A stretch of 64,000 nucleotides of DNA, taken from Chloroflexota bacterium. Its GTDB lineage: Bacteria > Chloroflexota > UBA11872 > VXNJ01. Numbering within the stretch: position 1 is the stretch's first letter; every line of letters starts with the position of its first letter. Below, piece by piece: positions 1 through 64,000 of this stretch. The translations under genes were made by a program, and so were the position numbers. A model generated the notes under the pieces. That model was not told the DNA's origin. It did not search any database and saw only the letters and a list, made by a program, of their open reading frames with translations. The DNA is taken from positions 124,001 through 188,000 of the forward strand of contig VXNJ01000001.1 of NCBI GenBank assembly GCA_009840625.1, in the 5' to 3' direction.

Positions 1-174
1 CCAGGCCAGCAGTACCTGGCGGGCGGCGATCTCGACGTCGGACAACGCCGGTCGGTTAACGCCGCCGCCTGGCGTTGCGCCGATCTCGGCGAGCTGCATG
101 TGCCGGTTCCACAACCGCTGCGGGTCGATCAGCCGGGAAGCCGGACCCGATCCCGGCGCGCCCGCTTGATTCAC
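1..174 (-). CDS. M20-family amidase (hydantoinase/carbamoylase type), N-terminal part, runs off window
   Basis: Only the first 58 codons are present; the gene continues beyond base 1. The residues seen (R-L-W-N-R-H-M-Q-L-A-E-I-G-A-T-P-G-G-G-V then N-R-P-A-L-S-D) match the N-terminal signature of N-carbamoyl-L-amino-acid hydrolases and allantoate amidohydrolases, dinuclear-metal M20 peptidases that hydrolyse carbamoyl or ureido amides. The metal-binding residues lie outside the window, so substrate and activity cannot be judged. The start is GTG at 174, sharing four bases (GTGA) with the stop of the upstream alpha/beta hydrolase, which implies translational coupling as the last visible gene of the minus-strand operon that begins with the aminotransferase at 3014. 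Confidence 0.8.
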   Translation of the reverse strand, partial: MNQAGAPGSGPASRLIDPQRLWNRHMQLAEIGATPGGGVNRPALSDVEIAARQVLLAW

Positions 175-1049
175 GAAGTGCGCATGATCTGGTTGGGATC
201 GGCGCGCGGGTCGCGTTCCCGCCAGCCGCCCGCCTCGACCGAGGCGAGGAATCCCGCCAGCAGGCGGTTGAAGAGCTCGGGCTCCTCGAGGTTTATCGTA
301 TGCCCGGTCTTGGGCAACACGGCCAGTCCGCAAGCGGGGATCGTTCGCTTCAGGAAAATCCCCGGCTGGAGGCAGTGGTCGTCTTCATCCCCGCTGACGA
401 TCAAAGTCGGGGCCGCGATTGCCCCGAGATCTGCTTCGAGGTCGTAAAGCGAGGGCCGCCGGGCCTGGACGCCGCGCATCGTGTTGGCCGCTCCCAGCTC
501 CGAGTGCCTGGCCAGCCGCTCGGCGAATGTCCGCCAGCCGCGCGGATCCTTTCCCTGGAACTGGACGCGCGAAGCTCCCTCGGCGTAAACGGGGGCAAAT
601 TCAGCCGCGCCGCGTTCGAACCCGCCGGCCACCAATTCCGAAACTTCGCGGAAGTACTCTTCGTGCTCCTTTTCGGCGCCGTAGCCGGTTCCCGCCACGA
701 CCAGCGAGCGGACCATGCCGGGATGCCGAATGGCGGCGTGCAGAACCGCGAATCCACCCATCGACAACCCAACCAGGTGAGCCGGTTCGGCGCCGGCGGC
801 GCCCAGGACGGCGACGATATCGTCGGCCGCCCGTGCCTGCGAGTAGGCTTCTACGCTTGGCGGTACGTCCGAGGGCGGGTAGCCGCGGGCCGCGTAGGTG
901 ATGCAGCGATAGCGCCCCGCGAACGCTGATACCTGGGGTTCCCAGCTCCAGTAGCTGCCGGCGAATTCGTGCACGAAAACCAACGGATCGCCGCAGCCTT
1001 CTGATTCGTAGTAGAGGCGGACACCGTCGTCGGTGGTGGCGAACGGAAT
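171..1049 (-). CDS. alpha/beta hydrolase with apparent ATT start
   Basis: A 292-residue alpha/beta-hydrolase-fold enzyme. Counting from the proposed start, the nucleophile elbow G-L-S-M-G-G places Ser96, the acid lies in S-G-D-E-D-D (about Asp221) and the base in T-G-H-T-I (His250), so the triad is complete; H-E-F-A-G provides the oxyanion region. The family-typical beginning (P-F-A-T-T-D-D-G-V-R-L-Y-Y) lies upstream of the first conventional start (TTG at 983), and no in-frame ATG, GTG or TTG precedes it outside the neighbouring SDR gene. TAGGAG followed by seven bases leads to ATT at 1049-1047, which I take as the start. It sits between an SDR and an amidase in one operon. The substrate is unknown; an ester or lactone is plausible. 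Confidence 0.85.
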   Translation of the reverse strand: MPFATTDDGVRLYYESEGCGDPLVFVHEFAGSYWSWEPQVSAFAGRYRCITYAARGYPPSDVPPSVEAYSQARAADDIVAVLGAAGAEPAHLVGLSMGGFAVLHAAIRHPGMVRSLVVAGTGYGAEKEHEEYFREVSELVAGGFERGAAEFAPVYAEGASRVQFQGKDPRGWRTFAERLARHSELGAANTMRGVQARRPSLYDLEADLGAIAAPTLIVSGDEDDHCLQPGIFLKRTIPACGLAVLPKTGHTINLEEPELFNRLLAGFLASVEAGGWRERDPRADPNQIMRTS

Positions 1050-1062
1050 GGCAGTGCTCCTA
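1047..1062 (-). promoter_or_regulatory. Shine-Dalgarno TAGGAG with ATT initiation codon
   Basis: Read on the minus strand, TAGGAG occupies 1062-1057, its TAG being the stop of the SDR gene, followed by seven bases and ATT at 1049-1047. The spacing is ideal for initiation at ATT, and this codon opens a reading frame whose first residues match alpha/beta hydrolases. Initiation at ATT is inference. Confidence 0.55.
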
Positions 1063-1842
1063 GATGATCGAGTGGCGCGAGCTGATGCCGCCGTCGACCG
1101 TGACGATCGTGCCCGACGTGTACCCCGAGCGGTCCGAGGCGAGAAAAACCATCAGGTCGACGACCTCGGGAACGGTTGCCGGTCGGTTCAGCGGATAGCG
1201 TTCCAGCAGGCGGGTGAACTGGCTTTCGTCGCCGTACAGGTCAAGCGCGCGGCGCCGCAGGAGCTTGTAGATCCGCTCGGTTTCGACCGGACCCGGGTTT
1301 ACGCCGACGACACGGATCCCGTCATCCAGGCTGCGTCCGCCGAGCGCCCGGGTGAACGCCATCAGGCTGGCGTTGCCGGAGGTTCCGGCCACGTAGTCGG
1401 GGTCGTAAACCTGGCCGGCATTGCCGATGTTGTTGACGATGACGCCGCCACCACGGTCGCGCATGATCGGGTAAATCGTCCGGGTCAGATTGATGTAGCC
1501 GTACACCTTGAGATCCCACCCCTCGCGCCAGGAGGCTTCACTGACGGATTCCAGGTTCCCGCCCGGGATGCTGCCGGCATTGTTCACCAATATGTCAACG
1601 TCGCCCGCAACCGCAGCGATCGCGTCTATGACCCCGGGCGCGGTCAGATCGCCCGGTAGGATTTCGACCGCCACCCCGTAGCTTTCGCTCAACCGGGTCT
1701 TTACCGCCAGCAGGCGGACCTCGTTCCGGGCGACTAGCAGAAGGTTCACGCCCTCGCGCGCGAAAGCTTCGGCGAGCCCCTCGCCGATTCCCTGCGAAGC
1801 GCCGGTAATAAGCGCCCGCCGGCCAGCTAACTGAAGATCCAA
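1060..1842 (-). CDS. short-chain dehydrogenase/reductase lacking the YxxxK lysine
   Basis: A 260-residue classical-length SDR with the Rossmann motif T-G-A-S-Q-G-I-G near residue 14, the N-N-A-G motif and the C-terminal D-G-G-I end. The catalytic region is unusual: after a V-N-N-I-G-N-A-G stretch the Tyr is present in D-Y-V-A-G-T, but the position four residues later, normally the catalytic Lys, is Thr, and the usual Ser-Ser pair before it is absent. Such divergent SDRs exist, and their chemistry is not settled by sequence. The start is TTG at 1842 behind AGAGGT with six bases of spacing. The gene lies between an aminotransferase and an alpha/beta hydrolase in a probable catabolic operon. Confidence 0.9.
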   Translation of the reverse strand: MDLQLAGRRALITGASQGIGEGLAEAFAREGVNLLLVARNEVRLLAVKTRLSESYGVAVEILPGDLTAPGVIDAIAAVAGDVDILVNNAGSIPGGNLESVSEASWREGWDLKVYGYINLTRTIYPIMRDRGGGVIVNNIGNAGQVYDPDYVAGTSGNASLMAFTRALGGRSLDDGIRVVGVNPGPVETERIYKLLRRRALDLYGDESQFTRLLERYPLNRPATVPEVVDLMVFLASDRSGYTSGTIVTVDGGISSRHSII

Positions 1843-1883
1843 CCGCTACCTCTTTCGTGCTTCATTGATCCAACGAAGGGGAA

Positions 1884-3014
1884 TCAGAACAACTCGCTGG
1901 CGGCGACTTTCCCCCGGCATCGCGCGACCGCTTCATCGAGGTGATTACAGAACTCGGCGATCCATTCGCTCGGCACCGTGGTGCCCACCTTTACGAATCG
2001 CTCGGCGAAGCGGTCCGTGTGATACCTTGCCTGGCGAATGAGGACGTTGCGCTCGAGGTAGTACTCGCACAGCCGGTCGGGCGCGATCGACGCTCCGCTC
2101 ACGTCAATGCAGACGAAGTTGCCGTTGGATGGGTAAACGGTCAATGCCAGGCCCGGAATTGCATCGACCGCGTTCTTGATCGAGGCCTGGTTGGCAAGCT
2201 GTGCTTTATGGACCGCGGGAAACCACTCCGCCTTGTGCTGCAGTCCGGCCAGCGCGGCGCGCTGCGCCAGGACCGATGCGCCCAGATTGTTCGGCGGCGC
2301 CTCGGCCAACCGCGCAATCATTTCCGGCGACGCCACCAGGGCGCCGAGGCGCAGTCCGGCGATGCCGAGCCATTTGGAAAAGCTGTAGGTCGTGATCGTT
2401 CCTTCTGGGTAGTGCTCGGCGGCGAGCGAATGCCGGGCGGCGAAGTGGCGGTAGGTGCAGTCGTGGATCAGGATCGATCTGGCGGCGCGGCAGACTTCGG
2501 CAATTTCCCTCAATTCGTCTTCTGACTGGACCGACCCGAGCGGGTTGCTGGGATCGACCAGGTAGACCAGGCGGGTCCGGGGCGTGATTGCCGCGCGCAA
2601 CCGGTCGGGACAGAGCCTGAACCCGGCCGACCGGTCGTAGATCGGAATTTCCGAGACCGTGGCGCCGGCGCTGGCGGCGAAGCGGCGCGGCCAGAGCCAG
2701 CCCGGGTCGGTGAACAGCATTTGGTCGCCGGACCCGATCAGCGTTCGGCACGCGTGGTAGAGGCCTTCGATCGCCCCGTCGGTGACCAGCACTGAGAATC
2801 CGGCACCGACTCCGAGATCGGCGAGGATGCCCCGGCGCAGGGCCTCAAGCCCGAGCGGCGGCGCGTAAAGATGGAATTCGCCCGAATCTATGCATTTGAG
2901 CATCGCCTCCCGAACGGCCGGATGGGGCTGGAAATGGTTGGTGTTCTGACCCAGCCATCTGAGTTCACGGCGCGAGACCAGCTCGTCGAAATGGCGATTG
3001 CGGCGCTCAATCAC
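1884..3014 (-). CDS. class I/II PLP-dependent aminotransferase
   Basis: A 376-residue fold-type I aminotransferase of the histidinol-phosphate/aspartate aminotransferase superfamily. Visible cofactor residues are Asn157 (P-S-N-P-L-G), Asp185 and Tyr188 (H-D-C-T-Y-R), the Schiff-base Lys214 (Y-S-F-S-K-W) and Arg222 (G-L-R-L-G). The N-terminal part carries the substrate-side segment Y-A-P-P-L-G-L-E-A-L-R. It is the first gene of the minus-strand operon ending in a carbamoylase-type amidase, so a role in degrading an amino acid or ureido compound is plausible but inferred. The start is GTG at 3014 with no strong ribosome binding site. The 253 bases upstream hold no gene and should contain the operon promoter, which I could not pinpoint. 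Confidence 0.92.
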   Translation of the reverse strand: MIERRNRHFDELVSRRELRWLGQNTNHFQPHPAVREAMLKCIDSGEFHLYAPPLGLEALRRGILADLGVGAGFSVLVTDGAIEGLYHACRTLIGSGDQMLFTDPGWLWPRRFAASAGATVSEIPIYDRSAGFRLCPDRLRAAITPRTRLVYLVDPSNPLGSVQSEDELREIAEVCRAARSILIHDCTYRHFAARHSLAAEHYPEGTITTYSFSKWLGIAGLRLGALVASPEMIARLAEAPPNNLGASVLAQRAALAGLQHKAEWFPAVHKAQLANQASIKNAVDAIPGLALTVYPSNGNFVCIDVSGASIAPDRLCEYYLERNVLIRQARYHTDRFAERFVKVGTTVPSEWIAEFCNHLDEAVARCRGKVAASELF

Positions 3015-3267
3015 CGGTTGTTGCCAGTTGGCTGCTCGGTCCGGACCGGCGCGTCACGGCCGCAAACGATTAACCGGACGGGTTCGACCAAACGCATGCT
3101 CTCATTTTTGACTGTTTGCGCCTGGTTCCGTCCAGTCTGGGCCACGGATGTCACTGCGGGAGTCTCAGTCACCTCCGGGCCATCGGCACCCTTGCGCTTG
3201 CCCGGTCGCGGGCGGCGTTAATCGCGCCTCCGGTGATCGGCGCGCGGAAAGGGTCACTTGATCCCCG

Positions 3268-4266
3268 TCAGTTGGTCAGGTGCAGTTCGGCGATTGCGAT
3301 GCCCGCCTCGCCGGCGATCGCGTAGAGCAGATATACCCGACCGGCTTCCTCGAAGATCGCCGGATCCCGCAGCTGGTTCACGCGGCCGTAGGCGACGCTG
3401 CCCATCGACGGCTCCAGCGGCAGTTCGGCGCCCTCCCAGCTCCTTTCCGGCCGCAAGACTTCAACCGCCTTGGTCTCCTTCCACTGAGTCCATGGGGCCG
3501 AGAGGTCGATCGTACTCAGCAGGATCCGTTCCGGCGCGTGCCCGACCTGCGTCCAAAACACGTGCAACCGCTCCCCCCGCTTGAGGACCGCGCAATGCCG
3601 CATGTCGGGGTTGAAAAGGGTCGGACCTTTTTCGAATCCGGACAGGCCATCGGTGGAGCGGTAGACGTGGCCGGGCATCGCGATGCCAAACGTGAAACCG
3701 TCATGTTTGAACGCTCGGAGGTAGGTCCGTCCGAGGATCTCCGGGCGGGCCTGGAAGTTGATCCCGTCCCGCGAGACCGCTACCCGGCTCCTTTGTACTC
3801 CGAAATCCTCCAACCCGTGGAAATACATCACGATGCGTTGGTTCTGCTCGTCCGCGTGCGCGTCCGGCGATGCGATGTGCGGAGTCGTGAACTCGGCGAG
3901 CAGCGAGTGCGGAAGCCGGTTGTAGCGGGGGTTCTGCCGGTGCCGCTTCACCGCCCTGTTCAGCATCCTCTCGTCGAACTCCGGCGGATCGCTCGGGAAA
4001 TGCGAATGTTCGATCCGCAGGCTGCCCGGGGAATGAATCCTCCAGGGCCCAAGCAGGTCGTCGGCGTGCGCCAATCTGATATGGCTGCCCTTGTGGTCTG
4101 CGAAATACAGGTAGTACCTGCCGAGCGGTTGCTCGACCCAGTCGGGGACCCGAATCAGCGAAGGTCCCTGGATGTTGCGGCCGGCGATTGGGTGGGTCTC
4201 CGGGCAGATGATCGGCCCGTCGCTAAGGCGTTCCACCCGGATGGCCGGGAGCTTCGCATCACCCAT
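3268..4266 (-). CDS. GH43/GH32-like five-bladed beta-propeller protein
   Basis: A 332-residue protein with repeated propeller-blade signatures: Y-Y-L-Y-F-A-D-H-K-G, M-Y-F-H-G-L, G-I-A-M-P-G-H-V-Y-R-S-T-D-G and R-D-P-A-I-F-E-E-A-G-R-V-Y-L-L-Y. The last resembles the RDP element of glycoside hydrolase families 43 and 32, which act on furanosides and related sugars. There is no signal peptide, so it would be cytoplasmic. I see no certain catalytic Asp/Glu pair and leave the substrate open. ATG at 4266 is chosen because GGAG lies five bases upstream; a TTG at 4323 is an alternative that would add 19 unconserved-looking residues. It follows an SDR on the same strand across a strong hairpin. Confidence 0.75.
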   Translation of the reverse strand: MGDAKLPAIRVERLSDGPIICPETHPIAGRNIQGPSLIRVPDWVEQPLGRYYLYFADHKGSHIRLAHADDLLGPWRIHSPGSLRIEHSHFPSDPPEFDERMLNRAVKRHRQNPRYNRLPHSLLAEFTTPHIASPDAHADEQNQRIVMYFHGLEDFGVQRSRVAVSRDGINFQARPEILGRTYLRAFKHDGFTFGIAMPGHVYRSTDGLSGFEKGPTLFNPDMRHCAVLKRGERLHVFWTQVGHAPERILLSTIDLSAPWTQWKETKAVEVLRPERSWEGAELPLEPSMGSVAYGRVNQLRDPAIFEEAGRVYLLYAIAGEAGIAIAELHLTN

Positions 4267-4337
4267 GTCGGCTCCGGGCGTTGCCGCCAACAAGACACCC
4301 TTGGGCGCCGGCAGGGCACGCAATGCCTATCACGCGC

Positions 4338-4377
4338 GCCGGCGGGCGGGTCGGCAACGGTCCGCCCGCCCGCCGGC
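4338..4377. terminator. GC-only 13-bp hairpin between SDR and GH43-like gene
   Basis: A perfect 13-base inverted repeat pairs 4338-4350 with 4365-4377 around a 14-base loop. It lies after the stop of the SDR (4521) and before the start of the GH43-like gene (4266) on the minus strand. No T-run follows on either strand, so it could be a U-less terminator or an mRNA-stabilising or attenuating stem. Confidence 0.5.
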
Positions 4378-4520
4378 CGCGGCCAGGGCTCGAGCCGTCT
4401 GCGCGCATTCGCGGAACGACGACGTTACTGAGCGAATCGAATTGAATGCCGGGAAGCCACGCTCATTCAAAGCCGTCGCCGATTACTCGGGCGCCGCGGG
4501 CCCAAGACCCGGGATCCGGA

Positions 4521-5345
4521 TTACTCCGAACCGGCCTGATTGGCCGAATCCGCGGGAGCTTGGCCAAGCGTCCAGCCGCCGTCGACCATGTAGATGCCGC
4601 CGGTGCAGAAGCTGGCCTGATCGCTGGCCAGGAACGCCATGAGCCGCGCCACTTCCTTGGGTCTGCCGTACCGGCCCAGCGGGATCCGGGACTGCATACG
4701 CTCCCGGGCCTGCTCGGCGGTTTCCCGCGGTCCGCTATCTGCCTCCGCCCGCATGTGCTCGATCGAGCGCATCATCCTGGTCTGGATCGGGGCCGGATTC
4801 ACCGTATTGACCCGGATTCCGTGAGCGGCCCCCTCGATCGCCGCAGTGCGGGCGAGACCTATGACCGCGTGCTTGCTGACCGAATAGCCCGACATGCCTG
4901 CCGATCCGCTGACGCCGGCCGTCGACGACGTGATCACGACGCTGCCGCCGCCGCCGCGACGCATGACCGGAAACACGTGCTTAAGCCCCAGGAACACGCC
5001 GCGCACGTTGACCGACAGGACCCGGTCGAAATCCTCGTCCGCATATTCGGAAATGAGGGCAACCGGCCCTTCGATCCCGGCGTTGGCCAGCAGGACGTCT
5101 ATGCCCTGCCATCGCCCGGTGGCAGCGTCAACGTACGCCTTGGTCTGCGCGGGGTCGGTCACGTCGGCGGCGCAGAAGTTGGCGTTACCGGGACCCAGCG
5201 ACTCGACCAGGCTCCGGAGCGCATCCTCGTCCAGGTCGACCAGGGTGAGTTTTGCTCCGGCTTCAACGAACCGGCGCGCCGCGGCCCGGCCTATCCCTCC
5301 GGTCGCTCCGGTGATCACGGCGACCTTTCCCTGCAGCTGGGTCAA
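4521..5345 (-). CDS. short-chain dehydrogenase/reductase (classical)
   Basis: A 274-residue classical SDR with a complete active site: T-G-A-T-G-G-I-G for NAD(P), A-N-A-G, the Ser pair in I-T-S-S-T-A-G, and Tyr and Lys in G-Y-S-V-S-K. The acidic residue after beta-2 (L-V-D-L-D) suggests NAD rather than NADP. It probably oxidises a secondary alcohol or sugar. The start is TTG at 5345, preceded by AAGGGG at a good distance; a longer frame reaching 5411 would add residues that look like untranslated leader. The ends are a strong hairpin on one side and a 334-base divergent region shared with the protease gene on the other. Confidence 0.92.
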   Translation of the reverse strand: MTQLQGKVAVITGATGGIGRAAARRFVEAGAKLTLVDLDEDALRSLVESLGPGNANFCAADVTDPAQTKAYVDAATGRWQGIDVLLANAGIEGPVALISEYADEDFDRVLSVNVRGVFLGLKHVFPVMRRGGGGSVVITSSTAGVSGSAGMSGYSVSKHAVIGLARTAAIEGAAHGIRVNTVNPAPIQTRMMRSIEHMRAEADSGPRETAEQARERMQSRIPLGRYGRPKEVARLMAFLASDQASFCTGGIYMVDGGWTLGQAPADSANQAGSE

Positions 5346-5679
5346 TTCGCGCCCCTTTGGCGAAGACGGTCGGCCGAGGTTTGGATTGGCCCTCCAGCCG
5401 GAACTTTTCAACCGGCCGATTCTTACCCAAAGTTCGCCGCTGGCCGCAAGATTGGATCGCTCAAGCCGAATGCCAAGACCGGTCCGGCGTCATCGGTCGT
5501 TTGCCCGCCGGCAAACCCGAACCAGCAAAGGTACGTATACATTTGGGCAGCGTTTTCGGCCGTCGATTGGTGTCCCGCCCGCATTGTTTGCATACAGGTT
5601 GAACCTGCCGCCAGCTGCAACCGTGCCGGCCTTTCGGCGCCCGCCGGGCCGGCGGCCTGGCCAACGCCGATTGCTGCGG
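5346..5679. other. divergent intergenic region, no gene seen
   Basis: This 334-base region separates the SDR (minus) from the secreted protease (plus) and must carry both promoters. A TATACA hexamer occurs near 5537, but no partner at a suitable distance was convincing. I see no repeat, RNA gene or small coding frame with a ribosome binding site. Confidence 0.5.
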
Positions 5680-8013
5680 ATGCTCCGGATCGGCTTGCTG
5701 GCGGCGTTTTTGGCACTGGCCGTCCAGTCCGCGCCCGGCGCCGGCGCCCAGACGCTCGATTACCCGATCGCGGAGGGCTGGTTCTTTACCCAGGGCGCGA
5801 CCGATACGCCGGACCCGCAGGACGGATTCGCGGTAATTGACGACGGCCAGGCCCGATTCTGGAGCGCGTTCCAGGATAACGGCGGGGTGGCCGCGGTCGG
5901 TTATCCGATCTCGCGCCGGTTCGTCTGGGACGGATTCACCACCCAGGTAATGCAGAAAGCGGTCTTCCAGTGGCGTCCCGAATCCGGCAGCACGGCGTTC
6001 GTGAACGTCTTCGACGACCTCACGGGCCGGGGCCACGACGCGGCGCTGGCGAAACTGCTGGTTCCCGAGACCGAAACGTTCGCCGACGAAGGTTCGCTCA
6101 ACTTCAGCGAGATCGTCCGGAAGCGGATCGCGTTGCTGGAAGTTGAACCGCAACTGCTGGCGACCTACCAATCGGTGCCCGATCCGCTGCTCACCTACGG
6201 ACTGCCGACCTCCCGGGTGCGCGAGTACGAGGGACTTCGCTCCATTCGCTTGCAACGCGCGGTGCTGCAACTCTGGACCAGCGATTTCCCGTGGGCCAGC
6301 GCCGGTACGGTGACGGTCGCCAACGGCGGCGACCTTGCCAAGCAGGTCGGGATGTTTGCCGGCGCGCCACTGCAACCCGAACGAGCCGACCGCTACGTGA
6401 CGCCCGGGACGTTTATCTCCGAACCCCCGGAGATGCCGGTGGTCGACGTGGTAGCGGGAGCCCGCGCCGCGGTGGTGCGCATCGAGGGGACTACCGGATC
6501 AGGTTCGGGATTCGTGATCGATCCCGAGGGCCACATCCTCACCAATGCCCACGTGGTGGAGCGCGTGGGCGAAATGGAAGTCGTTCTCGAGGACGGCAGC
6601 CGCTGGGAACCCGAACTGATCGGAATCGACTCGGCCCGCGATATCGCATTGCTAAAAGTCAACCCCGATTCGCCATTGCCTTTCCTGTCCCTGGCCACGA
6701 ACGTCCGCGCCGGGGAGTCGGTCGTGGCGCTGGGTTTCCCGCTTGGACTCCAGGGCGGACTGACGGTGACCACCGGAATCATCTCGTCGCTCGAACGCGT
6801 CCTCGACGATGTGATCCACCTGCAGACCGACGCGGCGATCAATCCGGGCAACAGCGGCGGACCGCTGCTGAACCTGCGTGGCCAGGTCGTGGGCATGAAC
6901 ACGTCCGGGATTCCCTCGCGGTTGGCCCAGGGGATCGGATTCGCAATTCGCCACGACGAACTGGCCAATCGCCTGCCGGAGCTGCTGTCCGGGCGACTGG
7001 CCCCCAGCACGCAATCGCCGCCGACCAACGAGACCACTCCATCAGGAGCTTCAGATTTCGGTCCCGCCAGCGGGACGCTGAATCACGATCCCGATGATGG
7101 TTTCATCAAAGGCGTCGCAGCCGGCTTCGACGCGGCCGACTTCGTTATCGAGGCCACCTTCTTCAATCCCTACAGCGCGGCGGCCGGCGGATTCGACTAC
7201 GGATTCAAGTTCCGTGACGCCGGCGGCAATGCCTTTTTCCTGATCGTCACTTCCGACGCCTCCTGGCGCCTCTTCTACGGCGACGACCCGCCGCGGACGT
7301 TAGTCGGCGAGGGCCGCATGCCGCGGTTCCGCGACGGCGTGGGCGAATCGAACCACCTGAGCGTGATTGCGGTCGGCGAAAGCGGGTGGCTATTCGGCAA
7401 CGGGGAGCTGGTCGCCGGATTGGAGCTGGACGCCGTGACCGGAGCCGGCGACGTGGCGGCGATTTCCGGTTACTACAACCGCCACCAAGTGGCTGGCGCG
7501 GCGACGCGGTTTGAGAGCTTTGCCGGGCGCGGCCTGCAACCGCACTTCGATTCCGGCGCCGGGATGCTGGAAAGGGTTGATGACGACAAGATCGCGGTGC
7601 TGCAGAGCGGTGCTTTTGCCCGCGACCTGGTCGCCGAAGCGGAAGTTCCCCTGCCGACCGAAACCGACTGGGACGCCGGATTCATATTTAGAAATTCCCA
7701 GTCCGACCGGTTTGAAATGGTTGCCCTGGACGGAGACGGCGAGGTCTTCCACTACACGCGCACTACCGGCGAGGATCGTTTCGATCGGCTCGGCACCGGT
7801 CAGGCGCCCGAACCCGTAGAGGGCCAGGTAAACCGTCGGCTGCAGCTCATTGCGACCGGGTCCTCGGGTTGGTTCTTTGTCGATGGGAAACTGGCCCTGG
7901 AACTCGACTTAAGCCACAACCTGGATCGTGGCTTCATCGCCCTGGCTGGTGGGATCATCAGCGGCAACCGCAATCTTGAAGAGTTCGACAGCTTCCGCGT
8001 GTTCACGCCTTAA
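5680..8013 (+). CDS. secreted HtrA-like trypsin-fold serine protease with N- and C-terminal accessory domains
   Basis: A 777-residue protein. A signal peptide (M-L-R-I-G-L-L-A-A-F-L-A-L-A-V, likely cut after A-G-A) is followed by about 220 residues built from Y-P-I/G-Y-P-I-S repeat units that resemble modules in other secreted bacterial proteins. The protease domain has His291 (T-N-A-H-V-V), Asp321 (A-R-D-I-A-L-L) and Ser392 (G-N-S-G-G-P), so it should be active outside the membrane. No PDZ domain follows; instead residues 460-777 contain two related beta-sandwich halves (F-D-Y-G-F-K-F-R-D and D-A-G-F-I-F-R-N, each followed by a W-F/W-L-F segment) resembling concanavalin-like folds. ATG 5680 gives the clean signal peptide, though no ribosome binding site is obvious. 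It may be cell-wall or substrate associated. Confidence 0.88.
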   Translation: MLRIGLLAAFLALAVQSAPGAGAQTLDYPIAEGWFFTQGATDTPDPQDGFAVIDDGQARFWSAFQDNGGVAAVGYPISRRFVWDGFTTQVMQKAVFQWRPESGSTAFVNVFDDLTGRGHDAALAKLLVPETETFADEGSLNFSEIVRKRIALLEVEPQLLATYQSVPDPLLTYGLPTSRVREYEGLRSIRLQRAVLQLWTSDFPWASAGTVTVANGGDLAKQVGMFAGAPLQPERADRYVTPGTFISEPPEMPVVDVVAGARAAVVRIEGTTGSGSGFVIDPEGHILTNAHVVERVGEMEVVLEDGSRWEPELIGIDSARDIALLKVNPDSPLPFLSLATNVRAGESVVALGFPLGLQGGLTVTTGIISSLERVLDDVIHLQTDAAINPGNSGGPLLNLRGQVVGMNTSGIPSRLAQGIGFAIRHDELANRLPELLSGRLAPSTQSPPTNETTPSGASDFGPASGTLNHDPDDGFIKGVAAGFDAADFVIEATFFNPYSAAAGGFDYGFKFRDAGGNAFFLIVTSDASWRLFYGDDPPRTLVGEGRMPRFRDGVGESNHLSVIAVGESGWLFGNGELVAGLELDAVTGAGDVAAISGYYNRHQVAGAATRFESFAGRGLQPHFDSGAGMLERVDDDKIAVLQSGAFARDLVAEAEVPLPTETDWDAGFIFRNSQSDRFEMVALDGDGEVFHYTRTTGEDRFDRLGTGQAPEPVEGQVNRRLQLIATGSSGWFFVDGKLALELDLSHNLDRGFIALAGGIISGNRNLEEFDSFRVFTP

Positions 8014-8246
8014 AGCGGACCGGATCATTACGCGCCGGCAGCCGCGGCCCAAAACCGCCGGACGCCGACCAAAACTGATTGGCCTTGGGTTCTCGGCCGT
8101 CCGCCATATCCGGCAACAGATTAAAAACGCCGATCGACTGGGAGCCCGCGAACTTGTCTAGCATCGGCTCGCGGGCCGGCGTTGGCGAACCGCTCTATTG
8201 GGTCGGACCGCATCGATTTTTCAAAGGTTGGAATTGAGGCCAGACA

Positions 8247-8624
8247 GTGCAAATGGAGCTCGGGGCGTTTTCGATCAGCCTCGCCGTCGCCGACATCGAC
8301 GCGTCACGGAGGTTCTACGAACACTTCGGGTTCAAGGTGATCGGCGGTGACCGGGATGCGAATTGGCAGATCCTGCGCAACGGCGATCACACGATCGGGC
8401 TGTTCGAAGGCATGTTCGAGGAGAACATCCTCACCTTCAACCCGGGATGGGACCGGTTCGGCCAGGAGTTGGACTCGTTTGCGGACGTGCGGCAGATCCA
8501 GCACCGCCTGAAGGACGCCGGCGTGGACCTTATCAGCGAGGTCGACCCGGAAGGATCTGGCCCGGGCAGCCTGATGGCGATCGATCCGGATGGGAATCCG
8601 ATCCTCATCGACCAGCATCGCTAG
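8247..8624 (+). CDS. VOC (glyoxalase/bleomycin-resistance fold) family protein
   Basis: A 125-residue single-unit VOC protein beginning with the I-S-L-A-V-A-D-I-D-A-S-R-R-F-Y-E strand/helix signature and ending with D-P-D-G-N-P-I-L-I-D, the second half of the fold with a plausible metal-ligand position. Family members include glyoxalases, extradiol dioxygenases, epimerases and resistance proteins; nothing here selects one. GTG 8247 is preferred because GAGG lies seven bases upstream; ATG 8253 would cost only two residues. Its neighbours are a secreted protease and a cupin, which give no functional hint. Confidence 0.85.
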   Translation: MQMELGAFSISLAVADIDASRRFYEHFGFKVIGGDRDANWQILRNGDHTIGLFEGMFEENILTFNPGWDRFGQELDSFADVRQIQHRLKDAGVDLISEVDPEGSGPGSLMAIDPDGNPILIDQHR

Positions 8625-8752
8625 GGGCATCGCAGCGGGCCAAAGCGCCGCCGCCAGCGTGTTCGCCGGCACCTCAATGCCCCCTGGCGCCGGCCTGCAA
8701 ACTGTGCTGTCGGCCGGCAGCCGAGCGCGGTGCTACCGGATAATTCGGTCAG

Positions 8753-9172
8753 ATGTCTGACGTTGAGTTGCGGAAACCCGAAGTGCTCGTCGTGCGCGAG
8801 CACGAGCGGGAGATCGAGATCGCCTCGGGCGCCATGACCCGGATAGCCGGGGTATCGGAAGCGCTGACCGGGGCCAAGGGGATACACCTGGCCGAAGCGT
8901 TGATCCCGCCCGGTCGCTGCTCCACCGCCCACTACCACAGCAATTGCGAGTCGGCGATTTACGTGTCCGCAGGCGAAGGTCTGATGCTCTCCGGCCACGA
9001 TCTCGAAATCGAGGAGGTCATCGGCCCCGGCGACATGATCTACATCCCTCCCGGCGCCGCGCACCAACCGGTCAACACCAGCGACGACCAGCCGCTGCGG
9101 CTCATCGTTGCCCGCAACACGCCGGTCGAACTGGTCGTGGAAATGGACGGCAAGGGCCGGACCGATTGTTGA
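8753..9172 (+). CDS. single-domain cupin protein
   Basis: A 139-residue cupin. Motif 1 is P-G-R-C-S-T-A-H-Y-H with E six residues on (S-N-C-E-S-A), and motif 2 is G-D-M-I-Y-I-P-P-G-A-A-H-Q, so the two His, Glu and the later His that bind a divalent metal are all present. Such proteins act as small isomerases, dioxygenases or binding proteins; the substrate cannot be read from the sequence. It starts with ATG at 8753 without a strong ribosome binding site. It precedes the M16 lipoprotein gene by about 65 bases and may be a separate unit. Confidence 0.87.
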   Translation: MSDVELRKPEVLVVREHEREIEIASGAMTRIAGVSEALTGAKGIHLAEALIPPGRCSTAHYHSNCESAIYVSAGEGLMLSGHDLEIEEVIGPGDMIYIPPGAAHQPVNTSDDQPLRLIVARNTPVELVVEMDGKGRTDC

Positions 9173-9237
9173 CCGGCCGCGCGGTCGAATACGCGGGCTG
9201 CGGGTGATCCGATCGACCCAGTTTTCGTAGTTACCTA

Positions 9238-12200
9238 ATGACTGCGAATTACCCAATTGAGACCCAAAGGACCGGTGCCGGCTTGAAGCGTATCTGGACG
9301 GGGCTGCTGCTAACCGTGGCGCTTGTTGCGTTGGCAGCCTGCGACATCGGCCAATCCGAAGATCCGACACCGACCGCAACCGTGCCGCCGGCCGCCACGG
9401 CCGCGCCGGTGGCAGAGCCCACCACGCTCGCCGAACCGGAACCGGTGGAAGAACCCGCCGAACCGGAGCCCGAACTCACACCCGCTCCGGTCCGCGAGCG
9501 CGAACCGGAGCCCGCGCCCGAGCCGGGCCCGCCCCTGGCCTTTGATCCGAAGGTCATTCGCGGCACCCTGTCCAACGGCCTGAGCTACTACATCCGGCCG
9601 AACTCCGAACCCCGGAACCGCGCCCAGATTTCGCTGGTCGTCAAGGCCGGGTCGGTCCTGGAGGAAGAGGACCAGCGCGGATTGGCGCACCTGGTCGAGC
9701 ACATGGCTTTTAACGGGACCGAGCGGTTCGCCAAGCAGGAGATCGTCGAATACCTGGAGTCGGTCGGAGGCACGTTCGGGCCCGACATCAACGCCCAGAC
9801 CGGTTTTGACAGCACCCTCTACTGGGTCGAAATCCCGACCGACGATCCCGAAATCACCGAGACCGCGTTCCAGATCCTTAGCGACTGGGCCTACGCGATC
9901 GCCTTCGACCCAGAGGAAGTGGATCTCGAGCGGGGCGTCGTCCTGGAGGAATGGCGGCTGAGCCAGGGATTCAGCTCAAGGCTGCAGGACAACCTGCTGA
10001 CCCTGCTTTTCGGCGATTCGCGCTACGCGCAGCGGGCCCCGATCGGCCTGCCGGAGGTGATCGAGAACGCCCCGCCGGAGCGCCTGGTCGACTTCTACCG
10101 GCGCTGGTATCGGCCCGACAACATGGCGATCGTGGCGGTGGGGGAATTCGACCCGGCGGCCATCGAGTCCAAGATCAAGCAGCACTTCGCCCCGCCGCCC
10201 GAGGGCCAGGCCGGTCAGGCCGCGGCCGCCGTCGGCGATCCGACCGCCCGGCCCAGTATTGAGATCCCAGGGCACGCCGATCCGCGGATCGAAGTTTTCA
10301 CCGACCCCGAGTCTCCCGGCGTCCAGTTCATCCTGGTGCGCAAGATCTCTCCGGAGGACGGCCAGGACGCGGCCGCGTTCCGGCGGATCGTGGTCGAAAG
10401 ACTGGCCTTCATGATGCTGAACGCGCGCCTGTTCGAGCGCGCCCAGGTCGAAGACCCGCCATACCTTTGGGCCGGCGCGGCGCGATCCCCCTACGTGGAA
10501 AGGCTGGATATTCTGACTTTCTCCGGCTGGGTCGAACCGGGCGGGGTCGAGCGCGGCCTGGGGACGATGCTCGAAGAACTGCGGCGGGTGCAATTGCACG
10601 GATTCACCGAAACCGAACTGGCGCGTGAAAAGGAAACCCTGCTGCGGGCGATTGAGAGCGCCTATACGCAGCGCGAACAGACCCCGTCGTCAAGCTTCGT
10701 TGGCGAGTACGTCGACCACTTCCTGCGCGGGATCCCCGCCCCCGGGATCGAGGCCGAGTGGGGCTTTTACCAGGAGGTTCTGCCGCAGATATCGCTGGCC
10801 GAGCTGAAGACCTCGACCGATCGATGGACCCGGTCGGCGGACACGGCGCTGCTCGTAGTCCGGCCCGGCGGGGACGACGCGCTGCCCGACGCCGACCTGA
10901 CCGCCGCGCTGCTCGGCGATCTCGAATCGGCGCCCGGCCTGGCGCCCGACGCGTATGTCGACGCGATCGAGGACATACCGTTGCTGGCGAATCTGCCCGA
11001 AGCCGGCAGCATTGTCGCCGAGGAGTCGATCGAATCGATAGATGCCCGCAAGTGGACCCTTTCCAACGGCATTACGGTCTACGCCAAAAAGACCGATTTC
11101 CGGGACGACGAGGTCGTCTTCAACGCCTACAGCCCCGGCGGGCACTCGCTGGTCGAGGACGCCGACCACGTATCGGCGATCTACAGCGATACGCTCATTT
11201 CCGGCAGCGGGGTGGGCCCGCACGACAGCGTGGACCTGGACAAGCTGCTGGCCGGCAAGCGGGTTGCGGTCGCGCCCTACATTTCGGAGCTCTACGAGGG
11301 GTTCAGCGGCAGCGCGTCGCCGCAGGACCTTGAAACCATGTTCCAGCTGATCACCCTGTACGCCACCCAGCCGCGCCTGGACCCGGCGTTCTACAGCCGC
11401 TACCGGGCCAGCCTGGAAAGCGTGGCCGAGACCCGGGCCGCCGATCCCGACGCCATCCTCTTCGACCATGTGGGCCGACTGCTGAGCCAGGGCCACTTCC
11501 GGGCCCGGCCGTTGACCGCCGAGTTGATCAAGGAGCTCGATCCGGAGCGGGTGCAGGCCGTTTACGCCGACCGGTTCCGTGATCTGGGCGATGCCACCTT
11601 CGTGTTCGTGGGGGCATTCGACTGGGAAAACCTGCGCTCGCTGACCCGGACCTACCTGGCCAGCCTGCCGGCCGGCGGGGTCAAGGAGAGCTGGCGCGAC
11701 GTTGGAATCGATCCGCCGACCGGTCTGATCGACGAGGTCGTAAACAGCGGGCTTGAACCGCGCGCGGCGACGGTCCTGATATTTGCCGGCGAGGCCGAAT
11801 TCAGCCAGCGCGAGGCGCTGGCCCTTTCGGTCGCCGGCGATGTGCTCGGCATACGACTGCGCGAGAGCATCCGCGAGGCCCTGGGAGGTACATATGCGAT
11901 CCAGGTCGACGCCTCGCGGAGCAGGCTGCCGGACGCCGAATATCAGGTCTCGATCATCTTCGGCAGCGATCCGGAAAGGACCGACGAACTCCTGGCCAAG
12001 GTCCTGGAGGAGGTCGAATGGCTGCGCGCGGGGGCGGCGGACTCATACCTGGCGACGGTCAAGGAACAGTTCATCAGCGCCCGCGAGGAGCAGCTGCGTG
12101 AGAACGGTTTCTGGATGCGGCAGATTCTGAGCGCTTCGCAGCGCGCCGACTCGTTTGGTCAAATCGCCGACCTGGAAGAACGACTGTCGGCGCTGACGCT

Positions 12201-12282
12201 CGACGACATAGCGGCGGTGGCCCAGCGGGTTCTGCCGCTCGACCAGTACCTGCGGGTCGTCCTGCTGCCCGAGGAAGGATGA
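9238..12282 (+). CDS. M16 metallopeptidase lipoprotein (two-lobed, PqqL-like)
   Basis: A 1014-residue exported zinc peptidase. The N-terminus has a hydrophobic stretch ending in the lipobox L-A-A-C, then a Pro/Glu-rich tether of about 70 residues that would hold the enzyme away from the membrane. The inverted zinc motif is H151-L-V-E154-H155 (H-x-x-E-H), with a further acidic ligand expected about 75 residues later. Two M16 halves lie in one chain; the C-terminal half (from about residue 600, W-T-L-S-N-G-I-T-V-Y) lacks the zinc motif, as is usual for the structural half. Members degrade peptides or process secreted proteins. ATG 9238 has no ribosome binding site; TTG 9283 would give a shorter, more typical lipoprotein leader. 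Confidence 0.92.
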   Translation: MTANYPIETQRTGAGLKRIWTGLLLTVALVALAACDIGQSEDPTPTATVPPAATAAPVAEPTTLAEPEPVEEPAEPEPELTPAPVREREPEPAPEPGPPLAFDPKVIRGTLSNGLSYYIRPNSEPRNRAQISLVVKAGSVLEEEDQRGLAHLVEHMAFNGTERFAKQEIVEYLESVGGTFGPDINAQTGFDSTLYWVEIPTDDPEITETAFQILSDWAYAIAFDPEEVDLERGVVLEEWRLSQGFSSRLQDNLLTLLFGDSRYAQRAPIGLPEVIENAPPERLVDFYRRWYRPDNMAIVAVGEFDPAAIESKIKQHFAPPPEGQAGQAAAAVGDPTARPSIEIPGHADPRIEVFTDPESPGVQFILVRKISPEDGQDAAAFRRIVVERLAFMMLNARLFERAQVEDPPYLWAGAARSPYVERLDILTFSGWVEPGGVERGLGTMLEELRRVQLHGFTETELAREKETLLRAIESAYTQREQTPSSSFVGEYVDHFLRGIPAPGIEAEWGFYQEVLPQISLAELKTSTDRWTRSADTALLVVRPGGDDALPDADLTAALLGDLESAPGLAPDAYVDAIEDIPLLANLPEAGSIVAEESIESIDARKWTLSNGITVYAKKTDFRDDEVVFNAYSPGGHSLVEDADHVSAIYSDTLISGSGVGPHDSVDLDKLLAGKRVAVAPYISELYEGFSGSASPQDLETMFQLITLYATQPRLDPAFYSRYRASLESVAETRAADPDAILFDHVGRLLSQGHFRARPLTAELIKELDPERVQAVYADRFRDLGDATFVFVGAFDWENLRSLTRTYLASLPAGGVKESWRDVGIDPPTGLIDEVVNSGLEPRAATVLIFAGEAEFSQREALALSVAGDVLGIRLRESIREALGGTYAIQVDASRSRLPDAEYQVSIIFGSDPERTDELLAKVLEEVEWLRAGAADSYLATVKEQFISAREEQLRENGFWMRQILSASQRADSFGQIADLEERLSALTLDDIAAVAQRVLPLDQYLRVVLLPEEG

Positions 12283-12284
12283 CC

Positions 12285-12311
12285 CCCGGCCCGAAGGAGC
12301 TCGGGTCCGGG
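12285..12311 (+). terminator. hairpin after the M16 gene
   Basis: Just behind the stop at 12282, CCCGGCCCGA (12285-12294) pairs with TCGGGTCCGGG (12301-12311), allowing one bulge, around a six-base loop. No clear T-run follows. The position directly after a long gene and before a separate start at 12389 supports termination. Confidence 0.5.
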
Positions 12312-12388
12312 CGGGTGAACCGATTGGCGGTGCCCGAGCGGCCGCCCGCCGGTCAATAATTGCGCGCGGGCCTCGAGCGGAGCCATAA

Positions 12389-13195
12389 ATGAAGCTGTCC
12401 TGCCAGGAAAACCTGGTCCCCGGCGCTACGTTCGCCGACCGCCTGGCCAATCTCGCCGCTTGGGGATATGAGGCCGTCGAGCTCACCGACTTTGACGGGT
12501 TGCTGCGCTCGCGGGTTGCCGAGATCAAGTCCGCCCTGGCCGACAGCCCGGTCCAAGCCAGCACCATTTGCGGCGGCAGCAACGTGCAGTTCATCCACCC
12601 TGATCGGACCAAGCGCGAGGAGTCGGTCCGCCAGCAGCGCGAAATACTAAAGCTCTGCGCCGAATTCGGCGCGATCGGCTGCATAGTGGTGCCGATGTTC
12701 AATCACGACACCCGGATCCCGGGGCTCGAACCGATCGCCACGACCGGCCAGCTGCAGCGGGAACTGCTGGTCGCCCTGATGCGACCCTTGGCGCAGGAGG
12801 CCGCTGACCTGGGCGTGTGCGTGCTCCTGGAGCCTTTGATCCGCTACGAGTCCGACTTCCCGCGCGATCTGGCCGAGGCGGCCTCGATCTGCGACGAGGT
12901 CGACAGCCCGGGCCTGAAGTTGATGGCCGACTTTTTCCACATGAACGTCGAGGAAGCCGATATCGCTTCCAGTCTCAAATCGGCCGCCCGGCACCTCCGC
13001 CACGTCCACCTGGCCGACAGCAACCGGCAGGTTCCGGGGCGCGGACACACCGATTTCGTGGCGGGATTCAAGGCGCTGCGCGAGATTGGCTACGATGGGT
13101 TCGCCGCTCTGGAATGCCGGATCGCAGAACCGAAAGGCAAGACCCTCGCCGAAACGGCCCGGTTCCTCCGCGAATGCCTCGACCAGGCCCAATAG
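12389..13195 (+). CDS. xylose-isomerase-like TIM-barrel sugar epimerase/isomerase
   Basis: A 268-residue protein of the AP-endonuclease-2/xylose-isomerase-like TIM-barrel superfamily. Metal and catalytic residues typical of hydroxypyruvate isomerase and ketose 3-epimerases are visible in order: Glu in L-L-E-P-L, Asp and His in A-D-F-F-H-M-N, His in V-H-L-A-D-S, the P-G-R-G-H-T-D-F loop and Glu in A-L-E-C-R. That pattern supports isomerisation or epimerisation of a small sugar or hydroxyacid with a divalent metal in the cytoplasm. The start is ATG 12389 with GGAG six bases upstream. An alpha/beta hydrolase follows 65 bases later on the same strand. Confidence 0.88.
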   Translation: MKLSCQENLVPGATFADRLANLAAWGYEAVELTDFDGLLRSRVAEIKSALADSPVQASTICGGSNVQFIHPDRTKREESVRQQREILKLCAEFGAIGCIVVPMFNHDTRIPGLEPIATTGQLQRELLVALMRPLAQEAADLGVCVLLEPLIRYESDFPRDLAEAASICDEVDSPGLKLMADFFHMNVEEADIASSLKSAARHLRHVHLADSNRQVPGRGHTDFVAGFKALREIGYDGFAALECRIAEPKGKTLAETARFLRECLDQAQ

Positions 13196-13250
13196 CAGTT
13201 CGCGCAACCGGTGATTGACTAGCGTGGCCGATTCGCCCGCGTAGCGAAGC

Positions 13251-13263
13251 GAGGAATCCAATC
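13251..13263 (+). promoter_or_regulatory. Shine-Dalgarno GAGGA with ATC initiation codon
   Basis: GAGGA at 13251-13255 is followed by five bases and ATC at 13261-13263, in frame with the esterase. Between the in-frame stop at 13216-13218 and the conserved coding sequence there is no ATG, GTG or TTG. Initiation at ATC is inference. Confidence 0.5.
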
Positions 13264-14097
13264 GCCGCCAGAAGCCACGGCCGAATCCGCGCCCCGAGCG
13301 TTGCCGATGTTCCCTACGCGGACTTATCGCCCCGCAATGTCTGCGACATCTACCTGCCGCCGGCGGCGCCCGGCGCCGGACCCTGTCCGGTCGTGGTATG
13401 GATTCATGGAGGCGCATTCCGCATTGGCGACAAGCGCGACCTGAAGATGCCCGGTCCGATCCTGGACGCCGGGATGGCGATCGTGAGCATCAACTACCGC
13501 CTGAGCCAGCATGCGATATGGCCGGCCCAGCTTGAGGACCTGGCCAACGTGAGCAGGTTCATAAGGGCCAATGCGGCCGAATTCGGATTCGACGACGGCC
13601 GGCTGGCCGCGTTCGGGTCCTCGGCCGGCGGCCATCTGGCGGCGGTCATGGGGATCGCATTCGCCGACGATCCGGAATTGCGGATTGACGCGGTCGTGGA
13701 CTGGTACGGACCAATTCACTTCCAGCACATGGACAGCGACATCGCCTTAACCGGGGTGACACGCGGATCGCCTCCCAATGGAGAAGCCGGATCGCCCGAA
13801 TCGGACCTGATCGGCGCGGTCGTGAACGATCGCCCCGATCTGGCCTATGCCGCCAGCCCCCTGCATTACCTCGAATCGGCCGGCTCGGCGCCGCCGTTCC
13901 TGATCATGCACGGCGACCAAGACCCGCTGATCGGAGCCCCGCAGTCGGTACGACTGAAGGACGCCCTGCAGGAGCGATTCGGACCGGAAGCCGCAGAGTA
14001 CTACCTTCTATCCGACACGGGTCACGGGGGCGGCGCATTCGATTCGGATTGGGCGCAGGACCTGGTGGTTGGATTCCTCAGACGCACGTTGGCGTAA
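13261..14097 (+). CDS. BD-FAE-type alpha/beta hydrolase (esterase) with apparent ATC start
   Basis: A 278-residue esterase related to the BD-FAE/carboxylesterase group. The oxyanion motif H-G-G-A-F, the nucleophile G-S-S-A-G-G, the acid in H-G-D-Q-D-P and the base in T-G-H-G-G-G are all present. The characteristic lead-in V-P-Y-A-D-L-S, then D-I-Y-L-P-P, lies upstream of the first conventional start (GTG at 13393, directly before H-G-G), so a start there would remove two core strands. GAGGA and ATC at 13261 give the best beginning. It has no signal peptide. It probably cleaves acyl or acetyl esters; it follows a sugar-isomerase-like gene, which hints at carbohydrate esters. Confidence 0.85.
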   Translation: MAARSHGRIRAPSVADVPYADLSPRNVCDIYLPPAAPGAGPCPVVVWIHGGAFRIGDKRDLKMPGPILDAGMAIVSINYRLSQHAIWPAQLEDLANVSRFIRANAAEFGFDDGRLAAFGSSAGGHLAAVMGIAFADDPELRIDAVVDWYGPIHFQHMDSDIALTGVTRGSPPNGEAGSPESDLIGAVVNDRPDLAYAASPLHYLESAGSAPPFLIMHGDQDPLIGAPQSVRLKDALQERFGPEAAEYYLLSDTGHGGGAFDSDWAQDLVVGFLRRTLA

Positions 14098-14183
14098 TTC
14101 CCGCCAAAACGAATCCGCCGCAAACAACCACCGCAGTGATCAGTTGATTTGAGCCGCCCGTGCGCCGCTGGATCAGGGCAAGA

Positions 14184-14657
14184 TCACTTCAGCGATCGCA
14201 AGGCCCTCAGTACCGCCGGTCCGTGCTCCTTGGGCCGCGCTCGCTTCCACACCTTCAGCAGGGACCCGTCGGGCCCGATAACGAAAGTGGAGCGGGTAAG
14301 GCCCAGAAACCTGCGTCCGTAGAAGACTTTTTCGCCCCAGGCGCCATATGCATTGGCCACCTGAGCGTCCTCGTCGACCAGCAGCGGGAAGGGCAGGGCG
14401 TGGTTGTCGCGAAAGTTGCGGTGCGAGTGGGCGTCGTCGCTGGATATGCCGAGCACGACCGCGCCCTCGGCGGCGATTTCATCGTGCGCGTCCCTGAATG
14501 AGCAGGCCTGGGCGGTGCAGCCCGGCGTGTCGTCGCGCGGATAGAAGTACAGAACGACGGTGCGTCCGCGGTATTCGGACGACCGGTGGACGTTGCCGTC
14601 CTGATCGGGGAGTTCGAATTCCGGCGCGGGATCGCCCGGCGCGAGCGTGATTGCCAC
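14184..14657 (-). CDS. bcp: thiol peroxidase, Bcp/PrxQ-type peroxiredoxin
   Basis: A 157-residue peroxiredoxin reducing hydrogen peroxide and organic hydroperoxides with thioredoxin as reductant. The peroxidatic Cys47 sits in D-D-T-P-G-C-T, and Cys52 five residues later (A-Q-A-C-S-F) matches the resolving Cys of the atypical two-Cys PrxQ class. The early P-A-P-E-F-E-L-P-D segment is typical. GTG 14657 is chosen because AAGGGA lies five bases upstream and the length then equals the family norm; the frame stays open to 15017, but that extension overlaps the start of the divergent lipoprotein gene and looks non-coding. It faces the esterase convergently. Confidence 0.95.
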   Translation of the reverse strand: MAITLAPGDPAPEFELPDQDGNVHRSSEYRGRTVVLYFYPRDDTPGCTAQACSFRDAHDEIAAEGAVVLGISSDDAHSHRNFRDNHALPFPLLVDEDAQVANAYGAWGEKVFYGRRFLGLTRSTFVIGPDGSLLKVWKRARPKEHGPAVLRALRSLK

Positions 14658-14802
14658 CTGAATCCCTTCCGAGGGCTGCGGGACCGATTGCGCGACGGTA
14701 AGATTCTGGCCCGCCAGTGTAGTTCTCAGATCCCGCCCAAACCGCCGAGACGGCCATCGCGTAGTTACAAATGGATGCAAATGCCAACCGGGATCGGACC
14801 GG

Positions 14803-15591
14803 GTGAAATCAGGGCCATTGCGCCGCTTCCGACACGTACTCTTGCTGGCGCTGGTTCTGGCGGTAACCGCCTGCGGACCGCTCGGCGAGAGCGCCGTGAC
14901 GGGCCAGGTGACGTTCGCCAGAAATGTCCAGCTGCCCGATGGCGCAGTGGTGGTCGTCTCGCTTAGTGACATTTCCCTGGCCGACGCCCCGGCGGTGGAA
15001 CTGGGCCGCACGGTCATCGAAAACCCGGGGCAATTGCCGGTCCGATTCCGGGTCGCCTACGACTCGGCCGCGATAAACCCGCGCAACGAGTATTCGCTGC
15101 AGGCCAGGATCACTGACGGCGATTCCCTGCTTTATGTCAACGACACGGTTCATCCGGTGTTGACCCGCGGTGCGCCCGACAACAGCGACGTACAGGTCGT
15201 CTCGGTAGATCCCTACGATCGTTGCGTGGCGCCCCTGCCCGTCCGGATACACACCGACCCTGCTGATCGGGTTGCTTTTGACGACGCCGAGATTCGCGTG
15301 CGGCTGGTGGACGTTTCCGATCCGGACGACCGAACCATAGTCACCGAGTCCCGCCAGGCCGGATATTCCGGATCGTTTCCGATCGAGATTTTTCTGCCGG
15401 AGGAAGGCGTGGCAATTTCCCGCCACCGCCGCTATGAACTGGAGGCGGAAATCTGGATTTCCGGCGAGCTCAGGTACCATATCCCCCGTGAGGAATGGCG
15501 AACGGTCCGGCCGGCGCACTGCCCCGATACCGAGAACCCGCTGGTTAACGACGTTTTCCCGGTCGGTCTTATAGGTGGCGATCCGGCCTGA
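14803..15591 (+). CDS. YbaY-like lipoprotein with two related beta domains
   Basis: A 262-residue exported lipoprotein. The leader R-R-F-R-H-V-L-L-L-A-L-V-L-A ends in the lipobox V-T-A-C. The body begins with the signature of the YbaY/YscW-type beta-barrel domain: V-T-G-Q-V-T-F-A-R, then L-P-D-G-A-V-V-V-V-S-L-S-D-I-S-L-A-D, with the later P-V-R-F-R-V-A-Y-D and Y-S-L-Q-A-R-I strands. A second, more diverged copy may fill residues 140-250 (L-V-D-V-S-D-P-D-D and Y-E-L-E-A-E-I). The function of this family is not established. It starts with GTG at 14803, is divergent from bcp, and is an apparent single gene. Confidence 0.8.
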   Translation: MKSGPLRRFRHVLLLALVLAVTACGPLGESAVTGQVTFARNVQLPDGAVVVVSLSDISLADAPAVELGRTVIENPGQLPVRFRVAYDSAAINPRNEYSLQARITDGDSLLYVNDTVHPVLTRGAPDNSDVQVVSVDPYDRCVAPLPVRIHTDPADRVAFDDAEIRVRLVDVSDPDDRTIVTESRQAGYSGSFPIEIFLPEEGVAISRHRRYELEAEIWISGELRYHIPREEWRTVRPAHCPDTENPLVNDVFPVGLIGGDPA

Positions 15592-15845
15592 ATTCAACCC
15601 GGTGGTAGTCCGGGATCGGCTCCGAAAGGTCCAGTCGCGCGGCGGCTTCCCCTGCGCATCACTGGTCCCGGCACCGCACGCCGAGTCCTGCATCATGCGC
15701 GCCGCGTGATTGAACCGTTCGGTCACGCAAGCTTCTTGTATGTTGAGCGGGTGGAGTCCGGCGCAGCGCGAACGGCGATCGCCCGGCGGGAAGCCGAATA
15801 GCCAAAGGGTCGTTTTCGCGCATTTCCACCACCGGGAGGTGACCA

Positions 15846-16934
15846 ATGCAGGGGTTCTGGGATTTGCTGGGTGAAATCACGGCCTACGACGTAGCCGCGG
15901 TCGATCCCCGGATTCAGGCGGCCATTGTGGTGCTCGTGAGCGCGGTCGTGGCCAAAACGGCCGATTGGATCATCACGCGGTTGCTGCTGCGCTGGGTGCG
16001 CAGAACCGAAAACGACTTTGACGACCGGCTCGTCGAGATCTTGCACCGGCCAGTCTTTCTATTGGTGTTGCTCGGCGGCCTTGCCGTCGCGTCAACCCTG
16101 CTGGTCCTGGACGGGTGGGCGCAGACTATCACCTTCGGAATACTCGGCACGCTGGCCGTGTTCGTCGTCCTGGTCCTGGCCGTTCGCCTGAACCAGCTGA
16201 CCCTGGAGGGGTTGAGCCGGAACCAGGAGCGCTTCCGCTACGTCGGGCAGCGCACGATGCCGCTGTTTAGAAACATCAACAATGTGCTCCTGGTCGGAAT
16301 CGCGGCGTATTTCCTGCTGCTGGTCTGGGACCTGGACGTGACGGCATGGCTCGCCTCGGCGGGGATCCTGGGCATCGCGGTCGGGCTCGGCGCCCGCGAT
16401 ACGGTCGCGAATTTCTTCGCCGGCGTGCTGATCCTGGCTGACGCACCCTACCGGGTAGGCGATTTCATCGTCCTGGACACCGGCGAACGGGGCCAGGTCA
16501 CCCATATCGGTCTGCGCAGCACCCGGCTCCTGACCCGTGACGACATTGAGATCACGATCCCCAACGGGATCATGGGGAACATCAAGGTCATCAACGAGAC
16601 CGGCGGTCCCCACACCAAGCACCGCATCAGGATTCGCGTCGGGTGCGCCTACGGTTCCGACATCGACCGCGTAAAGCAGGTCCTGCTGGAGGTGGCCGAA
16701 GGCCACGGTGGCGTTTGCCGGGACCCTGAACCCAGGGTCCGGTTTCGCACGTTCGGCCCCTCCGGCCTTGACCTGGAACTGCTGGCCTGGGTCGACGAAC
16801 CGGTGCTGCGCGGGCGCGTGACCGATGCACTGAACACCGAGGTCTACCGGAGATTTGCCAGCGAGCGGATCGAGATCCCCTATTCGAAGCAGGACCTCTA
16901 CGTCAAGGAACTGCCCGCGCCCTCAGGTCGCTAA
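15846..16934 (+). CDS. mscS: MscS-family mechanosensitive ion channel
   Basis: A 362-residue small-conductance mechanosensitive channel that releases solutes on hypo-osmotic shock. Several N-terminal membrane helices are followed by the pore helix with its Gly/Ala pattern (A-W-L-A-S-A-G-I-L-G-I-A-V-G-L-G-A) and the beta-domain signature L-A-D-A-P-Y-R-V-G-D-F-I, then I-P-N-G-I-M and the cytoplasmic alpha/beta domain to the end. The start ATG 15846 has an excellent GGGAGGTGA site. Its stop overlaps, base for base, the stop of the convergent epimerase gene. The role is inferred from strong family similarity. Confidence 0.95.
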   Translation: MQGFWDLLGEITAYDVAAVDPRIQAAIVVLVSAVVAKTADWIITRLLLRWVRRTENDFDDRLVEILHRPVFLLVLLGGLAVASTLLVLDGWAQTITFGILGTLAVFVVLVLAVRLNQLTLEGLSRNQERFRYVGQRTMPLFRNINNVLLVGIAAYFLLLVWDLDVTAWLASAGILGIAVGLGARDTVANFFAGVLILADAPYRVGDFIVLDTGERGQVTHIGLRSTRLLTRDDIEITIPNGIMGNIKVINETGGPHTKHRIRIRVGCAYGSDIDRVKQVLLEVAEGHGGVCRDPEPRVRFRTFGPSGLDLELLAWVDEPVLRGRVTDALNTEVYRRFASERIEIPYSKQDLYVKELPAPSGR

Positions 16935-17839
16935 CCGGTAACCGGCGGCCGCCGGATCAGGAACTCAATCTCTCCCGCCCCGCCCGCGCGCCCGGGACCG
17001 GCGTCGGCGCCGGGGGAGGTGAGGATCTCCCGTATCCCTTCGGCGAAACTGACCTCGGAGTCATCCTCCGGGCAATACCCCAAGTACTTGCGGGCGCTTT
17101 CCAGCGACCAGAAAGCGCGTGTATTGTCGGAAATCCCGTAAACGACCTGCCAGGGTATTTCGTGCTCGTTTTCGATGGCCGGCGCCTCAATCGCCCGGCG
17201 GATGAGCTGGGTCAGGTCGCGGGGCGACAAGTACGCGCCCAGATCGCGCTTGTAGCCCCTGGGGTTGTCGGGGAAGTCCTCGGTCCGGATTTCCCGCGGG
17301 GCGCCGATGCGCACCATCACAACCTCCAGCTTGCGTCCGAAAACCCCGCTGGCGAATACGAATCCAATGTGCTCGTAGGTCGCCTTGGCCCAACCGTAGA
17401 AGTTGTCGGACAGCGGGAGCCGGTATGGGTCCAGGTTTTCCAGCTTGCGTTCGTGGATGAGGTTGTGCTCGTACCAGTCGGCGGCGTGGTTGGAGCTGGC
17501 CATGACCACCCTTTTGACGCCCGCTTCGTAGGCCGAACGAAACACGTTGTAGGCCATGGCCACGTTCACCTGTTCGTCGAAGAAATCGTCCAGCAGGTCC
17601 CAGCGCCGGCGCTTGTAACCCAGGTGTACAACGGCGTCTTGGCCTTCAAATAACCGCGCGTATTGACTCCGATCAGCTACGGTCAGGTCGGAAATCTCAA
17701 CCCCATCGACCGTGCGGCCGTCGCGATCGGTGTCGACGACATCGGTCAGGGTCAGATCAAAGCGCTGACGGAAGGCTGGCAGGAGCTGTCCGGCGACGTA
17801 TCCGGCAGCACCGGTCAGTAAAACCTTGCGATCTTGCAT
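16931..17839 (-). CDS. NAD-dependent epimerase/dehydratase family protein (uronate-dehydrogenase-like)
   Basis: A 302-residue extended-SDR enzyme: nucleotide loop L-L-T-G-A-A-G-Y-V-A-G near residue 7, substrate-site Ser in M-A-S-S-N-H, and the catalytic Tyr and Lys in F-Y-G-W-A-K. The S-S-N-H motif and the short N-terminal V-T-D-V-V-D segment recall uronate dehydrogenases that oxidise galacturonate or glucuronate, but the exact sugar is unproven. The ATG at 17839 has AGGAGG seven bases upstream. It is convergent with mscS; the stop codons TAA (plus, 16932-16934) and TAG (minus, 16933-16931) share two bases. Confidence 0.9.
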   Translation of the reverse strand: MQDRKVLLTGAAGYVAGQLLPAFRQRFDLTLTDVVDTDRDGRTVDGVEISDLTVADRSQYARLFEGQDAVVHLGYKRRRWDLLDDFFDEQVNVAMAYNVFRSAYEAGVKRVVMASSNHAADWYEHNLIHERKLENLDPYRLPLSDNFYGWAKATYEHIGFVFASGVFGRKLEVVMVRIGAPREIRTEDFPDNPRGYKRDLGAYLSPRDLTQLIRRAIEAPAIENEHEIPWQVVYGISDNTRAFWSLESARKYLGYCPEDDSEVSFAEGIREILTSPGADAGPGRAGGAGEIEFLIRRPPVTG

Positions 17840-18061
17840 TTGCGTGCCTCCTATTCCTCATTCATTAGAGCCTTGCCCGTTCGGCCGCGGCGGCGTTATT
17901 CCGAAAGCGACATCGAGATGACGGTTCAGTCCTTTGCAGCACAAGATTGCCGGCAGTGGTGGCGCCCCGGCGGAAGGCGCGACGGAAGCAATGGTCGCCT
18001 GAGGGATTGCGCCAGAATCGGGCCGACGATCGGGAGCTGCAGGACAGACGGAGGGATTGCC

Positions 18062-19126
18062 GTGAAGCGGTTGATGTTCGAGGGTCTCTACTCGTGGTCC
18101 GTGTTCGATGAGGAGAAGCAGTTCGATTTCAACGGACATCTGTGGGTGCGGCCGGAAGGCAACGTATTGATTGATCCGGTGCCGATGGGAGCGAGCGATC
18201 GGGCGCAACTGGCTGCACTGGGCGGCGCGACGACGATCGTGTTGACCAACCGGGATCATGACCGCGAGGCCGTCGAGTTCAAGGAGCAATTGGACGCCCA
18301 GCTGGTCGCGCACGCTGCGGAGGCGCCACATTTCGAGTTTCCGATCGACCGGACGGTGGCCGATGGCGAGGAGATCGTGCCGGACTTACGCGTGCTGCAC
18401 CTGGAGCACGGCAAGAGTGCGGGCGAGATTGCCCTGATCGGGTTAGGCGGGCAGGTTGCGTTCATCGGCGACTTTGTGTGGGGCTCGCCGGCCGGCGAGC
18501 TGAGCCTGGGGGCGCCGCAAAAGGTGTCCAATCACGCGCAGGCGTTGCTGCAGCTACGCAAGCTGCTCGCCATCCGCCCCCTCGACGCCCTCCTGCTCGG
18601 TGACGGGCATTCGATTTACACGGGTGCCCGCGAAGCACTGCTGATGTTGCTTGAGTCGCGCTCGGACATCTACATCAACCGAATCAACCTGGATGAGGTG
18701 GATTGGGATACGCGATCGGGTCCGGGGCCGTACCGCCTTGAGAGCAAGGACATTGATGCGCTTATCGGGGCGCGGCGGCTGGGGTACCAGTTGGTGCGGC
18801 TCGCGCCCGGCCGCGCAACCTATCCGCGACACTTCCACCACGTCGCCGAAGAGATGTTCTACGTCACGGACGGGACATGCACCCTTTTGACGGACCGCGG
18901 CGAATTCGCGGTGCGGGCGGGAGATTTCATCGCCGCACCCTCCGGCCCGCGCAGCGCCCACAAGTTCGTCAACAACGGCACGGCGCCCTGCACGATCCTG
19001 ATGCTGGGCACCGTCCCGACGGTGGACAACGTGGAGTACCCGGACTCGGGCAAGGTGAACGTGGGTGCGGTGCGCCGCCTATTCCGGTTGAAGGACGCGG
19101 TCGACTATTTCGATGGCGAGGCCTGA
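18062..19126 (+). CDS. metallo-beta-lactamase-like domain fused to a cupin domain
   Basis: A 354-residue two-domain cytoplasmic protein. Residues 1-215 follow a metallo-beta-lactamase-like layout: V-L-I-D-P-V-P near 40, T-N-R-D-H-D-R at the usual H-x-H-x-D-H position, L-E-H-G-K-S-A-G-E, F-I-G-D and L-L-G-D-G-H. The first histidines of the canonical metal motif are missing (N-R-D-H), so only part of the binuclear site is kept. Residues 245-330 form a cupin with P-R-H-F-H-H-V-A-E-E and P-S-G-P-R-S-A-H-K. GTG 18062 is chosen for GGAGGG six bases before it; an open frame upstream looks like leader. The substrate is unknown; the fusion suggests sensing or processing of one small molecule. Confidence 0.85.
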   Translation: MKRLMFEGLYSWSVFDEEKQFDFNGHLWVRPEGNVLIDPVPMGASDRAQLAALGGATTIVLTNRDHDREAVEFKEQLDAQLVAHAAEAPHFEFPIDRTVADGEEIVPDLRVLHLEHGKSAGEIALIGLGGQVAFIGDFVWGSPAGELSLGAPQKVSNHAQALLQLRKLLAIRPLDALLLGDGHSIYTGAREALLMLLESRSDIYINRINLDEVDWDTRSGPGPYRLESKDIDALIGARRLGYQLVRLAPGRATYPRHFHHVAEEMFYVTDGTCTLLTDRGEFAVRAGDFIAAPSGPRSAHKFVNNGTAPCTILMLGTVPTVDNVEYPDSGKVNVGAVRRLFRLKDAVDYFDGEA

Positions 19127-19270
19127 TGCGGCTTGGTGCGACTCGACGGCCGGAAGCATGTCCGGGACGCCAGCGGTCCGGAAATGAGAATCAGGCAGCC
19201 GGTCCGCGCATTTAGCGTCGTGTCGGCGCGTCCCATTCAGCCGATAGGGCTTCCGATAGGCAGGTGACCC

Positions 19271-19588
19271 TTGTACGTGATAATCGCCCCCGTTCAAATC
19301 AAACCGGGGTCCAAGGACGAATTCGTCGAAGCCATCATTGGCGATGCGGTGGGGTCCGTCAACGATGAACCGGGTTGTCACCGATTCGACGTGATCCAGG
19401 ACGGCGAAGACGAAAACCGGGTCTGGCTGTATGAGATCTACGACGACGAAGCCGCCTTCAAGGCCCACCTGGAGACGCCGCACTTCATCAAATTCCGCGA
19501 TGCCACCGCCGACATCATCGTCGACGGCCTGCAGGGGGCGGCGCTGGGCAGCACCAACATATGGCCGACCGACGAGAACTGGAAGTAG
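19271..19588 (+). CDS. antibiotic-biosynthesis-monooxygenase (ABM) domain protein
   Basis: A 105-residue protein of the dimeric ferredoxin-like ABM superfamily, close to LsrG/YgiN-type quinol or isomerase-like members: V-I-I-A-P-V-Q-I-K-P-G at the start, N-D-E-P-G-C-H-R-F-D-V in the middle, and the characteristic E-I-Y-D-D-E-A-A-F-K-A-H followed by P-H-F. These cofactor-free small enzymes oxidise or isomerise compact substrates; the true activity is unknown. TTG 19271 is preceded by AGGTGA; GTG 19277 is an alternative. It appears monocistronic, 145 bases after the fusion protein. Confidence 0.87.
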   Translation: MYVIIAPVQIKPGSKDEFVEAIIGDAVGSVNDEPGCHRFDVIQDGEDENRVWLYEIYDDEAAFKAHLETPHFIKFRDATADIIVDGLQGAALGSTNIWPTDENWK

Positions 19589-19726
19589 CCGATTCCGGGC
19601 CGGTAGATTCCGAAATCAGCCGAACAAGACCCGGGCCTTAACGCGGTTCCGGAGTCCTGGCCCGGCGATTCCTCCCGATTGAGGCCCGAACCTCCGCCAG
19701 GGGCGGATGACCGGGACCGGCAGACC

Positions 19727-20284
19727 ATGGCGGAACCATTGCAATTCCGCGCAGTCGGGCCAGGGAACTGGCCCGACCTGGCGCGCCTGTTCGAAGCCCG
19801 CGGGGGACCCAAGTACTGCTGGTGCACCCTTTGGCGGCCGGGGAGAAAGTCGGACCGCCAGGACCCGGCCTGCAAACGCTCCGTACTGCGCCGGGCGGTC
19901 CTGGGCGGCACGCCGGTCGGATTGCTGGCATATTCCGGTCCCGAACCGGTCGGCTGGTGTTCGGTCGCGCCGCGAGAAACATTTCGCGATCTAGGGGGCG
20001 GCGCTTACGCGGCCGGAATAAGCGTCTGGGCGGTGGTCTGCTTTTTCGTGCCGCGGCCCATGCGCCGCCAGCGGATCCAGGCCCGGCTCCTCAACGCCGC
20101 CTGCGAGCTGGCGACCGAGGCCGGAGCCGACGTGATCGAGGGTTATCCGGTGGACCCAGGGTCACCAAGTTATAGGTTCATGGGGCTGGTGCCCACTTTT
20201 CGGGCGGCCGGTTTTGAGGAGTTCGGACGGATCGGCAAACGCCGTCACGCCATGCGGCGCTGGCTGGGGGCCGCGCGAGGGTAG
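19727..20284 (+). CDS. GNAT-like N-acetyltransferase
   Basis: A 185-residue protein resembling the GNAT acetyltransferase subgroup with the C-W-C motif (K-Y-C-W-C-T-L-W-R near residue 30) and the strand P-V-G-L-L-A-Y followed by P-V-G-W-C-S-V-A-P-R. The acetyl-CoA binding turn appears as R-R-Q-R-I-Q-A-R-L-L, a reduced form of the R-x-x-G-x-A loop, and is followed by A-D-V-I-E-G-Y-P-V-D. ATG 19727 fits the fold start; a TTG 48 bases earlier is open but adds Pro-rich leader. The substrate is unknown. It is convergent with a small membrane-protein gene. Confidence 0.8.
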   Translation: MAEPLQFRAVGPGNWPDLARLFEARGGPKYCWCTLWRPGRKSDRQDPACKRSVLRRAVLGGTPVGLLAYSGPEPVGWCSVAPRETFRDLGGGAYAAGISVWAVVCFFVPRPMRRQRIQARLLNAACELATEAGADVIEGYPVDPGSPSYRFMGLVPTFRAAGFEEFGRIGKRRHAMRRWLGAARG

Positions 20285-20399
20285 GGAGTCCCCGTCGGGT
20301 GGGCCAGGCGGAGCGCCCGCCGATTGCACGGGCGATACCTATCGCCGACTACCCCCTGCTCGGATTGCCAAGCCCCGGGGCGATCGACCACCATGGGAT

Positions 20400-20780
20400 T
20401 TAACCGAACCAGATTCCCAGGTACTTGGTAAGCCAGAAAAGCGCCACATAGGTGATGACGGCGGTTACCGGAAGCGTCGCGAGCGCGATCCAGTGGCGCC
20501 GCGCGCCGCCAAGCGAGCATGAATTTCTTCTACGGAGGTAGATCAAGACCGCCAAAGCGGCGACCAGGAGGCCGGCCCCCCGGAAATACCACCCGTACTC
20601 GTAATACAGCGTGTCCCCCAGGGAGATTGCCTCGACCGCGGTCAAGACACCCAGCAGAACCATGAGGACTGGCGACACGCAGCACATGATGGCGGTCACG
20701 CCGGCCAGCAGGCCCATTCCCAGGCCAGAGCGCAGGTTGGCGTGGCGGCGACTCCGGCCCGCGTCCGGATGTGAAGTCAA
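20400..20780 (-). CDS. small three-helix membrane protein with vicinal cysteines (MerT-like layout)
   Basis: A 126-residue membrane protein with three predicted transmembrane helices: about 22-45 (containing I-M-C-C-V-S-P-V-L), 62-82, and 95-120. The Cys-Cys pair at the start of the first helix and the overall size resemble mercuric transport proteins of the MerT type, which move metal ions across the inner membrane, but the second cysteine pair of MerT is reduced to one Cys (N-S-C-S-L). No mer regulator or reductase is nearby. The start is TTG 20780 with a weak site; a shorter start just before G-L-L-A-G is possible. Function is unassigned. Confidence 0.7.
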   Translation of the reverse strand: MTSHPDAGRSRRHANLRSGLGMGLLAGVTAIMCCVSPVLMVLLGVLTAVEAISLGDTLYYEYGWYFRGAGLLVAALAVLIYLRRRNSCSLGGARRHWIALATLPVTAVITYVALFWLTKYLGIWFG

Positions 20781-20890
20781 CGAATCGCGCCGGATTCGAT
20801 CGACGGGATATCCACGAACGAGGGTGCCGTCGCGGTCCGCGGGCTCCGGTTTGGGACCCTAGCCATCCGGGTTCACGGCGGGTGCCCGGT

Positions 20891-21673
20891 TCATCGTGGT
20901 GAAGGTGGGCCGGGCGGCCCCGGAATCAGCAGGTTGGTGGCGGCCACGTATTGCCGATAGGCGGGGTCCTGGCCCCATTTGCGCTTGGCGCTCTTTTCCA
21001 GTTGCGGAATCCCGGTTCCGAACCTGAGCAAACCGACCAAGGTGATCGGGCCAATCGCGCCCAGCCAGGACCAACCGCTCAGATCCGCGGCGACGAAGAT
21101 GAATACGCCCCACCAGAGGACCAGTTCCCCGAAATAATTCGGGTGCCGGCTCCAGCGCCAGAGCCCGTGCGCCACCCATCCCTGGGCTCGATCTGGATTG
21201 CGCTTGTGGGCAAATTTCTGGGCATCGGCGATCGATTCCAAAGCCAGGCCGACCACCCAGATCGCCAGCCCCAGCCAATGGACTGGGCCCAGGCGATCGG
21301 GTACATGCCAGGCGAACCAGACCGTCACCGGCAGCATCAGCACCCACACGAACAGGCCCTGCAACGCCCAGAAAGCCAAGAACTTTCGCAGGTCCCCGCG
21401 CATCCGGTCGAATCGCGGATCGTGTCCCATCAGCAGGATTCGGCGCACCAGGTAAGCGGCCAACCGCACCGCCCAGGCCACGACCATTGCCGTCAAGACG
21501 ATCTGCGCCCAACCGTCGGCGCCGGTTTGCAGCAGCAGGAACGCCGCCAGGGCGATGAAGCTGAGGCTGTATGAAAGGTCGGTTACCTTGTCCGACCGAA
21601 AACCGGCGGCGAATGCAAAGAAAAACGCCTGGATCGCCAGGCTGAGCGCGAGCGTCGCCAGTAGGTACGTCAA
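20891..21673 (-). CDS. DUF1295 membrane protein (steroid-reductase-like)
   Basis: A 260-residue polytopic membrane protein of the DUF1295 family, distantly related to isoprenylcysteine methyltransferases and 3-oxo-5-alpha-steroid 4-dehydrogenases. The family signature L-W-R-W-S-R-H-P-N-Y-F-G-E-L lies near residue 180, followed by W-W-G-V-F-I. About seven hydrophobic segments are visible. Family members are often found beside CFA-type methyltransferase and DUF1365 genes, and here that cassette starts divergently 338 bases away, so a part in membrane-lipid modification is likely but unproven. The start is TTG 21673 with a weak ribosome binding site. Confidence 0.88.
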   Translation of the reverse strand: MTYLLATLALSLAIQAFFFAFAAGFRSDKVTDLSYSLSFIALAAFLLLQTGADGWAQIVLTAMVVAWAVRLAAYLVRRILLMGHDPRFDRMRGDLRKFLAFWALQGLFVWVLMLPVTVWFAWHVPDRLGPVHWLGLAIWVVGLALESIADAQKFAHKRNPDRAQGWVAHGLWRWSRHPNYFGELVLWWGVFIFVAADLSGWSWLGAIGPITLVGLLRFGTGIPQLEKSAKRKWGQDPAYRQYVAATNLLIPGPPGPPSPR

Positions 21674-22011
21674 TGCCGTCTGCGCAATTGCCGGCCGGCC
21701 GAACCGCCGGGCGCCGTGACCCGGTCCGAGCGCTTCGGCAATCCATCCGCCCGAACAAATGATCCGTAGTACATATCAGTTTCGGATACGAACCGGACCC
21801 GTTAAGGGATCGAACGGGTGGGCCTACCGGCCGGCCCGGCCGCAGTCACGCGACGGTCAGCTGGATTCGCGCGGGATCGGTCGGCCTGTGCTGCCTGGGC
21901 GCGCCGGCCGGAGTTCCAATTCGGATGGTTTCAGAGCCCGGACGCGGGCGAGGTCGCACGCGCGCGCACGGGCCGGATTGCGGGCGGATTCCCGCCCTGA
22001 CGGAGCAGCCA
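21674..22011. other. divergent intergenic region of the lipid cassette, no gene seen
   Basis: 338 bases between DUF1295 (minus) and the FAD oxidoreductase (plus). An A/T-richer patch near 21755-21785 is the most likely promoter area. An open frame runs through the last 90 bases into the oxidoreductase but lacks family similarity. No ECF-type operator could be identified by eye. Confidence 0.45.
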
Positions 22012-23256
22012 TTGCGCATTGCAATCATCGGATCCGGAATCGCCGGCCTGACCGTCGCCCACCGCCTGCATTCGCGCCACCGGATCTCGGTTTTCGAGCG
22101 ACGACCCAGGATCGGCGGGCACGTGCATACCGTCTCTGCCAAGCTCCAGGGAAAGGTCTACCGCGTCGACACCGGGTTCATCGTCTACAGCGAAGAAACC
22201 TTTCCAAATTTCTCGCGCCTCCTACGGCAGTTGGCAGTACCCACCCGGGAAACCGAGATGAGCTTCAGCGTCCGCCATGATCGCAGCGGGGTCGAGTACA
22301 GCGGCGCCTCGCTGAACGGCCTCTTCAGCCAGCGCAGCAACCTCCTGCGGCCGGCCTTCCTGCGCATGCTCTACGACATCAACCGCTTCAGTCGTGAATT
22401 CAACTCGCCGGGACGCTGGCCCGACATCGGCGACGGCCCGATCGTCCAGTTCCTGGCCGACCGCGGATACCGACCCGAATTCCTGGAGCATTACCTGGTG
22501 CCGCTGGGCTCGGCGTTGTGGTCGGCTCCGCCGGCGGCGTTTCGCCGTTATCCCGCCAGCTTTGTGATCCGGTTCCTGCGCAACAACCGCCTGTTGCAGA
22601 CCGGGCGCAGACCCCGCTACCGATTCATCGCAGCCGGCTCCGCCAATTACCTGGACGAGCTGACAACCCTATTCAAGGACCGGATCCGGGTCGGGTGCGG
22701 GGTCCACCGGGTACGCCGCCGCCAGAAGTATGTTGAAGTTGATGCTGCGGGCGGTGGTCGGGAACAGTTCGACCAGGTCGTGATCGCCTGTCACGCCGAC
22801 GAAGCGCTGGATCTGCTGGAGGACCCGGACGAAACCGAAAGAGAACTCTTGGGGCAGTTTCCTTACCAGGCCAACTCGGTCCTTTTGCACACCGATCCGT
22901 CGGTCTTGCCGCGAAACCGCCGAACCTGGGCAAGTTGGAATGTTCACGCTCCGCCGGTCGATCAGGACAGCGTTCGAATCACTTACAACATGAACATCCT
23001 GCAAAAAATTCCCGGCCCGCACGTCTTCAACGTCACGCTAAACGACCAGGGAAGCATTCCCGCCGACAAAATCCTGGGTCGATTCACCTACCGGCATCCG
23101 CAGTACGGTCCCGGTTCGGAGCGGGCCCAGAGCCGCCACCGCGAGTTGATCGGGCGCCGCCGTACTTCCTTCTGCGGGGCCTACTGGGGGTTCGGGTTCC
23201 ACGAAGACGCGGTCAACAGCGCCCTGGCGGTCGCGAACGTCCTGGCGCGGGAATGA
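22012..23256 (+). CDS. FAD-dependent amine-oxidase-like oxidoreductase of the DUF1365/CFA cassette
   Basis: A 414-residue flavoprotein. The dinucleotide motif I-I-G-S-G-I-A-G-L-T begins at residue 5, followed by the amine-oxidase signature R-P-R-I-G-G-H-V-H-T, where the canonical G-G-R is G-G-H, as in the cassette-specific group. The C-terminal flavin-binding segment is F-C-G-A-Y-W-G-F-G-F-H-E-D. TTG 22012 has GGAG six bases upstream. The gene overlaps the next by ATGA, so it is translationally coupled to DUF1365 and the methyltransferase. In other bacteria this set is linked to modification of unsaturated membrane lipids, sometimes under oxidative-stress control; a desaturase-like or oxidase role here is inference. 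Confidence 0.9.
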   Translation: MRIAIIGSGIAGLTVAHRLHSRHRISVFERRPRIGGHVHTVSAKLQGKVYRVDTGFIVYSEETFPNFSRLLRQLAVPTRETEMSFSVRHDRSGVEYSGASLNGLFSQRSNLLRPAFLRMLYDINRFSREFNSPGRWPDIGDGPIVQFLADRGYRPEFLEHYLVPLGSALWSAPPAAFRRYPASFVIRFLRNNRLLQTGRRPRYRFIAAGSANYLDELTTLFKDRIRVGCGVHRVRRRQKYVEVDAAGGGREQFDQVVIACHADEALDLLEDPDETERELLGQFPYQANSVLLHTDPSVLPRNRRTWASWNVHAPPVDQDSVRITYNMNILQKIPGPHVFNVTLNDQGSIPADKILGRFTYRHPQYGPGSERAQSRHRELIGRRRTSFCGAYWGFGFHEDAVNSALAVANVLARE

Positions 23257-24086
23257 CCGCGATGAATAGCTGCATATACGAAGGCGTAGTCCGGCATGCC
23301 CGCCACCGGCCGGTGCGGCACAAGTTCTCATTCCGGCTGTTCCTGCTGTACCTGGACCTGGAGGAAATCGACGCGGTGTTCGCCGATCGCCTGTTCTGGT
23401 CCGCGAATCGCCCCGCGCCGGCCCGCTTCCGGCGGGGCGACCACCTGGGCGACCCCGACCTGCCGCTGGACGAAGCGGTGCGCAGGCTGGTACGGGACCG
23501 GACCGGCAGTCGGCCCGGCGGGCCGGTGCGATTGCTGACGCACCTTAGTTATTTCGGCTACTGCTTCAACCCGATCAGCATCTATTTCTGCTTCGCCCCG
23601 GATGGATCGGCGATTGATTTCCTGGTTTTGGAGGTAAGCAACACGCCCTGGAGGGAACGCCACTGCTACGTCCTGGATACGCGCGGCCAAACCGGTAGGG
23701 TCCTGCTCCAAGACAACCAGAAGCAATTCCACGTATCCCCTTTCATGGGGATGCAGATGGGGTACCGCTGGGCGGTAGGTATTCCCGGGGAAGCGCTGGC
23801 CGTGAGCGTGCAGGGTTCGGATCCGGCCGGCGGGATGTTTGTTGCCGAAATGGAATTGGAGCGCGTTCCCATTCGCGGAGCGAGTCTGGCCCGCTGTCTG
23901 GTCAAGTACCCGTTCATCACCGGCCGGGTCCTGGCAGCGATTTATTGGCAAGCTTTCCGGCTCCTGCTCAAGGGAGCGCCGTTCTTTCCTCACCCGGGCA
24001 AGCGCACCGACAACCGAACTTCGGGCCATGCACCTCCCGCAAACGTTCGGAACCAGATTGAAAAGCGGACCGGCGGCCGCAATTGA
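23253..24086 (+). CDS. DUF1365 family protein
   Basis: A 277-residue DUF1365 protein. Typical elements are the opening Y-E-G-V-V-R-H-A-R-H-R-P, then H-K-F-S-F-R-L-F, the motif Y-F-G-Y-C-F-N-P-I-S-I-Y-F-C near residue 105, V-S-N-T-P-W-R-E-R-H and F-H-V-S-P-F-M-G-M. Biochemical function is not established; it nearly always accompanies the flavoprotein and the CFA-type methyltransferase. The start ATG 23253 overlaps the flavoprotein stop by ATGA (a second ATG at 23262 is possible), and the end overlaps the next gene by TTGA. This supports co-translation as one operon. Confidence 0.92.
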   Translation: MTAMNSCIYEGVVRHARHRPVRHKFSFRLFLLYLDLEEIDAVFADRLFWSANRPAPARFRRGDHLGDPDLPLDEAVRRLVRDRTGSRPGGPVRLLTHLSYFGYCFNPISIYFCFAPDGSAIDFLVLEVSNTPWRERHCYVLDTRGQTGRVLLQDNQKQFHVSPFMGMQMGYRWAVGIPGEALAVSVQGSDPAGGMFVAEMELERVPIRGASLARCLVKYPFITGRVLAAIYWQAFRLLLKGAPFFPHPGKRTDNRTSGHAPPANVRNQIEKRTGGRN

Positions 24087-25165
24087 TCGAATCCGGCCCG
24101 CGGCGCGATGCCTCGGAACGGTTGCTGGCCGCCGGGATCGCCGCCGCCGAGTCCGGGGCCCTGCCGGACCGGTTGCTGCGGTTTGCCGCGCGCCGGTTCT
24201 GCGAGCGCCGCCTGGCCTCGGCCGCACGCGGTTGGTCGCCGCTGTCGCTAGCGGACTGGAAAGGGCAGTTGAGCGACGGGCCGATCGCGCCCGAGCCAGC
24301 GTCCGCCAATCGCCAACACTACGAGGTCCCTACCGATTTTTTCAGCGCCGTGCTAGGACCGCGGCTCAAGTACAGCTGTTGCTTCTGGCCACCGGGAACG
24401 AACACCCTGGCCGAAGCGGAAGTGGCGGCTTTGGAGACCTACCGTTCGCGGGCCGGGATCCAGGACGGGATGCGGGTGCTGGACCTGGGGTGCGGATGGG
24501 GAGCGCTGGCGTTGTGGCTGGCAGAATCCTGCCCCGGAGTCCACGTCACCGCGGTTTCCAATTCCTCAACCCAGCAGGCCCACATCCGATCCCGGGCACG
24601 GACCCGGGGGTTGAAAAACGTCGAAGCGGTAGCCGCCGACGTGAATTCCTTCGATCCCGGGCGTCGGTTCGACCGCGTCGTGTCAATTGAGATGTTCGAG
24701 CACCTGCGCAATTACCGCGCCATGCTGGCCCGCATCAGGAGTTGGCTCAAGCCCGACGGACGCCTGTTCATCCATGTTTTTGCCCACAACCGGCTCACGT
24801 ACGGATTCGAACCCGGCGGCGCCGGCGATTGGGTCGCCCGCCATTTTTTCAGCGGCGGATTGATGCCCGGACGCGACCTGCTGCCGTGCTTTGGCGAAGA
24901 CTTCCAATTGGAGCGGGACTGGTGGTGGTCAGGGCGGCACTACCAGTTGACGGCCGAAGCCTGGCTGTCGCAGATGGATGCCGAGCAAGAAAAAGTGCTA
25001 CAGATTCTCTCGCGAACCCATGGGCAGGTTGAGGCCCGGCGCTGGTACCGCCGGTGGCGGCTGTTTTTCATTGCCTGCGCCGAGCAATGGGGTTTCTCGG
25101 GCGGAAACGAATGGGGCGTGGGCCACTATCTGCTCGCACCGCGATTCGATAACGCCGATTGCTAG
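24083..25165 (+). CDS. cyclopropane-fatty-acyl-phospholipid synthase-like SAM methyltransferase
   Basis: A 360-residue class I SAM methyltransferase of the CFA synthase/mycolic acid methyltransferase family. Visible features: N-R-Q-H-Y-E-V-P-T-D-F-F near residue 75, Y-S-C-C-F-W (the lipid-site segment Y-S-C-x-Y/F-F), SAM motif V-L-D-L-G-C-G-W-G, I-E-M-F-E-H-L containing the Glu that in family members helps hold bicarbonate, and W-W-W-S-G-R-H-Y near 275. It would transfer a methylene or methyl group from SAM to unsaturated acyl chains at the inner membrane face. The start is TTG 24083 in a TTGA overlap. It is the last gene of the cassette and may make a methylated rather than cyclopropane product. 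Confidence 0.92.
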   Translation: MIESGPRRDASERLLAAGIAAAESGALPDRLLRFAARRFCERRLASAARGWSPLSLADWKGQLSDGPIAPEPASANRQHYEVPTDFFSAVLGPRLKYSCCFWPPGTNTLAEAEVAALETYRSRAGIQDGMRVLDLGCGWGALALWLAESCPGVHVTAVSNSSTQQAHIRSRARTRGLKNVEAVAADVNSFDPGRRFDRVVSIEMFEHLRNYRAMLARIRSWLKPDGRLFIHVFAHNRLTYGFEPGGAGDWVARHFFSGGLMPGRDLLPCFGEDFQLERDWWWSGRHYQLTAEAWLSQMDAEQEKVLQILSRTHGQVEARRWYRRWRLFFIACAEQWGFSGGNEWGVGHYLLAPRFDNADC

Positions 25166-25173
25166 TCCCAATT

Positions 25174-25202
25174 CCGGCCGACCATGCATTCGCGGCGGCC
25201 GG
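25174..25202. terminator. bidirectional hairpin between convergent genes
   Basis: CCGGCCG (25174-25180) pairs with CGGCCGG (25196-25202) around a 15-base loop, nine bases after the methyltransferase stop and before the end of the convergent small membrane gene. No T-run follows, so the call rests on position and perfect pairing. Confidence 0.4.
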
Positions 25203-25219
25203 AGAGGTCCTGGGGCGGC

Positions 25220-25417
25220 CTACTCCTCCCGGGCCCGCCGCCGGACGCGATCGATCCAGAAAATGTTGCCGGCGACCAGGATGCCCGCGCCGATCCAGCA
25301 GATCGTGCCGAGCGTCGGATCATGCTGGAGACCCAGCCCAAGACCGAGATAAAAGAGGACGAACGCAATCGCGAACAATGCCACGTGGGCGCCCATTCGC
25401 AGACTCCGGGCAAGCAT
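25220..25417 (-). CDS. small two-helix membrane protein
   Basis: A 65-residue protein with two hydrophobic helices (about residues 9-27 and 36-55) and a basic C-terminus (D-R-V-R-R-R-A-R-E-E) that should lie in the cytoplasm. The ATG at 25417 is preceded by GGAGG five bases away, which supports a real gene; a longer upstream frame to 25678 has no such signal. I do not recognise a family. It lies convergent to the CFA-type methyltransferase and divergent from the sugar oxidoreductase, so its context gives no function. Confidence 0.65.
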   Translation of the reverse strand: MLARSLRMGAHVALFAIAFVLFYLGLGLGLQHDPTLGTICWIGAGILVAGNIFWIDRVRRRAREE

Positions 25418-25737
25418 CCCCGCCTCCGATTTCCGGCAACTGTCCAAGTTCGATTCTGCGCACGGAGGGAATGACTGGGGCAAGGATCTCGAATGGCAAT
25501 TGTTGAGGGGCATCGCGTAATGCGGGTGATGGTTCTGGCAAAGGCCGCTCCGGACTGCGAGGCGGGCCGGTTGCCATCGGCGGAGTTGCCCTTCGGGAGC
25601 GACTAGAAGACCGCTAGCGGAGAAGCCGCCCCGGCGATCGACCCCCAGCAATCGGCGGCGCCGGCACTTGAAAGCCAATTGCGGCGGATTCCTGAAAACC
25701 GAGCGATTGACGGCCGTGAGCCGCCACGGCGGACAAA
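25418..25737. other. divergent intergenic region, no gene seen
   Basis: 320 bases separating the small membrane protein (minus) from the deoxy-sugar operon (plus). I see no repeat, RNA or coding frame with a ribosome binding site. Promoters for both directions should be here. Confidence 0.45.
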
Positions 25738-26841
25738 ATGGGCATGAGCCGGAAATCCGCTAGGAGTCAATTCGGGGTGCGCGCGCGAATCGGGGTGATC
25801 GGCACCGGGTGGTGGGCAACCCAGCACCATATCCCCAGCCTCTTGAACTACCCGGCGGCCGACCTGGTGGGGATTTGCGACCTGAAGCCGGAAAAGCTCC
25901 AGCGGGCCGCCGATTATTACGACATTCCCGGCCGCTTCACCGACCACCGCGAGCTGCTGGCGGCGAACCTCGACGGCGTCGTGGTCGCGGTCCAGCACGC
26001 CTACCACTACCAGGTCGCCCGCGATGCCCTGGACGCGGGCGTGAGCGTCTTGGTGGAAAAACCGATGACCCTGCACGCGCACGAGGCGTGGGACCTGGTG
26101 GATCGGGCCGCGGCCGGGGACCTGCACCTGATGGTCGGCTACACGTTTCACTTCACCCGCCACGCCAAGGCCGCCCACGAAATCGTCAGGTCGGGCCGGC
26201 TGGGGGAAATCCAGTTTGTTTCGGGGCTGTTCGCCACGATGGTCGAATCGTATCTGCGGGGACGCCCGCAAGATTATGTCGACCATTTCCAGTTCCCGGT
26301 CACCGGACCCGAGCCATCGACGTACTCCGATCCGGCGATCGCCGGCGGCGGACAGGGCGTTCTCCAAGTCACGCATCCGATGGGAATGGTGCTCTGGGTG
26401 ACCGGCCTGCACGCGATCGAGGTCACCGGGTTCGTCGAGAACTTCGATCTCGCCGTCGACCTGGCGGACGCCTTCTCGTATCGCCTCAGCAACGGCGGCG
26501 TCGGGGTGATGGGATCCACCGGAGGGGTCCGTCCCCACCAGTCACCGCTCCAGGCCAACACCTACTTCGGCAGCGCGGGGATCATCGAGCAGGACCTGAC
26601 CGGCGGGATCCTGCGGGTCAGCTACCATGACGGGACGTCGGAGGACTTCGCGGATCTGACCGGGGACGAACTCTATCCCCAGCACGCTCCGGCCAGGGCC
26701 CTGGTCGACCTGATCGGCAAGGGAGGCGAGAACCGCGCGCCGGGCACCGTCGGCGCCCGAGTGGTCGAATTCCTCGAAGCCGGTTACCGGTCCTCGGCCG
26801 AAGGCCGGACCGCCCGGATCCCCGCCCGTCCAGGAGATTGA
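25738..26841 (+). CDS. Gfo/Idh/MocA family NAD(P)-dependent oxidoreductase
   Basis: A 367-residue sugar or inositol dehydrogenase-type enzyme. The Rossmann motif I-G-V-I-G-T-G-W-W-A is at about residue 18, the E-K-P motif containing the catalytic Lys is in V-L-V-E-K-P-M-T, and the substrate-side His appears in G-V-L-Q-V-T-H-P-M-G, with Q replacing the more usual D at the G-G-x-x-x-D/H position. Two-domain length is normal. It overlaps the next gene by four bases (TTGA) and opens a three-gene operon with a mutarotase-like and a lactonase-like protein, so oxidation of a (deoxy)sugar to its lactone is the likely role. Confidence 0.92.
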   Translation: MGMSRKSARSQFGVRARIGVIGTGWWATQHHIPSLLNYPAADLVGICDLKPEKLQRAADYYDIPGRFTDHRELLAANLDGVVVAVQHAYHYQVARDALDAGVSVLVEKPMTLHAHEAWDLVDRAAAGDLHLMVGYTFHFTRHAKAAHEIVRSGRLGEIQFVSGLFATMVESYLRGRPQDYVDHFQFPVTGPEPSTYSDPAIAGGGQGVLQVTHPMGMVLWVTGLHAIEVTGFVENFDLAVDLADAFSYRLSNGGVGVMGSTGGVRPHQSPLQANTYFGSAGIIEQDLTGGILRVSYHDGTSEDFADLTGDELYPQHAPARALVDLIGKGGENRAPGTVGARVVEFLEAGYRSSAEGRTARIPARPGD

Positions 26842-27170
26842 CCGGGCAAGTGCAGCGCGTCGGGTTCCTCCTCAAGGTACGTGAAGACCGGATCGACGAG
26901 TACAAGCGTCACCACCGCGCGGTCTGGCCGGATATGCTGTCCGCATTGCGCCGGCACGGTTGGCGAAACTACTCGCTGTTCATGGCCCCCGACGGATTGC
27001 TGTTCGGCTATTTCGAGGCTGATGAGAGCTTTGCTGAAAGCCTTGCCGGGATGGCCGACGAGGAGGTAAATACCCGCTGGCAGGAATTCATGGCCGAATT
27101 CTTCGAGGGCCCGCCGGGCCACCCCGACCAGCGCATGCTGGAGCTGGAGCAGGTCTTTTTTCTTGACTGA
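26838..27170 (+). CDS. L-rhamnose mutarotase family protein
   Basis: A 110-residue RhaM-like protein with the family pattern: V-G-F-L-L-K-V at the start, then D-E-Y-K-R-H-H-R-A-V-W-P, R-N-Y-S-L-F, L-F-G-Y-F-E, and a C-terminal H-P-D-Q segment before V-F-F-L-D. RhaM interconverts the anomers of L-rhamnose; relatives may serve L-fucose or other 6-deoxy sugars. TTG 26838 overlaps the previous stop, but AGGAG lies only one base before it; GTG 26850 is a reasonable alternative start. Its place between a sugar oxidoreductase and a lactonase-like protein supports a non-phosphorylated sugar oxidation pathway. Confidence 0.92.
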   Translation: MTGQVQRVGFLLKVREDRIDEYKRHHRAVWPDMLSALRRHGWRNYSLFMAPDGLLFGYFEADESFAESLAGMADEEVNTRWQEFMAEFFEGPPGHPDQRMLELEQVFFLD

Positions 27171-27260
27171 CTCCGGTTACCGGCCGGAAATCCGGGAGCT
27201 GATCCGGAGAAACGGTCGCGGTACCATCCCAAAAGCGCGACCAATGCAATGGAGCGATCC

Positions 27261-28133
27261 GTGAGTCTGCCGCGATTCGTTGATTCGCATGTTCACTACT
27301 ACGACATGCAACACCCCGAACTGGTCTATTCGCACTGGGGTCCGGACGTGGTTCACCCGACGCTGGGGACCCGCGTGCGCACGCTCGGCGAACGAAATTT
27401 CCTGGCCGAGGACTTTATCGAATTGACGCGCCCCTTCAACGTGGCCAAAGCCGTCCACGTCCAGGCCGCGATCGGCTCGCCCGATCCGGTTGCCGAAACC
27501 GCCTGGCTCCAGGAAGCGGCCGACCGCACCGGTTTCCCGCACGGCATCATCGCCGCCGCCGACCTCTCGAGCGCCGACGCCGAGACGACGCTGCAGAGGC
27601 ACTGCCGGTTTGCCAACATGCGCGGAGTCAGGGATTTCGAAGTGGCCGATCGGCTTGACGACCCGGCCACTCTGCGCGGGTTCGCGCTGCTCGAGGAGAT
27701 GGGCCTGATCGCAAGCATGAATGTGACCTGGGAACACATGGCCCGGGTTCGCTCGATCGCCGAGCGTCATCCGGAACTGCAGATGGTGGTCGACCACACC
27801 GGCTCGCCGCGGGGGCGGACGCGCGAGTACATCGCCGACTGGCGCCGCGGAATGGCCACCGCGGCCGGGGCCGGCAACGTCTGGTGCAAGCTCTCCGGAC
27901 TGGGGATGACCGACCACGAATGGAGCACCGATTCAATCCGGCCGTTCATCGAATACTGCATCGAAACCTTCGGCGTCGAGCGTTGCTTTTTCGGTACGAA
28001 CTGGCCGGTCGACAGCCTCTTTAGCAGCTACGAAGCGGTCGTTGCCGCCTACGCCGAGATAACCGCCGGGCTGAGCGAGGGCGACCGGACCGCCCTGCAC
28101 GCCGGCAACGCCGAAAGGCTCTATCGGATTTGA
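27261..28133 (+). CDS. amidohydrolase-2 family lactonase-like enzyme
   Basis: A 290-residue TIM-barrel amidohydrolase of the PF04909 group that includes L-fucono- and L-rhamnono-lactonases. Visible metal or active-site residues are H-x-H in V-D-S-H-V-H-Y-Y-D, His in V-V-D-H-T-G-S-P, the W-C-K-L-S-G-L strand, and Asp in F-G-T-N-W-P-V-D. GTG 27261 is chosen because GGAG lies six bases upstream; ATG 27249 overlaps that GGAG and would add four residues. It closes the operon after the oxidoreductase and mutarotase and would hydrolyse the resulting sugar lactone. The exact sugar is inference. Confidence 0.9.
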   Translation: MSLPRFVDSHVHYYDMQHPELVYSHWGPDVVHPTLGTRVRTLGERNFLAEDFIELTRPFNVAKAVHVQAAIGSPDPVAETAWLQEAADRTGFPHGIIAAADLSSADAETTLQRHCRFANMRGVRDFEVADRLDDPATLRGFALLEEMGLIASMNVTWEHMARVRSIAERHPELQMVVDHTGSPRGRTREYIADWRRGMATAAGAGNVWCKLSGLGMTDHEWSTDSIRPFIEYCIETFGVERCFFGTNWPVDSLFSSYEAVVAAYAEITAGLSEGDRTALHAGNAERLYRI

Positions 28134-28155
28134 ACCGGGAATTCGAACCGAGGCC

Positions 28156-29433
28156 TCAGGCGTGGACCGCCACCGATCCTGAGGCGGCACGGAGCGCGCC
28201 GGAGTAGATCGCCCGCAGCGTGGCGACGGCCAGGCTGATGAAAACCACCGCGACGAACCCGGTCCCCATGACGGTAAGGACGGCCGGAGCGCCGACCGCG
28301 TCGGCGGCGATACCGTTGACCAGATTCAGGACCGCCATGTTGCCGCCGATGTTGATCTGCTCCAGGCCGGTTATGCGGCCCCGCATCCCGTCCGGGGCCA
28401 GCGATTGGATCATGGCGATGCCGATCGCCATGAAAGCGGCCTGCGAGCCGCCCATCGCCGCCGCCCCGACGATCGCCACGGTCACGTTCGAGGAGACCGC
28501 CAGCAGGACCATCGATGCCCCGCTGAGCAATCCCGTCACCAGCAGCGCCTGTCCGCGCAGGGCCGCGCTCTGCAGTCCGGCAACAATCACCACCCCGACG
28601 ACGGCTCCGCCGCCGACGCCCATCATCAGGTAGGAAACGCTCGCGGTTGCCTCACCCAGGGCGTCGCGCGCCAGGACCGGCAGCATCGACTCGAATGACA
28701 TCGTCATGGCGCAGTGCAGAGCGACCAGGATGAACAGCCAGCGCAGCGGCCGGTTGCCCCAGACGAACCGGTAGGCGGCCCAGAGGCTGGCGGCCAATTT
28801 CTCTCCGCCGGTGAGTTCACCCGATGACCTGACGCGTATCGCCATCACGCTGGCAATGCCGAATGCATAGAGAAATATGCTGGCCACGAATGCCGCCTGC
28901 GGCCCCTGCAACAGCAGCAGCGGGGCGATGACCGCCGGTCCGACCAAGCGCGAGCCCTGGATCGCCAGTTGATTCAACGCCACCGCGTTTAGTAGCAGGT
29001 TGCGCGGTACCAGGTTTGGAATAAGGCTCTGGGTGGCGGTTATCTGGAATGTCCGGAACGATCCGTCAATCAGGGCCAGGGCAACGATTTGCCAGACCTC
29101 GATCGAATCGGTGAGCGCAAGCGCCGAAAGCAGGACCGCGTGACCCAGCTGGAATCCGTAGGCGGCCGCCAGGACGGTGCGTCGGTCGAATCGGTCGGAC
29201 ACGTACCCGGACAGCGGCGGAACGATAAAGCGCGGCGCCATCGCGGCGAACGTGGCCAGCCCGACCAGCCCCGAGGACCCGGTAGCCGCCAGGATGAACA
29301 CCCCGCGGGCGATGATCAGCGCCCAGTAGGCCGACTGGCCGCTGAGGCCGCCCAGCAGGACCCAACGAAAGTCGCGGTGACGCAGCGCGCCGGACCCGCG
29401 CAGGTAGGCGCCGGAGATAACCTCTCGGATCAC
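28156..29433 (-). CDS. MFS transporter (EntS/MFS_3-like exporter)
   Basis: A 425-residue major-facilitator protein with about 12 membrane helices. The cytoplasmic loop signature between helices 2 and 3 is G-Y-V-S-D-R-F-D-R-R-T-V, and the equivalent in the second half is D-G-M-R-G-R-I-T-G. The R-H-R-D-F-R-W opening is typical of the EntS/MFS_3 branch, whose members export siderophores, macrolides or other small molecules. No biosynthetic genes are adjacent, so the substrate is open. The start is GTG 29433. It is convergent with the lactonase operon at only 22 bases. Confidence 0.9.
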   Translation of the reverse strand: MIREVISGAYLRGSGALRHRDFRWVLLGGLSGQSAYWALIIARGVFILAATGSSGLVGLATFAAMAPRFIVPPLSGYVSDRFDRRTVLAAAYGFQLGHAVLLSALALTDSIEVWQIVALALIDGSFRTFQITATQSLIPNLVPRNLLLNAVALNQLAIQGSRLVGPAVIAPLLLLQGPQAAFVASIFLYAFGIASVMAIRVRSSGELTGGEKLAASLWAAYRFVWGNRPLRWLFILVALHCAMTMSFESMLPVLARDALGEATASVSYLMMGVGGGAVVGVVIVAGLQSAALRGQALLVTGLLSGASMVLLAVSSNVTVAIVGAAAMGGSQAAFMAIGIAMIQSLAPDGMRGRITGLEQINIGGNMAVLNLVNGIAADAVGAPAVLTVMGTGFVAVVFISLAVATLRAIYSGALRAASGSVAVHA

Positions 29434-29579
29434 CGGGCGACCCCCCGGAGGATCGGCGCGCCGGTCACGACCGGGAACCGCCGGCCGCCCGAACCGAGCA
29501 AACGAGCGGGCGCCGTCTCAATTCGCCGGCGCATCGAACCCGGGCCCGACGCATTTGGACCGGGTTTGCCGGAGATGAA

Positions 29580-30485
29580 TCAGCCGACCGGGGACGGCGA
29601 CTGGCCGATCGCGTCCAGACGGGCCTTGGCCTCGGCGTACACGTCCGCCGACAGCGGCCCGCTGCGCACCGCGGCGACGTTCTCGGCAAGGTGTTCGGCC
29701 CGCGAGGTCCCGACGATGATGGTGTGGATGTGCGGGTGCGATAGCGTGAACCGCAGTACGAACGCGGACCGACTCTCGCCGTCCTGGCGCAGCTCGTCAA
29801 GGCCGGCGCGCGCGAACTGATCCCATTTGGCAGCCGGTTGCCGCGTGTCGCCCTCGCCCTGGGCGATTCCGCCGCGGATGATCGTGCCTACACCGGAATC
29901 GGCCACCTTCGTGATCCAATCCTCGTGTTCGCGTTCGAGCGCCGAGTAGGGGATCTGCATCGTCGCAAATATCCCCATCTCCAGGAAAACTGGAAGGTGC
30001 GGCAGGGTGGTTGAAATACCGATGTGGCGGGCCTTGCCGGCATCGCGGATTTCCGACAGCGCGCGTCCCAAATCGCCTCCCTCGAATTCGGCAACGGTTG
30101 GATTGTGCGGCTGCAGAATGTCGACGCTTTCGCGCTCCAGGCGCTCCAGGCTCACGTCGATGTTGTAGTGGAAGTTCTCACGCGTCCAGAGGTGGTCGGA
30201 ATTGTTCTGCGTCGGTCTCGTATTGGTGCAGCCGCACTTGGTGGCGAGTGCGAATTCCCCGTAGCGATTGCCCAACCCGCTGCCGATCCACTCCTCGGCG
30301 AACGCGTAGTCAAATGCCGTGTCTATGAAATCGATGCCCGCGTCAAGGGCCGCTTTGTACACCGCGTGCGCGGATTCTTCGGTCCAGTACGGCCGTTCGG
30401 ACCGCCAGAGCGCGGTGCCGAAGCCGAGCCGCGATACCCGCATGCCGGTCTGGCCCAATTCCGCCGTCGGCAGATCGTTGCCCAT
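29580..30485 (-). CDS. aldo/keto reductase
   Basis: A 301-residue (beta/alpha)8 oxidoreductase using NADPH to reduce carbonyls. The tetrad is visible: Asp and Tyr in D-T-A-F-D-Y, Lys in L-A-T-K-C-G and His in L-Q-P-H-N-P. The cofactor end contains I-I-V-G-T-S-R. The opening L-G-x-T-G-M-R-V-S-R-L-G-F-G-T is typical of the YghZ/Tas-like branch acting on small aldehydes or sugars. ATG 30485 has GGGGGAGG six bases upstream; a longer frame to 30776 has no family similarity. It is divergent from the branched-chain-type ABC operon. Confidence 0.93.
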   Translation of the reverse strand: MGNDLPTAELGQTGMRVSRLGFGTALWRSERPYWTEESAHAVYKAALDAGIDFIDTAFDYAFAEEWIGSGLGNRYGEFALATKCGCTNTRPTQNNSDHLWTRENFHYNIDVSLERLERESVDILQPHNPTVAEFEGGDLGRALSEIRDAGKARHIGISTTLPHLPVFLEMGIFATMQIPYSALEREHEDWITKVADSGVGTIIRGGIAQGEGDTRQPAAKWDQFARAGLDELRQDGESRSAFVLRFTLSHPHIHTIIVGTSRAEHLAENVAAVRSGPLSADVYAEAKARLDAIGQSPSPVG

Positions 30486-30795
30486 GCCCGGCCTCCCCCA
30501 AGTCTGTAGCGCTGCCGCATCGCGGCGACAGTACTTTCCAAATTTAGATTGCCGCCGCAAAACCCGGGGCTGCGCGCGCGGCGAAACCGGGCGGCGGCGG
30601 GTCGCCGGGGACCCGGAGGCCGTACTCGGACGGCCGGGCTGCGCGGGAAGTCGGAAAGATTCAATTAAGGTGGACACGGAACCGCCGCCGAATCGCTGCG
30701 CCAGAGTCAGGATTGAAATGGCCGTCGCCCGCGCCGAACCCCAATTCCGCTCCGCCAACGGCCGTCGGCGGACCACCGCGTCCTAATCGCCCGCC
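30486..30795. other. divergent intergenic region before the liv-type operon
   Basis: 310 bases between the aldo/keto reductase (minus) and the first ABC gene (plus). A slightly A/T-richer stretch lies near 30535-30550. No operator, repeat or small gene could be supported. Confidence 0.4.
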
Positions 30796-31560
30796 ATGGC
30801 CGGACCGATCCTGAACGCGCGCGGCCTAGTCATGGACTTCGGCGGCGTGCGGGCGGTCAACGACTGCGCGATCGAAGTCGAAAAAGGTTCGATCACCGGC
30901 CTGATCGGACCCAACGGGGCCGGCAAGACCACGGTCTTCAATTTGATCGCGGGTTTTCACAAGCCGACCGCGGGACAGGTCAGCTTTCGCGATCGGCGAA
31001 TCGAGGGCCTGCCCCCGCACCTGATATTCGGGGCCGGAATCGTGCGCACGTTCCAGGTGCCGCGCGAACTCAAGCGCATGAGCGTGCTGGAGAACCTGAT
31101 GCTGGTTCCGTCCGCCCAGGCCGGCGAGAGCATTTGGCGGGTGATGCTGACCCCCTGGACGATCAAAAGACAGGAACGCGAGATCGCGGATCGGGCCCGA
31201 CAGGTACTGGATTTCACCGGCCTGAGCGAAGTTGCCGACCTCGATGCCGGCAGCCTCTCCGGCGGGCAGAAGAAGCTCCTGGAACTGGCCCGGACGTTGA
31301 TGGCCGACCCCGAGCTGGTGTTGCTGGACGAACCCGGGGCCGGCGTGAACCCGACCCTGCTAAGGCGCCTTGAAGGCGGGATCCGCCGCGCCCGCGACGA
31401 GCTAGGCATCACCTTCCTGCTAATCGAACACGACATGGGATTGATCGGCAGGCTCTGCGATCACGTAATCGTCATGGAGCAGGGCTCGGTTCTCACCCAG
31501 GGTCCGCCGGATTCGGTGCAGCGCGATCAGCGCGTGATCGACGCCTACCTGGGCGGCTAG
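30796..31560 (+). CDS. livG: branched-chain amino acid-type ABC transporter ATPase LivG
   Basis: A 254-residue ATP-binding subunit of a HAAT-family importer. Walker A is G-P-N-G-A-G-K-T-T near residue 38, the ABC signature is L-S-G-G-Q-K-K, Walker B is V-L-L-D-E-P-G-A-G-V-N, and the switch His is in L-I-E-H-D-M. The V-N-P motif after Walker B and the long insert around 105-130 are typical of LivG rather than LivF. It is first of four co-directional genes spaced by 3, 6 and -1 bases, so one operon with LivF and the two permeases. The transported substrate could be an amino acid or another small carboxylate or amide. Confidence 0.95.
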   Translation: MAGPILNARGLVMDFGGVRAVNDCAIEVEKGSITGLIGPNGAGKTTVFNLIAGFHKPTAGQVSFRDRRIEGLPPHLIFGAGIVRTFQVPRELKRMSVLENLMLVPSAQAGESIWRVMLTPWTIKRQEREIADRARQVLDFTGLSEVADLDAGSLSGGQKKLLELARTLMADPELVLLDEPGAGVNPTLLRRLEGGIRRARDELGITFLLIEHDMGLIGRLCDHVIVMEQGSVLTQGPPDSVQRDQRVIDAYLGG

Positions 31561-31563
31561 CAA

Positions 31564-32271
31564 ATGGCTTTGCTGGAGGTCGCGGAGCTGCGTGCCGGAT
31601 ACGGCGATACCGAAATCGTTCACGGCGCCGACCTGGCTATCGACGAGGGCGAAATCGTCACGATCATCGGTCCCAACGGGTCCGGCAAATCGACCCTCAT
31701 GAAGGCACTGGTTGGAATCGTGCCCGCCACCCACGGGTCGATCCGCTTCGACGGTCGCCGAATCAATGACCTGCGTCCCGACCTGCGCATCCCGCTGGGC
31801 ATCTGCTACGTCCCGCAAACCGACAACGTCTTCCCCCGACTGACGGTGCTGGAGAACTTGGAGATGGGCGGCTACCTGCGCAAGGGCGGAATCCGCGAGC
31901 GCATCGCGGAGATGTTCGACCTATTCCCGGACCTGGCCGACCGGCGTTCGGTGCCGGCCGGATCGCTCTCGGGCGGCCAGCGCCAGATGATGGCGGTTGC
32001 CCGCGCGCTGATGCTCGAACCGCGGCTGCTGCTTTTGGACGAGCCGTCGGCGGGGCTCTCACCGCGGTTGGCCCTATCCGTTTTCGACATGGTGGAACGG
32101 ATCAATTCCACCGGCGTGGCGATCCTGATGATCGAACACCGCACAAAGCAGGCGCTGGCGATATCGCACCGCGGTTACGTGCTGGCGACGGGCCAGGTGC
32201 GGATGGAGGCTCCCGGGCCCCAGCTTGCCGTTGACGAGCAGGTCGGCCTGCTCTATCTGGGAAGGGCCTGA
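31564..32271 (+). CDS. livF: branched-chain amino acid-type ABC transporter ATPase LivF
   Basis: A 235-residue second ATPase of the same importer. Walker A is G-P-N-G-S-G-K-S-T, the signature L-S-G-G-Q-R-Q, Walker B L-L-L-D-E-P-S-A-G-L-S, and the switch His in M-I-E-H. The segment I-C-Y-V-P-Q-T-D-N-V-F-P is the LivF-type Q-loop. It starts three bases after livG and would form the ATPase heterodimer with it at the cytoplasmic face. Confidence 0.95.
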   Translation: MALLEVAELRAGYGDTEIVHGADLAIDEGEIVTIIGPNGSGKSTLMKALVGIVPATHGSIRFDGRRINDLRPDLRIPLGICYVPQTDNVFPRLTVLENLEMGGYLRKGGIRERIAEMFDLFPDLADRRSVPAGSLSGGQRQMMAVARALMLEPRLLLLDEPSAGLSPRLALSVFDMVERINSTGVAILMIEHRTKQALAISHRGYVLATGQVRMEAPGPQLAVDEQVGLLYLGRA

Positions 32272-32277
32272 ACCGCG

Positions 32278-33288
32278 GTGCTGGCCGCAATCCTGCGGGT
32301 GCTCGCAAGCCCGGCGGCGCGCCGCCTGAGCCGCGCCGCCCAGCTGGTAGCCGCCATCGCCTTCGGGGCCGCCGCCGCCAGCCAGATTGATCTGGCGGTC
32401 AACGGCATGTTCCTGGGCAGCATCCTCGCGCTGGGCGCGATTGGGATCACATTGATCTACGGCGTGCTCCGTTTCGCCAACATCGCCCAGGGCGACATGA
32501 TGACCTTCGGCGCCTACCTGGCGTTTTTCCTGCTGGTGAGCGTGCTGCCGGAGCACGCCGGTCTGGGGCCTTTCACGTTCGGGTTTCCGCTGCTGCTGGC
32601 GATTCCGATCAGCATGGCCGGGGTTGCCGCGCTGGCGGTGGGGATGGAGATCCTGGTCTTCCGGCGCCTGCGCCTGCGGCGCGCCAACCTAGTTACGATC
32701 GAGATCGCCTCGCTGGGCCTGGCCATAGCGGTCCGCGGAGTGGTGCAGATGATCTGGGACACCCCGGTGCGTTATTACCCGCACGAGGGGCGCGACCACT
32801 ATTCGCTGCCGGCCGGCATCAGCATCGCGCCCAATCACCTCTTCGTCGCCGGTGCGGCGCTGCTGCTGGCAATCGGCCTGCACCTGCTATTGACCCGGAC
32901 CAAGTCGGGCAAGGCGATGCGGGCCACCTCGGACAATCCGGATCTCGCCCGCGCCAGCGGGATCGACACCGACCGGGTGCTGCTCTGGACCTGGGCCATC
33001 GGCGGTCTTCTGGCCGGCGCGGCCGGGGTGCTGCTGGTCATCTTCAACGCCACCTCGCAACTCAAGCCCACCATCGGCTTCCAGTTGCTGGTGCCGCTTT
33101 TTGCGGCGGTGGTCGTCGGCGGCATCGGAAATCCCTACGGGGCGTTCCTGGGGGCGATGCTGATCGGAATCTCGATGGAGGTGTCGACCGCCTGGGCGCT
33201 GCCGACCTACAAGCCGGCGATCGCGTTTCTGGTAATGGTCCTGGTTCTGCTGTTCCGGCCTCACGGACTGCTCGGGGCAAGGGACTGA
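32278..33288 (+). CDS. livH: branched-chain amino acid-type ABC permease LivH
   Basis: A 336-residue inner-membrane permease. After an extra N-terminal helix of about 40 residues, the LivH signature L-A-V-N-G-M-F-L-G-S-I-L-A-L-G-A-I-G-I-T-L-I-Y-G region (residues 40-65) and A-N-I-A-Q-G-D-M-M-T-F-G-A-Y are clear. The EAA-like loop contacts appear in A-M-R-A-T-S-D-N-P-D-L-A-R-A-S-G-I, and G-G-I-G-N-P-Y-G-A follows. It starts with GTG 32278. The stop overlaps the next ATG by one base (TGATG), coupling LivH to LivM. Confidence 0.94.
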   Translation: MLAAILRVLASPAARRLSRAAQLVAAIAFGAAAASQIDLAVNGMFLGSILALGAIGITLIYGVLRFANIAQGDMMTFGAYLAFFLLVSVLPEHAGLGPFTFGFPLLLAIPISMAGVAALAVGMEILVFRRLRLRRANLVTIEIASLGLAIAVRGVVQMIWDTPVRYYPHEGRDHYSLPAGISIAPNHLFVAGAALLLAIGLHLLLTRTKSGKAMRATSDNPDLARASGIDTDRVLLWTWAIGGLLAGAAGVLLVIFNATSQLKPTIGFQLLVPLFAAVVVGGIGNPYGAFLGAMLIGISMEVSTAWALPTYKPAIAFLVMVLVLLFRPHGLLGARD

Positions 33289-34349
33289 TGCTCGAGTACC
33301 TGACCGCATTCCTGATCCTGGTCGGGGTCTATTCGGTATTCACGCTGGGGCTGAACCTGCACTGGGGCTACACCGGCCTTTTCAACATCGGCGTGGCCGG
33401 ATTCTTCGCGCTCGGCGCCTACACCGCAGCGTTGGTCACGATCCGGCCGCCGTTCCCCGACCAGGGCGAGGACTATCTTTACGCGGGGGACCTGGCGAAC
33501 CGGCTGGATGCGGTAGCGGCGATCGCCCCGTTCGATCTCTGGTTCCCCATCGCGCTGCTGGCAGCGTCGCTGGTGGCGGCGCTGGTGGCGGTGGCGGTCG
33601 GGGCGATCACGATCCGGCTGCGCGGCGATTACCTGGCGATCGCGACCCTGGGCATTGCGGAAAGCGTGCGCCTGCTCTTTCTGAACGAGAGCTGGCTCAG
33701 CAACGGCAGCCGCGGCATCTACACGATTCCGCGCGTACTCGGCGAACTGGCCGCGCCGCAGGATTACGACCGGGTTTATCTGGTAGTCGTTCTGGCCGTT
33801 TTCGTGATTCTGTTTGCGATCGTGCGGACGCTGGTACGCTCCCCCTGGGGGCGGGTCCTGCGGGCGATCCGCGAGGACGAGGTCACCGCTCAGGCCTGCG
33901 GGAAAGACATCTTCCGGTTCAAGCTGCAGGCCTTCGTCCTCGGCGCGATCATCATGGCGATCGGCGGCGCCCTTTATGCGTTCAACATACGCGCCATCTC
34001 GCCGATAGCGTTTACGCCCCTGCTGGGCACGTTCATCATCTGGGCGATGTTGGTCGTCGGCGGCAGCGGGCGACTCTACGGGCCGATAGCCGGCGCGTTC
34101 GTCGTCTGGGCCATTTGGAGCGGGTCGCAATTTACTCCCAACGCCCTGGGACTGCTGCCCGAAGCGCTCGGCGCCCCGATACTGGCCGCGCTGGAAACGA
34201 TCGGCCTGGCCAACGTCCGCTACTTTGCAATCGGCGCGCTGGTGGTGCTGGTCCTGCTTTACGCGCCCGCCGGAATCACCCCGGCCCTGGACCGGTACCG
34301 CCGTCGCCTGGGGCGAAACCGGGAGCGGGGCGAAGCCGAACCCGGGTGA
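33288..34349 (+). CDS. livM: branched-chain amino acid-type ABC permease LivM
   Basis: A 353-residue inner-membrane permease partnering LivH. Signatures include L-G-L-N-L-H-W-G-Y-T-G-L-F-N-I-G-V-A-G-F-F near residue 20, I-R-L-R-G-D-Y-L-A-I-A-T-L-G-I-A-E, and the cytoplasmic coupling loop V-L-R-A-I-R-E-D-E-V-T-A-Q-A-C-G. About ten hydrophobic helices are visible. It is the last gene of livGFHM; a hairpin with a short T-run overlaps its end, before the convergent binding-protein gene. Confidence 0.94.
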   Translation: MLEYLTAFLILVGVYSVFTLGLNLHWGYTGLFNIGVAGFFALGAYTAALVTIRPPFPDQGEDYLYAGDLANRLDAVAAIAPFDLWFPIALLAASLVAALVAVAVGAITIRLRGDYLAIATLGIAESVRLLFLNESWLSNGSRGIYTIPRVLGELAAPQDYDRVYLVVVLAVFVILFAIVRTLVRSPWGRVLRAIREDEVTAQACGKDIFRFKLQAFVLGAIIMAIGGALYAFNIRAISPIAFTPLLGTFIIWAMLVVGGSGRLYGPIAGAFVVWAIWSGSQFTPNALGLLPEALGAPILAALETIGLANVRYFAIGALVVLVLLYAPAGITPALDRYRRRLGRNRERGEAEPG

Positions 34350-34372
34350 GGCGCCGCGACCCCGCCCGGGTT
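34339..34372. terminator. hairpin with short T-run between livM and the binding protein gene
   Basis: AACCCGGG (34339-34346) pairs with CCCGGGTT (34365-34372), the T-run continuing to 34374. The left arm overlaps the livM stop region. Because the gene on the other side converges and the stem is symmetric, it could end transcription in both directions. Confidence 0.55.
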
Positions 34373-34394
34373 TTCGATCGTCGGTCTGGCTGTT

Positions 34395-35753
34395 CTATTC
34401 GCTAATCACGCGCTCGCTGACGATCTGGCCGTTTTCGATCTTCCAGATTTCCATCGCCCCGCTGACGTCGCCGTTGGCGTCCAAATCGACCGGGCCGCTG
34501 GCCCCTTGGTAGTTGATCTCCTGGCCGTCGCGCAGCAGTTCAAGGGCGCGGGCGATCTCGGCCGCACCGGGCCCGATTTCTACGCCGGATCCGCCGGCAA
34601 CCGCGCGCAAGGCGTCGCGGACGGCTACCGGGTCGTCCGACCCGGCGGCTTCAATGGCCAGCGCGAAAAGGATCGCGGCGTCGTAGGACTCGCGCAGGAA
34701 AATCCCCCCGGCATCGGGGGCGAACGCCGCGAATTCGGCGTCGAACCGCTGGGTGCCCTCGTTGTCGACTGCGCCCGGGGCGGTCCCGTAGGCGCCCTCC
34801 AGGTCCTCGGCGCCGACCGCGGCGATCAGGTCCTCGGAGCGGCTGCCGTCGACGAACAGGAAAGTGTCGGCCGCGCCGCTGTCGATGGCTTCACGGATGT
34901 AAACGCCGGCGCTTACCGGATAGCTGACCGCGATCAGCACGTCGGGACCGTTCGCGCTGGCCTGGGCCAGTTCGGATGCGTAGGAGGGCTGGCCTGACTC
35001 GTGGGCAACCGCCGTGACCTGGCCGCCGAGCGCCGCAAAGGACTCGGCGAACTGGTCGGCCAGTCCTTGGCCGTAGGCGTTATTGATGAAAAGCACGGCT
35101 GCATTCCGGTATCCCAGTTCCCAGGCCAGGTCGGCCAGCACCACGCCCTGGAACGCGTCCGACGGGGCGGTCCGGAATACGAAGTCGTCATCCTCAAGCA
35201 AGGTAAGCGACGGCGCGGTCGCCGAGGGTGAGATCTGCGGCACCTGGTTGGGCACCGTGACCGCGTTGGCGATCGCCAGGGTAATCCCGCTGGAGAGCGG
35301 CCCGACCAGGGCCGATACGCCCTCCACGTTCACCAGCTTGCGGGCCGCGTCGACCGAGATCACGTCGCTGGTAGCCCCGTCCTCGGTGAGGATTTCGATC
35401 ATGCGACCGTCCAGGACGCCACCGGCCGCGTTCACGTGTTCGGCGGCCAGCCGGACAGCCTGGTCCATCGGACCGCCGAATTCGCCCAACTCACCGGTCA
35501 GGTCCATAAGCGAACCAATCTTGACCGGACCGGGCGCGGGAGCCGGTTCCGGCGCGGGCTCGGGTGCAGGGGCCGGTTCGGCCGGTTCCTCGGCCGGCGG
35601 CGGAGCGGGTTCGGAGGCAGGAGCCGGAGCAGTCGCCGGCGGTGCCGGCGCCGGGGTCGGCTCGGGTTCTGACTCGGTCAAATCACAACCCGTGATCGCC
35701 AAGCAAAACAGCGTCGCCAGCAGAATCAGTTTGACGAGTCGAAGCGCTCTCAT
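34395..35753 (-). CDS. livK: branched-chain amino acid-type ABC substrate-binding lipoprotein LivK
   Basis: A 452-residue exported lipoprotein. The leader ends in the lipobox I-T-G-C, followed by a Pro/Glu/Ala-rich tether of about 60 residues and the type I periplasmic-binding fold beginning V-K-I-G-S-L-M-D-L-T-G near residue 92. The A-V-R-L-A-A-E-H-V-N-A-A-G-G and V-G-P-L-S-S-G segments are typical of Leu/Ile/Val/amide-binding proteins. ATG 35753 has AAGGAGA immediately upstream. It is convergent with livGFHM rather than in the operon, so its expression can be set separately. The tether suits a Gram-positive-like or single-membrane surface anchor. Confidence 0.93.
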   Translation of the reverse strand: MRALRLVKLILLATLFCLAITGCDLTESEPEPTPAPAPPATAPAPASEPAPPPAEEPAEPAPAPEPAPEPAPAPGPVKIGSLMDLTGELGEFGGPMDQAVRLAAEHVNAAGGVLDGRMIEILTEDGATSDVISVDAARKLVNVEGVSALVGPLSSGITLAIANAVTVPNQVPQISPSATAPSLTLLEDDDFVFRTAPSDAFQGVVLADLAWELGYRNAAVLFINNAYGQGLADQFAESFAALGGQVTAVAHESGQPSYASELAQASANGPDVLIAVSYPVSAGVYIREAIDSGAADTFLFVDGSRSEDLIAAVGAEDLEGAYGTAPGAVDNEGTQRFDAEFAAFAPDAGGIFLRESYDAAILFALAIEAAGSDDPVAVRDALRAVAGGSGVEIGPGAAEIARALELLRDGQEINYQGASGPVDLDANGDVSGAMEIWKIENGQIVSERVISE

Positions 35754-36091
35754 CTTTTCTCCTTGGCCCGTTCCAAAAGTCACCCGGGCTCAGTCAAATT
35801 CGGTTACAGCTAGTTTGAACTGTGGACCCAAAGCTACATCCGGCCGGTTTCGAGTCGCCCCGGCCGCAAACGGTGCAAGATTTCCGGTCCCGGGTCGTAT
35901 TCGGCAACTTGGGCCGGCAATCAGGAATCGCGCGGGTTGCCAGCTGGATCGCGTCGCCGAACCCTCCACGGACCGACGCCCTGGCGGGACGACAGGCGGT
36001 AGCCCAAGCAGATGATGTCTACACTCGCACGGCGCATTCGGCTTGGCGGCACAGCACCGCGCGGCCAATTTCAGAACGAGAGGAAACTGCC
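35754..36091. other. divergent intergenic region between livK and the GyrI-like gene
   Basis: 338 bases. The segment 35793-35822 is visibly richer in A/T than its surroundings and lies at promoter distance from livK. The frame of the GyrI-like gene is open from 35822, but the residues before 36092 show no family similarity. No repeat or RNA seen. Confidence 0.45.
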
Positions 36092-36094
36092 ATC
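36078..36094 (+). promoter_or_regulatory. Shine-Dalgarno GAGAGGA with ATC initiation codon
   Basis: GAGAGGA at 36078-36084 is followed by seven bases and ATC at 36092-36094. This codon opens the GyrI-like gene exactly where family proteins start; no ATG, GTG or TTG occurs near it in frame. Initiation at ATC is inference. Confidence 0.5.
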
Positions 36095-36556
36095 AAACAG
36101 GAGTTTTCGACCCGCGAGATTCCGTCGCAACCAATCTTGGGAATCAGGGCCTCAACCACGATGGAGCAAGTCCCGCAGTTGCTGGGCGAACTCTTCGCGG
36201 AGGTCTACGAATTCATCCAAGACCAGGGCCAGCAGCCGGTCGGCATGCCGCTGACGCTTTACCACTCGATGGAGGGCGATGGACTCGAGCTGGAGTGCGC
36301 CATGCCGGTCGCTGCCGGAATCGCCGGATCAGGCCGGATCACCGCCGGTGAACTTCCGGCCACGCTGGCGGCCATCACGACCCACATCGGTCCCTATGAC
36401 GAGCTGCCCGGGGCGTGGTCGAATCTGACCGATTGGATGGAGAGCCAGGGGCTTGCCCCCGCCGGCGCTCCGTGGGAGGTCTACGTGACCGATCCGGGTG
36501 CCGAGCCGGATCCAGCCAAATGGCGAACGGATATCGTTTTCCCGGTCAGCAGATGA
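36092..36556 (+). CDS. GyrI-like small-molecule-binding protein with apparent ATC start
   Basis: A 154-residue stand-alone effector-binding domain of the GyrI/AraC-effector (SHS2-repeat) type. The opening F-S-T-R-E-I-P-S-Q-P-I-L-G-I-R, the middle P-L-T-L-Y-H-S-M and the end P-W-E-V-Y-V-T-D-P-G-A-E-P-D follow the family, including the Glu in W-E-V-Y that binds cationic ligands in relatives. It has no DNA-binding domain, so it may bind or hydrolyse a small compound or inhibit gyrase. The nearest conventional in-frame start downstream (ATG at 36161) would delete the first strand of the fold; ATC 36092 behind GAGAGGA restores it. Confidence 0.82.
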   Translation: MKQEFSTREIPSQPILGIRASTTMEQVPQLLGELFAEVYEFIQDQGQQPVGMPLTLYHSMEGDGLELECAMPVAAGIAGSGRITAGELPATLAAITTHIGPYDELPGAWSNLTDWMESQGLAPAGAPWEVYVTDPGAEPDPAKWRTDIVFPVSR

Positions 36557-36575
36557 GCGGCGTCCCAGTTCCGGT

Positions 36576-37061
36576 TCAGGAGAACGAAACGCAGGCCTGA
36601 TCGACTACCCGGAGCACCGACTCCTGATCGAACCGCTGCTCGTACTCGCTTGATATGGCGTCGATGTCGGCGCGCAATGAACTCTCGTCCCCGACCGCGT
36701 ACAGGACCAGGATCTTGGTTCGTTCCTGTTTGATCTGGCCGGCGGCATCGCGCCATTGGCCGAATCCGTCGATTACGGTCAGGCCGTCCGGGAACCGCGG
36801 CGTGACCGAGGTGGCCAAGAATTCGTCCCAGTCTTCATCGCTGACGACCTCGCCGGCCACGCCACCGCGCCCCATGAAAAGCTGGTATTCGACGAACGGT
36901 TCGGTACCGGTCCCGCATTCGGTTCCGTTCAGGGGATTGCATGCGGCCAGGGCGAATGACAAGGCCGTGATACAGACGGCGGCCACACAAAATCCGGGCC
37001 GGAGGAAAAAGGGCGCAATATCGCCCGCGATTTGCGCCCTGAACCACACTGAAAACCCCAC
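36576..37061 (-). CDS. DUF3574 lipoprotein
   Basis: A 161-residue exported protein. A hydrophobic leader ends in the lipobox L-A-A-C near residue 41, which is a long N-region, so a later start is possible. The mature part contains the DUF3574 features Y-Q-L-F-M-G-R, V-S-D-E-D-W-D-E-F, V-T-P-R-F-P-D-G-L-T-V-I-D-G, and I-K-Q-E-R-T-K-I-L-V. The function of this family is unknown. Two cysteines (E-C-G-T, Q-A-C-V) could form a disulphide. It is convergent with the GyrI-like gene, 19 bases away. Confidence 0.85.
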   Translation of the reverse strand: MGFSVWFRAQIAGDIAPFFLRPGFCVAAVCITALSFALAACNPLNGTECGTGTEPFVEYQLFMGRGGVAGEVVSDEDWDEFLATSVTPRFPDGLTVIDGFGQWRDAAGQIKQERTKILVLYAVGDESSLRADIDAISSEYEQRFDQESVLRVVDQACVSFS

Positions 37062-37234
37062 TCCGGCAGCGGCTCCTATCGCCTGAAAAAAGCCGCCCGA
37101 GTCTAGGTCCCGGCTTCAAGCCAGATACCGAATTGCCGCACGCGTTTGCACCGAGGCGGACCAGCTACATTGACTCGCTGCGCGGCGCGGTTTACGCTTT
37201 TGAAAATCAGGCCGAGGTCGAGCAGGGGTAGAAG

Positions 37235-38404
37235 GTGGCAGTTACCGGGGAAGTCGATTCCCAATACCGCCCGTTGGCGGAAGTGCGCCAGGAATTGCGC
37301 GTCAAGTGGTACCGCAGTCCAATCGAGGGCCGCGTCCTGCGCGAACTCTCGCGGCGCAGCGACCGGAAAGGATTCGTCCAGGCCGGCGGGCACCTTGCCC
37401 TATTCCTGGCCAGCGGCGGACTGACCTATTTCCTGTGGCTGCAAGAAATCTGGATTGCGTTTCTGGCGGCCCTGTTCGTGCACGGAACCATCGCCAGCTT
37501 CTGGGTTGGAGTCGCCGGCCACGAGCTTGACCATGGAACAGTTTTCAAAACCAAATGGCTGAACAAATTCTTCCTGTATTTGTTCAGCACAATCAGTTGG
37601 TTCGATCCCTTCGACTACGCCGCCAGCCACACTTATCACCACCGCTACACCCTGCACCCCGAGGGCGACCGCGAGGTGCTGTTGCCGATCAGCCCAACCG
37701 TTGGCCGGACGTTCCTGATCCAGCTTTTTACTATCAATCTCTCCACCCCTCCCGACCGCACGCTGTCCAAAGGCGGACTCTTCGCGACCATCCTGACCAC
37801 GGCCCGCTCGGCCCTGGGGCCGGCCGGTGCGAAAAGGTTCCCCAGCAACGAGTGGCTCAATTCGGTCCACCAGGACCAGCCGCGCCAGCACATGCGCTCC
37901 GCCTGGTTCTCGCGCTGGCAACTTTTCTTTCACGCCGCGGTACTGGTGGTCTCGATCGCCACCGGCCAATGGGTTTGGATTCTGCTGCTGACAGTCTCCT
38001 CGAGCATCGGCAACTGGGCCCGCCACCTCTGCGTCATGCCGCAGCACTGCGGTCTAATGGACAAAACCCCCGACTTTCGCAAAAGCGTGCGCTCGATGAC
38101 CATGATCTGGCCGCTTGAGTTCCTCTACTGGAACATGAACTGGCACCTCGAGCACCACATGTACGCGGGCGTACCTTGCTACAACCTGAAAAAGCTCCAC
38201 CGCGCGGTCGCCCACGACATGCCGAAGCCGCGCACTTTGGTCAGCGCCTGGCGCGAGATGTTCCATGTCTGGAACCGCCAGCAGGAAGAGCCCGACTACC
38301 AGTTCGACACGCCGCTTCCGGAAGGGGCCGGGAAAATCGGCCGCGAAAAACCAGACGCCCTCGAGGCTTCAATCGGCGACCTGGCGCCCAAGGAGCTGGC
38401 CTGA
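37235..38404 (+). CDS. fatty-acid-desaturase-type membrane di-iron protein, copy 1
   Basis: A 389-residue integral-membrane FA_desaturase-fold protein. Histidine boxes are H96-E-L-D-H100, H132-T-Y-H-H136 and W-H-L-E-H-H near residue 303, with the extra conserved H-C-G-L-M-D-K-T-P segment before the third box; together these can bind two irons. Four to six hydrophobic segments surround them. Family members desaturate or hydroxylate acyl chains, carotenoids, alkanes or amines using O2; the N-terminal R-V-K-W-Y-R-S-P-I-E and C-terminal Y-Q-F-D-T-P are shared only with the neighbour here. GTG 37235 has AGGGG upstream. It is paired in tandem with copy 2; the electron donor is not obvious nearby. 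Confidence 0.9.
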   Translation: MAVTGEVDSQYRPLAEVRQELRVKWYRSPIEGRVLRELSRRSDRKGFVQAGGHLALFLASGGLTYFLWLQEIWIAFLAALFVHGTIASFWVGVAGHELDHGTVFKTKWLNKFFLYLFSTISWFDPFDYAASHTYHHRYTLHPEGDREVLLPISPTVGRTFLIQLFTINLSTPPDRTLSKGGLFATILTTARSALGPAGAKRFPSNEWLNSVHQDQPRQHMRSAWFSRWQLFFHAAVLVVSIATGQWVWILLLTVSSSIGNWARHLCVMPQHCGLMDKTPDFRKSVRSMTMIWPLEFLYWNMNWHLEHHMYAGVPCYNLKKLHRAVAHDMPKPRTLVSAWREMFHVWNRQQEEPDYQFDTPLPEGAGKIGREKPDALEASIGDLAPKELA

Positions 38405-38511
38405 TTGCGGTCGGCCGGCCGGTGCCCCGCCCGGTGGTTGATTAGAAGAAGTAGGTCGAGCCCGTCCGGCAGCGGCGGTTGGCTCAAGCAGCCGCGGGCC
38501 CGGTCGCGACT

Positions 38512-38540
38512 TTCATCGGTGGCCGCCACCCATTTATATT
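38512..38540 (+). promoter_or_regulatory. possible sigma-70-type promoter of desaturase copy 2
   Basis: TTCATC (38512-38517) and TATATT (38535-38540) are 17 bases apart in an A/T-rich island that stands out in the otherwise GC-rich 243-base spacer. The minus-10 hexamer matches five of six consensus bases, the minus-35 only three. It is 110 bases before the start codon, suggesting that copy 2 has its own promoter. Confidence 0.35.
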
Positions 38541-38647
38541 TGGCTTAACGACACTGTGGATGTGGAACCAAGTGTTGGTGGTTGCGGATTCGGCCGGTCC
38601 CCAGGCGGATGCGGCTACCAATTGAGCTGAGTGGAGCGGGATTGAAC

Positions 38648-39811
38648 ATGGCAACGGCGGAAGATTCCGGTTACAAGCCGCTGGCCGACGTACGCAAGAG
38701 CCTGCGGATCGAATGGTACCGGTCCCCGATTGACCGGACGGTGCTCAAGGAACTCTCGCGGCGCAGCGACCTGCAGGGCTGGATCCAGGCCGGCGGGCAC
38801 CTGGCGCTCTTCGCGCTCACCGGCGCGCTGACCTACTTCTTCTGGTGGCAGCACATCTGGATTGGGTTCTTCGTCGCGCTGTTCCTGCACGGCACGATCG
38901 GCAGTTTTTTCGTCGGCACCAATCCACACGAACTCGGACACGGATCGGTGTTCAGGACCAAGTGGCTAAACCGGTGGTTCAATTACGTTTTCTGCATGCT
39001 GGCCTGGTACGACCCCTTCGACTACAACGTCAGCCACACCTTCCACCACCGATACACCCTGCACCCCGAAGGCGACCGCGAGGTCCTGCTGCCGCTCAAA
39101 CCGACGGTCGGCAAGTTTTTCCTGGTGCAGCTGTTTACGGTGAACGTCTTCACCCAACCGGGCCGGACCCTTGCCAAGGGCGGCCTGCTGTCGACCATCA
39201 TCTTCACCGTCCGCACCGCTTTCGGCGTGCACGGTCCGATGAAGATACCGTCCCACGAATGGCTCAAGGCGATCCACGCCGACCAGCCGAAGGAATTCCG
39301 CAAGTCGATAGTCTGGGCCCGCTGGCAGCTGGTATTCCACGGCGCGATCCTCGTGTTTGCCATAGCTACCGGGCAGTGGGTGCTGCCGATCATCCTCAGC
39401 CTGTTTCCCTTCATCGCGAATTGGGCCACCTATTTCGTCGGCCTGCCCATGCACTGCGGACTCATGGACAAAACCCCCGACTTTCGAAAGTGCGTGCGCA
39501 CGATCACGATTCCCTGGCCGCTTGAGTTCATCTACTGGCACATGAACTGGCACCTGGAGCATCACATGTACGCCGGCGTCCCGTGCTACAACCTCAGCAA
39601 GCTGCACAAGGCGATCGCCCACGACGTGCCCGAACCGCGTACCCTGATCGGCGCCTGGCGTGAAATGTGGTACATCTGGGACCGCCAGCAGGAAGATCCC
39701 AGCTACCAGTTCGACACTCCGTTGCCGGCTACGGCGCAGCGGACCCGCGAAGACGAGCAGGACGAGCTGGACCGTTCGATCGCCGACCTCGCGCCCGAAG
39801 GCCTGCGCTGA
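38648..39811 (+). CDS. fatty-acid-desaturase-type membrane di-iron protein, copy 2
   Basis: A 387-residue paralogue of the preceding gene, alike over the whole length. Boxes are H-E-L-G-H, H-T-F-H-H and W-H-L-E-H-H, and the H-C-G-L-M-D-K-T-P-D-F-R-K segment is identical to copy 1. Differences concentrate in the hydrophobic helices and at the C-terminus. ATG 38648 has GGAGCGGGA upstream; an upstream in-frame ATG at 38582 would add 22 residues without similarity. Two adjacent copies suggest either different chain-length or position specificity or a hetero-oligomer. A Rieske-type protein occurs in the window at 61266 but is too far to be called a partner. Confidence 0.9.
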   Translation: MATAEDSGYKPLADVRKSLRIEWYRSPIDRTVLKELSRRSDLQGWIQAGGHLALFALTGALTYFFWWQHIWIGFFVALFLHGTIGSFFVGTNPHELGHGSVFRTKWLNRWFNYVFCMLAWYDPFDYNVSHTFHHRYTLHPEGDREVLLPLKPTVGKFFLVQLFTVNVFTQPGRTLAKGGLLSTIIFTVRTAFGVHGPMKIPSHEWLKAIHADQPKEFRKSIVWARWQLVFHGAILVFAIATGQWVLPIILSLFPFIANWATYFVGLPMHCGLMDKTPDFRKCVRTITIPWPLEFIYWHMNWHLEHHMYAGVPCYNLSKLHKAIAHDVPEPRTLIGAWREMWYIWDRQQEDPSYQFDTPLPATAQRTREDEQDELDRSIADLAPEGLR

Positions 39812-39879
39812 CGGCAGGGTTCGGGCACGGCTCCCTCATGTCCTGAATCCGACCGGAACGCCTCTGAAAAGTGCTTCCG

Positions 39880-39893
39880 CGGCGAATTCGCCG
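39880..39893. repeat. 14-bp perfect palindrome between convergent genes
   Basis: CGGCGAATTCGCCG reads the same on both strands. It lies between the ends of desaturase copy 2 and the DUF1801 gene. It could be a protein-binding dyad or chance; without a spacer it cannot form a good hairpin. Confidence 0.3.
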
Positions 39894-39900
39894 GCCGGCG

Positions 39901-40320
39901 TCAGGTCGTTAGATCCGCCTGGGCGCTCTCGAAGGAGATTCGGATGAGGTCCCGCAGGATGTCGGTGTCCACGTCGGCAAGCTTGTTTATGTAAAGACAA
40001 GCCGCGCCGGTACGGTGCTTGCCGAGTTTCTCCAGCAGGTCTTCGTGTCCTTCGAGGCCACTCATGATGTAAAGCGTGAGACTCTGCTTGCGCGGTGAAA
40101 ACCCGGTCAGGAAAAAGTCGCCCTCGCGACCCGATTCGTACTTGTAGTGGTAATCGCCGAACCCGATGATGCTCGGTCCCCACATTTCCGGTTCGAGACC
40201 GGTGATTTCACGCATCATCGCCAAGACCGCGAACCCGTCCTCGCGGCGTCGCGGACTGGCGACGGACTCCAGAAACTCCTCAACGCTGGCGCCGGTCTTC
40301 TGGGTCTTGTTCTGGCTCAC
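39901..40320 (-). CDS. DUF1801 (YdhG-like) protein
   Basis: A 139-residue DUF1801 protein with the patterns V-E-E-F-L near residue 13, R-R-E-D-G-F, E-M-W-G-P-S-I-I-G-F-G-D-Y-H-Y-K-Y near 45, T-G-F-S-P-R-K-Q-S-L-T-L-Y-I and L-G-K-H-R-T-G-A-A-C-L-Y-I. Structure of relatives suggests ligand binding; no enzyme activity is established. GTG 40320 has AAGGGA five bases upstream. It ends convergently with desaturase copy 2. Confidence 0.9.
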   Translation of the reverse strand: MSQNKTQKTGASVEEFLESVASPRRREDGFAVLAMMREITGLEPEMWGPSIIGFGDYHYKYESGREGDFFLTGFSPRKQSLTLYIMSGLEGHEDLLEKLGKHRTGAACLYINKLADVDTDILRDLIRISFESAQADLTT

Positions 40321-40426
40321 GCGAATCCCTTTTCAGCCCTAGGTTTGGTCCGGTTTGATGGCGCTCCGGGCAGTTTGGTCGCAGCGCCGGGCCGGTACGC
40401 GTGCGGGGCGAGAGCGTGGTCGGCGG

Positions 40427-41497
40427 TCATTGCAGCGCGCCGGCGCCGGCGATCGGCCATTCCTCAATTACGCGCCCGCCGCGGCACGCGTAAATCTTCC
40501 GGTGCAGCAGGACGGTGCTGTCCGAGTAATGCGGTATGGCCTCGATTCGGTCCCCGGCCCGAAGCGGGTCACCGCCCTCTCTGGCCAGGCTCATGTGCTC
40601 GGCGCTGAGCCTGGCACAACGCCAGCCGGGCGGACTTATCACCTCTGGCAGCCCGGTGTGGCGGCCGGAAGATTTCCAGCCCGCGTCGGCGGCCGCGCGG
40701 TGCGGATTGGCTGCCGATACCACCTGGGATATGAGACTCAGCGCCCGCCGGTGACCGTCAACCCCCATCTCCTCATAGGTCACGTCCATCAGCACTGCCC
40801 CGCCGGCCTGCAGTTCGGTCAATACGCCCTGCTCGAGCACGTACCGGTAATTGCCGCTGCCGCCGCCGGAGAGTAGTCCGATGGTGTGCCCGGACGCCTC
40901 GCAGAGGTCCCGGGCACGCGCCAGAATCGCGGCCGATACCGCGGTCTCGCGCTCCTTCTCGTCTTCGGGCATGTGCATCACATGGCCTTCGTACCCCATC
41001 AATCCGCGTAGACGGACGCCGTGCAATTCAGCAACCAGGTCGCACAGGGGTGGCGCTTCTTCCGGGGTAACTCCGCAACGGTTGAGATTCACGTCGACGT
41101 CGACCAGCACGTCGACCACGACGCCGGCGGCAGCCGCGGCCGTGGCGATCTCGCGGATGTTGGTCGCGTCGTCGGCCGCGACGCAGAGATTGGCCAGACG
41201 CGCCACTTCGATCAGGCGGTCCACCTTGGCGGCACCGACAACCTCGTTGGCAATCAGGATGTCGCGGACGCCGCCCCGGGCCATCACCAGCGCCTCGGAA
41301 GCCTTGGCACAGGTGATTCCCACCGCGCCGGCTTCGATCAGGCGCAGCGCGAGGGCCGGAGCCTTGGACGCCTTTACGTGCGGGCGCCAGGCCACACCGG
41401 CCGCCGTGCACCGGGTCGCCATCAGGCGGGCGTTGTGCTCCAGCGCATCCAGGTCGAGCAACAGCGCAGGCGTATCCAGGTCTCGCGGCGTTCTCAT
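40427..41497 (-). CDS. D-threonine aldolase/D-serine dehydratase-like PLP enzyme with altered metal motif
   Basis: A 356-residue fold-type III PLP enzyme (alanine-racemase N-terminal barrel plus DSD1-like C-terminal domain). The opening D-L-D-T-P-A-L-L-L-D, the PLP Lys region R-P-H-V-K-A-S-K, the strands G-L-M-G-Y-E-G-H, and the phosphate-binding S-G-G-G-S-G-N are present. The C-terminal metal motif, normally H-x-C-D in this family, reads P-H-Y-S-D-S-T, so the Cys ligand is missing. It may therefore be metal-independent or use another ligand, and racemase, aldolase or deaminase activity cannot be chosen. ATG 41497 has GGGAGG four to five bases upstream. It is divergent from the phosphotriesterase-like gene. 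Confidence 0.88.
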   Translation of the reverse strand: MRTPRDLDTPALLLDLDALEHNARLMATRCTAAGVAWRPHVKASKAPALALRLIEAGAVGITCAKASEALVMARGGVRDILIANEVVGAAKVDRLIEVARLANLCVAADDATNIREIATAAAAAGVVVDVLVDVDVNLNRCGVTPEEAPPLCDLVAELHGVRLRGLMGYEGHVMHMPEDEKERETAVSAAILARARDLCEASGHTIGLLSGGGSGNYRYVLEQGVLTELQAGGAVLMDVTYEEMGVDGHRRALSLISQVVSAANPHRAAADAGWKSSGRHTGLPEVISPPGWRCARLSAEHMSLAREGGDPLRAGDRIEAIPHYSDSTVLLHRKIYACRGGRVIEEWPIAGAGALQ

Positions 41498-41686
41498 GTC
41501 GACCTCCCGTCGTGGCAATCGTAAGCGACTTCCGCGGCCCGCACCACCGGCCGGGCGCGGACCCCCGGCGGATTGACAGCGCGCCAAGCCACGGATACGC
41601 TGCGTGGTGCCCCGGGATTCAACGAGCGGTGATCGCCGGAGCGTGGTGCGGAGCCGGGGTCGCCCCCGCAGCCTCGAGGTGTTTCG

Positions 41687-42754
41687 ATGAACGACGAGTC
41701 GATTGCCGGCAAGGTGCAGACGGTTCGCGGCCTAATCGAACCCGAAGAACTCGGCGTAACCCTGGCGCACGAACACCTACTGGTCGACCTGTCTCCAACA
41801 TACACCCCGCCCACCGAACCCGGCGAACGCGAATTCTGGGAGCAACCGGTTTCGATCGAGACCATCGGACGCATCCGGCACCACTTCATGCCCAACCGAG
41901 ACAACGTGATCCTGGGGGACGTTCCCACCGCCATCGATGAAATCAACCTTTACCGGCAAAACGGTGGCGGGTCGCTGGTCGAAGCCACCAGCGTCGGCAT
42001 CGCGCGCGACCCGCGCGGACTGGCCGAAATCTCGCGGGCAACCGGAGTAAACGTTGTCATGGGGTCGTCGTACTACGTTGACTCCGCCCATCCTCCCGAC
42101 ATGGATCACCGCCGCGAATCGGCCATCCGGGAAGAAATTGTGCGCGACGTTTACCAAGGTGCGCAGGAAACCGCCATCCGCTCCGGCATCATCGGTGAGG
42201 TAGGTTGCTCGTGGCCGCTGACTAAAAACGAACGCAAAGTGCTGCGCGCTTCCGCCGGCGCCCAGCGGATCACCGGGGCCGCGCTGCTGATCCACCCCGG
42301 CAGGGACGAGGCCGCGCCGCTGGAAATCATGGCGGTGCTGGAGGAAGCGGGCGCCGATCTGGGACGGACCGTGATGGGTCACCTGGACCGCACCGTGTTC
42401 CGGCGCGATACTCTGGCCCGGATCGCCGAGTCCGGGTGCTATCTGGAATGGGACCTGTTCGGCCGGGAGGAGTCGCACTACCCGTTCAACCCCGCCATAC
42501 ACATGCCGAGCGACGCCAAGCGGATGGACGACATCGCCTGGGCGGCGTCGCAGGGTCACGGCCGCAAAATCGTGGTTTCCCACGACATCTGCTCGAAATT
42601 CCGGCTCCAGCGGTACGGCGGTCACGGGTACTACTACTTGCTGAGCCAGATTGCCCCGCGGATGAGGGCGCGCGGATTCTCGTCCGAACTCGTGGACGAC
42701 ATCTTCGTAAACAACCCGCGCGACATACTCACCTTCGTCGATCCGCGGTCCTGA
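41687..42754 (+). CDS. phosphotriesterase-family TIM-barrel hydrolase
   Basis: A 355-residue amidohydrolase-superfamily enzyme. Metal ligands: H28-x-H30 (L-A-H-E-H-L), the bridging carboxylate in I-I-G-E-V-G-C (Glu, as in E. coli Php-like proteins, instead of the carboxylated Lys of true phosphotriesterases), His in L-I-H-P-G-R, His in M-G-H-L-D-R and Asp in V-S-H-D-I-C. Members hydrolyse lactones, phosphoesters or carboxylic esters. ATG 41687 has GAGGT six bases upstream. The divergent D-threonine-aldolase-like gene suggests a small catabolic locus, but no shared substrate is evident. Confidence 0.92.
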   Translation: MNDESIAGKVQTVRGLIEPEELGVTLAHEHLLVDLSPTYTPPTEPGEREFWEQPVSIETIGRIRHHFMPNRDNVILGDVPTAIDEINLYRQNGGGSLVEATSVGIARDPRGLAEISRATGVNVVMGSSYYVDSAHPPDMDHRRESAIREEIVRDVYQGAQETAIRSGIIGEVGCSWPLTKNERKVLRASAGAQRITGAALLIHPGRDEAAPLEIMAVLEEAGADLGRTVMGHLDRTVFRRDTLARIAESGCYLEWDLFGREESHYPFNPAIHMPSDAKRMDDIAWAASQGHGRKIVVSHDICSKFRLQRYGGHGYYYLLSQIAPRMRARGFSSELVDDIFVNNPRDILTFVDPRS

Positions 42755-42871
42755 CGATCGCGCGAGGCCGGTAGCCGCGCTGGAAGATTACCGGTGCCGC
42801 CCGGAGTGCGTGCGGATCAGAGCCGGTCTCGCGGGCCCCGATCCCGCGCGACGTGAGAATGGAGGCGGTCA

Positions 42872-43450
42872 ATGGAACGGGTCGGACGCGCCTGCCCGGC
42901 ACACTCGGATGGGAAAAATATGTTTCAAACGCTGCTGGCCCGGATGATTGGGGCCGCAAGTCTCCGGGTTGCGACCTACGAGGACGTCGAGAACGATACT
43001 GGCGCGACCCTGCCGGCGCTTTTGGTGGTGGTGCTGGTTTCGGCCGCCGGCGGTGTCGGAGCGCTGCTGGCCGGCGATGCGACCGCCACCGAAGCCCTCG
43101 TCTACGGGGTGCTGCGTTCGATCGTCACGTGGGCCGTCTGGGCGCTGGTCGCCTGGATCGTGGGTGGATACATCCTGCGCACCGGGCAGACCCATGCGGA
43201 CTGGGGGCAACTGGCCCGTGGCACCGGGTTTGCCCAGACTCCCGGTCTGCTCAACTTGCTTTTGTTCGTCCCCGGAATCGGTGGATTGTTTGCGGCGATC
43301 GCGTTTTTCTGGCAGCTGGCCGGCATGGTCGTCGCGGTGCGCCAGTGTCTTGACTTCGACTCGACCGCGCGCGCCTTCTTCGTAATAGTCATCGGCGCCA
43401 TCCCTGTGCTGGTGATAAACGTGGTCATCTTCATGGCGATCGGGATCTGA
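42872..43450 (+). CDS. Yip1-domain-like membrane protein
   Basis: A 192-residue inner-membrane protein with about five hydrophobic helices. The pre-helix element T-Y-E-D-V-E-N-D followed by A-L-L-V-V-V-L, then Y-V/L-R-S-I-V-T-W-A-V-W, and the late W-Q-L-A-G-M-V-V-A-V-R-Q segment fit the bacterial Yip1 family of unknown role. ATG 42872 has GGAGG six bases upstream; a second ATG at 42920 would start directly at the first conserved residues (M-F-Q-T-L-L). No functional link to neighbours is apparent. Confidence 0.8.
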   Translation: MERVGRACPAHSDGKNMFQTLLARMIGAASLRVATYEDVENDTGATLPALLVVVLVSAAGGVGALLAGDATATEALVYGVLRSIVTWAVWALVAWIVGGYILRTGQTHADWGQLARGTGFAQTPGLLNLLLFVPGIGGLFAAIAFFWQLAGMVVAVRQCLDFDSTARAFFVIVIGAIPVLVINVVIFMAIGI

Positions 43451-43504
43451 ACTACATACAGCCGATAGGGAACGAAACCATTGTGATGACTGGAACCGGG
43501 GCGC

Positions 43505-44398
43505 ATGTCTAGGGTGACCGTCATGGACGGCGGCATGGGAGCCGAACTGGTCCGGCGCGGCGCGATCAGCGAAAGCGAAGACGGACTCTGGTCCGCGCAG
43601 GCGTTGATCGACGCGCCGGAAGCAGTAGTTGCCGCGCACCGCGATTTCATCGCTGCCGGGGCGGGGATGATCATCACCAATAGCTACGCCTGCGTTCCCG
43701 GCTGGCTGGCTAAGGCGGGGATAGCCGACCGCTATGCTGAGCTGGCCGCCGAAGCGGGTCGGCTTGCCCGCAAAGCTGCCGACGAAGCCGACGCGGAAGT
43801 GCAGGTGGCCGGAGGCCTGCCCCCGCTGTCGCTGAGTTATCAGGCCGAATTGGTTCCCGATGCCGCCGAGGCCGGGCCGATTTACGAAAGTCTCGCCCGC
43901 GCGCTGGAGCCATTCGTCGATTTGTACATTTGTGAGACGATGTCCAGCATCCGTGAATCCGTCACCGCCGTTGCGGCCGCCCAGTTGGTCGCGGCGGATC
44001 GCGGGCTTCCGGTCTTCGTCGCCTGGACATTGGACGAACGGCCCGGTTTCGGGCTGCGCAGCGGCGAGAGCGTGAGAGAGGCCTGGGCCGCCCTTGCCGA
44101 AATTGGTACCGACGGATTCCTCTTCAACTGCACGCATCCGGACGCGATTGAATCGGCGATCGTAGAGATGGCTTCCCTGACCGACAAGCCGACCGGGGGC
44201 TACCCCAATCGATTCGACGTCCCGCACGACTGGGCCGGGGAGAATGCCCGGCTGCGCCATCGAGCCGATTTCGGTACCGAACAGTTCGTCGCCGCCGGCC
44301 TTCGCTGGGTCGGGCACGGCGCCACGGTGGTTGGCGGTTGCTGCAGGATCACGCCCGCCGATATAGCCGCGTTTTCAGACCGACTTGGCCGGAACTAG
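43505..44398 (+). CDS. homocysteine S-methyltransferase family protein
   Basis: A 297-residue zinc-dependent methyltransferase barrel. The opening V-M-D-G-G-M-G-A-E-L, the T-N-S-Y segment, the first zinc Cys in F-N-C-T-H-P and the Cys pair in V-G-G-C-C-R near the C-terminus are all present, so the zinc site that activates homocysteine thiol is intact. Methyl donors in the family are S-methylmethionine, betaine or similar. It is a single-domain enzyme without cobalamin or folate domains. It starts with ATG 43505 and looks monocistronic. Confidence 0.92.
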   Translation: MSRVTVMDGGMGAELVRRGAISESEDGLWSAQALIDAPEAVVAAHRDFIAAGAGMIITNSYACVPGWLAKAGIADRYAELAAEAGRLARKAADEADAEVQVAGGLPPLSLSYQAELVPDAAEAGPIYESLARALEPFVDLYICETMSSIRESVTAVAAAQLVAADRGLPVFVAWTLDERPGFGLRSGESVREAWAALAEIGTDGFLFNCTHPDAIESAIVEMASLTDKPTGGYPNRFDVPHDWAGENARLRHRADFGTEQFVAAGLRWVGHGATVVGGCCRITPADIAAFSDRLGRN

Positions 44399-44471
44399 GC
44401 CCGCCCGGTTGGAATCGCCCAAGCTCGATTCCCGGCCGCCTCGGGTCCCGGTGGACGCGTGAGTTGAATCG

Positions 44472-44936
44472 TTGAAGCTGGATTCAAAAATCCACACCTG
44501 CCTCTGGTTCGACGGCGATGCCGTGGAGGCGGCCCGCTTTTACACCTCGCTTTTTCCGGATTCGGACCTGATTTCCATTTCACCTATATCGTCCGGGCCA
44601 GCCTCCGGGCAAGCGCTGGTTGAATTTGTGATCGCGGGACGGCGATTTACCGCCGTGGACGGCGGCCCGATGTACCAGCACAGTCCGGCGATCTCCTTCG
44701 TGATCAACTGCGAATCGCAAGTCGAGATCGACCGGTATTGGAAGGAACTGACCAACGGCGGAATCGGCCAACCCTGCGGATGGCTGCGCGACCGGTTCGG
44801 GGTTTCCTGGCAGGTCGTGCCGGACTGCCTCGGGGAGCTGATGGGAAGAAACCCCGAGGGCGTCACCGAGGTCTTGCTCGGAATGGAAAAAATCGAAGTC
44901 GCGCCGCTGCGGGCGGCGGCCGGATTGTCGGAGTGA
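44472..44936 (+). CDS. PhnB-like VOC family protein
   Basis: A 154-residue VOC-fold protein of the PhnB/3-demethylubiquinone-methyltransferase-like group (PF06983). Characteristic segments are I-H-T-C-L-W-F-D-G-D-A-V-E-A-A-R-F-Y near residue 7, F-P-D-S, V-E-F-V-I-A-G-R-R-F-T-A-V-D-G-G, I-D-R-Y-W-K-E-L and D-R-F-G-V-S-W-Q-V-V-P. Metal ligands of true glyoxalases are not obvious, as is usual in this group, whose function is unknown. The start is TTG 44472 without a strong site. Confidence 0.9.
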   Translation: MKLDSKIHTCLWFDGDAVEAARFYTSLFPDSDLISISPISSGPASGQALVEFVIAGRRFTAVDGGPMYQHSPAISFVINCESQVEIDRYWKELTNGGIGQPCGWLRDRFGVSWQVVPDCLGELMGRNPEGVTEVLLGMEKIEVAPLRAAAGLSE

Positions 44937-44997
44937 AGGCCGACCTCGGTGATCGCGCCGCGAGTACCGATCGAGGCCGCGAAATTGGGCCGGGCGA

Positions 44998-46710
44998 TTG
45001 ACCCGCAATAGCCCCCACGGACAAGTGTCCGAGTCGCACCGGCCGGTGGTGATGGGCCGCCGGGGCATGGTCTGTGCCGGTCACCCGCTCGCCGCCGAGG
45101 CGGGGGTCAGGATCCTGCGACAGGGGGGCAATGCGGTCGACGCGGCGATTGCAGTGGCGGCTTCCTTAAACGTGGTTGAGCCAATGATGTCGGGGATCGG
45201 CGGCGACGGCTTCATCATGGTTTATTCGAAGGCCGAGGGGCGTGTGCGGGTGGTGAACGCGACCGGTCCGGCCGGCCAGGAGGCCACCCGCGAACGCTAC
45301 GCCCGCGACGGAATACCGCAGAAAGGAGCGCTCTCGGTCTCGGTCCCGGCCCTGCTCCACGGCTGGCTGGATGCGCATGAAGCGATCGGCCGACTTTCGC
45401 TCGGCGCGGTGCTGGCGCCGGCGATCGAGCTGGCCGCCGAAGGGTTTCCGGTCAGTCACTATCTGGCCGGCGAGATCGCCGCCGACCCACTGCTGTGCCA
45501 ATTCCCGACTTCGCGGGCGGTCTTCGCCGACGCCGGCGAACCGCTGCGTCCCGGCCAGATCCTGCGCCAGAGCGACCTGGCAAAAACCCTGGCAGCCATC
45601 GCCGAAGACGGGCGCGCTGTTTTCTATGAAGGCTCCGTCGGCGAACGGATGGTGAGCTTCATCCAGGAACAGGGCGGACTGCTGACGATGCGCGACCTGG
45701 CCGCCTGCAGCGCGCGCTGGCAGGACCCAATCTGGACCAGTTACCGCGGCCACCGCGTCTGCGAGGCGCCGCCGAATTCCAGCGGCCACGTCCTCCTGCA
45801 GGAACTGGCGATGCTGGACCAGTTCGATCTCGAGCCCCATCGCTGGGACTCAGCCGAATCGATCCACCTCATGGTGGAGGCCAAGAAGCTTGCGTTCGTG
45901 GACCGCGAGGCGTTCCTGGCCGATCCGGACTACGTCGAGGTCCCGATCGAAGGCCTGATTTCCCGCGAATACGCACGTTTTCGGGCCGGCTTGATAGACC
46001 GGCAGGCGGCCGCGGGCGAAGTTGCGCCAGGCGACCCATGGGCGTACCAGGACGCCGGAATCACCCGGCGGCGCCCCAGGCTCGCCGGCGGGATGCCCGA
46101 CGGCGAGGACACGACCTGTTTCGTGGTGGTCGATTCGGAAGGAAATGCGGTTTCCCAGCTGCAGAGCCTGCAGAGCGCCTGGGGGTCGAGCCTCATCGCC
46201 GGCGACACCGGAATCCTGCTCAACAACCGAATGACGTACTGGCACCTGGACCCCGACCACGTCGACTGCCTGGCGCCGGGCAAGCGCGTCCGTCACACCA
46301 TGAACCCGGTGATGGTGTTCGCGCCGTCCGATGACGGCGCGAAGCGCCTGCGTCTGGTGCTGGGGACCCCGGGTGCCGATACCCAGGTGCAGGCCAATTT
46401 GCAGGTGATCAGCCATGTGCTCGATTTCGGCATGAGCGTGGCCGAGGCGGTGGAAGCGCCACGCTGGAAGGACAATCAGAGCCCGCTGGAATCGGCGATT
46501 CCGCATGAATGCGACGACGAACTCCTGATCGAGGCCCGCTTCCCTGAGGACACGGTCCGGGGCCTGTCGTCGCTCGGCCACCGGGTCAGGGTGCTGGAGT
46601 CCTGGGCCGGGGTAACCGGACGCGAGATGATGATCGAGATCGACCAGGCCTCGGGGGCGCTGATGGGCGCCGCCGATCCGCGCTTCGACGGCTACGCGAT
46701 GGGCCGGTGA
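44998..46710 (+). CDS. gamma-glutamyltransferase family protein, no signal peptide
   Basis: A 570-residue Ntn-hydrolase precursor. The autocleavage and nucleophile Thr is in E-D-T-T-C-F (Thr372), where the second position after the Thr pair is Cys rather than the His of classical enzymes; downstream G-N-A-V-S and the G-S-S-L segment follow the family. The N-terminal part has V-E-P-M-M-S-G-I-G-G-D-G-F. No signal peptide is visible, so it is probably cytoplasmic, like acylase or amidase relatives that act on small glutamyl or acyl amides. TTG 44998 or a GTG at 45028 may start it. Confidence 0.9.
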   Translation: MTRNSPHGQVSESHRPVVMGRRGMVCAGHPLAAEAGVRILRQGGNAVDAAIAVAASLNVVEPMMSGIGGDGFIMVYSKAEGRVRVVNATGPAGQEATRERYARDGIPQKGALSVSVPALLHGWLDAHEAIGRLSLGAVLAPAIELAAEGFPVSHYLAGEIAADPLLCQFPTSRAVFADAGEPLRPGQILRQSDLAKTLAAIAEDGRAVFYEGSVGERMVSFIQEQGGLLTMRDLAACSARWQDPIWTSYRGHRVCEAPPNSSGHVLLQELAMLDQFDLEPHRWDSAESIHLMVEAKKLAFVDREAFLADPDYVEVPIEGLISREYARFRAGLIDRQAAAGEVAPGDPWAYQDAGITRRRPRLAGGMPDGEDTTCFVVVDSEGNAVSQLQSLQSAWGSSLIAGDTGILLNNRMTYWHLDPDHVDCLAPGKRVRHTMNPVMVFAPSDDGAKRLRLVLGTPGADTQVQANLQVISHVLDFGMSVAEAVEAPRWKDNQSPLESAIPHECDDELLIEARFPEDTVRGLSSLGHRVRVLESWAGVTGREMMIEIDQASGALMGAADPRFDGYAMGR

Positions 46711-46779
46711 GGGGACCAATGGCCATTGCGCGCCACCGGCATAAACTGCCGGGCAGAGCCTAGCCGCGAGGGTATCGGG

Positions 46780-47769
46780 ATGGACGTTAAGCCGATCGAT
46801 ATCAGCGCCCGCCTCGACGCGGAGCACCGCGCCGTGTTCGATGCGCTGCCGCGCGAACCGCGCGACTGGACCGACATCCCGGCGGTGCGCGCCAAATTCG
46901 TAGCCGACCGCAATGCGCTGCCGCAACCTCCCTTGCCGCCGTCGGTCGAGATATCCGATCGCCGGGTACCGGGTCCCGCCGGAGCGCCGGATCCGCGCCT
47001 GCGCCTTTATGTCCCCCGGACGGGAATGCAACCGGCGGCGCTCTACTGGATCCACGGCGGCGGAACGGTGATCGGCGATCTGGAGATGAACGACCATTAC
47101 TGCGCCAACATCGCCGATCAGCTGGGCATCCTGGTCACCTCAATCGAATACCGACTGGCACCGGAACATCCTTACCCGGCCGGTCTGGAGGACTGCTACG
47201 CGGGACTCGCGTGGGTGTTTGCCAACGTTGTCGAGCTGGGCCTGGACAACGCACGCATCGCCGTCGGCGGCGGCAGCGCCGGGGGTCTGCTGGCGGCCGC
47301 CTTGGCGCTCCTGGCGCGCGACCGCGGCCGGCTGAGGCCCTGCTTCCAATTGCTGGTCTACCCGATGCTCGACGATCGCAACTCAACCCGCAGCGCGAAC
47401 GCGGTCACCGATCCGCGGGTGTGGGACCGGGCCTCGAGCCTTGCCGCCTGGGACGCCTATCTGGAAGGCGAGGCCGGAACCGCGAACGTTCCCGCGCACG
47501 CCGCACCGGCCCGCGCAACGGACCTCGCCGGCCTGCCGCCGGCCTACATCAACGTCGGCGACCTGGACCTTTTCCTGGACGAGGACGTAGCCTACGCCCA
47601 GGCACTGGGCGCGGCCGGCGTGCCGGTGGAGTTGCACGTCTACCCCGGGGCCTATCACGGATCACCCGGCGCGGTCCCTGCCGCCCAGCTTTCGCGCCGT
47701 TGGATTACCGACGAACTAGCCGCGCTGGAGCGCGCCTTGCAGCTGGGCGAACCGAAGACTACCAGCTGA
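46780..47769 (+). CDS. HSL-type alpha/beta hydrolase, copy 1
   Basis: A 329-residue esterase of the hormone-sensitive-lipase family (PF07859). The oxyanion motif W-I-H-G-G-G-T lies near residue 88, the nucleophile in G-G-G-S-A-G-G, the acid in V-G-D-L-D and the base in P-G-A-Y-H-G. A cap region at the N-terminus (I-D-I-S-A-R-L-D-A-E-H-R) is shared with the next gene. ATG 46780 is preceded by GAGG; upstream open frame looks like leader. It is followed 19 bases later by a close paralogue on the same strand, presumably co-transcribed. Acts on short-chain esters by family; substrate unknown. Confidence 0.93.
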   Translation: MDVKPIDISARLDAEHRAVFDALPREPRDWTDIPAVRAKFVADRNALPQPPLPPSVEISDRRVPGPAGAPDPRLRLYVPRTGMQPAALYWIHGGGTVIGDLEMNDHYCANIADQLGILVTSIEYRLAPEHPYPAGLEDCYAGLAWVFANVVELGLDNARIAVGGGSAGGLLAAALALLARDRGRLRPCFQLLVYPMLDDRNSTRSANAVTDPRVWDRASSLAAWDAYLEGEAGTANVPAHAAPARATDLAGLPPAYINVGDLDLFLDEDVAYAQALGAAGVPVELHVYPGAYHGSPGAVPAAQLSRRWITDELAALERALQLGEPKTTS

Positions 47770-47788
47770 CAACCAGGAGGCAGCGAAG

Positions 47789-48760
47789 GTGGATATAGAC
47801 GTCATCGACATAAGCTCGCGTCTCGACGAGGAGCACCGGCGCGTATTCGATTCGCTGCCGTTGACCGCGCGCGACTGGTCCGACATCCCGGCGCTGCGCG
47901 ACTGGACGGCGGCCCAGCGGGCGAAATTGCCGGCCGCGCCGATGCCGGCCGCCGTGGACGTCTCCACCCGATTTGTCCCCGGTCCGTCCAACGGGCCCGA
48001 CGTCGAGCTTCGCGCCTACCGCCCGCACGACCTGCCCGAACGGGCGGCGGCGGTCTACTGGATCCACGGCGGCGGAACGGTCCTGGGCCAGGCCGACATG
48101 AACGATCCATATTGCGCCAACATGGCGGCCGCTCTCAACGTGCTGGTTACTTCGGTCGAGTACCGCCGCGCCCCCGAGCACCCGTTTCCGATCCCGCTGG
48201 AGGACTGCTACGCGGGATTCAAGTGGCTGGCCCTGACCGGCTCCGAGTTCGATGTCGACCGCGATCGCATAGCGGTGGCCGGCATCAGCGCCGGCGGCCT
48301 GCTTTCGGCAGCGCTTTCCCTCCTGGCCCGCGACCGCGGCGAATTTCTCCCCTGTCTGCAGTTGCTGAACGCGCCGATGCTCGACGACCGCGCCGAAACC
48401 CGCAGCAGCCACGCTGTCCTCGACCCGCGAACCTGGGACCGAGACTCGAACCTGGCCGCCTGGAATGCCTACCTGGAGGGCAACGCCGGCGGCGCCGAGA
48501 TCTCTCCATACGCCGCCCCGGCGCGGGCCACCGAACTGGCCGGGCTGCCGCCGGCCTACGTAAACGTCGGCGATCTCGACGGGCTGCTAGACGAAGATGT
48601 CGCCTACGCCCGGGCGATGTCGCACGCCGGCGTCCCGGTCGAGCTGCACGTCTACCCGGGCGCGTACCACGGCTCGGCGATAAGCATTCCGGACGCCGCC
48701 CTCTCACGGCGCTGGATCGCCGACGAGCTGGCGGCCCTGGGCCGGGCGCTCGGGGTCTAG
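47789..48760 (+). CDS. HSL-type alpha/beta hydrolase, copy 2
   Basis: A 323-residue tandem paralogue with the same architecture: W-I-H-G-G-G-T, a nucleophile elbow reading G-I-S-A-G-G, V-G-D-L-D and P-G-A-Y-H-G. The elbow is the main catalytic-site difference, with G-G-S-A-G-G in copy 1 and G-I-S-A-G-G here. GTG 47789 has AGGAGG eight bases upstream within the short spacer. Convergent with the enolase-superfamily gene at 20 bases. The pair suggests substrate divergence after local duplication. Confidence 0.93.
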   Translation: MDIDVIDISSRLDEEHRRVFDSLPLTARDWSDIPALRDWTAAQRAKLPAAPMPAAVDVSTRFVPGPSNGPDVELRAYRPHDLPERAAAVYWIHGGGTVLGQADMNDPYCANMAAALNVLVTSVEYRRAPEHPFPIPLEDCYAGFKWLALTGSEFDVDRDRIAVAGISAGGLLSAALSLLARDRGEFLPCLQLLNAPMLDDRAETRSSHAVLDPRTWDRDSNLAAWNAYLEGNAGGAEISPYAAPARATELAGLPPAYVNVGDLDGLLDEDVAYARAMSHAGVPVELHVYPGAYHGSAISIPDAALSRRWIADELAALGRALGV

Positions 48761-48779
48761 CGCGCCGAATCCGCGCCCT

Positions 48780-49898
48780 TCAGGCGACGCGGAACTTTTC
48801 GACGCCGTCGGGGTCGAGGTCGATCCCCAGTCCGGGTTCCTGGGGCACCGCCAGCATCCCGTCGACCGCGCTCAGGCGCTGGCGGGTGATTTGATCGCGC
48901 AGGGTCGTACCCTCTTCGACGACGAATTCAGTTATGAACGAATTGGGGATCGAATTGAGAAAGTGCAACGCGGCGGCGACGTTGATGTAGGTGGTGAATC
49001 CGTGATTGACGCAACGCAGCCCGCGATCGGCGGCCAGGCTGGCGATCTTTACGGCTTCGGTGAAACCGCCGCAGCGGGTCAGATCGATCTGCACGATGTC
49101 GATCTTGCCCTTGTCCATCAGTTCGATAAACGAACGGCGCTCACTCTCTTCTTCGCCGGCCGCGATCGGCAGGTCGGTGGCCGCGCTAAGCCGCGCGTAC
49201 CCTTCGTAATCGTCCGGGTGCAGGGGCTCCTCCAGCCAGTAGATGTCGTAATCGGCAAACCGGCGAGCCCTCTGAATGGCGGTCTTGGCGTCCCAGACCA
49301 TGCCGGCGTCGATCATCAGGTCGGCGTCGTCACCCAGACCGGCGCGGGCCTCGCGCACCAGCGCGATGTCGGTTTCCCGGCTCTGCCCCATCGGCTCCCA
49401 GCCGAACTTGACGGCGTCGAAACCGCGGTCGCGGAACCGCTCGGCGCGGCTCCGCGTCTCGGCCGGGGTCAATCCGAAAAGAGCACTCGCGTAGGCGCGG
49501 ATTCGGTCGTGAAATCCCCCGCCCAGCAGCTTCCAGACCGGCAGCCCCAGCGCCTTGCCCTTGATGTCCCAGAGGGCGATGTCGATTCCGCTCATGGCGT
49601 GGATGCCGACCCCGCGGCGCGCGGCATAGATGTTCTGGCGGTACATCTTCTGCCAGAGGAATTCGGTCCGCAGCGGATCCTCGCCGACAAGCAATTCCCC
49701 GAGGCCGCAGATCAGCGGATGGGAATAGGGTCCCTCGATCAGTCCCTTGACCGCCATCGGCGCCGAATCAACCTCGCCGATCCCGTGTATTCCGGCGTCG
49801 GTCTCGACCCGAACGATCAGGGCGTCCTGACCGCTGTCGGTCCGCGGATTTACCGCCGGAAGACGCAGGTAAAGCGTCTCAACCTTGGTGATCTTCAC
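48780..49898 (-). CDS. mandelate racemase/muconate lactonizing-type enolase-superfamily enzyme
   Basis: A 372-residue enolase-superfamily protein with capping and barrel domains. The metal ligands are Asp in M-I-D-A-G, Glu in W-L-E-E-P-L and Glu in A-A-G-E-E. The strand-2 base motif is V-K-F-G-W rather than K-x-K, leaving one Lys, and strand 7 has C-V-N-H-G-F, so a Lys or His general base is available as in the mandelate racemase branch. It likely dehydrates or epimerises an acid sugar; the exact substrate is unknown. The start is GTG 49898 with GGGGG upstream. It might act downstream of the sugar-acid genes elsewhere in the window, but is not linked to them. Confidence 0.92.
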   Translation of the reverse strand: MKITKVETLYLRLPAVNPRTDSGQDALIVRVETDAGIHGIGEVDSAPMAVKGLIEGPYSHPLICGLGELLVGEDPLRTEFLWQKMYRQNIYAARRGVGIHAMSGIDIALWDIKGKALGLPVWKLLGGGFHDRIRAYASALFGLTPAETRSRAERFRDRGFDAVKFGWEPMGQSRETDIALVREARAGLGDDADLMIDAGMVWDAKTAIQRARRFADYDIYWLEEPLHPDDYEGYARLSAATDLPIAAGEEESERRSFIELMDKGKIDIVQIDLTRCGGFTEAVKIASLAADRGLRCVNHGFTTYINVAAALHFLNSIPNSFITEFVVEEGTTLRDQITRQRLSAVDGMLAVPQEPGLGIDLDPDGVEKFRVA

Positions 49899-50127
49899 TA
49901 ATTGCCCCCGGATCCCTCGGCGACGGAGGCCGCCCCACCGTCGGCCATCGCGATAGCTTCAATTTAGGCGATGCCGGCCGATCATTGCCGGACCCAGCCG
50001 GTAGTAATCTGCGGCGCGGGCCGGCCATCCGCCCACACGATGTGGTTGCCGCCCGGCAAATCCCGCGGCGGCCCTTGATACGATCGACGAAAATGAGGAA
50101 CACTCGAGCGCTTGGAATCGACTTGGC

Positions 50128-51597
50128 ATGCGGCGACTGCCTCCGTTGAGAGCCCTACCGTTGCTGGCGCTGCTTGGCGTATTCGCCTTTACGCTCGCCG
50201 GAGCAACTCCGGCGGCCGCTTCCGGGCCGTGCCAGGTCACCGCCGCGGCAGTCAACGGACCGGGCGGTGTCGATCTGGTGGCCGGCTCGCCGCTCAGCAC
50301 CCCGCTGGCGATAACGATCGATTGCGACCGACCCGCGCGGGTGAAGTTGCGCGCTCCCGGCGGCGGTTTTTCGGAGCACTGGGTCGCCGGACCCTCACCG
50401 GTCCGAATCGACTACAAGCGCGCGTATCTCTGCCACGGCCAATCGGCCCGGGTGCTGGCATATTCCTCCGACCTGAACTGGTCCGCCGCTGTCCCGATCA
50501 ACGGACTCGGAGCCCTCCCGCAGTGCGACGTCCTGCTCCGCCGGGGGTCGACGTGGGTGAAATGGACCGGCCCGCGGACCGCAATCGGCGATGCGTTTGC
50601 CGGTAGGGCGCTCGGCTGGCTGAACTGGGAGCGCAACGGCGGGGGTACGGTCCCCGGGCTCACCGTCTGGTCGCTGGTGCCGGGCAGTTCACCGTTGATC
50701 CTGGGCTGGGGCGATGACGTGCCACGGGTGTTGAGCGGTCTTTCGCACCTGGTGCCGGGCCGGAGCTACCTGCTCGTGTCAGATCGGGACCGGGCCTGGA
50801 CGTTCCCCCGGCCGCCGACGCGGCGTTCGGTGTTCGAGGATGCCCAGGTGGTTTCGTTCTACGGGCACCCGAATGTGCCGGTGATGGGCGTGCTGGGACA
50901 CGGATCGCCGGCCGAGGTGGCGGACGAAATCGCGGTCTGGGCGGCGCGCTACGACGCCCTGAATGGACCGCGCGCGGTGATCCCGGCCTACCACCTGATC
51001 ACCGGCGTGGCCCAGGCCAATCCGACTGCCGATGGAACCTGGCTTTACCGGCTGCCTCGGGCCGGTATCGCCCCCTATGTGGAAGCGGCCCGCGAACGCG
51101 GGATGCTGCTGTTCCTGGATGTCCAGATCGGCTGGAGCGATCCCTTGCGGGAGGTCCAGCTGCTGGAGGAGTTCCTGCGCGAGCCGTTCGTGCACATGGC
51201 CCTCGACCCTGAATTTGCCACCGAGACCTCCGGACTGCGGCCCGGGCTGGCCATCGGAGGCATCAATGCGGACCAGATCAACGCGGTCCAGCACTATCTG
51301 GCCGACCTGTCGCGCCAGGAGGGCATACCGCCCAAGATCCTGATGGTGCACCAGTTCACCGCGCACATGATCGAGGACCGCGCCGCCATCGAGAGCGTCG
51401 ACGACGTCGAACTATCGATCGACATGGACGGGTTCGGCGGGATCGGCATCAAGCTGCGGCATTACGGCTGGTACGCCCTGACCGCACCGTCGGAGCGACC
51501 GGCCTTCAAGATCTTTTTCGACCAGGACACGCCGCCGATGACTCCCGAGCAGGTCCAGGCCATAGACCGGCGGCCGGATCTGATCATGTACCAGTAG
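50128..51597 (+). CDS. secreted protein of unknown function with TIM-barrel-like C-terminal half
   Basis: A 489-residue exported protein. A signal peptide (L-P-L-L-A-L-L-G-V-F-A-F-T-L-A, cut near A-A-A-S-G) precedes about 190 residues rich in beta-strands with paired cysteines (P-C-Q-V, I-D-C-D, L-C-H-G, Q-C-D-V). Residues 235-489 contain alternating strand and helix segments (P-V-M-G-V-L-G-H, V-I-P-A-Y-H-L-I-T, L-L-F-L-D-V-Q-I-G, H-M-A-L-D-P-E-F, I-L-M-V-H-Q-F) with acidic strand ends, like a glycosidase-type barrel; Asp in L-D-V-Q and D-P-E-F are candidate active residues. I do not recognise the family. ATG 50128 has no clear ribosome binding site. Confidence 0.8.
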   Translation: MRRLPPLRALPLLALLGVFAFTLAGATPAAASGPCQVTAAAVNGPGGVDLVAGSPLSTPLAITIDCDRPARVKLRAPGGGFSEHWVAGPSPVRIDYKRAYLCHGQSARVLAYSSDLNWSAAVPINGLGALPQCDVLLRRGSTWVKWTGPRTAIGDAFAGRALGWLNWERNGGGTVPGLTVWSLVPGSSPLILGWGDDVPRVLSGLSHLVPGRSYLLVSDRDRAWTFPRPPTRRSVFEDAQVVSFYGHPNVPVMGVLGHGSPAEVADEIAVWAARYDALNGPRAVIPAYHLITGVAQANPTADGTWLYRLPRAGIAPYVEAARERGMLLFLDVQIGWSDPLREVQLLEEFLREPFVHMALDPEFATETSGLRPGLAIGGINADQINAVQHYLADLSRQEGIPPKILMVHQFTAHMIEDRAAIESVDDVELSIDMDGFGGIGIKLRHYGWYALTAPSERPAFKIFFDQDTPPMTPEQVQAIDRRPDLIMYQ

Positions 51598-51726
51598 GTC
51601 CGTTGTCCCGATACTGAAATTGCCGGGCCGGCGCACGAAATTCGGCGCCGACATTCCGGTCGGGGAGGAACCGGTCCGAGGATGGCGACCGCGCAAATAG
51701 CTACTGCAAGTCCGAGTCGGTGAGCG

Positions 51727-53322
51727 GTGCGTTACACGCACGTAATCGTGGGCGCCGGGGCGGCCGGCTGCGTGGTGGCCAACCGATTGAGCCAGGACCC
51801 GGGCAACAACGTCGCCCTGCTCGAAGCCGGGCCGCCGGATTCGAACCCGCTCATACACATTCCGGCCGGCGTGACCCGATTGGCCGCCCCGGAGTTCGAC
51901 TGGGGATTCAGTAGCGCCCCGCAGCCGCAGCTAAACGACCGCCGGCTCTGGTACCCGCAGGGTCGGACGCTGGGCGGATCAACCTCGGTGAACGCGATGA
52001 TCTACGTTCGCGGACAACCCCGCGACTACGACCTATGGCAATCGCTCGGCAATCCCGGCTGGGGATACGCCGACGTCCTTCCCTGGTTCCGCCGTTCGGA
52101 GCGGCACGCGCGCTTGAGCGACGGGTACCACGGAACCGAGGGCGAGTTGGGCGTGGCCCGGCAGACCACCTACAACCCGCTTACGAGGGCGTTCGTCGAG
52201 GCCGGCCAGGAGCTAGGCCTCGCCCAAAACGAAGACGTGAACGGGTCCGTTCAGGACGGAGTCACGCTCTACGATCAGACGCGCCGGAACGGGCGTCGCG
52301 AAAGCGCCGCCACCGCCTTTCTGCATCCGGTAGACCGGCGCGAAAACCTCACCGTCCACACCCGCGCCCTGGCAACCCGGATCCTGGTCGAGGGCGGTTG
52401 CGCGGTCGGCGTTGAGTACCGTCAACTGGGCCGGCGCAAAACCATAAATGCCGAATGCGAAGTCATCGTCAGCGGCGGAACGATCAATTCGCCGCGGCTC
52501 CTCCTGCTCTCCGGAATCGGACCCGCCGACGAGTTATCAGATCTCGGCATCGAGGTCGTGCACGACCTGCCCGGCGTGGGCAAGAACTTCCAGGACCATA
52601 TGGACGTATTCATCGCCGCCGAGACCCGGCCGGTCTCCTACTCCCGCCGAAACCGGGTCCACAACCGCCTTCGCCACATGCTCCGGTACAAGCTCTTCGG
52701 TACCGGTCCGATGGCCGCGGCGATTGCCGAGGCCGGCGCATTCGTCCGTTCGGACGATTCAGTCGCAGGGCCCGACATCCAGATCCACTGCCTGCCATCG
52801 TTCGTGGTGGTCAAGGACGGCCCGATGCTGCTCGACGGGCACGGGATGAGTCTGTTTATCCTCAACACCCGACCCCGCAGCAGGGGTTCATTGACCCTCA
52901 ATTCGCCCGACCCCGACGATCCCCCGCGGATAGATCCAAACTTCTGTTCGGATCCGCAGGGGCATGACCTGAGGATCGCGGTCGAGGGGATCAAATGGGG
53001 CCGCCGGTTCCTTGCGACCCGCGCGCTGTCGGGTTTAGTCCGCGAGGAACGCGTGCCGGGGGCGGCGGTCGCCGACGACGACCAGATCCGGGAATACATC
53101 CGCGGTTGGGCAAAAACCGGCCATCATCCGGTGGGGTCCTGCGCAATGGGCAACGGCGAGATGGCGGTCGTTGACAACCAGCTGCGGATTCGCGGCCTGG
53201 ACCGCCTGCGGGTGATCGACGCATCGGTGATGCCGCGTCTTGTCAGCGGCAACACGCAGGCACCGACTTACATGATCGGTGAACGCGGCGCCGCAATCAT
53301 CCAGGCCGGCAAGCTGGTTTGA
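51727..53322 (+). CDS. GMC-family FAD oxidoreductase (choline/alcohol dehydrogenase-like)
   Basis: A 531-residue glucose-methanol-choline oxidoreductase. The FAD motif I-V-G-A-G-A-A-G-C-V-V-A is at residue 7, GMC signature 1 is R-T-L-G-G-S-T-S-V-N-A-M-I-Y near 80, signature 2 includes G-T-I-N-S-P-R-L-L-L-L-S-G-I-G, and the active-site His is in T-G-H-H-P-V-G-S-C with the partner Asn in S-G-N-T-Q-A-P. It would oxidise a primary or secondary alcohol. GTG 51727 follows a GGTGAG stretch. It is not in an operon with an aldehyde dehydrogenase, so the pathway is unclear. Confidence 0.93.
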   Translation: MRYTHVIVGAGAAGCVVANRLSQDPGNNVALLEAGPPDSNPLIHIPAGVTRLAAPEFDWGFSSAPQPQLNDRRLWYPQGRTLGGSTSVNAMIYVRGQPRDYDLWQSLGNPGWGYADVLPWFRRSERHARLSDGYHGTEGELGVARQTTYNPLTRAFVEAGQELGLAQNEDVNGSVQDGVTLYDQTRRNGRRESAATAFLHPVDRRENLTVHTRALATRILVEGGCAVGVEYRQLGRRKTINAECEVIVSGGTINSPRLLLLSGIGPADELSDLGIEVVHDLPGVGKNFQDHMDVFIAAETRPVSYSRRNRVHNRLRHMLRYKLFGTGPMAAAIAEAGAFVRSDDSVAGPDIQIHCLPSFVVVKDGPMLLDGHGMSLFILNTRPRSRGSLTLNSPDPDDPPRIDPNFCSDPQGHDLRIAVEGIKWGRRFLATRALSGLVREERVPGAAVADDDQIREYIRGWAKTGHHPVGSCAMGNGEMAVVDNQLRIRGLDRLRVIDASVMPRLVSGNTQAPTYMIGERGAAIIQAGKLV

Positions 53323-53413
53323 CCCGGCCCGGCACCGGCAGGTCCGGAAACGCCGTCCGGGCGTTGTGAAATCATCAACCGGGCATCGGATCTGGTGAGG
53401 CCAGGGATCAGTC

Positions 53414-56400
53414 GTGCGTGAACCGGTCATCGCCCTGCTGGCATTCGCGACCTTGACCCTGGCGCCCGTCGAGGACAACGGTCAGCGCACCGCCGACCCC
53501 GTGGGCGGGCAGCCCGATGCCGAGCGGGCAATTGCATCCGAACCGGCCGAAAGGGCGATCCTGGAGGGCTTTTTCGAGTCGGCCGGCGGTGCCGAATGGG
53601 TCGATTCGTCAGGATGGTTGACCGAATCGCCGCTATCCGAATGGCACGGAGTCACTACCGACGAAGAAGGCAACGTCACGGCGATCGGTCTTGCGGGCAA
53701 CGGGCTCCGCGGCGAGATCGCACCGGAGCTGGGCGAACTCGAGCGCCTTGGGCAGCTGGATCTGTCGGCCAACGCCCTGCGCGGGGCGATACCGGTCCGG
53801 TTCGGCAAGCTGGCACAACTGCGGTCGCTTTCCCTGCGCGGCAACCGGCTCAGCGGATCGATTCCGCGTGCCTTGGGGTCGGCCGCGAGCCTGACCCTGC
53901 TTGACCTTTCCGACAACCGGCTCGTCGGTCGCATTCCCGACGAGATTGCCGAACTCGCGTCCCTGGAAATCATGGACCTATCCGGCAATCGCCTGCTGGA
54001 CCGCATCCCGCCCGGGTTCGGGTCAATCGCCGAATTGCGCCGGATCGACTTGTCCGCAAACATGCTCACCGGCCAGATCCCGCCGGAACTGGGCGATCTG
54101 CAAACGCTGACGAGTCTGCGCCTTTCCGGAAACCAGCTTTCCGGGCCAATCCCGCCCTCAATTACGTCACTCAATTCGCTGGCCGTGCTGGACCTGACGG
54201 ACAACGGTCTGGACGGCACGCTGCCAGGTGACTTGCTCACCTTGCCCGCGCTCGAGCACCTCGATCTTTCCGGGAACAGCTTAGCCGGCCCGATTCCGGA
54301 CCAGGTCCCAGAAGAGAGCCGGCTGCGAGTCCTCCGGCTCGCCCGCAATGAACTCACCGGACCGGTGCCGGCGGCAATCGGCGGATTCGGCCAGCTTCGC
54401 GAGCTGGACTTGTCCGAAAACTCGCTCGACGGGCCGTTTCCAGCCGCGGTGCGCGGCCTTTCCGCGCTGCAGGCGCTGCGGCTGGGTGGCAACCGGTTCC
54501 AGGAGGGGCTGCCGGACTGGATCGGCGAACTCGCCGGATTGGAGCAGCTGCACCTGGAGCGAAATGTATTCATGGGGGCGATCCCGGTCGAATTGCTCAA
54601 TCTAGACCGGCTGCGCGAGCTTGTCCTGGGCGGCAACCACTTCGCCGGTCACATACCGGTCTGGTTGGCGGGCATGGAGCGGCTCGAGTGGATCGACCTG
54701 AGCAACAACTCGCTGTCCGGTCCGATTCCGGCTCAACTGGCCGAGATCGAGGGCCTGCGCCGCCTGGAGCTCGGTGGGAACCGCCTCAACGGGACGATTC
54801 CATACTGGATCGGCGGCATGGATCGCCTCGAATGGCTTTTCCTCAACAACTGCGATCTGACCGGCCCGGTGCCGCCGGCGCTTGCCCGGCTCGCGCGCCT
54901 GCGGCGCCTCGACCTTTCCGACAATCGCCTGAGCGGGCAGATTCCGCCCGAGCTTGGCGAACTCGCCGAATTGCGCTGGTTGCTGCTCTCCGGCAACCTT
55001 CTTACCGGGCAGATCCCGCAGGAGCTAGTCGCCATTGCCGGCCTGGAACGCCTGCACCTGGGCGAAAACCTTTTTGCCGGCCCGGTGCCTGAACTCCTGG
55101 GGGAATTCGGCCGGTTGCGCGAGCTGGAACTACATTCCAACCGTTTCTCCGGCCCGCTGCCGGCGGCTCTGGCCGACTTGCGGCAGCTGCGGATTCTGCG
55201 ACTGGATAGCAACTCGCTGTCCGGCCCAATCCCGAAATGGGCGACCGAACTCACCGAGTTGACCTATCTGAATCTTGCCCGCAACCGGTTCATCGGGGAG
55301 ATTCCCACCGAAATCGGAGGCATCGAGCGCCTGCGGCGCCTGCGGCTTGAGCACAACCTCCTTAACGGCCCGCTTCCGGAAACTTTGGCCGACCTTTCCG
55401 CATTGACCGACCTGCGGGCGAACGGCAACAACCTTTCCGGGCCGCTGCCGCAGGGACTTGATCGGCTGCAGGCCCTGACCCGGCTCCACCTGCAGCACAA
55501 TGCGCTGAGCGGCGAGATTCCGCCGGGAATCGGCGAGCTTGTCCGCATGTACTCGCTGGACCTCTCCCACAACAACTTCACCGGCCCTCTTCCAACCGGA
55601 TTAGGCAATCTCGCCGAACTGTTCGAGCTCTATCTGGCCGGCAACCGGTTCACGGGCTGCGTCCCGACGGAGGCCCTGGCGCTGGAACTCGGGTTTACGG
55701 ATCTGGACCAGTTGAGCCTCCCCGCCTGCGACGTGGCCCTGGCCGAGTTGACTGTCCGGGGCGGCGCGATGACCCCCGGATTCGCGAGCGACCGCTTCGA
55801 ATACCGGTTCGTGACCGATCCGGTCGAGGGACCGCCGGCGCCGCTGACCCTGACCCCGGTCGCCTTCCCGGGCGCCGGGCGACTGGAATTCCTGGACGGG
55901 GACGGCATCCCTCTCGACGACGCCGACCCCGCACTGGACGGATTCCAGGTGGCGCTGCCGGAAGTCGGATCCGGCGGGTACCCGTTCAGTCTGCGGGTCC
56001 GCCTGTCAGCCCCGGAGCGAACGTCCGAATACCGCATCGAAGTTGACCGACCGCGACCTGACGACGCAGGACTTTTCGGGGTGCTGATCGATCAGCGGCC
56101 GATCATCGGCGACCGGGAAATCGCGCACCGGGTTGGCCATGCGACCCGAATGCTGGCGATCCGCCCCCTGCCCGCCAATCCGGACGCATCGGCAAGCATC
56201 ACGGGTGTCCCGTTCGAAATCGACGCGGGCGGCAACGTCCTCCTGCGGCTCGCGGTGGGACTGAACCGGGCGTTGATCCAGACGGTTTCCCCCGACCGAT
56301 CCGCGGTAGCGACGGCCGAAATCAGCATCGAGCGCCTGCCCGACGAGCGCGCCATTCTGGGCGAGCTCTTTCATGCCGTCGGCGGTCCCGGTTGGCGGGC

Positions 56401-57886
56401 AGCCGACGGCTGGTTATCTCCCGTCCCGCTCGCGGACTGGCACGGGGTGGAGACCGACCGGGCCGGCCGGGTGATCGAACTGGACCTGGCCGGCAACGGC
56501 CTCAACGGGGTCCTCCCGCAAAGCATCACCGGCCTGGCGCACATGCGGCGCTTGCTGCTCGCGGACAATTCGCTGAGCGGGCCGATACCCGGGTCATTGG
56601 CCGGGCTGACCGAACTGCTGGAACTCGATCTGGCCGGGAACCGGTTTGCCGGACCGGTACCGGTCGAGCTGGCCCGGTTGCCGCAACTTCGGGTGCTCGG
56701 GCTCGACCGCAACCGCTTCGAAGGCCCCATTCCCGAGGAACTGGCCGAGCTGACCGGACTCGTTGCGCTGGGCCTGTCCGAGAACAGGCTGGTGGGCCAG
56801 ATCCCCGGGCGGCTGCAGCGGCTGGACCGGTTGGAGATCCTGCGCCTTGCCGGCAACCGGCTTACCGGTTGCGTGCCGGCGGGCATGCGCAACAACACCC
56901 TCCGGTTCCACGACTTTGCCGAACTAGGCCTTCCCTACTGCGACATCGGCCTGACGCGGTTGGAAACAGGGCCGGCGGTGCTGGTTCCAACGTTCGACCC
57001 GGAGCGCACCAGGTACCGGCTGAGCATTCAACCGGCAGACCCGCCAATCGACCGCATCACGGTCAACGCCGCCGCCTTTGAACCAGAGTCCCGGGTTCTG
57101 TTCCTGGATGCCGGGTTCGAGCAGCTGGAGGACGCCGACCCGACGCTGTCCGGATTTCAATTCGACGTGGCCGACCTTGCGGCAGATTCCCAGCCAAAAA
57201 TCCTGCGGGTGCGGGTAAGAAGCCGGACGTTCCTGCAGACCTACACGCTCTGGATAGAACGCGCCCGGCCCGGGGATGCCGGGCTGCACTCGGTGGCGTT
57301 CTCCGGGTCGATATCGTCGCTGCCGGCCGACCGCAACGTTCTGCGCCGACAGGTCGCGACCGAGACCGAGTCGATAGAGTTTGCGCCCATCCCCACCGAT
57401 CCGGCCGCAACCCACCAGCTGCTGGCGTTGCTGGGTCCGGACGGGAACCGGCAACCGCTGCCCGACAGCGGAAATATCCCGCTGCGGATCGGCCCCAACA
57501 TCCTGATCGCCCGGATTACCGCTGCCGATGGAACCCGGCACCGAGACTACGTCTTCGTGATCGTGCGCGCTTCGGGACCGCCCGGCGCATCCGCCATCAC
57601 GTCGGCCGCCCGTTCGGCTGATTCGGCGCTGCTGCGTTGGGGTGCTCCGCAAGACCCGGATGGGCCGCCGATTACGGGTTACCACGTCAGGTACATATTC
57701 GCCGGCGCCGCCGGGTTGGCCGATTTCTACTGGACGTTTGCCGGGCGGGCCCGCAACGACCTCGAAACCGTCCAGGTGATATCTGGGCTGGAACCGGGGC
57801 TTGCGTACGCATTCCAGGTCCGGACAGTCAGTGGAAACGAAATCGGCGAATGGTCGGACGCTGCCCTGCTGGGGCCGGTCGATTAG
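53414..57886 (+). CDS. giant secreted leucine-rich-repeat protein with cadherin-like and Fn3 domains
   Basis: A 1490-residue protein. A short signal peptide (V-I-A-L-L-A-F-A-T-L-T-L-A) leads to an N-cap with W-H-G-V (residues 45-87), 28 plant-type LRRs (88-759), a C-cap with L-P-A-C, a cadherin-like beta-sandwich region (about 780-980), then a second set: N-cap with A-I-L-G-E-L-F and W-H-G-V, six LRRs (1020-1163), cap L-P-Y-C, cadherin-like regions (about 1180-1380), and an Fn3 domain to the end. No anchor is visible, so it is secreted or held by other proteins. Such proteins bind surfaces, glycans or partner cells; the target is unknown. GTG 53414 follows AGGGA. Confidence 0.92.
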   Translation: MREPVIALLAFATLTLAPVEDNGQRTADPVGGQPDAERAIASEPAERAILEGFFESAGGAEWVDSSGWLTESPLSEWHGVTTDEEGNVTAIGLAGNGLRGEIAPELGELERLGQLDLSANALRGAIPVRFGKLAQLRSLSLRGNRLSGSIPRALGSAASLTLLDLSDNRLVGRIPDEIAELASLEIMDLSGNRLLDRIPPGFGSIAELRRIDLSANMLTGQIPPELGDLQTLTSLRLSGNQLSGPIPPSITSLNSLAVLDLTDNGLDGTLPGDLLTLPALEHLDLSGNSLAGPIPDQVPEESRLRVLRLARNELTGPVPAAIGGFGQLRELDLSENSLDGPFPAAVRGLSALQALRLGGNRFQEGLPDWIGELAGLEQLHLERNVFMGAIPVELLNLDRLRELVLGGNHFAGHIPVWLAGMERLEWIDLSNNSLSGPIPAQLAEIEGLRRLELGGNRLNGTIPYWIGGMDRLEWLFLNNCDLTGPVPPALARLARLRRLDLSDNRLSGQIPPELGELAELRWLLLSGNLLTGQIPQELVAIAGLERLHLGENLFAGPVPELLGEFGRLRELELHSNRFSGPLPAALADLRQLRILRLDSNSLSGPIPKWATELTELTYLNLARNRFIGEIPTEIGGIERLRRLRLEHNLLNGPLPETLADLSALTDLRANGNNLSGPLPQGLDRLQALTRLHLQHNALSGEIPPGIGELVRMYSLDLSHNNFTGPLPTGLGNLAELFELYLAGNRFTGCVPTEALALELGFTDLDQLSLPACDVALAELTVRGGAMTPGFASDRFEYRFVTDPVEGPPAPLTLTPVAFPGAGRLEFLDGDGIPLDDADPALDGFQVALPEVGSGGYPFSLRVRLSAPERTSEYRIEVDRPRPDDAGLFGVLIDQRPIIGDREIAHRVGHATRMLAIRPLPANPDASASITGVPFEIDAGGNVLLRLAVGLNRALIQTVSPDRSAVATAEISIERLPDERAILGELFHAVGGPGWRAADGWLSPVPLADWHGVETDRAGRVIELDLAGNGLNGVLPQSITGLAHMRRLLLADNSLSGPIPGSLAGLTELLELDLAGNRFAGPVPVELARLPQLRVLGLDRNRFEGPIPEELAELTGLVALGLSENRLVGQIPGRLQRLDRLEILRLAGNRLTGCVPAGMRNNTLRFHDFAELGLPYCDIGLTRLETGPAVLVPTFDPERTRYRLSIQPADPPIDRITVNAAAFEPESRVLFLDAGFEQLEDADPTLSGFQFDVADLAADSQPKILRVRVRSRTFLQTYTLWIERARPGDAGLHSVAFSGSISSLPADRNVLRRQVATETESIEFAPIPTDPAATHQLLALLGPDGNRQPLPDSGNIPLRIGPNILIARITAADGTRHRDYVFVIVRASGPPGASAITSAARSADSALLRWGAPQDPDGPPITGYHVRYIFAGAAGLADFYWTFAGRARNDLETVQVISGLEPGLAYAFQVRTVSGNEIGEWSDAALLGPVD
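53675..55690 (+). repeat. array of 28 leucine-rich repeats, 72 bp each
   Basis: Inside the giant LRR protein, 28 consecutive units of exactly 24 residues share the pattern L-x-x-L-x-L-x-x-N-x-L-x-G-x-I-P. No unit is shortened or lengthened. The DNA copies are diverged, so this is protein-level repetition, old rather than recent. Confidence 0.9.
56471..56902 (+). repeat. second array of six leucine-rich repeats, 72 bp each
   Basis: Six 24-residue LRR units in the second module of the same protein, again without indels, ending in the capping sequence with paired Cys. The module repeats the order N-cap, LRR, C-cap, beta-sandwich seen in the first half, implying an ancient internal duplication. 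Confidence 0.88.
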
Positions 57887-58011
57887 CCCGTTAAGGCTGT
57901 TCGGCGGAGACGTTTTTGAGTGGTCCCGATACTAGAAAACTGCGGCGGAACCGGCTAAAAGCTTGCGCTCCGGTCGGCGCCGTTCCCAACCTAAATCAGC
58001 CGGAGACTGAC

Positions 58012-58830
58012 ATGGATTTTGGACTAACTGGTCGAAATGCCCTGGTGGCCGGCGGCGGGCGCGGCATCGGCAAGGCGATCGCGCGCGCGCTGGCCGGCGA
58101 GGGATGCGACGTGGCGATCGCGGCCCGCACCAGCAGTCAGGTGGAGGACTCGGCGCGCGAGATTTCGGGGCAAACCGGGGCAACGGTGATTCCCATGGTC
58201 ATGGATGCCCTCAGCACCGAGCAGGTGAACCGAACCGTCGACGCGGCCGCCGAGCGCCTGGGCGGACTGCATATCTTGGTAAACAGCGCGTCGCACCCCG
58301 GCGGGGCGGCCGACGCGATCGGTTACATCGAAACCGTGAACGAGGAATCCCTGCTCAGCGACTTCGACGTCAAGTACGTCGGGGCCCTCCGGCTGAGCCG
58401 GGCCGCGATCCCGTATCTGAAAAACGCCGGCTGGGGACGCATCATCAACATCTCCGGAGGGAACGCGCGGAATGCCGGCAATCTCAGCGGAGGGGCGCGC
58501 AATGTCGCTCTCGTTCACCAGACGAAGACCTTGTCAATCGACCTGGGCCCACACGGCATAACCGTCAACTGCATCCATCCCGGCGCAACTCGCACCGAGC
58601 GAACGCCCGGGATGCAGGCCGCCCAGTCCCGCGATCTTGGTATTTCGCCGGAGGAATTGGAACGGCGCCAGTTCGCCCCGGGCGCCGCGTCAGGCAACGC
58701 CGTCGGCCGGATGATCGAAGCCGACGAAGTGGGCTATCTTGCCGCGTTCCTGGCCTCGGACAAGGCCGCGGCGATTACCGGGGAGGTCATTTCGGCCGGC
58801 GGGGGCATCGGGAGCGCGGTCTTCTACTAG
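58012..58830 (+). CDS. SDR-family protein lacking the catalytic tyrosine
   Basis: A 272-residue SDR. The nucleotide loop A-G-G-G-R-G-I-G and the Ser of N-I-S-G-G-N are present, but the segment that should contain Y-x-x-x-K reads G-A-R-N-V-A-L-V-H-Q-T-K-T: the Lys-like position exists while Tyr is absent. The C-terminal I-H-P-G-A-T-R-T-E and S-A-G-G-G-I are typical of the family. It may use another acid or be a binding protein. ATG 58012 has CGGAG six bases upstream; an open frame before it appears non-coding. It stands alone between the LRR protein and the permeases. Confidence 0.9.
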   Translation: MDFGLTGRNALVAGGGRGIGKAIARALAGEGCDVAIAARTSSQVEDSAREISGQTGATVIPMVMDALSTEQVNRTVDAAAERLGGLHILVNSASHPGGAADAIGYIETVNEESLLSDFDVKYVGALRLSRAAIPYLKNAGWGRIINISGGNARNAGNLSGGARNVALVHQTKTLSIDLGPHGITVNCIHPGATRTERTPGMQAAQSRDLGISPEELERRQFAPGAASGNAVGRMIEADEVGYLAAFLASDKAAAITGEVISAGGGIGSAVFY

Positions 58831-58960
58831 CAAAAAAGTGTCGGCGGCCAACTTAGACTGCCATCAACTCGAACGCGTCGCCTTTTGACCGCCATCGTCG
58901 CAGACAGGGCAATTAACCCGCTGCGCTTGACCCCGCTGGCTCCGGCCGGATCGGAAGCTG

Positions 58961-59911
58961 ATGATGCAGACTGCAGATACCTACAAAAGTCCCTGGCTGG
59001 CAGAATTGCGCCGCCGCTTGGGCCTTACCTATCGCGGCGGGGCCACTTCCTACCTATTCGTCCTGCCGTCGATCCTGTTCATCAGCGTGTTCGTCATCGT
59101 TCCGATCATCGGGGCGTTCTACTACTCCTTCAACGACTACGACTTGCTGACCGCGCCCGAATTCGAGGGATTGAAGAACTACCGGCTGCTCGGCAAGGAG
59201 CCGCGCCTGTTTCCCGCGATTCGCAACACCGTCTTCTTCGCCTTCGGGACCGTTCCGGCCGGGGTGATAACGTCGCTGCTTCTGGCGGTGTTGGTCAATC
59301 GCGCCATCCGCGGCATCTACTTCTTCCGGGCCATGTTCTACATGCCGGTGGTCTCGTCATTCGTTTCCGTCTCCCTTATTTGGCTCTGGATGTACGAGCC
59401 CCAGTTCGGGCTGGCCAACGAATTCCTCAAAGCCGTCGACCTGCCGACCTCGAAGTGGCTGCGCGGGCCCGAAACCGCCCTGCTGGCCATCATCATCATG
59501 AGCATCTGGAAGAACATGGGCCTAAACATGGTCATCTACCTGGCGGGCCTGCAGGGCATACCACCGCACCTCTACGAGGCGGCCGAAATCGATGGTGCGG
59601 GAAGGATCTCGAAGCTATTCCGGATCACAATCCCGCTGCTGGCCCCCACAACATATTTCGTGGTCATCGTCTACTTCATCGGGGCCCTGCAGATGTTCGT
59701 GCAGGTGTTCATCATGGCCTGCCAGGACGCCACCGCCGGTTGCGGCGGACCGGTGGATTCGACCGTAACCATCGTGCTGCTCATCTACGAGGAAGCATTC
59801 ACGAACCTGCGCATGGGATTTGCGGCCGCGCTCTCGTTCCTGCTGTTCGTGGTTATCGGGATCATCACCCTGATCAATTCGAAACTGCTCGAGTACGAGA
59901 TTTCCTACTAG
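58961..59911 (+). CDS. CUT1-type sugar ABC transporter permease, copy 1
   Basis: A 316-residue inner-membrane permease of the MalF/UgpA class with six hydrophobic helices. The ATPase-coupling EAA loop is clear: L-Y-E-A-A-E-I-D-G-A-G-R-I-S-K-L-F, then I-T-I-P-L-L. The early Y-S-F-N-D-Y-D and F-E-G-L-K-N-Y motifs are typical of sugar importers. No binding protein, MalG-type permease or ATPase is adjacent; the next gene is a near-identical copy. ATG 58961 has GGAAG upstream. Sugar identity unknown. An inverted repeat spans its stop codon. Confidence 0.92.
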   Translation: MMQTADTYKSPWLAELRRRLGLTYRGGATSYLFVLPSILFISVFVIVPIIGAFYYSFNDYDLLTAPEFEGLKNYRLLGKEPRLFPAIRNTVFFAFGTVPAGVITSLLLAVLVNRAIRGIYFFRAMFYMPVVSSFVSVSLIWLWMYEPQFGLANEFLKAVDLPTSKWLRGPETALLAIIIMSIWKNMGLNMVIYLAGLQGIPPHLYEAAEIDGAGRISKLFRITIPLLAPTTYFVVIVYFIGALQMFVQVFIMACQDATAGCGGPVDSTVTIVLLIYEEAFTNLRMGFAAALSFLLFVVIGIITLINSKLLEYEISY

Positions 59912-59958
59912 GGCGATTGCCCGCCAGCCGGTCGGCTCCGGGATCCGGAAATCTCGTA
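59894..59958. repeat. 12-bp inverted repeat spanning the stop codon of permease copy 1
   Basis: TACGAGATTTCC at 59894-59905 is the exact reverse complement of GGAAATCTCGTA at 59947-59958. The left arm encodes the last residues of the permease. The 41-base loop contains the smaller perfect hairpin GGGC-GATT-GCCC. It may be a terminator or mRNA-stability element between the two permease genes. The downstream copy lacks the right arm. Confidence 0.55.
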
Positions 59959-60147
59959 TACCCCTATGTAACACCCGGAGGGTGAGTGGAGCGGACTGAC
60001 GAGATCGTCGGCGAAGGATCGGGTGCGGCAGAGGATTGGTCTCCGTAAACTGAGACCAACTCGATTTGGACAGCACTTAACCTTTTTGGCCAACGCGGTT
60101 TTCTAGGTCAACCGTCAGTAGTGCAGGCAGGCGGGCGGAGGGCGCAG

Positions 60148-61095
60148 ATGCAAACGGCGGGTACGGTTCAAAGCTCCTGGCAGACGAATCTGCGCCGGAG
60201 GTTGGGATTGACCTACCGTGGCGGGCCCACCTCTTATCTTTTCGTTCTTCCGTCGATCATTTTCATCAGCGTGTTCGTCATCGTTCCGATCGTCGGGGCG
60301 TTCTACTACTCCTTCAACGACTACGACTTGCTGACCGCGCCCGAATTCGAGGGCTTGAAGAACTACCGGTTGCTGGCCAAGGAACCGCGCCTGTTTCCCG
60401 CGATCCGCAACACCGTCTACTTCGCGTTCGGGACCGTACCGGCCGGAGTCATCACGTCGCTGTTATTGGCGGTGCTGGTCAATCGCGCGGTCCGCGGGAT
60501 CTACTTCTTCCGGGCCATGTTCTACATGCCCGTCGTCTCGTCCTTCGTATCTGTCTCGCTGATCTGGCTCTGGATGTATGAACCCCAGTTCGGGCTGGCC
60601 AACGAAGTATTGCGGGCATTCGACCTGCCGACCTCGAAGTGGCTGCGCGGACCAGAGACCGCCATGCTGGCCATCATCATCATGAGCATCTGGAAGAACA
60701 TGGGCCTGAACATGGTCATCTACCTGGCCGGCCTGCAGGGCATCCCTCCCCACCTCTACGAGGCGGCCGAGATCGACGGGGCGGGAAGGATTTCCCAGCT
60801 GTTCCGGATCACGATCCCGCTGCTGGCCCCGACCACCTACTTCGTGGTCATCGTCTACTTCATCGGGGCACTGCAGATGTTCGTGCAGGTGTTCATCATG
60901 GCCTGCCCGAACCCCTCAACCGGCTGTGGCGGGCCGATAGATTCGACCGTAACCATCGTGCTGCTCATATACGAGGAAGCTTTCACCAACCTGCGCATGG
61001 GTTTTGCGGCGGCGTTGTCCTTCCTGCTGTTCTTGGTCATCGGGGTCATCACTCTCATCAATTCGAAACTTCTCGGGTACGAGATTTCTTACTAG
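60148..61095 (+). CDS. CUT1-type sugar ABC transporter permease, copy 2
   Basis: A 315-residue permease differing from copy 1 at scattered positions only, mostly at the N-terminus and in the loop M-A-C-P-N-P-S-T-G-C-G versus M-A-C-Q-D-A-T-A-G-C-G. The EAA loop L-Y-E-A-A-E-I-D-G-A-G-R-I-S-Q-L-F is intact. ATG 60148 has GGAGGG five bases upstream; an earlier GTG frame at 60121 overlaps that site. DNA is also highly similar, and similarity continues roughly 45 bases past the stop, so the duplicated unit included downstream DNA. Whether both copies assemble together is unknown. Confidence 0.92.
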   Translation: MQTAGTVQSSWQTNLRRRLGLTYRGGPTSYLFVLPSIIFISVFVIVPIVGAFYYSFNDYDLLTAPEFEGLKNYRLLAKEPRLFPAIRNTVYFAFGTVPAGVITSLLLAVLVNRAVRGIYFFRAMFYMPVVSSFVSVSLIWLWMYEPQFGLANEVLRAFDLPTSKWLRGPETAMLAIIIMSIWKNMGLNMVIYLAGLQGIPPHLYEAAEIDGAGRISQLFRITIPLLAPTTYFVVIVYFIGALQMFVQVFIMACPNPSTGCGGPIDSTVTIVLLIYEEAFTNLRMGFAAALSFLLFLVIGVITLINSKLLGYEISY

Positions 61096-61265
61096 GGTCC
61101 TGGCCCACCAACCTGCCGGCTGTCCCTGGCAACCGAACGTAGAGGGTTCCCGTATAAAGAACCAGAGGGGCAAGACGGCTAGCGGAGCGAGCGCGCCGGC
61201 CAAACAATACAACCGACGGCCGGTAGGCGCGCCAGCGCTCCAAGGGAGCGGGAAGGCGATCGGCG

Positions 61266-63017
61266 ATGCGAAATATGCAGGATGAGGCAGGCTGGATCCG
61301 AGTCTGCCCGTTAAGCGAGTTGCGGCGCGAAGGGAGCCGGGTGGTCGCGGCCAACGGCCGCACCGTCCTGGTGCTGGAGTCGGAGGGGACCGTGTACGCG
61401 GTCGACAACCGCTGCCCCCACATGGGCTTCCCGCTGTCCCGCGGCACGGTCAGCGACGGGATCCTGACCTGCCACTGGCATCATGCCAAGTTCGATCTGG
61501 CCGGCGGCTGCACGTTCGACCCGTTCGCCGACGACGTCACGCCGTTCCGGACCAGGGTAGAGGACGATTCGGTGTGGCTGGACCCGGAGCCAATTGAGAC
61601 CGACCAGCGCGGCCGCTGGGCCGGCAAGCTCTCGGAGGGGCTGGAGCAGAACATCCGCCTGGTCCTGGCCAAATCGGTGATCGGACTTTGCAGCGTGGAT
61701 GGATCTGCCGACGTCGTTTCCCGCACGGCCAAGTTCGGCATCCGCAACCGTTCGGATGGCTGGTCGCCGGGACTCACCATCCTGGCGGCAATGGCGAATG
61801 TGCTTCCCGAATTGTCCGGCGAAGATCGTCCATTGGCCCTGTATCACGGTGTCGTGGCGGTGGCTTCTGACACCACCGACCAGGCGCCGAACTTCTACCT
61901 CGACCCGCTTCAGACCAGCGAGCGCAGTGCGGATCGGTACCTGGATTGGTTCCGCCGGTTCGTAGACCTGCGATCGGCCAATGCCGCCGAGCGGGTCATT
62001 CGCACCGCCGCCTATCTGGGATTCGAACCTGAGGTACTCGCCGGCATCGTCACCGCCGCCTGTACCGATCACCTCTACATGGGCGGAGGGCACACTTTGG
62101 ACTTTGCCAACAAGTCGTTCGAGCTGCTCGACCATGTTGGCTGGGATGAAGCCGGCGAGATTCTCCCGGCGCTGGTGCCCGGCGGAAACCTGGTAAACGC
62201 CGCCCGCATGGAGGAAAACGCCAGCTGGCGCATGCCGGCCGACCTGGCCGGGATGCTATTTGCCGTGCACGAGCAACTTGATGGACTCATTGCAAGCAGA
62301 TTCGACGCCAACGGCCGGCGGGGGCGCTGGGACGGACACGAGGAGCTGGCCGATCTGATGCTGGACGGCGAACCCCGGACCGTCCTGGACGAACTCTGCC
62401 GCCTGGTAGGCGAAGGAGTTGCCCTGACCGACCTTTCAGCGTCGGTCGCCTACGCGGCCGCCCGGCGATTGATCCATTTCGGCACCAGCAACGAATTCGG
62501 CGACTGGGAAACGGTCCTGCACACCTTCACCTACGCCAACGCGGTCGACCAGGCGCTGCGCCGCGCGCCTTCGAACCTGCTGGCGCGCGGGATATTCGAC
62601 GGCGCGATGTCGGTGCACCTGGACCGGTTCCTGAACGTGCCCAAGCAGGCGGTTCCGGTTCCCGGGACGGGCCCGGCGTCGGGGGTTGACCTGCTGGCGG
62701 CGTTTGACGCCCAGGGCCACGTGGACGTCGCCGGCCAGGTCGTCGCCGACATGATCGCCGCCGAACGGGCCGACGAGGTGGTTGCGGTGCTGGGTCACGC
62801 GCTATTGCGCGAGGATGCCGGATTTCATTCATTCCAGATGTACGAGGCCGCGGTGCGCCAGTACCGCCAGTTCGCCGGAAGCGCCTGCGCCGGCCACTTC
62901 CTCATCGCCGCCGCCCGTTACCTGTCGGCCCACTCGCCGACGGTGAGGTCGCTCGGGCAGACTTACGAGATTGCCGCCCGGCTGTTGCGGGGCGAGGATC
63001 TTCACGGGGGTGCCTAA
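61266..63017 (+). CDS. Rieske [2Fe-2S] domain fused to a large histidine-rich helical domain
   Basis: A 583-residue protein. Residues 10-108 form a Rieske ferredoxin domain: C50-P-H52 and C69-H-W-H72 bind the cluster. Residues 130-583 are mainly helical and contain many regularly placed histidines: L-Y-H-G-V, T-D-H-L-Y-M-G-G-G-H, L-L-D-H-V-G-W, R-L-I-H-F, V-L-H-T-F-T, S-V-H-L-D, G-H-A-L and G-F-H-S-F-Q. That pattern could hold iron for an oxygenase, with the Rieske centre as internal electron donor, but this is inference; the arrangement is only loosely reminiscent of questin-oxidase-like proteins. It has no signal peptide or membrane segment. Neighbours are sugar permeases and an SDR. Confidence 0.85.
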   Translation: MRNMQDEAGWIRVCPLSELRREGSRVVAANGRTVLVLESEGTVYAVDNRCPHMGFPLSRGTVSDGILTCHWHHAKFDLAGGCTFDPFADDVTPFRTRVEDDSVWLDPEPIETDQRGRWAGKLSEGLEQNIRLVLAKSVIGLCSVDGSADVVSRTAKFGIRNRSDGWSPGLTILAAMANVLPELSGEDRPLALYHGVVAVASDTTDQAPNFYLDPLQTSERSADRYLDWFRRFVDLRSANAAERVIRTAAYLGFEPEVLAGIVTAACTDHLYMGGGHTLDFANKSFELLDHVGWDEAGEILPALVPGGNLVNAARMEENASWRMPADLAGMLFAVHEQLDGLIASRFDANGRRGRWDGHEELADLMLDGEPRTVLDELCRLVGEGVALTDLSASVAYAAARRLIHFGTSNEFGDWETVLHTFTYANAVDQALRRAPSNLLARGIFDGAMSVHLDRFLNVPKQAVPVPGTGPASGVDLLAAFDAQGHVDVAGQVVADMIAAERADEVVAVLGHALLREDAGFHSFQMYEAAVRQYRQFAGSACAGHFLIAAARYLSAHSPTVRSLGQTYEIAARLLRGEDLHGGA

Positions 63018-63058
63018 GGCGGACCCCGGGGTCTCTCCGCGCAAGAGTTTGGCCGCTG

Positions 63059-63796
63059 CTACAGCGGGCGTCGCAGCAGGCTGAACGACTGGCCGGTCGG
63101 GCCCGGACTGGGCTGGGTGGCCAGAAACATGGCCACGTCCACCAGTTCTTCGGGTTGCTTGGCCCACTCGCCGGATGCGGCGAAACGCGTTGCCGGATCT
63201 GACACCAGCTCGCGGGCCAACTCGGTGTAAACCGGTCCGGGCACGATCTCGTTGACGTCGATCCTGTCTTCCAGCAATTCCTCGGACAGAATCCGCGTGA
63301 CCATCCATAGTCCCGCTTTCGAAGCCCCGTAGGACGAACCCCGCACCCGGCCGTGGTGGCCGTTGCCGGAACCGGTGATGATGATCTTGCCCTGTCCGCG
63401 CGCCTTCAACGGCGGGATGACGGCTTTGGCGCATAGGTAGGCGCCGATGAGGTTGACTTCGATCGTTCGGCGCCAGTCGTCGATCACGCTCTCTTCCAGC
63501 GTGCGGCCGCCGTCCAGCAACACCCCGGCGTTGAGCACCGCAATGTCCAGGCCGCCGAACGCGTTCGCCACACCCCTCACCATCGCTTGGACCGAGTCCC
63601 AGTCGGCCACGTCGGTCGGGACAGCGATTGCCCGACCGCCTGCAGCTTCGATCTCTTCGGCCACGGATCGAATCTGCGATTCGGTTCTGGCCGCCAGGCA
63701 GACACCGGCGCCCTCGCGCGCATACGCGATGGCAATCGCGCGCCCGATGCCGCGACCCGCGCCGGTCACGATCACCGATTTGCCACTGAGCCGCAT
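63059..63796 (-). CDS. short-chain dehydrogenase/reductase (classical)
   Basis: A 245-residue classical SDR with an intact site: V-T-G-A-G-R-G-I-G, L-N-A-G, Ser in I-T-G-S-G-N-G, Tyr and Lys in S-Y-G-A-S-K, and V-P-G-P-V-Y-T-E. Arg and basic context after beta-2 (A-A-R-T) suggest NADP use. ATG 63796 has GGAG nine bases upstream; ATG 63811, 15 bases earlier, is an alternative. It converges on the Rieske-fusion gene at 41 bases. Confidence 0.92.
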   Translation of the reverse strand: MRLSGKSVIVTGAGRGIGRAIAIAYAREGAGVCLAARTESQIRSVAEEIEAAGGRAIAVPTDVADWDSVQAMVRGVANAFGGLDIAVLNAGVLLDGGRTLEESVIDDWRRTIEVNLIGAYLCAKAVIPPLKARGQGKIIITGSGNGHHGRVRGSSYGASKAGLWMVTRILSEELLEDRIDVNEIVPGPVYTELARELVSDPATRFAASGEWAKQPEELVDVAMFLATQPSPGPTGQSFSLLRRPL

Positions 63797-63965
63797 GTAG
63801 TCAATCTCCATCCGCTGCTGTCCGCCGGGTCTGACCGGACCGGTACACGAATTCTCAGTGTATTGCCTGCCCGGACATCGCTGGAGGCGCCGTTGGCGCA
63901 TCCCGATTCCGGACCCGGGGCCCGGCAACCGGCCTGACATCCGGTCGCGGGCACTATCCTGACCC

Positions 63966-64000
63966 ATGGCCAGATCGCGGTCCGGAACCGACCCCAAGAT
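63966..64000 (+). CDS. possible 5' end of a further gene, cut by the window end
   Basis: ATG at 63966 opens a frame (M-A-R-S-R-S-G-T-D-P-K) that is still open at the last base. It is divergent from the SDR at 63796, a usual layout, but no ribosome binding site is visible and eleven residues cannot be assigned. Confidence 0.25.
   Translation, partial: MARSRSGTDPK

Follow-up and report, generated by a model that had tools for sequence, protein, structure and literature searches.

Our comparisons indicate that an alpha/beta hydrolase gene is very probably translated from an ATT codon at position 1049 of the window, that is, of the whole stretch of 64,000 nucleotides that was analysed (G000:C1:124001-188000, where G000 is the source genome of 2.27 Mb in 20 contigs). 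It is most likely that this ATT is a real but weak start, because the protein encoded behind it shows no excess decay. As judged from the sequence comparisons the hydrolase is not a one-off, since non-canonical starts recur through the same genome. The features of the locus are the following.

1047..1049, minus strand: ATT, assigned as the hydrolase start codon on the basis of the homologue start column.
171..1049, minus strand: alpha/beta hydrolase, 292 aa from the ATT (Abhydrolase_1 match and homologues).
1057..1062, minus strand: TAGGAG, Shine-Dalgarno (SD)-like by direct reading, overlapping the SDR stop codon.
981..983, minus strand: TTG, first canonical codon of the hydrolase frame (residue 23), rejected as start on N-terminal conservation and SD absence.
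1060..1842, minus strand: SDR gene, upstream in the same operon, with a TTG start (Pfam adh_short_C2, 1e-37; order kept in homologous loci).
1884..3014, minus strand: aminotransferase gene, upstream, belonging to the conserved gene set (Pfam Aminotran_1_2, 3.7e-42).
1..174, minus strand: 5' end of the next gene, with a GTG start, running beyond the window (ORF L120:2909-4333).

Read from the sequence, the codon at 1049-1047 of the minus strand is ATT and opens a hydrolase frame of 292 codons, whose N-terminus, PFATTDDGVRLYYE, is like that of the family. Across the junction this strand runs TCG ATC ATC TAG GAG CAC TGC C / ATT CCG TTC GCC ACC ACC GAC GAC GGT GTC CGC CTC TAC TAC. The spacing between AGGAG and ATT is seven bases, and the SDR gene (1842-1060) ends with the TAG at 1062-1060, inside TAGGAG; direct reading thus confirms this arrangement, which had been given in a preliminary description of the window. 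The same description held that no canonical codon precedes the family N-terminus, and this is borne out: an open frame runs from 1151 down to its stop at 171, and between its opening stop and TTG 983 it contains no ATG, GTG or TTG. The predicted product matches Pfam Abhydrolase_1 (PF00561) from residue 22 (6.5e-21), its score of 75.6 bits being above the curated cut-off of 25.8. Assignment as the 3-oxoadipate enol-lactonase PcaD (TIGR02427) was rejected, as the score of 90.8 bits falls short of the equivalog cut-off of 255.85. A structured or riboswitch-like leader was also ruled out, there being no Rfam match in the hydrolase leader and no unusual folding.

Near gene starts, about 2.7% of the positions out of frame are preceded by a strong SD-like match, which represents the chance level. 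In the sampled part of the genome the hydrolase ATT is the sole ATT near a gene start that combines a strong SD with the lack of any canonical codon within 20 codons. Homology is decisive in taking the case for the ATT beyond chance, as every one of the 80 close homologues starts canonically at its column or nearby. These relatives, obtained from a scan of genome contigs, are 62-78% identical to the hydrolase and come mostly from Alpha- and Betaproteobacteria. At the column itself 64 are canonical (ATG in 61, GTG in two and TTG in one), and the remaining 16 start at a canonical codon placed -15 to +12 codons from it, so that none of the 80 is without one at or near this place. The orthologue alignment suggested in the preliminary description therefore gives a column that is mostly ATG and in no case ATT (0/80), the nearest of these homologues being just 78% identical, and among the compared sequences the ATT is private to the source genome. 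That nearest homologue (L034) has ATCTAGGATCTGCGCC-ATG where the window has ATCTAGGAGCACTGCC-ATT; its SD-start segment is TAGGATCTGCGCC-ATG, and the TAG overlap and the stop-to-start distance are identical to those of the window. Because the homologue starts are canonical at or near the column, and the SDR start is canonical in 67 of 67 homologous loci, the position of the start can be considered secure on comparative grounds, the codon itself being the oddity.

The order aminotransferase-SDR-hydrolase (window 171-3014) is kept in most of the 80 proteobacterial loci, with aminotransferase matches present at 68 of them. In a search of relatives, the other four genomes of the family yielded no close homologue of the hydrolase, and because the hits there reach 32% identity at best, this gene set was probably acquired horizontally. 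Given that probable origin the hydrolase could be dispensable. The next gene, judged by eye to be amidase/carbamoylase-like, begins with a GTG that overlaps the hydrolase stop as GTGA. The genes adjoining the hydrolase have GTG and TTG as first start codons, and its ATT is the most extreme in an operon of weak starts.

It could be proposed that the start of a horizontally acquired hydrolase was recently mutated and that the gene is no longer usefully translated, and the private nature of the ATT, together with the absence of the gene from the family's other genomes, would agree with this. We nevertheless consider it unlikely. The frame is fully open, the SD has been kept and there is no excess loss at conserved sites, although a very recent loss would be traceless, and the GTGA overlap means that lost translation would probably harm the next gene too. 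At conserved hydrolase columns the window deviates at 4 of 122; L034 also deviates at 4, and the median and maximum for the 80 homologues are 1 and 8. The protein, on this count, is intact and constrained.

A survey of 695 kb of G000, about one third of the genome (C1:1-608000 and C2), in which 533 genes were scored, looked for a coding signal beginning well before any canonical codon. The broad homology survey gave many false flags, in which alignments ran into the leader, and the count is restricted to genes that were compared manually with homologue columns or domain models. Seven genes in the 695 kb, the hydrolase included, have a conserved N-terminus but no canonical start. The others are as follows.

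Window 36092..36556, plus strand: GyrI-like gene, apparent ATC start (ATG at the column in 13 homologues; Pfam GyrI-like, 7.6e-19, from residue 4).
Window 13261..14097, plus strand: BD-FAE family hydrolase, probable ATC start (SD GAGG; alternative ATC at 13285).
C1:254343, minus strand: amidohydrolase, CTG (ATG in G001 and G003, TTG in G002 and G004).
C1:224061, minus strand: panC, CTG or the next codon, ATC (TIGR00018 match from residue 3).
C1:346092: murJ, ATA or a codon shortly after (family comparison).
C1:507369: yggS, ATC, or ATA seven codons on (first canonical codon beyond the conserved GENRVQEG).

The GyrI-like gene, which was found with a slightly wider filter than the other cases, has the SD GAGAGGAAA and keeps a purine-rich leader. 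Numbered from ATC 13261, the PF20434 match of the BD-FAE hydrolase starts at residue 28, and the first canonical codon, GTG 13393, is residue 45, 17 residues further on. For panC, an ATG, GTG or TTG is present at the next codon, or close to it, in almost every relative. The murJ genes of G002 and G004, two other members of the family, are also without a canonical codon before the conserved core (L267, L268, L269), and the sister family has GTG at the corresponding place; murJ of G003 was rejected because a usable GTG follows eight codons later, which leaves G000, G002 and G004 in the count. The start can be assigned firmly to one codon in the hydrolase, the GyrI-like gene and the amidohydrolase, and to within a few codons in panC, murJ, yggS and the BD-FAE gene. 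Three ATT starts with good SDs had been claimed for the window in the preliminary description. All three hold as non-canonical starts with an SD, but the two at 36092 and 13261 are ATC and not ATT.

A codon-level search of the sampled genome gave no sign that ATT, ATC, ATA or CTG is enriched behind strong SDs close to gene starts, and the lack of a general ATT excess was counted against the ATT start. The result can be explained by such starts being a small minority and by the generally weak use of SDs in G000. Strong SDs are infrequent in the sample, whose start codons are weakly ATG-biased (about 223 ATG, 153 GTG and 124 TTG by a nearest-codon count).

An error in the draft consensus, with a miscalled base in what is truly ATG (or GTG or TTG), would account for the canonical starts of all the homologues and might be expected in a draft of 20 contigs. 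We regard it as very unlikely, however, as several more genes with otherwise intact frames would need independent errors at their start codons, two of them (13261 and 36092) showing the same pattern in the same window, and three separate genomes lack a canonical start for murJ. The murJ genes of G002 and G004 in particular make sequencing error improbable as a general cause. Least likely of all is initiation at TTG 983, which would yield a product of 270 aa without the first 22 residues, for although this TTG comes before any other canonical codon of the frame, is the choice expected from a standard gene caller and lies close to where the Abhydrolase_1 match begins (residue 22), it has no SD at the proper distance, it leaves the SD at 1062-1057 unexplained, and similarity to the homologues begins at the ATT column and covers the conserved residues 1-22 instead of beginning after TTG 983, the pattern that the preliminary description had named as contrary to an ATT start.

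As a control the same gene caller was applied to 816 kb of proteobacterial loci, where 658 genes were scored. Thirteen of the 658 were flagged; several of them clearly start at the position usual for the family, and by eye none of the 13 showed clear N-terminal conservation upstream of its first canonical codon. The difference between 7/533 in G000 and 0/658 in the control (p = 0.0035) is indicative only, as scrutiny of the two sets was neither blind nor equal. Some further candidates were seen in relatives. In G002 an amidohydrolase (L212; G002:C11:213828, minus strand) has an apparent CTG start directly after an in-frame TAG and behind a full AGGAGGTGA SD, and an ABC transporter gene has CTG aligned to TTG in G001. 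In G006, which belongs to the sister family, has 70% GC and had its genes called with a seeded model, two or three candidates were judged without homologue comparison; at G006:C1:29434 (minus strand) and 384077 (plus strand), in L183 and L201, no canonical codon comes before the apparently conserved core. The infC gene, for which non-canonical starts are known in other bacteria, was used as a positive control. It is without an ATG, GTG or TTG start before the conserved N-terminus in G001, G002 and G004 (L169, L136, L135, L130-L134), and in G000 it has an in-frame ATG at the expected start.

Initiator tRNA and IF3 look normal in sequence and offer no explanation for relaxed initiation. Two copies of the initiator anticodon arm, GGGCTCATAACCC, are present in G000, and as the arm is normal an altered initiator tRNA was rejected as the cause. 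There is a single IF3 gene in G000. The C-terminal tail of IF3 is slightly different in G000 and G001 when set beside that of E. coli; the RGRE motif is kept, and no claim is made for an altered IF3.

If the hydrolase is translated from the ATT, pairing with AGGAG would bring ribosomes to this codon, and termination of the SDR at the TAG inside the SD would very probably assist initiation through coupling. The initiator tRNA, with its CAU anticodon, would read AUU with a third-position mismatch and insert methionine. In other bacteria IF3 rejects complexes on codons such as AUU, and for this reason the yield of hydrolase is expected to be below the AUG level and below the amount of SDR. By analogy with infC, sigR and cvfC1 this yield should be sensitive to IF3. 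We infer translation from the ATT, coupling, low yield and any regulatory use alike.

Start-codon rules look relaxed in the source lineage. It is possible, and we suggest it tentatively, that the choice of start codon has become relaxed to the extent that at least about 1% of genes, including panC, murJ and yggS, initiate at ATT, ATC, ATA or CTG and are truncated by standard gene callers. AUU starts are of an established but rare kind, and it would be unusual for non-canonical starts to account for close to 1% of genes. E. coli has two such cases, infC and pcnB, in some 4,300 genes, and if the suggestion is true the non-canonical share would be some 20 times that accepted for E. coli. Moreover, panC, murJ and yggS are conserved genes present throughout the relatives. 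Gene callers restricted to ATG, GTG and TTG would shorten or miss such genes, with the loss of N-terminal motifs. A genome with repeated ATH and CTG starts would provide a natural set of sites for testing the strictness of the ribosome towards start codons, and the same sites could be useful in asking if weak starts tune protein amounts within operons.

That ATT starts are very rare in bacteria, as the preliminary description stated, agrees with the literature, Belinky et al. having found 6 switches to CUG or AUU among approximately 68,900 reconstructed start codons (PMC5622118). The hydrolase is a new, well-supported candidate for an AUU start outside infC. It shares with the AUU, AUA and AUC starts of infC the character of a bacterial non-AUG start of the ATH type, and the AUU start of E. 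coli infC has measured activity, as described in PMC5472188; the weak start of infC, however, serves IF3 autoregulation, whereas the hydrolase has no such link. E. coli pcnB and S. aureus cvfC1/ccpN are likewise single genes with AUU or AUA starts. A reduced yield is given for these genes in PMC13009471, where pcnB is cited, and the AUU start of cvfC1 has measured activity (PMC13009471). Their weak starts were tested experimentally; those of cvfC1/ccpN are conserved among relatives whereas the hydrolase ATT is private, and the hydrolase differs also in encoding an enzyme of metabolism as part of an operon. In Streptomyces, sigR, with an IF3-repressed GTC start, resembles the hydrolase in having a non-canonical start missed by annotation (PMC5472188), but the codon is a different one and the regulatory role is proven for sigR and at most presumed for the hydrolase. 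Deinococcus deserti has non-canonical initiation codons, including an ATT (Baudet et al. 2010, as cited in PMC5559785). As far as that citation describes them, these starts were proved by proteomics, whereas those of G000, in another lineage, are deduced from comparative sequence, and the two are alike in having several non-canonical starts within one genome.

Follow-up and report, generated by a model that had tools for sequence, protein, structure and literature searches.

Absence of a canonical start codon before the conserved N-terminus of the esterase

Where does translation of the BD-FAE esterase in the window begin? The window is the whole 64,000-nucleotide stretch of contig VXNJ01000001.1 that was analysed, and the genome it comes from is referred to as G000. 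The gene and its surroundings comprise the following features.

12389–13195, plus strand: gene upstream of the esterase, a xylose-isomerase-like TIM barrel (PF01261) with an ATG start and a TAG end (Pfam, ORF)
13219–14097, plus strand: stop-to-stop open frame of the BD-FAE esterase, ending in TAA at 14095–14097 and without ATG, GTG or TTG before 13393
13342–13968, plus strand: match to the BD-FAE domain, Pfam profile PF20434
13393–13395, plus strand: GTG, first canonical in-frame codon, within the conserved V-V-V-W-I-H-G-G strand

The esterase frame opens after the TGA at 13216–13218 and comprises 292 codons followed by the TAA. As the initial annotation had claimed, it contains no ATG, GTG or TTG until the GTG at 13393 (codon index 58), which is inside the conserved fold. 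The product matches PF20434 over the full length of the profile (1–215 of 215) with an E-value of 1e-50 and 172.7 bits (cut-off 26.8), and by this full-length match to a curated profile it is a BD-FAE esterase. Position 1 of the profile corresponds to residue 42 of the frame, at base 13342, 5' of the GTG. By a rough estimate, 58 codons free of ATG, GTG and TTG are not in themselves rare at 65% GC, and the odd point is that this stretch spans a conserved N-terminus. Both lead-in segments, V-P-Y-A-D-L-S and D-I-Y-L-P-P, are kept in homologues, and a canonical start is present in the open frame 5' of the V-P-Y segment in 80 of 80 homologues, the best 80 of 553 confirmed candidates in the species-genome collection. 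Hence, the missing start is real and peculiar to this gene rather than a trait of the BD-FAE family, and the earlier argument that the conserved lead-in has to be translated from elsewhere holds. A shorter protein made from GTG 13393, the first canonical codon in frame, is very improbable, as it would lack the beginning of the BD-FAE domain together with the conserved lead-in, and none of the 80 homologues is without an upstream canonical start; orthologues starting at 13393, named beforehand as possible counter-evidence, did not turn up. With no ATG, GTG or TTG 5' of its conserved N-terminus in the open frame, the esterase shows one mark of a near-cognate-start gene and probably is such a gene.

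We also considered that the esterase might be a decaying gene that has lost its start codon recently. Class orthologues in genus g9 have in-frame TAG codons, two in L009 (G039) and one in L012 (G032), which point to decay there, so the esterase appears dispensable in these two genomes; moreover, the family relatives G001–G004 have no close copy. In G000, however, the 292 codons are fully open with a coding score of 68.9, the domain is full-length, and the sequences that we take for the G-x-S-x-G-type and D/H motifs appear undamaged. Decay of the gene in the window is therefore quite unlikely.

Two ATC codons as candidate starts

Two in-frame ATC codons, one of them behind a putative ribosome-binding site, are candidates for the start.

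13251–13255, plus strand: GAGGA, putative Shine-Dalgarno sequence of ATC 13261 with a predicted pairing of -7.9 kcal/mol
13261–13263, plus strand: ATC, start candidate A, five bases after GAGGA and 16 codons upstream of the V-P-Y valine
13285–13287, plus strand: ATC, start candidate B, at the onset of the coding signal and 8 codons upstream of the V-P-Y valine

The initial annotation had named ATC 13261 alone, and the start-free gap also holds ATT 13231 and ATC 13285. In homologues with a short N-terminus, the distance from the start to the V of V-P-Y is 4 to 18 codons, so both ATC codons are possible. The predicted Shine-Dalgarno pairing favours 13261 (-7.9 kcal/mol vs -1.7 for 13285), and this part of the earlier proposal stands. 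On the other hand, four class orthologues (L008, L009, L010, and L012; 43–47% identity) have their ATG at the very distance from V-P-Y at which ATC 13285 lies, and the coding signal of the esterase begins at this ATC. We lean slightly towards 13261 as the putative start for its ribosome site. The reading that we prefer, with a probability of roughly 0.7, is that the esterase gene, which looks intact, starts at an AUC (13261 or 13285) and is one of several near-cognate-start genes of an uncultured Chloroflexota order.

Further genes without canonical starts in the same genome

Because the set contained neither a congener of the window's genome nor a close orthologue of the esterase, the search was widened to other genes. 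A coding-signal scan with homology checks was applied to 564 kb of G000 (C1:84001–648000; 450 genes), a sample of a quarter of the genome. Together with the esterase (ATC), it yielded murJ (ATA), yggS (ATC), an amidohydrolase (CTG), a DUF6958 gene (CTG), and an alpha/beta hydrolase (ATT). All six have zero ATG, GTG or TTG in the open frame 5' of the conserved part. The DUF6958 gene has TAGGAG 8 nt before its CTG. The alpha/beta hydrolase lies within the window and is probably the ATT case to which the initial annotation had referred.

174–1049, minus strand: alpha/beta hydrolase, apparent start ATT (1049–1047), AGGAG upstream
1057–1061, minus strand: AGGAG, Shine-Dalgarno candidate by predicted pairing, 7 nt before the ATT of the alpha/beta hydrolase

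Endonuclease III (nth) of G000, which had seemed to lack a start, was dropped after its relatives revealed a canonical ATG further upstream.

Near-cognate codons at orthologous start positions

We then inspected the start positions of these and other genes in relatives. In murJ, GTG occupies one fixed position in all 17 orthologues shown from f2, a family of the same order. The same position in family f1 holds ATC in G002 and G004, ATT in G003, and TTG in G001; in G000 there is an ATA one residue off the fixed position, which probably is the murJ start of this genome. Counting this ATA, near-cognate codons occur in 4 of 5 f1 genomes and in 0 of 17 f2 genomes (Fisher p = 0.0007, a guide, as related genomes are not independent). 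At one shared position of uppP, CTG is present in G002, G003, and G004, TTG in G001, and GTG in G000, while all 18 f2 genomes have ATG or GTG (3/5 vs 0/18, p = 0.006, likewise a guide for related genomes that are not independent); in G003, a further in-frame GTG follows nine codons into uppP. The same codon of the amidohydrolase is CTG in G000, ATG in G001 and G003, and TTG in G002 and G004. As for yggS, G000 and G003 have ATC with no canonical codon nearby, and the 19 other genomes shown have a nearby ATG. A strong Shine-Dalgarno sequence precedes ATA and CTG in G002.

The most clear-cut single example, from outside family f1, is a cyclic-di-AMP receptor of G006. Here, CTG stands exactly at the Met of the family in 12 of the 13 genomes of genus g6 shown, the remaining one (G021) having ATA with a TTG upstream. 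The same position is GTG in 6 of 6 genomes of the sister genus g5 and ATG in 3 of 3 of family f4. Two of the twelve CTG genomes (G009 and G010) have a TTG four codons 5' of the CTG; in the others, the 25 upstream codons, or those as far as the preceding stop, include no canonical one. Over the 12 genomes, amino-acid identity rises from 0.29 in the 14 codons before the CTG to 0.91 in the 14 after it. Positional differences in codon variation appear only 3' of the CTG, and the CTG itself is invariant though nearby third positions vary. Such a conservation pattern is the footprint that would be expected of a start codon.

These comparisons also bear on the possibility that an error in the MAG masks a canonical start of the esterase, either a single wrong base (an ATC that should read ATG, for example) or an indel that connects the frame to GTG 13224 or ATG 13307. 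Both of these codons are present, in the other two frames, and the comparison rests on one assembly of the species. Random errors, however, would not be expected to recur at orthologous starts in independent MAGs as the absences do, a recurrence that does not by itself clear the single gene; we regard such an error as unlikely for the esterase. Near-cognate codons replacing canonical ones at orthologous starts of murJ, uppP, the amidohydrolase, the cyclic-di-AMP receptor, and yggS support the relaxed start-codon choice that had been suggested for this genome, with the support coming from sequence comparison and without an AUH excess in the codon-set test described below. In our reading, about 1% of the genes of this lineage would use such starts, the esterase being one of them. 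The wider proposal is that the set of start codons is enlarged across the order (AUG, GUG, UUG, CUG, AUA, AUC, and AUU) and stably used in conserved genes, including the cell-wall genes murJ and uppP, with ~1% or more of genes mis-annotated or missed; to this we give slightly better than even odds.

Controls

Two controls were scanned alongside, G045 from the same phylum (GC 0.538) and Sinorhizobium pSymB, which is closer in GC (0.621). The raw scan gave 11 hits among 450 genes in G000, 15/304 in G002, 19/297 in G006, 4/287 in G045, and 12/307 in pSymB; as the pSymB count demonstrates, the raw coding scan alone is unspecific. The hits put to Pfam were 11/11, 13/15, 19/19, 4/4, and 12/12, respectively. 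A hit was counted as a case if its domain begins 5' of the first canonical codon, and explained rows were then removed. Unexplained cases numbered 4 in G000, 4 in G002, 2 in G006, and 0 in both G045 and pSymB, with one pSymB IS transposase set aside. Those of G000 are yggS, DUF6958, the amidohydrolase, and the esterase; those of G002 are a methyltransferase (ATA), a nucleotidyltransferase (ATA), uppP (CTG), and a HAD hydrolase (ATC), whose frame has a GTG 108 codons upstream where the sequence looks non-coding. The eight cases of G000 and G002 do not include murJ (domain at 38, first canonical codon at 33) or the alpha/beta hydrolase (56 vs 57), which do not satisfy the Pfam rule in its strict form. 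Taken together, G000 and G002 have 8 cases in 754 genes and the controls 0 in 594 (p = 0.011), or p = 0.086 if the IS transposase, which we take to be a two-frame IS, is counted as a case. The difference between lineage and controls is thus modest.

Several rows were dropped. One G002 methyltransferase row has an ATG further upstream, the epimerase of pSymB has a GTG upstream, and the proline racemase of G045 has an ATG upstream. Outside the Pfam queries, nth of G002 was dropped because an ATG was seen, and prfB of G002 as explained by a frameshift, presumably the programmed one. Two further observations concern single frames. A methyltransferase frame of G002 (C2; L233 17666, minus strand) has its ATA directly after a TGA, with a very strong Shine-Dalgarno sequence, GAGGAGGAG, ahead. 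In G006, a frame from 19380 of L219 (C1:139380) has a strong coding signal, no canonical start near its onset, and no Pfam match in the truncated piece.

A codon-set test on 439 G000 genes counts against relaxed start choice, as AUH was not above control codon sets: the genes preferring a set over any canonical codon by >3 nats numbered 13 for AUH, 15 for GTH, 14 for TTH, and 13 for AAH. This test has little power for genes that lack every start. A free-motif EM of start codons (450 genes) was overfitted, its motif drifting to GATC, and was not used; both approaches rest on a weak coding signal. A tally of strong Shine-Dalgarno sequences ahead of near-cognate codons with no canonical codon nearby gave 1 in G000, 2 in G002, 1 in G006, 2 in G045, and 0 in pSymB (canonical: 34, 40, 27, 66, and 71) and is not decisive. 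By eye, the two G045 entries look like chance matches within genes.

Relation to known near-cognate starts

It is established that infC and sigR have noncanonical starts, which IF3 represses (PMC5472188). The near-cognate starts of infC are AUU in E. coli, whose infC record has ATT, and AUC in Streptomyces, and they are autoregulated by IF3 (PMC5472188). The genes described here resemble infC as conserved genes with a near-cognate AUH start, but they are several and unrelated rather than one regulatory gene, and infC of G000 itself has ATG and TTG. The sigR gene of Streptomyces starts with GTC, as proven by mutation and protein sequencing (PMC5472188); it is likewise a conserved gene whose start gene callers miss, yet a single one with experimental proof, whereas the starts described here, AUH and CUG, are proposed from sequence comparison. 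E. coli and Streptomyces mutants affected in IF3 fidelity initiate more at noncanonical codons (PMC5472188). A similar rise in noncanonical initiation is proposed here, though for a natural lineage whose IF3 has no proven defect instead of laboratory mutants. Orthologous start codons were compared among relatives in 36 genome groups by Belinky et al. (2017; PMC5622118), as was done here, and of 61,358 ancestral AUG codons, 2 had switched to CUG and 1 to AUU. In contrast to that rarity, CUG and AUH recur in several of the few genes that we examined.

The classes UBA2235 and UBA11872 are described as uncultured (PMC10608941), and we found no earlier report of such starts in this lineage in the open-licence literature. 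Gene callers accept ATG, GTG, and TTG only; consequently, genes with near-cognate starts are truncated, shifted or lost in databases. If true, such loosened start choice in nature would make it possible to trace which evolutionary changes in IF3, the initiator tRNA or the 30S subunit permit it, and to learn if near-cognate starts serve regulation, like those of infC and sigR, or are merely tolerated. The cyclic-di-AMP receptor, with its CTG invariant across a genus and GTG in the sister genus, offers a clean and directly testable example.

IF3 and the initiator tRNA

The proposed starts AUC, AUU, AUA, and CUG each differ from AUG by one base. An ordinary CAU initiator tRNA could pair with them with one mismatch, a good Shine-Dalgarno sequence may aid initiation in some genes, and the ribosome or IF3 of the lineage may discriminate less against near-cognate codons. 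The initial annotation had pointed to infC and the initiator tRNA as places to look; their inspection gave no proven defect in IF3 or tRNA. IF3 is present in G000. The EGRQ motif at the C-terminus of E. coli IF3 is degenerate in families f1 and f2, with various residues in f1 (L153 and the IF3 loci of G001–G004), and this change as a cause of relaxed starts is a lead only. While infC of G000 (L153, C1:742500–744500) has TTG and ATG starts on offer, infC of G002 and G004 lacks ATG, GTG, and TTG ahead of the conserved N-terminal part of IF3, and an ATA would fit as its start. Near-cognate starts are common in infC. One may speculate that an IF3 without discrimination would make its own feedback codon pointless.

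One initiator tRNA gene was found in G000, and it is ordinary, with a CAU anticodon and the GGG/CCC stem. A second initiator-like match (C1:649112) is not a tRNA. The one peculiarity of the gene (L284, C17:62900–63400, 246–320, minus strand) is at the acceptor end, where T1/A72 makes a Watson-Crick pair (U1:A72), as opposed to the C1:A72 mismatch in G001 and G002.
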